Translations under genes and position numbers: made by a program
IMG/VR virus record: IMGVR_UViG_3300032308_000719
Location: 1 to 20,364 of that record
Source: a virus
DNA: 20,364 nt
Strand: one strand, 5' to 3'
Notes under the pieces: model-generated
Database searches by the model: none
What the model saw: the letters and a program-made list of their open reading frames with translations, nothing else
What the model was told of the DNA's origin: nothing
Part shown: positions 1 to 20,364 of the stretch, in pieces
How positions within the stretch are numbered: position 1 is the first letter of the stretch
How the letters are laid out: each line of letters starts with the position of its first letter

Positions 1-785
1 CCGGTCGTGCGTTCCAGTTCTGACCAAGTAATTGGCTGGCAAATCATGCGTGCTTTAAGCACTGTTTGCGTTGTCTTATCAAGGTATTTTGCGAAGTATT
101 CCATCATATTTTGTATATCTTGATGCGTTGCGGCATCCTCTTGATTGTATGCGGGGTCTGCAATTGTTTCTGCAATGGTGTGGCTTTCAGAGTCTGTGAT
201 GTGCTGGTCAAGGCTGGTTACGCGATAACTCTGCCGCAGCAGTATGGATAAATCTTTAGGGTCCATGTCCAGATGCTCTGCCACCTGACTGGTATTTGGC
301 GCTTGGCCTAGCTCATGACCGAGGTCTTGAATGGTGCGGTTGACCTTGTACAGCATCTCGTGCACACCAATCGGCAGCCTGATTATGCCGTCATAAGTGA
401 TTAGAGCCCTGGTGATGCCCTGGCGGATCCACCAGTAGGCGTAGGTCGAGAACTTGTAGCCGCGGGTGGGATCGAACAGGTCCACAGCGCGTGACAGGCC
501 GATGTTGCCTTCCTGGATCAGATCCATGAACTCAAGCGTCTTGTTCTGGCGTTTGTCGTACTTGCGGGCGATATGTACGACAAGTTGCAGGTTGGACTGA
601 ATAAACCGCTGCCGAGCACGTTCGCCACTGCGCACCTCGCGCTGCTCATCTTTTGTTAATGGCCTTTCCAGTTGTTGCAATTCTTTAAGCCGTGCTACCC
701 GCCTGCCAAGTTGTATTTCCTGCTCAGGTGTCAACAACGGATATTTGGCGATACTGTTGAGATAATCCTTGATACTGTCAGACAT
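1..785 (-). CDS. RNA polymerase sigma-70 factor, cyanobacterial group-2 type (C-terminus cut by window edge)
   Basis: Read by eye on the minus strand from ATG at 785; open to the window edge, 261 codons seen. The protein opens with a region 1.2-like stretch (DSIKDYLNSIAKYPLLTPEQE, residues about 3-23), then region 2 with NLQLVVHIARKY, MDLIQEGNIGL and the -10-recognition block FDPTRGYKFSTYAYWWIRQ. Region 3 follows (IRLPIGVHEML, then QVAEHLDMDPKDLSILLRQ, then SLDQHI), and the start of region 4 is reached at the edge. Sigma factors of this family bind core RNA polymerase and direct it to promoters. The FSTYAYWWIRQ form and the linker near residues 35-55 resemble group-2 sigma factors of cyanobacteria. 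It starts head-to-head with the small gene at 784. It could be a phage gene redirecting host polymerase, or host DNA beside a prophage; the small phage-like genes next to it favour the former. The family call is very secure. Confidence 0.93.
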   Translation of the reverse strand, partial: MSDSIKDYLNSIAKYPLLTPEQEIQLGRRVARLKELQQLERPLTKDEQREVRSGERARQRFIQSNLQLVVHIARKYDKRQNKTLEFMDLIQEGNIGLSRAVDLFDPTRGYKFSTYAYWWIRQGITRALITYDGIIRLPIGVHEMLYKVNRTIQDLGHELGQAPNTSQVAEHLDMDPKDLSILLRQSYRVTSLDQHITDSESHTIAETIADPAYNQEDAATHQDIQNMMEYFAKYLDKTTQTVLKARMICQPITWSELERTT

Positions 786-1029
786 GATGAATCCATTGGT
801 TCATACGATAGAAGCACAATTTCACGGCGCTGCCAATGCCAGCATGTTGCGCAAGCTACATCAGCAGCAGGATTGGAACGCTTTGTTGGAATATGCCCTG
901 TTGCTGGCAGAGCAAGAGGCCAGCCAGCGATCGCAAATCAACTGGCTGGTGCGTGAAGCTATGCGTTCATGCAGCGTCGAGTCGTGGCACTTGGCCGCGG
1001 CCGAGGAACTGCTTGGAAGCTGCGACTAG
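784..1029 (+). CDS. small protein of unknown function
   Basis: An 81-residue product if the first of two consecutive ATGs (784, 787) is used. Codon choice through the middle (TTG/CTG leucines, GCC, CAG) looks like that of neighbouring genes. The protein is soluble and helical, with a run LLEYALLLAEQEASQRSQ (residues about 37-54). I do not recognise the family. It is the only plus-strand gene in the left arm: its start codon overlaps the sigma factor start on the other strand, and its last 63 bases overlap the end of the dCTP deaminase gene tail-to-tail. No clear ribosome binding site precedes it, which lowers confidence. Confidence 0.5.
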   Translation: MMNPLVHTIEAQFHGAANASMLRKLHQQQDWNALLEYALLLAEQEASQRSQINWLVREAMRSCSVESWHLAAAEELLGSCD

Positions 1030-1518
1030 CTTGTCGTTGTTGTAATGTCCCACTTGCGCGTAGCTGAGCGCTGGCCGCTGGCTCATACGAAAGAACACCA
1101 TTTGACCGATCTTGAGCCTTGGGTAGATCGGCAGCGGTTGCAACTGGCGGGCATTTTTCAGCTCCAGAGTTAGCGCGCTGCCATGCCAGCCGGGATCTGC
1201 ATAGCCGGCGTGCAAGTTCTCGTAGCCTTCACGGGCGCGGCTGGACTTAAGGAAGAACAATCCGGCCACGTCCTCAGGCATGAAGAATGTCTCGATCGTC
1301 TGAGCCAGGATGAACTGCCCTGGCACCAACTGATACGGGTGCTCAGCGGTGTAGTCCTTGATCGACAGCGGAATCATCTGGTGGGATTCCACCGACTCCA
1401 GCATGATCAGGTCGCCCAACCGCAGGTCCAAGCTGGCGGGATTGATCAGTTCCGGCTGATGGTTCTTGACCATTCCTTGCTGGATGAGGTCATGGATCTC
1501 GGTGTCGCACAGAATCAT
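967..1518 (-). CDS. dcd: dCTP deaminase
   Basis: A 183-residue trimeric dUTPase/dCTP deaminase-fold enzyme that converts dCTP to dUTP, feeding dTMP synthesis. Family marks are PASLDLRLGD (about 33-42), the substrate-binding SSRAREGYENLH, and DPGWHG followed by LTLELKN, which carries the catalytic glutamate seen in E. coli Dcd. Length is close to the bacterial enzyme (about 190). I chose ATG at 1518 (MILCDTEIHD); an upstream in-frame TTG at 1533 is possible but the ATG fits the family start. It is the last gene of the leftward early cluster before the sigma gene and its start lies inside the preceding zinc-ribbon gene. Phage-encoded copies usually serve nucleotide supply during replication. 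The dUTPase-related branch is the main alternative label. Confidence 0.93.
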   Translation of the reverse strand: MILCDTEIHDLIQQGMVKNHQPELINPASLDLRLGDLIMLESVESHQMIPLSIKDYTAEHPYQLVPGQFILAQTIETFFMPEDVAGLFFLKSSRAREGYENLHAGYADPGWHGSALTLELKNARQLQPLPIYPRLKIGQMVFFRMSQRPALSYAQVGHYNNDKLVAASKQFLGRGQVPRLDAA

Positions 1519-1696
1519 GGGTCCAGATAACAAGATGATTGGGTAAAAATTGCTCTTGAGGCTGCAGCGTGTACCAACGATGGTTGCAGGCTTTGCATTT
1601 ACGACGGCGGTAAATTATGCCATCGTTTTGTCTTGTCATAACCACATAAGTACAGTGGCTATTGCATTTTGGGCATGGTGTTTGAACGGCGGGCAT
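1490..1696 (-). CDS. small zinc-ribbon protein, NrdR-N-terminus-like
   Basis: A 68-residue protein with two CxxC knuckles: CPKC (8-11) and CKAC (34-37), separated by a strand region containing YRRRKC. The layout, with CPKCN...RRRKCKACNHRW, resembles the zinc ribbon at the N-terminus of NrdR, but the ATP-cone domain of NrdR is absent, so it is not NrdR itself. It probably binds nucleic acid or a protein partner. Its 3' end overlaps the dCTP deaminase start by 29 bases and its 5' end overlaps the ribbon-helix-helix gene upstream by 38 bases, indicating one leftward transcript. Its function is unknown. Confidence 0.75.
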   Translation of the reverse strand: MPAVQTPCPKCNSHCTYVVMTRQNDGIIYRRRKCKACNHRWYTLQPQEQFLPNHLVIWTHDSVRHRDP

Positions 1697-1922
1697 CTTC
1701 TAGGTTTTGTGCCATGACTGACGCACTGCGCAGCATAGTGCTGAGCTTGACTGGTTTCATGTCCTTCCAGCAGGCGTACCTGATGGCATGACGGAAGCCC
1801 ATGCTAATGTTGCCGTCGCCTAGTTTGCGTGCGGCTTCTATCTCTTCTCGCGTCATGCGGATGTTGACCGTAAAGTTACGACCCTTGCCGTCAGGTTTGC
1901 GATCGTTTAACTTATCAGCCAT
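1659..1922 (-). CDS. ribbon-helix-helix-like small protein
   Basis: An 87-residue protein. Residues about 16-50 fit a ribbon-helix-helix fold: a strand FTVNIRMT, helix EEIEAARKLG, turn GNISM, then helix GFRHAIRYA. Such proteins bind DNA as dimers through the strand. The charged N-terminus (MADKLNDRKPDGKGR) would be a flexible arm. It overlaps the DUF3310 gene by 16 bases and the zinc-ribbon gene by 38 bases. The fold assignment is from the sequence pattern only; the target is unknown. The window holds two other proteins of this class (7364-7516 and 9832-10104). Confidence 0.7.
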   Translation of the reverse strand: MADKLNDRKPDGKGRNFTVNIRMTREEIEAARKLGDGNISMGFRHAIRYACWKDMKPVKLSTMLRSASVMAQNLEDARRSNTMPKMQ

Positions 1923-2113
1923 TGCATATACCAGTTGGCTTTGCGCATGTCCTGCGCTGGGTTGCCTTTGTGCTCAGCGCGCCAGATGTATTTGATGACC
2001 TGACCTTTGCAGTAACCCCGGAACTCTTCCGGGGTCAGTGCCGCCTGGATTGCCTCGATGCACTCAATGCCGCCTTGCGTGTAATGCGGTGGATGGTTGA
2101 CGAGGTCAGTCAT
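1907..2113 (-). CDS. DUF3310 family phage protein
   Basis: A 68-residue protein with the DUF3310 (SaV-like) signature: NHPPHYTQGGIECIEAI near the N-terminus, GQVIKYIWRAEHKG in the middle and MRKANWYMQWLI at the end. The family is widespread in phages and near nucleotide-metabolism genes, but no biochemical role is established. The start is ATG at 2113, set by an excellent ribosome binding site (GGAGGG, 6 bases upstream); a longer open frame to 2263 is not needed and its extra residues look out of frame. It overlaps genes on both sides by 8 and 16 bases. Confidence 0.88.
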   Translation of the reverse strand: MTDLVNHPPHYTQGGIECIEAIQAALTPEEFRGYCKGQVIKYIWRAEHKGNPAQDMRKANWYMQWLIS

Positions 2114-2414
2114 CGGCGCCCTCCACCCCAGGCACCGGCTCGATGGCGGGGCTGTCATAGCTGCAGTCAGGATGTGACAGTATTGCCTCAGCCAACGCAG
2201 TAGCGCTCTTGTCGTGGTTGCCATCAACCTCACGGATGATTTCAGCCAAACGCAGAATGTCATCTACTTCGGGCATTGGCCCCTGCGGCTCGGGCTGGGC
2301 CAGGGCGGCGCGGGCGCGGTCAATTGCCACTGATGATGGCAGAGATTTGATGCCATAAGCCTTTGCGTCGATCTCGTCTATCAGCTCTTGGCACAGCGCA
2401 CGAAAGTCAGTCAT
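2106..2414 (-). CDS. small modular cyanophage-type protein, unknown function
   Basis: A 102-residue protein from ATG at 2414, which is preceded by GGAGGGTGG. The N-terminal part (MTDFRALCQELIDEID, then RARAALAQPEPQGP to about residue 47) and the C-terminal part (ILRLAEIIREVDGNHDKSAT) look like two separate modules joined by a proline-rich linker. From memory, similar modules recur in different combinations on short picocyanobacterial phage and genomic-island proteins; I could not check this. No catalytic motif, membrane segment or cysteine pair is evident. It overlaps its neighbours by 8 or 9 bases on each side. Confidence 0.75.
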   Translation of the reverse strand: MTDFRALCQELIDEIDAKAYGIKSLPSSVAIDRARAALAQPEPQGPMPEVDDILRLAEIIREVDGNHDKSATALAEAILSHPDCSYDSPAIEPVPGVEGADD

Positions 2415-2664
2415 CGCCACCCTCCAGCTCGGCGGCGATGGCGAACAGCGCGTCACGGGTCCAGTTGATGCCGATGCTGTGTGCTGCATCGGGTTCTATT
2501 CGCCCTTCCCATTGGGCGGCTAATACCTGATCCGCAGCAGCTCGCAGGGCGGCGGCGATTTTCTTTGCTTCATAGGGAATGAAATCAGGAGAGATCCATC
2601 CGCCTTCCATTTGGGAGGCCACGGCATCCAGCACCGCCTGCGCGGCGGGGGAAAGCTCAGTCAT
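2407..2664 (-). CDS. small cyanophage-type protein, unknown function
   Basis: An 85-residue, alanine-rich helical protein that starts MTELSPAAQAVLDAVASQM and contains a repeated-looking AAALRAAADQVLAAQ stretch (residues about 37-51) and a DALFAIAAELEGGDD tail. No functional motif is visible. ATG at 2664 overlaps the stop of the 47-residue gene upstream. Its own last codons carry the ribosome binding site for the next gene, and the same arrangement recurs at the next junction. From memory, the opening and the ALRAAADQV motif recur in short picocyanobacterial phage proteins, but no function is known to me. Confidence 0.75.
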   Translation of the reverse strand: MTELSPAAQAVLDAVASQMEGGWISPDFIPYEAKKIAAALRAAADQVLAAQWEGRIEPDAAHSIGINWTRDALFAIAAELEGGDD

Positions 2665-2800
2665 CCTGCATCAGCTCCATAAGCCTGAGGATATATGCAG
2701 CAAAGGCGACGTGGGTCATGACAGCATGGGTGCCCGGAGGCACCCCATAACTGTCACACCACCACGCATCAAATGCTGCTTTGATGGCGGTTTCGTTCAT
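2657..2800 (-). CDS. 47-residue cyanophage-type protein, unknown function
   Basis: A very short gene with an unbroken frame from ATG at 2800 to TGA at 2657: MNETAIKAAFDAWWCDSYGV at the start and ILRLMELMQDD at the end. It fills exactly the space between the SSB gene, whose TGA shares one base with this ATG, and the next gene, whose ATG overlaps its last codons. That perfect fit and the continuous tryptophan- and methionine-containing peptide support a real gene. No motif suggests a function. Confidence 0.7.
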   Translation of the reverse strand: MNETAIKAAFDAWWCDSYGVPPGTHAVMTHVAFAAYILRLMELMQDD

Positions 2801-3141
2801 CAGAACGCAGCCTCCTCGGTCTTGGTGCGTGGCAGGTACTCAAACCGCTGCACGTTCAGCACATGCTTGCTGCGCTTAGCGCCGGACTCTTTATCGGTCC
2901 AGTCTTGGCGGCGGATGGCACCCGTCACCATAATGCTGTCGCCTTTTTTGCAGTTGTCGGAAATCATCTCGCCGCCTTTACCCCAGACTTCTACATCAAT
3001 GGCATTATTGATGTAATTACCATCTTTGTCTTTGCCTTCGCTGATGCCACCACCGAAGTTGCAAACACAAGTGCCAGAATCAAAAAACTTAATCTGCGGT
3101 TCGCTAATAATACGAATGACGCCGGAAGCATAAAGGCTCAT
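2800..3141 (-). CDS. ssb: single-stranded DNA-binding protein (SSB)
   Basis: A 113-residue OB-fold SSB. The first strands (ASGVIRIISEPQIKFF), the core CVCNFGGGISEG and the paired strands AIDVEVWGKGGEMI and DSIMVTGAIRRQDW match the family, ending with RFEYLPR. It is shorter than bacterial SSB (about 170) because the flexible linker is nearly absent, but it keeps an acidic then aromatic end (EEAAF) like the SSB tip that docks partner proteins. It coats single-stranded DNA during replication and recombination. Its start overlaps the stop of the HTH gene by 4 bases (ATGA), so translation is probably coupled, and it lies in one cluster with the Bet and exonuclease genes. Confidence 0.92.
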   Translation of the reverse strand: MSLYASGVIRIISEPQIKFFDSGTCVCNFGGGISEGKDKDGNYINNAIDVEVWGKGGEMISDNCKKGDSIMVTGAIRRQDWTDKESGAKRSKHVLNVQRFEYLPRTKTEEAAF

Positions 3142-3341
3142 GGGTTGATGGGGGTAATGGAATTGGATTCTTCAAAGGCCAGCACATCCGCTATGGGATA
3201 CCTGACCCGCGACTCACCTAAGGGCAAGCCGAACCGTGGGACCGTGTAGTAAGACGGTCCCTGGTTACGCAGCCGCTGGGATTTGATGGTGCTTGGCTTC
3301 AAGCCCCAGCGTGCTGCTAGCTGTTCAGTCGTCAGATACAA
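3138..3341 (-). CDS. excisionase/HTH_17-like DNA-binding protein
   Basis: A 67-residue protein. The start is decided by a near-perfect ribosome binding site (AAGGAGG at 3348-3354) placed 6 bases before TTG at 3341; an earlier TTG at 3359 would put that site inside the gene. [21 protein letters not shown] (about 3-23) is a helix-turn-helix of the winged excisionase/MerR-like type, followed by a short wing ([11 protein letters not shown]) and the typical [12 protein letters not shown] ending. Members regulate transcription or bend DNA in phage excision. No integrase is seen here, so a regulatory job is as likely. The gene overlaps the Bet gene end by 17 bases. Confidence 0.82.
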
Positions 3342-4080
3342 GATCAGCCTCCTTCTCAAGCATCTGCTGCAACAGCTTGTCGTGTTGCTCTTGCGTCAGG
3401 TCGCCATCTTCTAGCCGCTTTGCCATGCGCGGTTGCAGGTTCTCGAGATCCTGCAGGCTCTTGGCTTTGGCGATGGCGGCAGCACCAGCGGTAAAAGTCT
3501 TGCTGGTGTCCTTGGCCTTGACAGCAGGTAGTGCCGGCGCGGCCTCAGTGGTGACCGTTACAGGCTCCGTCGCTTGGTCCATCTCGTCGGTGGTGTAAAC
3601 GCCGGACATGTCGGCAGGAAACGCCTTACGCAGCGCCAATGCCTCGGAGCATTTGGCGATCATCGCGGCGGGCATCTTGGACCACAGCCCCTGGCCGGCG
3701 TTGTAATCCGCAAAGCGGGCAACGCCAACAAACGGGTGCTGGCTGCCTTTGCGCCAGATGGTGGTCTTGGCCGCAGCGGGCGGCTTGCTGCCAAGCCACA
3801 CATCAGCCCAGCCGCCTTCTTCGCCACACCATTCGGTATAGCTGCCGTCCAGTTGCCCAGTGCGCTCGGCAATGGCACGAAGGCCATCAATGCCGGCTTG
3901 GATGGTCATCTTGCCGCCACGCTTGATGGCGTAGATCTGCTTGCTGAACGGGTCAAGCCCAGTGCGCTGGCAGGCATAGGCAAACAGCCGCAACTCGTCA
4001 TTGGTGCAGCCGGGTGCAATGGTGCTGCTGATCAGTTGGACCTGATCAGGGGTCCAGGTGGTGATTGAAACGGTGGTCAT
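3325..4080 (-). CDS. bet: phage recombination protein Bet (single-strand annealing protein)
   Basis: A 251-residue protein, close to lambda Bet (261). The Bet/RecT core is clear: [55 protein letters not shown] and, further on, [20 protein letters not shown] followed by [10 protein letters not shown] (to about residue 168). The remaining third is an alanine/lysine-rich, likely flexible tail ending in a charged helix ([18 protein letters not shown]). It anneals complementary single strands. ATG at 4080 shares one base with the stop of the upstream exonuclease gene, so the pair is co-translated. With the SSB gene downstream this forms a Red-like recombination module. Confidence 0.95.
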
Positions 4081-4865
4081 CAGAAGATCTCAGTTTGGAT
4101 GGGATTTGTTGCCCACTTAGGCAGGCTGATGGTATGAATGAACGTGTCGCTATAGCCAGGCCACACATTGGCGGCATGGCACCCGGCGATCACGTCCAAC
4201 GCATTATCCCGCGTGGTCCGCCCTAATGCAAGCGCATCGGCGTCCAGCTCGTACACGCCAACGGCGTGGGGGTAGGTTTTCTCGACTGCAACGAACACAA
4301 AGCGCTCAGCGCCGTGCAAGCCAGCGAGGTAATGCGCTGCCTGGACGTGGTAGCCGAAAGTCGCCACGCTGCGGGCGAACGCCTGTGGGCTCGCGTCGGT
4401 AGTGGTTTTGATGTCCACCACGGTGCTGCCATTAAGCCAGTCGGGACGGCACTTGCAGCGCATGTTGGTAGCTGTGTCAGTCCACCAGAAGGACTGCTCA
4501 GCTTTGCCCTCTTTGAGCAGTGCATACGCTGCAGGGTGTGTCTGCACCGCAGCGCTCATGCCCATGGCAAGTGCCATGTCGCTGCTGGTGACCACCTCGA
4601 TACCCTCGGCCTCCATGGCCGCGGCCTGCTCCTTACCGGCCTTGGTGTTGCGTGGTGCGCAGATGCCGTAGCGCTGCAGCAGCTCGTCTGGTTCGAGAAT
4701 GGCGCAATGGGCAAGGCTGCCCAGCTTCATCGCAGCAGTCGGTTCAACCGGGCTGCGGTTCGGGTCAACGTACCGGCTCCAGTAGTGGTAAGGCGACTGC
4801 ATTACCGCCTTGAGGTGACTGGCGCTGACGGCTGGATCGGCATGGTACTGCTCGTTGCTGATCAT
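4080..4865 (-). CDS. PD-(D/E)XK exonuclease, RecE/DUF3799-like
   Basis: A 261-residue nuclease. It starts with [20 protein letters not shown], typical of the RecE-like/DUF3799 group, followed by [14 protein letters not shown]. The catalytic centre is visible as [19 protein letters not shown] (about residues 138-156; the aspartates and lysine of the PD-D/E-XK motif) and [12 protein letters not shown] follows as the usual Q-A-Y helix. It would degrade one strand from double-stranded ends to give the tails that Bet anneals. ATG at 4865 has GAGG 6 bases upstream. It overlaps the 62-residue gene upstream by 4 bases and the Bet gene by one base. Confidence 0.92.
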
Positions 4866-5050
4866 TTCTGCCTCAGTTGGCGGTGGATAAAGGTTTGGGG
4901 TCCAAAGCAGTGCTGCAGTTGCGGGAACGCCTGCAGCAGGATCTGTCGGTTGCTGGGGTCAGCAACCAGCCCTGCATCAGCAAGGCGCGAGATGAACCCG
5001 CCGCCGTGCTGCTTGGCGGTCTGGAATGTCCAGAAATCGTCTGATGTCAT
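4862..5050 (-). CDS. small hypothetical protein
   Basis: A 62-residue protein beginning MTSDDFWTFQTAKQHGGG and ending [14 protein letters not shown]. No known motif, membrane segment or metal-binding cysteine pair is seen. It runs straight into the exonuclease gene with a 4-base overlap (ATGA), which supports it being the first gene of the exonuclease-Bet-SSB group. It lies just downstream (in transcript direction) of the strong hairpin at 5075-5097. A modest length and unknown family keep confidence moderate. Confidence 0.65.
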   Translation of the reverse strand: MTSDDFWTFQTAKQHGGGFISRLADAGLVADPSNRQILLQAFPQLQHCFGPQTFIHRQLRQK

Positions 5051-5074
5051 GGATAAAATGGCTCTTGTAAGGAT

Positions 5075-5102
5075 GACGGGGGTGTGGCGCCCCCGTCGTT
5101 TT
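5075..5102 (+). terminator. hairpin with T-run, terminator-like on the plus strand
   Basis: A perfect 8-bp GC-rich stem (GACGGGGG at 5075-5082, CCCCCGTC at 5090-5097) with a 7-base loop, followed on the plus strand by GTTTT. That is the form of an intrinsic terminator for rightward transcripts, yet the flanking genes run leftward. On the minus strand the tail (ATCCTTAC) is a poor U-run. Confidence 0.6.
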
Positions 5103-5282
5103 CTATGCCAGTGCTAAACGGACGCGGTAACGGCTGATGTGCATGTGCTCCGCAATGCGGCGCTGCGACCAGCCGTAACCACGCAGCCGCTTGGCGCGTT
5201 GCTCGGTTGACTCTGTTGCCCATAGCAGCACCAGCAACGGCAGCAGCAACAGGGCAAGGATCAGGGTCAGTGTGGTTGTCAT
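5103..5282 (-). CDS. small membrane-anchored helix-turn-helix protein
   Basis: A 59-residue protein read by eye from ATG at 5282 to TAG at 5103. Residues about 4-21 are an almost pure leucine/valine/proline membrane segment (LTLILALLLLPLLVLLW), followed by an acidic turn (ATESTEQ) and then a basic helix-turn-helix-like segment with WSQRRIAEHMHISRYRVR (about 38-55). That pattern suggests a DNA-binding domain tethered at the membrane. It sits between two small unknown genes, upstream of the exonuclease group. I know of no proven function. The hydrophobic run followed by a sensible HTH makes a chance frame unlikely. Confidence 0.75.
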   Translation of the reverse strand: MTTTLTLILALLLLPLLVLLWATESTEQRAKRLRGYGWSQRRIAEHMHISRYRVRLALA

Positions 5283-5305
5283 GGTGTTAACGCGGGTGGA
5301 ATAAT

Positions 5306-5330
5306 GCCGGGATTGGGTGCGGCTCCCGGC
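5306..5330. repeat. inverted repeat (7-bp stem, 11-base loop)
   Basis: GCCGGGA at 5306-5312 and TCCCGGC at 5324-5330 are perfect complements. On the minus strand the stem is followed by ATTATT, so it could act as a weak terminator or as an RNA stability element before the membrane HTH gene. It is one of two hairpins in a 52-base stretch. Confidence 0.55.
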
Positions 5331-5337
5331 TGGCCGC

Positions 5338-5357
5338 GGGCGGTTAGATAACCGCCC
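5338..5357. repeat. inverted repeat over a gene end (9-bp arms)
   Basis: GGGCGGTTA at 5338-5346 and TAACCGCCC at 5349-5357 are perfect complements separated by two bases. The repeat spans the last codons and the stop of the 5344-5544 gene on the minus strand. It may end or stabilise that short transcript, or be a protein-binding palindrome. There is no T-run after it. Confidence 0.6.
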
Positions 5358-5544
5358 AGCCTTGCTTGACCAACGAGCGATAGCAGTTGCGGGCGTTGCC
5401 GGTGAAGTGCTTGCGAACGCAAGCCTTGTACCAAGCCTGCTCGTTAATGCTGTACCCCCAAGTGGTGATGATGACGTGCTCGGCGCCGGCGGGGGTGAAG
5501 GAGGCGCGCTTTTCGAGCTTGGCGTTTTCGAGGGTGAAGGTCAT
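5344..5544 (-). CDS. small hypothetical protein
   Basis: A 66-residue basic protein from ATG at 5544 (MTFTLENAKLEKRASFTPAG), ending CYRSLVKQGWAVI. It has two cysteines, several aromatic residues and a short-strand then helix look (HVIITTWGYSINEQAWYKAC), but no family I recognise. An upstream in-frame TTG at 5598 would place the start inside the upstream nuclease gene's stop region; ATG at 5544 fits better, being about 20 bases after the predicted start of transcription of the promoter candidate at 5571-5602. A palindrome covers its stop codon. Confidence 0.6.
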   Translation of the reverse strand: MTFTLENAKLEKRASFTPAGAEHVIITTWGYSINEQAWYKACVRKHFTGNARNCYRSLVKQGWAVI

Positions 5545-5570
5545 GGGTGGAATCCGTTTGGGACCCCCAT

Positions 5571-5602
5571 ATCCTACACCATGGTCTGCCGTGGTCAACC
5601 CT
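5571..5602 (-). promoter_or_regulatory. candidate sigma-70-type promoter (minus strand)
   Basis: On the minus strand TTGACC (5598-5593), a 16-base spacer and TAGGAT (5576-5571) form a fair -35/-10 pair. The 15 bases AGGGTTGACCACGGC (5602-5588, minus) recur exactly at 14187-14201 on the plus strand in front of another gene block. It overlaps the stop codon of the VRR-NUC gene and would drive the 5344-5544 gene and those beyond. Confidence 0.55.
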
Positions 5603-5942
5603 GTGCAGTCACAATCCGTAACGCATCCTCAACGCTGCGCGCCACGCCGGCAATGCCGCCGGCTGCTTGGACGGCGTCGAGCCACTGCTGCTGCTCTGGC
5701 CTGAGCCGACCGGTTGGGGTCTTGACCTCGATGCTGAGGAACACAGCCACCTGGGAGCCGACCATGTCAGGCGTCACCGTGACCGTGTGCCAGCCGATCA
5801 AGTCAGCACTGCCCTTGCACAGGCCGAAGCTCACCGGGCGGCCATGCTGGTCCCGCAGCGTGCCGGTGTTATTGCGGAAGACTTTGGTATCGCCGTGGCT
5901 GATGGCCAGCCGGATCTCCTGCTGAATGCGCTGCTCGCTCAC
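5595..5942 (-). CDS. VRR-NUC domain nuclease
   Basis: A 115-residue single-domain VRR-NUC protein (PD-(D/E)XK superfamily). Marks are QQEIRLAISHGDTKVFRNNTG near the start, then GSADLIGW (catalytic aspartate), LSIEVKTPTG (E-x-K core) and LRPEQQQWLDAVQAAGG at the end, the usual glutamine-rich helix. Phage VRR-NUC proteins act on branched or nicked DNA, probably in replication or recombination. It starts at GTG (5942) directly after the helicase stop, with no spacer, so the two are almost certainly co-translated and may work together. Confidence 0.9.
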   Translation of the reverse strand: MSEQRIQQEIRLAISHGDTKVFRNNTGTLRDQHGRPVSFGLCKGSADLIGWHTVTVTPDMVGSQVAVFLSIEVKTPTGRLRPEQQQWLDAVQAAGGIAGVARSVEDALRIVTAQG

Positions 5943-7298
5943 TCACAACCCATGCCGCTTGGCCAACCTAGCCTGATACACACGCTCTGCCCAGCCGCGC
6001 TTGTAGCCGCGTTGCTGCGCTAGTTGGCGTAGGTCTTCGAGGGACTGAGCACTGCCCTGCTCGCGTTTGCGCACCCGGGTGGTCAGCTCCTGCAGCTCAC
6101 CCTCAACCACCTTCAGCTCCCTGGTCTCCTGCGGCGCGAACACATGCCCGCAGTCTTGGCAGACCTGCGTGGCGCTCATGCTGGTGGCAAAGCACACCGG
6201 GCACACTTTGACTGATGGCGCCTGCTCGCGGTCGCGTTTTTTGGCACCGTCCAGCGTCCAGTCGCGGTCTTCAAGATGATGCCCCAGCCGCAGCGTATTG
6301 CCTACGTGGTCCAGCACGACGGCAGTCTTGCCTGGAGATAGCCTCAGGCACCGGCCGATCATCTGCAGGTGCAGGCCGACTGACTGCGTTGGCCTGAGCA
6401 GAATGCATCCCCCGACGCTTGGCACGTCCACGCCTTCGCCAATCAGGCTGCAACTGCTCAGCACCTTAATGCGGCCAGTCCCCAGTGCTTGCAACAGATC
6501 TCGCCTGCAATCATTGCTCATGGTGCCGTCAATGCTGGCGGCTGGGATGCCTTGCGACATGAACAGGGCAGCCACCGCCTCGGCGTGTGCCACACTGCAG
6601 CAGAACGCGATCGCGGTCTGGCCTGCCAGATGTTTGCGGTAATGGCTGCAGCAGTCGCCCATGATGGTGCCGACACGCTGCTCGGCCTCCTTGGTGTCAA
6701 AGTCACCCATCCGCTTGCGCAGACCTGTGGTATTGAACCCCGGCGGCGCCAGCACGCGGGCGCTAGCGAGGTAGCCGTTATCGGTCAGCCAAGCAGCGCT
6801 GGGTCCCTGGACCATGGCCTCGTAATGGTCACCGAGCCCACGGCCGTCGCCACGGCATGGGGTCGCTGTGACGCCAAGGACATGCGCTGTTTGGAAATGG
6901 CGAATGACCGATGCCCACTGGCCAGCATTGGTGTGGTGCGCCTCGTCAACCACCAAAAGCTGGAAGAACTCTCCCGGCAGCTTGTGCAGCCTGCGGGCAA
7001 GGGTCTGGACACTGGCAACCTGCACCGCATGGCTCAGGTCCATTCTGCGGCCTGCCGCAATGCGGCCATGAGTGACGCCCATACTGGTGAGCGCTCGGCT
7101 GGCTTGGTCCAACAGCTCAGCGCGATGCACCAAGATGCAGACGCGGTTGCCTTTTTTGGCGGCAGCTTGGGCGATGTAACTAAAGCACACTGTCTTGCCG
7201 CCGCCGGTCGGCAACACTGCTAAGACTCTGTGGTGCCCTAGCTGGTACTGCAGCCGGATGTCGGTGATGAGTTGTTGCTGGTAGGGGCGGAGCTGCAT
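5943..7298 (-). CDS. SF2 DEAD/DEAH-box helicase with C-terminal zinc finger
   Basis: A 451-residue helicase. Motif Q-like LRPYQQQL opens the protein; Walker A is PTGGGKT (30-36), the Walker B box is DEAHH (118-122), motif III TATP (144-147), then GEGVDVPSV (about 288-296) and motif VI QMIGRCLR (312-319). A zinc finger CPVC (366-369) and CQDC (380-383) follows, then a basic helical tail. The type is close to RecB/UvrB-like SSL2/RAD25 helicases seen in phages. I chose ATG at 7298 over TTG at 7319 because residues before it have no family match. It is the first gene of the leftward arm and is followed without spacing by the VRR-NUC nuclease. Confidence 0.92.
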   Translation of the reverse strand: MQLRPYQQQLITDIRLQYQLGHHRVLAVLPTGGGKTVCFSYIAQAAAKKGNRVCILVHRAELLDQASRALTSMGVTHGRIAAGRRMDLSHAVQVASVQTLARRLHKLPGEFFQLLVVDEAHHTNAGQWASVIRHFQTAHVLGVTATPCRGDGRGLGDHYEAMVQGPSAAWLTDNGYLASARVLAPPGFNTTGLRKRMGDFDTKEAEQRVGTIMGDCCSHYRKHLAGQTAIAFCCSVAHAEAVAALFMSQGIPAASIDGTMSNDCRRDLLQALGTGRIKVLSSCSLIGEGVDVPSVGGCILLRPTQSVGLHLQMIGRCLRLSPGKTAVVLDHVGNTLRLGHHLEDRDWTLDGAKKRDREQAPSVKVCPVCFATSMSATQVCQDCGHVFAPQETRELKVVEGELQELTTRVRKREQGSAQSLEDLRQLAQQRGYKRGWAERVYQARLAKRHGL

Positions 7299-7313
7299 GA
7301 TGGTGCCGATGCC

Positions 7314-7341
7314 TTGCAACCTTAGCGGGAGTCGCTAAGCT
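7314..7341. promoter_or_regulatory. divergent control region with a palindrome
   Basis: A perfect inverted repeat, CTTAGCG (7321-7327) and CGCTAAG (7333-7339) around GGAGT, lies in the 65-base gap between the leftward helicase and the rightward small DNA-binding protein. Weak promoter-like pairs flank it in both directions: TTGCAA-N16-TAAGCT on plus and TTGCGC-N17-TAAGGT on minus, so that the palindrome would sit in both spacers and its arms would form part of both -10 boxes. The palindrome is certain; the promoters are tentative. Confidence 0.5.
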
Positions 7342-7363
7342 GCGCAAGCCCCACGCCGAAGAC

Positions 7364-7516
7364 GTGCATCCCATCTCGGTTTTGTTCACGCCCGACCAGG
7401 TCCGCTGGCTTGACGCCCGCCGATCCGCTGGCCTATCCCGCAGCGCCGTCATCAGACTTGTGATCGAGGAGGCCATGCGCCGGTCACTGCCCTCCACCGG
7501 GCGCCGTGAACCATGA
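7364..7516 (+). CDS. small ribbon-helix-helix DNA-binding protein
   Basis: A 50-residue protein read from GTG at 7364 to TGA at 7516. It starts with a strand and helix typical of ribbon-helix-helix (CopG/Arc-like) regulators: ISVLFTPDQVRWLDARRSAG, then a turn and helix LSRSAVIRLVIEEAMRRS. The stop overlaps the primase start by 4 bases (ATGA). Its position directly after a palindrome, between divergent transcription units, suggests a repressor of its own operon and of the helicase operon; that is an inference. GTG is chosen because no ATG is in frame; the 5' end is uncertain. Its motif resembles that of the protein at 9832-10104. Confidence 0.75.
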   Translation: MHPISVLFTPDQVRWLDARRSAGLSRSAVIRLVIEEAMRRSLPSTGRREP

Positions 7517-9555
7517 GCAGTGACTTACTCGGTCAGCTAGCAGCCCTACCGCGCAAGTGGTCCTACGTGGCAGTAGACGGCCAGAAACGTCCATATATGG
7601 ACAACTGGCAGAAGGACTTCATCACCCGTGCGCAGCTTGGCAAGGAACTCAAGTCCGGCCGCGCCAAGGCGATCGGCGTTTGCTGCGGCACGCCAAGCGG
7701 TGGCCTGCTGTTCGTTGACCACGATGGCAAATCCGCGTCCGGGCTTTTTGACGACTGGGGCATCCCGGTCAGCTCATTGCCGCCGTCATGGACCGTAACC
7801 AGCGGCCGCGACGGGCGGTTTCAGATCATCTATCAAGTGCCCCAGCACTACTGGGCAGACATCCGCACCCGTAAATACAAAACCGGCGTCACTGACAGCG
7901 AAGGGAAGCCCGAGCAGGTTGAGCTGCGCTGGGATGGCTGTCAGTCCATCGTTGCCGGCGCTCACCCGCTGACCTCTGGCTATAGCTGGGTGCCAGGGCG
8001 CTCACCTGCCGATCTGGGCATTGCCGAGGCACCTGCAGACCTGATAGCACGCATGTTGCGGCAGCCTGTGCAGACGCCGCTGCCGTTGGTGAGTGCTGCT
8101 GGCAGCGACGATGCCACCCGTGCCCGGTCGTATCTCGAAGCGTTGCAACCCAGCCGCGCCGACGACTATGACGAGTGGCTTGAAGTGGGCATGGCGCTGC
8201 ACAGCGTTGATGATGCCCTTCTGGCGGATTGGATCACATGGTCAGCGCAGTCCTCCAAATTCAAGCCCGGTGACTGCGAGCACAAGTGGCGCGGATTCAA
8301 GTCCGGCGGTGGCATCACCCTTGGCACCCTTGGTCAACTAGCCAAGCAAGATGGCTGGCGCGGGCGGCAGCAATTGGAGCCTGCCCGCCGTGAGCGGTCT
8401 GCAAGCAAGCAGCCGCCGTCAGCGGTGAACCCGCAATTGCAGCCGATGAATGCTGCAGAGCTGCTCAACCTGCTGCGGCACGGCGACAGCGCTTACCGCT
8501 ACAACACCTTCACCCAGCGCATCGAGGTAGACGGTGCGCCAATCGAGGGCGCCGAGCGGTTTTACCTCACCCTGGCCGAGATGGGTTACAAGGTCTCCAA
8601 AGAGGTAGCCCTTGACTGCATTGTGCAGGTGGCCAATGAGTCGCCGTATGACCCGGTTGTCGAGTACCTCGACCGCGTTGCTGCCACGGTGGCACCTGCT
8701 TACATCGAAGCGCTGTCTACTGCCTACCTGCGCCCAACCGACACGCCTGGCACCATATACGACGAGATGCTTAAACGCACGCTGATCGGTGCTGTTGCCC
8801 GCGCCTATCACCCTGGCTGCAAACACGACACAGCATGCGTGATCATGGGCGACCAAGGCGCCTACAAGTCATCATTCTGGGCGTGCCTTGGCCATGACTT
8901 TTTCAGTGATGCCTTAGGTGATATCAGCAGCAAAGATGACCTGATGGTGTTGCATAGGTCGTGGATTATGGAGTGGGCAGAACTTGACCATGTAACCAAT
9001 CGCAAGCACGCAGGTCAGGTCAAAGCGTTCCTATCGCAGGCAGTCGATATGTTCCGCGTGCCATATGGCAAGGCCACTGAGGCATTCCCAAGGCGCGGCA
9101 TCATCGTCGGCACAACTAACCGCACCACCGGCTTTTTGGTGGATGAAACTGGCAACCGCCGCTTCTGGGTAATACCCACCACCAAGACGCAGGCGGACCA
9201 GATTGACACCGCCGCGCTATTGCTGGAGCGCGATGCAATATGGTCCGCCGCTGTTGCTGCGTACCGCGCTGGTGAGACCAGCAGGCTGCCAATGCAGTAC
9301 GAGGTGAAGCTATCCGAGGAGAATGAATCTTACGTCATTGATAACCCTTGGCAGGCGGAAATTGAGGCATGGTTACGTAAACACGGTGAGATTGATTTGA
9401 CGACTGAAAAGATATTGACTGAAGCCATTAAGAAACCCGTAGAACGGCAAACCAGGGCTGACCAGATGCAGGTTGCAGATGTGCTCAAGCGGCTTGGATT
9501 CAAGCGGTACCGCAGCGGCAAAGGGTCGAGCAGGGCGTACGTATACCGTAAGTAG
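7513..9555 (+). CDS. bifunctional primase-polymerase / VirE-type helicase
   Basis: A 680-residue replication protein of three parts. Residues about 10-180 resemble the Prim-Pol (archaeo-eukaryotic primase) fold, with the acidic pair in FVDHDG (67-72) and SGRDGRFQIIY where a histidine motif is normally expected. Residues about 205-285 are a PriCT-2-like helical domain (YLEALQPSRADDYDEWLEVG, later CEHKWRGF). Residues about 380-640 are a VirE-type superfamily-3-like ATPase: Walker A GDQGAYKSS (446-454), SWIMEWAELDH (483-493), and IIVGTTNRTTGF with the arginine-rich GNRRFW. It would lay primers and unwind DNA at a phage origin. It heads a rightward replication operon and is followed by the repeat-rich region. 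Confidence 0.92.
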   Translation: MSSDLLGQLAALPRKWSYVAVDGQKRPYMDNWQKDFITRAQLGKELKSGRAKAIGVCCGTPSGGLLFVDHDGKSASGLFDDWGIPVSSLPPSWTVTSGRDGRFQIIYQVPQHYWADIRTRKYKTGVTDSEGKPEQVELRWDGCQSIVAGAHPLTSGYSWVPGRSPADLGIAEAPADLIARMLRQPVQTPLPLVSAAGSDDATRARSYLEALQPSRADDYDEWLEVGMALHSVDDALLADWITWSAQSSKFKPGDCEHKWRGFKSGGGITLGTLGQLAKQDGWRGRQQLEPARRERSASKQPPSAVNPQLQPMNAAELLNLLRHGDSAYRYNTFTQRIEVDGAPIEGAERFYLTLAEMGYKVSKEVALDCIVQVANESPYDPVVEYLDRVAATVAPAYIEALSTAYLRPTDTPGTIYDEMLKRTLIGAVARAYHPGCKHDTACVIMGDQGAYKSSFWACLGHDFFSDALGDISSKDDLMVLHRSWIMEWAELDHVTNRKHAGQVKAFLSQAVDMFRVPYGKATEAFPRRGIIVGTTNRTTGFLVDETGNRRFWVIPTTKTQADQIDTAALLLERDAIWSAAVAAYRAGETSRLPMQYEVKLSEENESYVIDNPWQAEIEAWLRKHGEIDLTTEKILTEAIKKPVERQTRADQMQVADVLKRLGFKRYRSGKGSSRAYVYRK

Positions 9556-9558
9556 TAC

Positions 9559-9572
9559 CCCACCTAGGTGGG
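9559..9572. repeat. 14-bp perfect palindrome
   Basis: CCCACCT followed directly by AGGTGGG, four bases after the primase stop codon. It is formed by a direct and an inverted copy of the local repeat core, so a dimeric DNA-binding protein could occupy it. Confidence 0.7.
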
Positions 9573-9717
9573 ACGGGTACCCCACCTCTGAATCGCCCAG
9601 ATGCGCTGCGCTGCAGCCGATGTCGGGGAGGTGCCCCACCTGTCCCACGTCCTACCTCGGTCTGAAACTTCCCTACGTTCCCCTACGCGTCCTTCTATTC
9701 CTTTATTTGTTTTGATA

Positions 9718-9737
9718 TAGGTAGGGTTAGGTAGGGT
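9718..9737. repeat. exact tandem repeat of TAGGTAGGGT
   Basis: Two adjacent identical 10-base units at 9718-9727 and 9728-9737, at the right edge of the AT-rich stretch. The reverse complement ACCCTACCTA is close to the repeat core nearby. Confidence 0.7.
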
Positions 9738-9788
9738 ACGTGGGGAACTCCCGCTCTGTGACTGGGTTTTGACGGTACCCCACCTCGT

Positions 9789-9809
9789 CCCACCTTGCTG
9801 GTAGGTGGG
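9789..9809. repeat. inverted repeat upstream of the DNA-binding protein gene
   Basis: CCCACCT (9789-9795) and AGGTGGG (9803-9809) form a 7-bp stem around a 7-base loop, ending 22 bases before the start of the downstream ribbon-helix-helix gene. It could be an operator for that protein. Confidence 0.6.
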
Positions 9810-9831
9810 GAACTGCCTTATGGTGACTGGC

Positions 9832-10104
9832 ATGAAAGAAATCAAAGTCCGGTTCACGCCTGCAGACCTCGCAGTGCTGGACCAGCAAGCCGCAGCGGCA
9901 GGCATCACCCGATCTGAACTGGTGCGCTCGCGGGCACTTGTTTCAAATTGTCAACACGGCCTTACCGTCGCCGGTTACCACCAGCTAGTGTCCGATGCGC
10001 TAGCCAATGTGCGTGGGGACATCCCACGGCGCATGGTTGAGCAGCTCGTCGCTTATGTCATTACATGGATCTCATCAACATCACAGCCAAGCAGCAACCC
10101 GTAA
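9832..10104 (+). CDS. ribbon-helix-helix-like DNA-binding protein
   Basis: A 90-residue protein. The first 45 residues fit a ribbon-helix-helix domain: strand EIKVRFTPADLAVLDQQA, then AAGITRSELVRSRALV. The rest is a helical extension (GYHQLVSDALANVRGDIPRR) without a known motif. I chose ATG at 9832, with GGTGA 5 bases before it; ATG at 9820 (four more residues) is a close alternative with GGGGA ahead of it. It directly follows the repeat cluster, so it may bind those repeats to control this operon or replication; that is an inference. Its 3' end overlaps the next gene by 40 bases. Confidence 0.75.
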   Translation: MKEIKVRFTPADLAVLDQQAAAAGITRSELVRSRALVSNCQHGLTVAGYHQLVSDALANVRGDIPRRMVEQLVAYVITWISSTSQPSSNP

Positions 10105-10265
10105 TCAACCGGCTTCATGACGCCATGGAGCACGCGCTTGCGTATGCCGCCGCAATCCGCGACAATGCCCAAGATGACCAGCAACCCATCCCGGCTGAAC
10201 TGGTCGCTTCCTTTGCCGCTGACTACGAGCGGCTCATCTCCATCCTTACCGACGCCGCCACATGA
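10065..10265 (+). CDS. small hypothetical protein
   Basis: A 66-residue helical protein with an acidic, alanine-rich middle (AMEHALAYAAAIRDNAQDDQ) and no known motif. Its start lies within the preceding gene (40-base overlap) and its stop overlaps the sliding clamp start by 4 bases (ATGA), which supports it as a real member of the replication operon. Its function is unknown. Confidence 0.7.
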   Translation: MDLINITAKQQPVINRLHDAMEHALAYAAAIRDNAQDDQQPIPAELVASFAADYERLISILTDAAT

Positions 10266-11302
10266 AACTCATCACCACGCAGGCTGATCTCAGCCATGCG
10301 CTGCGCACCATTGCACCAGCCATCAGCACCAGCAACAGCCACCCGATCCTGAGCTGTTGCCTGATTGCTGCCGATGGCGCAACCATGACCGTCACAGGCT
10401 TCAACCTGGACCTCGGCATCACGGTGTCCGTGCCGGCAGCCATCGACACACCTGGCACCGTGGCGCTGCCGTATCGGCTGCTGGCGGGCTTGGTCAGCCG
10501 CATGGACGATGGCGAGCCCGTGACGCTTTCAGACGGCACTGTGAGCGCCTCCAGCGGCTCTTATGGGCTTGCTGTGCAGGATGCAGCCGATTACCCCGGC
10601 ATGCCGGTTGTGAAGGCTCCTAGCGCTGAGCTGGACCTGACCGCTGGTGTGCGTGCTTGCATGGCAGCCGTCAGCACCGATGCCAGTAAGCAGATCCTCC
10701 AAGGCATCCACATGGCAGCCGGGTTCATGGAGGCCACCGACGGCCACCGGCTGATGCGTGTGCCCGTAGCGCTGCCCGATGGCATTGACCTGGTACTACC
10801 AGCCAGCACCATGAAGCTGCTGCAGAACCGCACCGTCACCGTGGCAGCAGCAACCGGCCAAGCGGTGATCGACGCCGGTGATGGCATCACCATCTACAGC
10901 CGCATCCTTGACGGCAAGTACCCCGACGTGGCAGCGCTGGTGCCCGCCAGCTTTGAGCACACCATGACCCTCGACCGGCACCGCTTTGCCCGTTGCCTCG
11001 AGCGTGTCGCGCTGATCGCAGAGGCGCACAACTCCGTGGTCAAGCTGGTCGCCGCTGCTGGTGTACTGGCCATCACCGCCGAGGCCGATGCCAACAACGG
11101 CAAAGAGCTGATCACCTACGAAGGCACCGCCGCAGGTTCATGGGCGTTCAACGTGCATTACCTGCTTGATGGTCTGAAAGCCATGCGCGGTCACAAAACC
11201 GTGCTGCTATCCGCTAATGCAGCTACAACCCCTGTAACATTGCAGCCAGCAGACAAAACTGGTATGACCTACCTAGTCATGCCGGTGCAAATCAGAGAAT
11301 GA
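10262..11302 (+). CDS. dnaN: DNA polymerase III beta sliding clamp
   Basis: A 346-residue homologue of bacterial DnaN (usual length about 366-390), with the three-domain clamp recognisable throughout: an N-terminal MKLITTQADLSHALRTIAPA and THPILSCCLI-like SHPILSCC; the middle ATDGHRLMRVPV; YPDVAALVP; and the end MTYLVMPVQIRE, like the conserved terminal VMPMRL. As a ring it would tether the replicating polymerase to DNA. A phage-encoded beta clamp is unusual and suggests that host Pol III is recruited. Both its start and its end overlap neighbours by 4 bases (ATGA), placing it firmly in the primase operon. No clamp loader or polymerase gene is in the window. Confidence 0.95.
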   Translation: MKLITTQADLSHALRTIAPAISTSNSHPILSCCLIAADGATMTVTGFNLDLGITVSVPAAIDTPGTVALPYRLLAGLVSRMDDGEPVTLSDGTVSASSGSYGLAVQDAADYPGMPVVKAPSAELDLTAGVRACMAAVSTDASKQILQGIHMAAGFMEATDGHRLMRVPVALPDGIDLVLPASTMKLLQNRTVTVAAATGQAVIDAGDGITIYSRILDGKYPDVAALVPASFEHTMTLDRHRFARCLERVALIAEAHNSVVKLVAAAGVLAITAEADANNGKELITYEGTAAGSWAFNVHYLLDGLKAMRGHKTVLLSANAATTPVTLQPADKTGMTYLVMPVQIRE

Positions 11303-12519
11303 CATCCATCAAGGATCTAAAGTCCGATCACAAAAACGCCCGCAAGCGTACAGACCGCTCGGCAAAGCTCATTGCTGAGTCGCTGCAGCGTTTTGGTGCC
11401 GCACGCAGCATTGTTATCGACGAAGAGAACCGCATCCTTGCTGGCAACGGCACCATCGAAGGTGCCAAAGCAGCAGGCATCAAGAATGTCCGGGTCATCG
11501 AAACCGATGGCACCGAGATCATTGCCGTCAAGCGCATCGGCCTAACCGAAGACGAGAAGATCGGCCTTGCCTTGGCCGATAACCGCACCAGTGACCTGTC
11601 CGACTGGGACAAGGACATGCTGCAGCAGCTCAGTGAGGAGCACGACATTGCCCCATGGTTTGATGCCGATGATCTAGCCGAGATCCTTGGCACAGTCGAG
11701 CAGTTGCCCACCGAAGGCTTGACTGATGCGGACGACGTGCCTGAGGCGCCTGCGGAGCCCATCACCAATCCCGGTGACCTCTGGATCCTTGGCGATCACC
11801 GCTTGCTTTGCGGGGACAGCACAAACATCCAACACGTCGAGCGCCTCATGGATGGGCAGAAGGCCGACATGGTGTTCACTGATCCGCCTTATGGGGTCGC
11901 CTACGAAGGCGGGCACAACGAAAAGAAGCGCCATCAGATTAAAAACGATGCACTTGAAGGCTCTGATCTGACAAATCTTTTTGCCGATTCGCTTGCCTCT
12001 GCTCTAACTGTTACAGCAAATCACGCAGCTTTCTACGTCTGGTTTGCATCTGGAAAAAGTGTTGAAACATTTGCTTCATTCGCAAAGCTTCCTCTTGAAC
12101 TGCGAGCCGTAATCCAGTGGTATAAAGTCCGATCTGGACTGGGTGCTTTTATGGCTCAATACATCCCTAATTGCGAACCCTGTATCTATGCTTTCAAATC
12201 AGGATTTTCCCCGCAGTGGTTCGGTCCCTCTGACGAGAAGACGGTGTGGGAGCTGCAGAAGGAAGCACGCAACGAGTTCCACCCGACGCAAAAACCTGTC
12301 GAATTACCTGAGCGCGCCATCAGCAACAGCAGCAAAAAAGGCCAACTGGTGCTCGACCTGTTCGGCGGCTCTGGCAGCACGCTGATCGCGTGTGAGAAGA
12401 CCGGGCGCAAAGCTCGCCTTATGGAACTTGACCCCGCCTACTGCGACGTGATCGTTCAACGTTGGCAGGCATTTACCGGCAAGCTCGCTACCCTTGAGGA
12501 AAATAAGGAGGCGTTCTAA
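11299..12519 (+). CDS. ParB-like / DNA methyltransferase fusion
   Basis: A 406-residue protein. Residues about 1-130 form a ParB/Srx-like domain (KNARKRTDRSAKLIAESLQRF, then ILAGNGTIEGAKAAG, then LALADNRTSDLSDWD). Residues about 160-400 are a DNA N6-adenine/N4-cytosine methyltransferase of the beta class: the catalytic motif DPPY (195-198) precedes the AdoMet-binding FGGSGS (355-360), with HPTQKPVELPERA between them. Such phage enzymes usually protect the genome from host restriction. About 11935-12235 (residues 212-312) is clearly AT-richer than the rest, about 45% GC by hand count against 55-60% in sampled flanks, pointing to a replaced central, probably target-recognition, segment. It overlaps the clamp gene by 4 bases. 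Confidence 0.94.
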   Translation: MTSIKDLKSDHKNARKRTDRSAKLIAESLQRFGAARSIVIDEENRILAGNGTIEGAKAAGIKNVRVIETDGTEIIAVKRIGLTEDEKIGLALADNRTSDLSDWDKDMLQQLSEEHDIAPWFDADDLAEILGTVEQLPTEGLTDADDVPEAPAEPITNPGDLWILGDHRLLCGDSTNIQHVERLMDGQKADMVFTDPPYGVAYEGGHNEKKRHQIKNDALEGSDLTNLFADSLASALTVTANHAAFYVWFASGKSVETFASFAKLPLELRAVIQWYKVRSGLGAFMAQYIPNCEPCIYAFKSGFSPQWFGPSDEKTVWELQKEARNEFHPTQKPVELPERAISNSSKKGQLVLDLFGGSGSTLIACEKTGRKARLMELDPAYCDVIVQRWQAFTGKLATLEENKEAF

Positions 12520-12842
12520 TGGCCGCCCCTCGTGGTCCAAAAAAAGAAACCCTAGAGCGTGCTGAACGCTTTGCGCGCATCATCGCTAGCGGCGGTCGGC
12601 GTTCAGATTGCATCCGCTACGCACGGGAAAACTGGGGGGTTAAGGATGACGCCTGCGATCTTTACCTGCGCATTGCACGCGACAAGTTAAAAGCTGACTG
12701 GGATATTGAACGCCCACAAATGGTCGCTGATCTGCTAAGTCAGTGCAGCACACTGCAAATGGAAGCCAGGCGGGCTGGGCAGTACCACATCGCTCTTGGC
12801 GCGATCAATACCGCAGCCAAACTGGCGCAGCTCTGCTCGTGA
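12519..12842 (+). CDS. small terminase subunit-like protein
   Basis: A 107-residue helical protein with a basic N-terminus (MAAPRGPKKETLERAERFAR) and a helix-turn-helix-like RRSDCIRYARENWGVKDDAC. It sits immediately before the large terminase gene, overlapping its start by 4 bases (GTGA), with the usual TerS length and charge. AAGGAGG lies 8 bases before ATG 12519. It would recognise the packaging site on phage DNA. The family match is by position and composition, not by a diagnostic motif. Confidence 0.78.
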   Translation: MAAPRGPKKETLERAERFARIIASGGRRSDCIRYARENWGVKDDACDLYLRIARDKLKADWDIERPQMVADLLSQCSTLQMEARRAGQYHIALGAINTAAKLAQLCS

Positions 12843-14188
12843 GCATCCTTGCCATTGCCCGTGAAGGGCATGTGTTGCAGCAACTCAACCACGGCGGTGA
12901 GCTGACTGATGTAGACAGCCTGCTGGCACGCATCAAAAGCGACCTGCACCCTGGGCAGCTTGCGTTTGTGGATGACACCGCTACGCAGATCCTTGGCATC
13001 AGTGCGGGATATGGCGCTGGCAAGACCAGGGCACTGTGTGCCAAGGCTGTGATGCTGGCAGCGGTCAATCAGGGATTCATCGGCTGCGTCATGGAGCCGA
13101 CCGGACCGCTGATCCGGGACATTTGGCAGACCGACTTCGAGGCATTCCTTGAGGCGTATGACATTCCCTATACGTTCAGGGCGTCGCCGTTGCCGGAGTA
13201 CATGCTGCACCTGCCAGGTGGTGACACCAAGATCCTGTGCCGCAGCTTTGAAAACTGGTCAAGAATCATCGGCCTAAACCTTGCCTGGGTGCTGGCGGAC
13301 GAGATCGACACCGTGACGCCGAGCATTGCTAATAAGGCATTTCCGAAGATCCTTGGCCGTTTGCGATCCGGCAATGTCCGGCAGTTTGGCGCGGCATCGA
13401 CGCCAGAGGGATTCCGGTGGATGTGGAACACATTCGGCAGTGATGAGGCAAAGCAGCGGCCAGACCGGCAGCTCATCAAGATGCGCACGGCAGACAATCC
13501 GCACCTCCCGCCGGACTTCATCGAGCGGCTAGAGGCCAACTACGACCCAAGCCTGCTGCGGGCGTACCTCGACGGCGAGTTTGTCAACCTGACAACTGGG
13601 CAGGTATATGACCGGTTTGACCGGGCCAAGCATGTCACGGCCACAATGCCGGACATCACCCGCGAGCCAATCCGCGTTGGCATTGACTTCAACGTGGGCA
13701 ACATGTCTGCGGTGATCGCTGTGCGGCTCAACAATGGCCTGCTGGTGATCGACGAGATTGCAGGCGCCCATGACACCGACGCGCTGGCACAGGAGATCCG
13801 CCGCCGGCATCCGCAGCAGCAGATCTACGTCTACCCAGATGCCAGCGGTGGCAGCCGCAGCACCAACGCCAGCCAGACCGACATCCAAATCCTTGAGTCC
13901 TACGGCATGTCGAACCAGTCACCACGGAGCAACCCGCCAGTCCGAGATCGGGTAGCAGCCGTGCAGGCGCTGCTGGAGAACGGCAAAGGGCAAGTACGGC
14001 TGCAGGTGGCGCAGAGATGCCGTCGCGTGATCGAGTGCCTCGAGCTTCAGTGCTACAGCGACAAAGGCGAGCCGGATAAGGACGCCGGCTTTGACCACAT
14101 GAACGACGCGCTCGGTTACCTGGTGTGGCGTGAGTTCAACCCGCTGCACGCTGGCGCTGGCCGTGGCACGGGCGTCAGGCTTTACTAG
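12839..14188 (+). CDS. terminase large subunit
   Basis: A 449-residue packaging motor from GTG at 12839, coupled to the small subunit stop. The ATPase half has the Walker A GYGAGKT (57-63), Walker B WVLADEID (150-157) and a following STPEGF coupling motif; the nuclease half shows GIDFNVGNMSAVIAV, YPDASGG and the final acidic FDHMNDALGYLVW. These are the acidic metal ligands of the RNase H-like headful or cos-cutting nuclease. Length is typical of terminases of this group. It pumps DNA into the prohead and cuts the concatemer. An in-frame extension upstream to 12743 exists but only overlaps the small subunit gene. Confidence 0.95.
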   Translation: MSILAIAREGHVLQQLNHGGELTDVDSLLARIKSDLHPGQLAFVDDTATQILGISAGYGAGKTRALCAKAVMLAAVNQGFIGCVMEPTGPLIRDIWQTDFEAFLEAYDIPYTFRASPLPEYMLHLPGGDTKILCRSFENWSRIIGLNLAWVLADEIDTVTPSIANKAFPKILGRLRSGNVRQFGAASTPEGFRWMWNTFGSDEAKQRPDRQLIKMRTADNPHLPPDFIERLEANYDPSLLRAYLDGEFVNLTTGQVYDRFDRAKHVTATMPDITREPIRVGIDFNVGNMSAVIAVRLNNGLLVIDEIAGAHDTDALAQEIRRRHPQQQIYVYPDASGGSRSTNASQTDIQILESYGMSNQSPRSNPPVRDRVAAVQALLENGKGQVRLQVAQRCRRVIECLELQCYSDKGEPDKDAGFDHMNDALGYLVWREFNPLHAGAGRGTGVRLY

Positions 14189-14219
14189 GGTTGACCACGG
14201 CGGCAGGCGATGGTATCGT
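14187..14219 (+). promoter_or_regulatory. candidate sigma-70-type promoter
   Basis: TTGACC (14191-14196), a 17-base spacer and TATCGT (14214-14219) lie directly after the large terminase stop. The first 15 bases (AGGGTTGACCACGGC) are identical to those of the minus-strand promoter candidate at 5588-5602. Transcription would begin near 14226, just ahead of the small membrane protein and the portal gene. Confidence 0.6.
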
Positions 14220-14242
14220 TTGCCTGTCCTACCATTCCAACC

Positions 14243-14386
14243 ATGATCAACAATCCTTGGATCAACCGCTTTGCAGCCCTGACGCTGCTATTCATGATGT
14301 ATGCCGTTGGCATCAGCGTCGGCCGTGAGCAGGCCGCCGAGGCGCATCACAACCACCCGGCCTGTCATCAGGGACTGAAGCCGTAA
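14243..14386 (+). CDS. 47-residue membrane protein
   Basis: A frame from ATG at 14243 to TAA at 14386 encodes a short protein with one membrane segment (about residues 9-27, FAALTLLFMMYAVGISVG) and a hydrophilic tail (REQAAEAHHNHPACHQ). It lies alone between large terminase and portal and follows the promoter candidate by about 20 bases. The tail is histidine-rich with one cysteine. No family is recognised; a short membrane protein here is odd for a head module. No good ribosome binding site precedes it. Confidence 0.65.
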   Translation: MINNPWINRFAALTLLFMMYAVGISVGREQAAEAHHNHPACHQGLKP

Positions 14387-14415
14387 ACTGACACCATTAT
14401 CAGCAGTTAGCGGTC

Positions 14416-15861
14416 GTGTATAGCGGGTACAACTTCTACGACCGGCCGCTAGCGCAGCGCACTGTATCTAGGGTCAACGACCCTAATACAAGCTGGTACG
14501 CGCAAGAGCCGCATTGGATCCTGATTGAAGACCTGCTTGGCGGCACCTATGGGATGCGTAAAAAGCATCGCCGTTACCTGCCGCAAGAGCCACGCGAGCT
14601 GGACGAGTCCTACGACAACCGCCTAGCCCGTAGCGTCTGCCCGCCGTATTACATCCGCCTAGAGCGCATGCTGGCTGGCATGTTGACCCGCAAGCCGGTG
14701 CGGTTGGATGACACCGCCGATGTCATCCGTGAGCAACTGTTTGACGTAGACCTACAAGGCAATGACCTCAACGTCTGGACCTATGAATCAGCCCGCAAAA
14801 TGGTCCGTTATGGCCACATTGGTACATTGGTGGATGCACCAGCTAATGGGGGTCGACCCTATTGGGTGACATACACGCCTCGACAAATCCTTGGCTGGCG
14901 CACTGAGACGCAAGAAGGCCGGCAGGTGCTGACGCAACTCCGGCTGGCGGAAGTGGTCACGGTGCCCGATGGTGAGTTTGGCGAGAAGGCAGTCGAGCAG
15001 GTGCGTGTACTAACGCCTGGTGAGTACCGCATCCACCGCAAGCAGGAGAGTGGTGAGTTCACCGTAGTCGATGAAGGCCGTACCAGTCTTAGCGAGATCC
15101 CGTTCACAATTGCCTACGCCCAGCGCCATGGCTTTATGGAGTCGCGTCCGCCGCTTGAGGACATCGCAGAACTAAACCTCAAGACTTACCAAGTGCAGTC
15201 GGACCTGGACAACCAACTGCACATTTCAGCAGTGCCGATGCTGGCGTTTTACGGGTTCCCGTCAGCAGCCGAAGAGGTATCAGCCGGACCTGGTGAGGCG
15301 ATCGCATTCCCAGCCGAAGGCCGCGCCGAGTACATCGAACCAGCAGGCCGCAGTTTCGAGGCGCAGTTCCGCCGACTTGAGCAGCTTGCGTTGCAGATCA
15401 ACGAGCTGGGTCTGTCTGCAGTGCTAGGCCAAAAGTTGAGCGCCGAAACCGCAGAATCGAAACGCATTGACCGCAGCCAAGGTGATTCCACCATGATGGT
15501 GATCGCGCAAAATATGCAGGACATGATCGACAACTGCCTGCAGTGGCACGCGCAGTACCTCGGCAATGCAACCGCTGCTGGTAGCGCTTATGTCAACCGC
15601 GATTTTCTCGGTGCACGCCTTGAACCGCAGGACATCGCCGCGTTGCTGTCGCTTTACACCGCTGGCACCATCAGCCAAGAAACGCTGCTGACCGAACTTG
15701 CCGAAGGTGACGTGCTGGGCGATAACTTTGATGTAGATGAGGAACTGGAGGCCACATCCAATGCGGGGCTTAATCTACCGTCTGCTGGACAAGCTGACAG
15801 ATTGGCTAGTGGACCTGATGATATGGATGGAGCCGAAGAAGCCGAGGAAGCAAGAACTTGA
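14416..15861 (+). CDS. phage portal protein (DUF4055 type)
   Basis: A 481-residue protein of the DUF4055 family, a portal group of phages with short-range homology to other portals. Recognisable blocks include DPNTSWYAQEPHW, then YDNRLARSVCPPYY, ARKMVRYGHIGTLVD and SEIPFTIAYAQRHGFMESRPPLEDIAELNL, with a later EAQFRRLEQLALQINELGLS. It forms the dodecameric ring at the capsid vertex through which DNA enters. The start is GTG at 14416; no good ATG exists upstream and an in-frame stop at 14389 limits it. It ends in a long acidic tail that is overlapped by 101 bases with the next gene. Confidence 0.88.
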   Translation: MYSGYNFYDRPLAQRTVSRVNDPNTSWYAQEPHWILIEDLLGGTYGMRKKHRRYLPQEPRELDESYDNRLARSVCPPYYIRLERMLAGMLTRKPVRLDDTADVIREQLFDVDLQGNDLNVWTYESARKMVRYGHIGTLVDAPANGGRPYWVTYTPRQILGWRTETQEGRQVLTQLRLAEVVTVPDGEFGEKAVEQVRVLTPGEYRIHRKQESGEFTVVDEGRTSLSEIPFTIAYAQRHGFMESRPPLEDIAELNLKTYQVQSDLDNQLHISAVPMLAFYGFPSAAEEVSAGPGEAIAFPAEGRAEYIEPAGRSFEAQFRRLEQLALQINELGLSAVLGQKLSAETAESKRIDRSQGDSTMMVIAQNMQDMIDNCLQWHAQYLGNATAAGSAYVNRDFLGARLEPQDIAALLSLYTAGTISQETLLTELAEGDVLGDNFDVDEELEATSNAGLNLPSAGQADRLASGPDDMDGAEEAEEART

Positions 15862-16081
15862 TTACACCGTTTGCGAGCTGCCTGATCAGGTGTTAGCTGT
15901 CATCCGGCTGACATGGTACAAAGACGGCAAGGCTGATGAAGTAGACGAATTTCGCATCATGGAAGACGGCCAGAACGGTTACGACGCCTTCGCCGCAGCC
16001 GTGCAGGGTGCGTTGCTTCGTGGCGCCAATGTAAGCATCAGATCGCAATATCGCCCTGAGCAACTGGGCGTGATTTCATGA
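15761..16081 (+). CDS. small hypothetical protein overlapping the portal gene
   Basis: A 106-residue protein from ATG at 15761, with GGAGG 9 bases upstream. Its N-terminus has an amphipathic or membrane-like stretch (LIYRLLDKLTDWLVDLMIWM) followed by basic residues (EPKKPRKQE). The rest is a soluble domain (ELPDQVLAVIRLTWYKDG, then FRIMEDGQNGYDAFAAAV). The start lies inside the portal gene with a 101-base overlap, and its stop overlaps the MuF-like gene by 4 bases (ATGA). The family is unknown to me; it could be a head-completion or assembly factor. Confidence 0.7.
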   Translation: MRGLIYRLLDKLTDWLVDLMIWMEPKKPRKQELDYTVCELPDQVLAVIRLTWYKDGKADEVDEFRIMEDGQNGYDAFAAAVQGALLRGANVSIRSQYRPEQLGVIS

Positions 16082-17277
16082 GCACACCAGAAGCGCTATA
16101 CCGCAATGCCATTGACCTTAATAGGTTCAGCAATAGCGTTGCGCGGCGCATCATCAATGCCTACAACGACATCATCATTGATGCAGTCAATCAACTGCGG
16201 ACGATTGATGAGTTGGCAGCACCGGTCAAAGCTGCCAGGTTACGGGCGATCTTGGCGCAGCTAAAGGACAGCCTCGGCACTTGGGCGGGTGATGCAACGG
16301 AGATCACGGCCAGTGAACTGCAGGGCATCGCGCAATTGCAGTCTGAGTTTGTAACTGATCAGCTACGGCGTGCATTGCCTGCTGGCGCTCGTGATGCAGT
16401 GCGCACCGTTGAAATCAGCCCGCAGTTTGCGCAGAGCGTGGTTACGACGGATCCGACGCAACTCAACGTCGTAGCACTGAGCGATGACCTGTTCGCCGCA
16501 GTGCAGGGCGCACCGGCTACGTTCAACCTGACCGCTGCGCAGGGTGCCACGATCACGTTGCCCAACGGCGAGGTAGTCACCAAGGCGTTCCGTGGCATCG
16601 CCGTGGATCAGGCGGAGCGGTTCTCGCAGGTGGTACGGCAAGGGCTGCTGACCGGCGAGCCGACACCTGCCATTGCTAAGCGCCTGATCGGCAGTCTGCA
16701 GTTTGGCGAGGAGGCCAAAACCGTTAAGCAACTCATCGCTGCAGGCGGGCAGGCAACAGCAGTGGCGGACAATCAGGTCATTGCTTTGGTGCGCACCAGC
16801 ATCAACCAAGTGGCCAACACCGCCAGCCAGCAGGTCTACGAGGCGAACCAGGACATCACACCGCGGTACAGGTACGTCGCCACGCTCGACACGCGCACCA
16901 GCGCGATCTGTCGGGCGCTTGATGGCCGTGAGTTTGAATACGGCAAAGGACCGACGCCGCCGCAGCATTTCAACTGCCGCAGCACCACCGTGCCGGTCAT
17001 TGATTACAAAGAACTAGGGTTCACGCCACCACCAGCAGGCACCCGCGCCAGTGCCGATGGGCAGGTGCCAGTCAACGAATCCTATGGCCAGTGGCTAGCT
17101 AAACAACCGCTACCGGTCAAGGCAAAAGCGCTTGGTGCCAACAAGGTTGCCTATTTTGACAAGCTGTCAGCCAAGTACGGACCTAAGGACGCTATTGCCA
17201 AGCTGGTCCGTGATGATGGGTCAGAGCTAACCTTAGGTCAACTACGCGCTCGGTACGGTGCCACTCAAGAAAGGTAG
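16078..17277 (+). CDS. MuF-like minor head protein
   Basis: A 399-residue protein with a long helical N-terminus ([20 protein letters not shown] onward) and a phage Mu gpF/SPP1 gp7-type domain at about residues 255-310: [19 protein letters not shown], then [16 protein letters not shown]. The family is a minor capsid component that helps head assembly and is often found between portal and scaffold, exactly as here. Its start couples to the preceding gene (ATGA). Its 3' end overlaps the next small basic gene by 20 bases. Confidence 0.9.
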
Positions 17278-17401
17278 TTCCCAGAAAACCATCTCGGCCA
17301 ACATCAAAACCGAGATGAAGGCCGGCAAGCCGCAAAAGCAGGCCGTTGCCATCGCCCTGTCCAAGGCTGGTAAATCCCGTAAACCTAAAGGTAAAAAGTG
17401 A
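17258..17401 (+). CDS. 47-residue lysine-rich protein
   Basis: A frame from GTG at 17258 to TGA at 17401 encodes [20 protein letters not shown], then [20 protein letters not shown] and a final KPKGKK. The motif [16 protein letters not shown] is a recurrent pattern of small phage proteins that I associate (from memory) with the DUF6496-like family. It is highly positively charged, suggesting nucleic acid binding. Its stop and the ATG of the next gene share one base. Its start lies within the MuF-like gene's last 20 bases. Confidence 0.75.
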
Positions 17402-17565
17402 TGGCCAAAAAGCCTGGGCTTTACGCCAACATCCACGCCAAGCGCGAACGCATCGAGGCTGGCAGTAAAGAGCGCATGGCACGCAAAGGCGAACAGGGTA
17501 GGCCGTCTGCTGCAGCGTTCAAGGCTGCCGCTAAGACTGCCAAGAAACGCAAGTTGAAGAAATGA
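17401..17565 (+). CDS. 54-residue basic protein
   Basis: A frame from ATG at 17401 to TGA at 17565: it starts [20 protein letters not shown] and ends in a lysine/arginine run. It carries the YANIHAKRERI motif and EQGRPSAAAFKAAA, a pattern I associate from memory with small basic phage proteins. It would be strongly positively charged and may bind DNA or sit inside the virion. It overlaps both neighbours by 1 and 4 bases, so it is part of one transcript with the MuF-like gene. Confidence 0.75.
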   Translation: MAKKPGLYANIHAKRERIEAGSKERMARKGEQGRPSAAAFKAAAKTAKKRKLKK

Positions 17566-17834
17566 TCACCTACCGCGGCGAGCAGTTTGAGGGTTACAAC
17601 AAACCCAAACGGACACCAAACCACCCGACCAAATCGCATGCGGTGCTGGCTAAAGAAGGCGAGACCGTCAAGCTGATCCGGTTTGGTCAGCAAGGCGTCA
17701 GCGGTAGCCCAGCGCGCAAAAATGAATCAGATGCAGACAAGGCTAGGCGTGCATCATTCAAAGCAAGGCACGCTAGTAACATTGCTCGCGGGAAGATGTC
17801 TCCGGCATTTTGGGCGGACAAGGTGAAGTGGTAA
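17562..17834 (+). CDS. conserved basic phage protein, unknown function
   Basis: A 90-residue basic protein starting MITYRGEQFEGYNKPKRTPN, with KLIRFGQQGVSGSP in the middle and ARRASFKARHASN and FWADKVKW at the end. I recall this FGQQGV...FKARH...AxWxxKVKW pattern from other, unrelated phages, but no function is known to me. It overlaps the upstream gene by 4 bases (ATGA) and its last 62 bases overlap the reversed gene that follows. Together with its two neighbours it forms a group of three consecutive, highly basic small proteins between minor head and scaffold. Confidence 0.8.
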   Translation: MITYRGEQFEGYNKPKRTPNHPTKSHAVLAKEGETVKLIRFGQQGVSGSPARKNESDADKARRASFKARHASNIARGKMSPAFWADKVKW

Positions 17835-18033
17835 CCGCTTCCTGTCGGTGAATCCAGTCCTTTAGCTCTGAGACGTACCACCGCAAGTCTTGCGCTTTGG
17901 CTGCATGCCAGCCATTGCCGGTGCTGCGGTACAGGTGTTCGTGGCGATCTACCGCTTCAAGGCATGCCTTAATTAGCGGATTCCACGGCTCACGGATTGG
18001 TGTATCCCATTCACGCTTTGACACGATCACCAC
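17773..18033 (-). CDS. reversed small protein, possible moron gene
   Basis: An 86-residue soluble protein with a globular look: SKREWDTPIREPWNPLIKAC, then HEHLYRSTGNGWHAAKAQDL and WYVSELKDWIHRQ. It is the only minus-strand gene of the right arm, sitting between rightward structural genes with a 62-base tail-to-tail overlap. No good ATG exists; GTG at 18033 is chosen, with further GTGs at 18030 and 18024. The aromatic-rich peptide reads as a real protein, but its function is unknown. A plus-strand promoter candidate lies in its first codons, so the two directions would interfere. Confidence 0.55.
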   Translation of the reverse strand: MVIVSKREWDTPIREPWNPLIKACLEAVDRHEHLYRSTGNGWHAAKAQDLRWYVSELKDWIHRQEAVTTSPCPPKMPETSSREQCY

Positions 18034-18046
18034 GCGCCATTACGAT
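18018..18046 (+). promoter_or_regulatory. candidate sigma-70-type promoter for scaffold/capsid genes
   Basis: TTGACA (18018-18023, a perfect consensus -35), a 17-base spacer and TACGAT (18041-18046; 4 of 6 consensus positions) lie 30-58 bases before the scaffold gene. The -10 box is inside an inverted repeat (GCCAT at 18036, ATGGC at 18045). Confidence 0.65.
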
Positions 18047-18057
18047 GGCAGTGTAAT

Positions 18058-18072
18058 TAAGCCTGCGGCTTA
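18058..18072. repeat. inverted repeat at the start of the scaffold leader
   Basis: TAAGCC (18058-18063) and GGCTTA (18067-18072) pair perfectly around TGC, three bases before the scaffold start codon and about 5 bases after the predicted transcription start. It may stabilise the mRNA or block the start region, or serve as an operator shared with the reversed gene. Confidence 0.6.
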
Positions 18073-18075
18073 TCC

Positions 18076-18756
18076 ATGTCCGATGAAACACAAACCCAGG
18101 AGCCTGCGGCTACCGGGGGTGACAATACCGACGCACTGCAACGCAGCGTGGAGGCACTAGAGCGCAAAAACAAAGAACTGATTACTGAATTGCGGGCTGC
18201 AAAGAAAGCGCCAGCACTGCCTGATGGTGTTGATGTCAATGAACTATTGGAGTTCAAGCGCAATCACGAACAGCAACAGCTTGAATCGCAAGGGAAGTAC
18301 ACCGAAGCGCGTCAGGCTCTGGAGCAGCAGTTCCGTGAGGCGACGGCGGAAAAGGACCAGCGCATCGCAACCCTTGAAGCACGAGTCCGAGAGTTGGAAC
18401 TGGTCACGCCAGCAGTAACCGCGTTGGCTGACATTGTGCATGACCCTGACATGGTGCTAAAGACCAAACTCAGCGCTGATCAGATCGAGCGCGATCCTGA
18501 CGGCACCGTAGTGGTGGTTGATGGCTACCAGCGCACACCCGTTGGCGAGTGGGCAAAGACACTGCCGGCATGGATGCAAAAGCAACCCAAACCCCAAGGT
18601 AGTGGTGCACCATCAGCCGGTGCTAGCACTGGCGGCATTCCGGCAGGCATGGCCAATCCATTCAGCCGTGATAGCTTCAATCTGACAGAACAAGCACGAC
18701 TGTTCCGTACAGACCGCGACCTGTATGAGCGGATGAAAGCTGCAGCTAACCGTTAG
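18076..18756 (+). CDS. phage scaffolding protein
   Basis: A 226-residue, mainly helical, charged protein. A long coiled-coil-like stretch (about residues 21-110, ALERKNKELITELRAAKK through EKDQRIATLEARVRELEL) precedes a flexible serine/proline/glycine-rich region (about 170-200) and a short final domain (RDSFNLTEQARLFRTDRDLYE). Its composition and its position directly before the major capsid gene are those of scaffolding proteins, which guide prohead assembly and then leave. It is preceded by the promoter candidate and a small hairpin. The family is called by its layout rather than by a signature motif. Confidence 0.85.
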   Translation: MSDETQTQEPAATGGDNTDALQRSVEALERKNKELITELRAAKKAPALPDGVDVNELLEFKRNHEQQQLESQGKYTEARQALEQQFREATAEKDQRIATLEARVRELELVTPAVTALADIVHDPDMVLKTKLSADQIERDPDGTVVVVDGYQRTPVGEWAKTLPAWMQKQPKPQGSGAPSAGASTGGIPAGMANPFSRDSFNLTEQARLFRTDRDLYERMKAAANR

Positions 18757-18778
18757 GATTCTATTGTCTGCTCGTGAT

Positions 18779-18810
18779 GGCTGCGCCACATAGAGCCTGG
18801 GGCTGCGCCC
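18779..18810. repeat. repeated short motif before the capsid gene
   Basis: GGCTGCGCC occurs at 18779-18787 and again at 18801-18809, 22 bases apart; the second copy is part of GGGC-TGC-GCCC (18800-18810). Each copy can form a tiny hairpin. It may stabilise the capsid mRNA. Confidence 0.4.
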
Positions 18811-18840
18811 ACACCGTAAACCATTCTCCCGAGATGAATC

Positions 18841-19872
18841 ATGGCGACTCTTCGCTCTGACATCATCATCCCAGAGGTTTTTACGCCTTACGTCATCGAG
18901 CAAACCACGCAGCGTGATGCCTTTCTGGCTAGCGGTGTGGTCCAGCCGATGGCTGAGCTGAATGCAACTGAGGGTGGTGATTTTATCAACGTCCCCTTCT
19001 GGAAAGCCAACCTGACCGGTGACTTTGAGGTGCTGACCGATAGCACTTCGCTGACACCTGGCAAGATCACTGCTGACAAGCAAGTCGGCGTCATCCTGCA
19101 CCGTGGCCGTGCCTTTGAGTCACGGGATCTCGCAGCCCTTGCGGCTGGCGCTGACCCCATGGCTGCTATCGGCGCCAAAATCGCTGACTACGTTGCCAAC
19201 CAGCGCCAAAAGGATCTTCTGTCCTGCCTCGGCGGTGTGTTCGGCACCCTCGGCACCAACAGCTCGTCTGCTGCTTTCTTTGGCCTGAGCATTGACGGCG
19301 AGTCTGGTGATACCCCCACCACGCTGAGCCCCCGTCACGTTGCTGAAGCCCGCAGCCTGCTGGGCGATCAAGGCGACAAGCTGGCCGCTGTTGCTATGCA
19401 CTCCAAGGTCTATTACGACTTGGTTGAGCGCAAGGCAATCGACTATGTGACCGAGACAGACGCACGTCTGACCTCTAGCGTCACTGACTTTGTCGGCGGC
19501 AGCATTGCTGGCGCCTATGGACCCGTGAGCGTGCCGACCTACATGGGTCTGCGCGTGATCGTGTCCGACGATGTCCAAACCGAAGGCAGCGGCAGCTCGA
19601 CTGAGTACGCCACCTACTTCTTCACCCAGGGTGCTGTTGCCTCCGGCGAACAGCTTGCAATGCAGACAGAAACCGATCGTGACATCCTCGCCAAGAGCGA
19701 TGCCATGTCTATCGACCTGCATTACTGCTACCACCCTGTTGGTGCCAAGTGGGGCGTGACCACCGTCAACCCGACTCGCGCTCAGCTCGAGACGGTTGGC
19801 AACTGGTCGAGGGTGTACGAGCTGAAGAACCTCGGCATCGTGCGTGCCACCAACACCTCCAACTTCGATTGA
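18841..19872 (+). CDS. major capsid protein
   Basis: A 343-residue protein of the phage coat-protein (HK97-fold type) group. It begins MATLRSDIIIPEVFTPYVIE, then GDFINVPFWK and VLTDSTSLTPGKIT, a pattern of capsid proteins that bind early in assembly, followed by a core RHVAEARSLLGDQGDKLAAV and YMGLRVIVSDDV. It ends VYELKNLGIVRATNTSNFD. Codon choice is very regular (GAC, CTG, GCC) and unlike the reversed gene upstream, as expected for the most abundant protein. It directly follows the scaffold gene. The identity is strongly supported by position and sequence. Confidence 0.92.
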   Translation: MATLRSDIIIPEVFTPYVIEQTTQRDAFLASGVVQPMAELNATEGGDFINVPFWKANLTGDFEVLTDSTSLTPGKITADKQVGVILHRGRAFESRDLAALAAGADPMAAIGAKIADYVANQRQKDLLSCLGGVFGTLGTNSSSAAFFGLSIDGESGDTPTTLSPRHVAEARSLLGDQGDKLAAVAMHSKVYYDLVERKAIDYVTETDARLTSSVTDFVGGSIAGAYGPVSVPTYMGLRVIVSDDVQTEGSGSSTEYATYFFTQGAVASGEQLAMQTETDRDILAKSDAMSIDLHYCYHPVGAKWGVTTVNPTRAQLETVGNWSRVYELKNLGIVRATNTSNFD

Positions 19873-19883
19873 GGTAACTAACA

Positions 19884-20282
19884 ATGGCACAACCTTCCCA
19901 GTTTGAACTGTCCACAGAGCAGTACATCGTCGCTGACCACTACTTCGCCTCTTCGGTGGCTGATACCCAGTTCTTCACCGCTCCGGTGCAGTGCCAAGTG
20001 GTTGCAGTCCGCGAGGTGCATGCCACCGCCGGTAGCGATGCTGGCACTGTCACTGGCACGATTCGTCGTTGTCAAGGCACTGAGGCTGCTACCGCTGGCG
20101 ATGACCTGCTCAGCGCTACGATCAACTTCAAGGGCACTGCTCTTACTGAGCAAACCCCTGCCCTGACCACCACCACCGCCAACCTGACCCTGGAGGCTGG
20201 CGATCGTCTGTCTCTGGACGTTACCGGCACCACCACCGCCTTGGCTGGTGTGATCATCACCGTGCTGCTTAAGCGCGTCTGA
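19884..20282 (+). CDS. probable capsid-associated (decoration-like) protein
   Basis: A 132-residue protein starting MAQPSQFELSTEQYIVADHY, with GAGGTAA placed 8 bases before ATG. Beta-strand-rich sequence (VVAVREVHATAGSD, ATINFKGTALTEQTP, GDRLSLDVTGTTTALAG) suggests a small beta-barrel or sandwich domain. Its place just after the major capsid gene is typical of capsid decoration or head-tail adaptor proteins. The codon bias resembles that of the capsid gene. It ends sharing one base with the next start. The precise role is inferred. Confidence 0.7.
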   Translation: MAQPSQFELSTEQYIVADHYFASSVADTQFFTAPVQCQVVAVREVHATAGSDAGTVTGTIRRCQGTEAATAGDDLLSATINFKGTALTEQTPALTTTTANLTLEAGDRLSLDVTGTTTALAGVIITVLLKRV

Positions 20283-20364
20283 TGGGGCTGTTCGCTTTCC
20301 GGCGACTGCGTGAAAAGGAGGCTGCCTCTACGGAGGTGGCCTCTCTTTCTATGCCAGAGCCTAA
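20282..20364 (+). CDS. small hypothetical protein, cut by the window edge
   Basis: Open from ATG at 20282 (shared base with the previous stop) to the window end, 27 codons seen: MGLFAFRRLREKEAASTEVA and on. It is basic at first, then has an EAAS/EVAS repeat in which the DNA also repeats (GGAGGCTGCCTCT at 20317 and GGAGGTGGCCTCT at 20332). The start is supported by the tight overlap. The rest lies beyond the window. Confidence 0.55.
   Translation, partial: MGLFAFRRLREKEAASTEVASLSMPEP

Follow-up and report, generated by a model that had tools for sequence, protein, structure and literature searches.

The stretch at 9553–9815 of the window, by which we mean the whole 20,364-base IMG/VR virus fragment analyzed here, is very probably a cyanophage replication origin whose iterons would be bound by the predicted winged-helix domain of the adjacent primase-helicase, the two together forming an exchangeable cassette. 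It is best read as an initiator-specific iteron origin, laid out like the pri-rep-ori region of SaPIs and PICIs but carried in full cyanophages. The best isolate relative by primase (51.5% identity) is S-LBS1, a Synechococcus phage of Lake Bourget (PMC6157547), which makes a freshwater cyanophage the most likely source of the fragment. Genes for a helicase, an endonuclease (PHROG call), a DUF3799 nuclease, RecT, SSB and a sigma factor lie leftward; following the array are a ribbon-helix-helix (RHH) protein, a 66-residue frame, a DnaN-type clamp, a methylase, the large terminase, the portal and the major capsid protein. Although no relaxase gene is visible in the window, the RHH protein has its match in the NikA-like mobilisation family. 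Just upstream of the primase start, a GTG-started 50-residue frame at 7364–7516 (+), VHPISVLFTPDQVRWLDARRSAGLSRSAVIRLVIEEAM..., resembles a second RHH protein and has no Pfam match. The methylase gene (11299–12519) adjoins the clamp gene, and by eye the N-terminal part of its product is ParB-like.

The repeated word of the array, CCYACCT, occurs ten times in 9556–9815, six times on the + strand and four on the − strand, whereas 2000 dinucleotide shuffles of these 260 nt gave 0.28 copies on average and never more than 2; the remaining 20.1 kb of the window contains two copies, at 8723 and 11268. By a motif-free measure, the top 7-mer of 9556–9815 has a multiplicity of 7; one shuffle in 2000 reached this value, and 300 other 260-nt windows did not go above 4. 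All five copies of CCCCACCT in the whole window fall inside the array, and 0 of 100 shuffles of the window reached five. The array begins at the stop codon of the PrimPol-PriCT_2-VapE helicase gene, and its iterons flank an AT-rich tract, with both orientations represented on either side. Two features of an iteron-type origin are found here: short repeats that are clustered in non-coding DNA and unique in the genome, and a conserved AT-rich stretch (9696–9715) between two repeat groups. The primase-helicase gene, a candidate initiator gene, is adjacent to the array and covaries with it.

Most of the motifs listed for this region in the initial annotation are present as described. Four direct copies of a core are found (TACCCCACCT, exact at 9556, 9578 and 9776, and the variant TGCCCCACCT at 9632–9641), as are a unit present both ways (CGTCCCACCT at 9786 on the + strand and at 9566–9575 on the − strand), two CCCTACG units at 9671 and 9681 with a spacing of exactly 10, an exact tandem pair of TAGGTAGGGT at 9718 and 9728, and an AT-rich centre, of which the 20-nt block 9696–9715 is 80% A+T. 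The inverted copies call for a small correction: exact AGGTGGGG occurs just once on the + strand (9803), and the rest are variants, namely AGGTGGGAC (9566), TAGGTAGGGT twice and ACGTGGGG (9739). Rfam gave no matches across 7200–10400, a tRNA scan found no tRNA genes, promoter and terminator scans of the array region returned nothing above chance, and phage-isolate DNA searched with the array sequence gave no matches. Coordinates are collected in the table.

Features of the proposed origin and its neighbours in the window
Feature	Position	Strand	Basis
Primase-helicase gene: PrimPol (PF09250), PriCT_2 (PF08707), VapE-like SF3 helicase (PF05272); proposed initiator	7513..9555	+	Pfam; best solved relative PriRep1 7pds
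C-terminal domain, residues 601-680, predicted winged helix, proposed repeat reader	9313..9552	+	AlphaFold2; covariation with array
Lys670 codon, wing	9520..9522	+	K in CC-type, A/I/T in CT-type loci
Proposed replication origin: CCYACCT iterons around AT-rich tract	9553..9815	.	Repeat counts, conservation
Iteron GTACCCCACCT	9555..9565	+	Motif match
Iteron CGTCCCACCT, inverted, head to head with iteron 9555..9565	9566..9575	-	Motif match
Iteron GTACCCCACCT	9577..9587	+	Motif match
Iteron GTGCCCCACCT	9631..9641	+	Motif match
Iteron CGTCCTACCT; most close relatives have CGTCCCACCT here	9648..9657	+	Motif match, alignment
CCCTACG pair, 10 bases apart, edge of unwinding tract (proposed)	9671..9687	+	Partly conserved
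AT-rich tract TATTCCTTTATTTGTTTTGATATA, proposed DNA unwinding element	9696..9719	.	80% A+T in 9696-9715; conserved in close relatives
Tandem inverted iterons, TAGGTAGGGT twice = ACCCTACCTA on - strand	9718..9737	-	Motif match
Degenerate inverted iteron GTTCCCCACGT	9738..9748	-	Conserved in close clade
Iteron GTACCCCACCT	9775..9785	+	Motif match
Iteron CGTCCCACCT	9786..9795	+	Motif match
Inverted iteron GTTCCCCACCT	9803..9813	-	Motif match
RHH protein, NikA-like, PF21983; not judged array reader	9832..10104	+	Pfam
DnaN-type sliding clamp, same replication block	10262..11302	+	Domain match

A primase search of IMG/VR gave 80 relatives, and three further searches enlarged the set to 147 distinct homologous loci (denoted L below). 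In close relatives the interval between the primase and RHH genes aligns end to end, with the iterons, the AT-rich tract and the inverted block all retained; the majority fraction in this alignment is 0.924 for core columns and 0.803 for spacers (rank test p 1e-10, columns treated as independent). Across all 147 loci, the 300 nt that follow the primase contain on average 5.4 copies of their commonest 7-mer (shuffles, 2.2; other windows from these loci, 2.4), and 101 of the 147 exceed every one of their 60 shuffles. Six near-complete relatives (37–42 kb) carry all their copies of CCCCACCT, four to six each, in a single stretch of ~260 nt and none elsewhere. The array is therefore conserved in position and, in the window's clade, unique in the genome. 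Its recurrence at the same position in relatives that have the primase and clamp genes was the main test that the initial annotation had set for an origin, and arrays follow the primase even at loci where RHH and clamp genes were not found. GC skew in four near-complete genomes was weak and inconsistent, with no minimum at the array. To our knowledge, few origins have been mapped in phages with a PrimPol-SF3 helicase, and a literature search of incomplete coverage found no paper on iteron origins of cyanophages.

The place of the array is kept while its word changes. Arrays are built on lineage-specific words (CCCCACCT, CCCTACCT, TCCTACCT, CCTAACCT, GCCAACCT), and the copies within one array mostly change together. 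CCCTACCT is found in L012, L047 and L038–L042 except L039, TCCTACCT in the L031 group, CCTAACCT in S-LBS1, GCCAACCT in L235 and L249, and TTCCAACCT in L271; other words also occur among the relatives, such as GCCCTACCT in L246. Mapped onto a helicase tree, the dominant array type requires at least 16 changes, as opposed to 35 with shuffled labels, the former count being approximate since the tree was built quickly and its branches are weak. At one end of the S-LBS1 record (MG271909; L083:22170–22550), the sequence stops inside the array and includes a 127-nt exact duplicate, so the published genome is possibly misassembled or incomplete at its putative origin.

The protein that would read these words is predicted from its sequence to end in a suitable domain. 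The primase-helicase has 680 residues with Prim-Pol, PriCT_2 and VapE-like helicase domains and is homologous to SaPI PriRep/Rep; the best solved relative of the whole protein is PriRep1 bound to dsDNA (7pds), by fold (E 5.8e-11) as well as by a profile match over the helicase (E 4e-34). AlphaFold2 places helices at 614–624, 631–637 and 648–660 and strands at 664–670 and 673–679, with a mean pLDDT of 83 for the C-terminal domain modelled alone, and the predicted three helices and two-stranded wing of residues 614–679 follow a winged-helix plan. Foldseek searches with this domain alone returned many winged-helix proteins, PriRep1 among them, all of them weak (best E 0.16, none below E 0.1). The assignment draws on both the predicted secondary structure and these weak fold matches.

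Array content was compared with divergence in the RHH protein, in helicase residues 320–600 and in the wing region, taken as the final 31 residues of the primase-helicase. The word tracks the wing, with relatedness to be kept in mind. In the 70 loci that have an RHH gene, the wing had a partial Mantel correlation with array content of 0.496 once helicase and RHH were controlled for (0 of 300 permutations). Family-wide, over 85 unique wing-by-core types, the value was 0.365 for the wing with the helicase controlled for and 0.03 for the reverse; a permutation test that set missing distances to 1 gave 0.347 (0 of 500). That caution arises because tree-independent pairs of CT and other arrays, in which the wing class agrees in 4, disagrees in 0 and does not differ in 4 (sign test p 0.125), yield only four informative comparisons, too few for significance. 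Among pairs with nearly the same helicase, which are not independent, the median wing distance was 0.31 for different array types and 0.11 for the same type. Within the window's clade, the identity of residue 670 agrees with a core base in 36 of 36 loci, being K in all 25 labelled CC-type loci and A, I or T in all 11 of CT type, a pattern that may reflect only two or three evolutionary events. The correspondence of wing and word is not a strict code, as L300/L301 and L173/L166 have near-identical wings and different array labels.

Natural exchanges of the primase tail and array were found in S-LBS1-like loci. L246 and L253 have helicases that are 98% identical and differ in the last 240 coding bases and the whole array: DNA identity is ~0.95–1.0 upstream, 0.3–0.75 across the 240 coding bases and 300-nt array, and 0.98 at +300, a profile indicating that tail and array were swapped as one block while the DNA downstream was unchanged. 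The 5′ border of this block lies approximately at the start of the winged-helix domain. In L278/L274 there is a similarly abrupt fall in identity over the last 60–120 coding bases and the array, with patchy recovery. We propose that the winged-helix domain and iterons constitute a specificity cassette that recombination would replace as a unit.

The same exchanges could be given other meanings. Tail and array might be a contested cassette: with an origin word in common, co-infecting phages or satellites could exploit or attack it, and frequent swapping would follow. A stand-alone 83-residue frame lies between the array and the RHH gene in L023 (7329–7580), and also in L017 and L026; over 49 residues it is ~41% identical to the primase C-terminal domain, and its product is a possible second iteron reader. 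That this winged-helix-like protein is an origin-directed competitor or decoy, and the cassette contested in this way, we regard as a doubtful extension of the proposal. An array with some other role, for example as a packaging or recombination site, that travels with the primase tail by adjacency alone is unlikely. Recombination does co-transfer adjacent sequences, linkage alone could move tail and array together given that they adjoin, and in S-LBS1 the array is also just upstream of terS, across the record ends. In the window, however, the array sits between the primase and clamp genes, ~2.9 kb from the large terminase gene, and the RHH gene, equally near on the other side, does not track it. 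Adjacency also fits poorly with an exchanged block that starts near the border of the winged-helix domain in L246/L253 and with the agreement at residue 670.

The initial annotation had offered an operator array for the RHH protein as the alternative to an origin. Such a site, whether an operator for operon autoregulation or a centromere-like site for partition, would suit an array that ends ~17 bases upstream of the RHH start codon; close relatives keep the RHH gene at that place, and RHH proteins often bind short repeats. We nevertheless consider it very unlikely. In the same 70 loci, the partial Mantel correlation of array type with RHH divergence, given helicase and wing, was −0.08, and two loci with almost identical RHH DNA-binding strands, L047 and L011, carry different arrays. 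No RHH gene was called behind the array in 59 of 146 loci, and tblastn of 30 of these returned no match to RHH or DnaN that was convincing. The S-LBS1-like loci (L246/L253, L278/L274) yielded neither an RHH nor a clamp gene downstream; in them array and primase tail move together between unchanged flanks, which itself argues against the RHH protein as reader. The array region contains no promoter-like site, and neither a ParA nor a relaxase gene was seen in the window. The origin half of that alternative is supported by an array that keeps its place and follows the primase where no RHH gene is present; the operator half is contradicted by the Mantel result and by those same loci. A separate protein encoded nearby is a less likely initiator than the primase-helicase, which would act by way of its predicted winged-helix domain at the C-terminus.

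A stem-loop origin of the kind found in the crenarchaeal plasmid pRN1, which requires a 100-nt stem-loop 3′ of its PrimPol-SF3-winged-helix gene (PMC4234260), is very unlikely. Hairpins can be folded behind the primase in many loci, but the window's own local fold is weak, and a candidate conserved hairpin between iterons was rejected when its covariation in 21 sequences did not rise above shuffles (0 pairs changed on both sides versus 1.2; 72.2% of cells paired versus 72.4%).

For an iteron origin read by the primase-helicase, the following order of events can be proposed by analogy. The C-terminal winged-helix domain would bind the CCYACCT iterons, which start at the stop codon of its own gene, and oligomers of the SF3 (VapE-type) helicase would assemble on the two iteron groups. 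The AT-rich tract between these groups (9696–9719) would melt, the PrimPol domain would lay the first primers, and the clamp encoded by the neighbouring gene and the host polymerase would extend them.

Related plans occur outside this family. Synechococcus phage S-H1 (L324; MK105819, 1123–5267) keeps the order primase, array, RHH, DnaN but has a Zn-ribbon/Toprim primase and the repeat TCC[TG]AACGG; both initiator gene and repeat are different, the former by replacement. Pseudomonas phage vB_Pae_U5 (L327:3850–4125) has an intergenic CTGTCCCACC array, above 300 shuffles, ~370 nt behind its primase and after one intervening gene, and the same primase-array plan may thus exist well outside cyanophages. 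Arrays behind the PrimPol/VapE genes of S-2L and BPP-1 were not significant.

Among characterized systems, the closest in layout are the SaPIs and PICIs. The C-terminal domain of SaPI Rep, like that of SCCmec Cch2, recognizes iterons located 3′ of its own gene (PMC7581432), and in PICIs the origin lies directly 3′ of rep, with an AT-rich region between two sets of iterons (PMC6092414). The window likewise encodes a VapE-type helicase, which in SaPIs and PICIs is sometimes fused to a primase, and its proposed origin, an AT-rich stretch flanked by iterons, follows the primase-helicase gene directly on the 3′ side. The window differs in its PrimPol-PriCT_2-VapE architecture, in the two iteron orientations per side and in the many iteron types within the family. 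Because large terminase, portal and major capsid genes are present, its carrier is a full phage rather than a satellite and does not count as a PICI. With pRN1 (ORF56/ORF904) the window shares a PrimPol, an SF3 helicase and a predicted C-terminal winged helix, and the short RHH-like frame before the primase recalls the repressor gene orf56 before orf904; a PriCT_2 domain is common to the window and BIP-1 (phages BIP-1/BPP-1). The pRN1 origin falls within 166 bp downstream of the gene and contains a stem-loop but no iterons; specific binding could not be shown (PMC4234260). The window, in contrast, has iterons and no supported stem-loop; the motifs bound by the replication protein had not yet been identified in that pRN1/BIP-1 study (PMC4234260). 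As described in PMC4234260, which cites Ziegelin and Lanka 1995 and Yeo et al. 2002, the alpha primase-helicase of satellite phage P4 binds origin repeats through a winged helix; unlike the window's enzyme, it has a Toprim-type primase.

The PLE satellites of Vibrio cholerae offer the nearest parallel to the exchange: the DNA-binding domain of RepA_N and an iteron origin covary and swap as a module, and replication needs the cognate pair (PMC8263062). Covariation and joint exchange of the predicted DNA-binding domain of a putative initiator and an iteron array are seen here as well, but RepA_N is an unrelated initiator with an N-terminal DNA-binding domain and without primase or helicase, and PLEs have two module types where the window's family has at least five core types. 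A PICI-type origin plan and PLE-type swapping of domain and origin are thus already known; here the natural variation is unusually rich. The 147-locus family supplies candidates for the motifs, the reader domain and the specificity residue (Lys670), together with natural swaps, and the paired alignment of putative reader and site can be used to study how initiator specificity changes. Our reading places a PICI-style origin plan, so far as can be judged by such comparison, in full phages of cyanobacteria.
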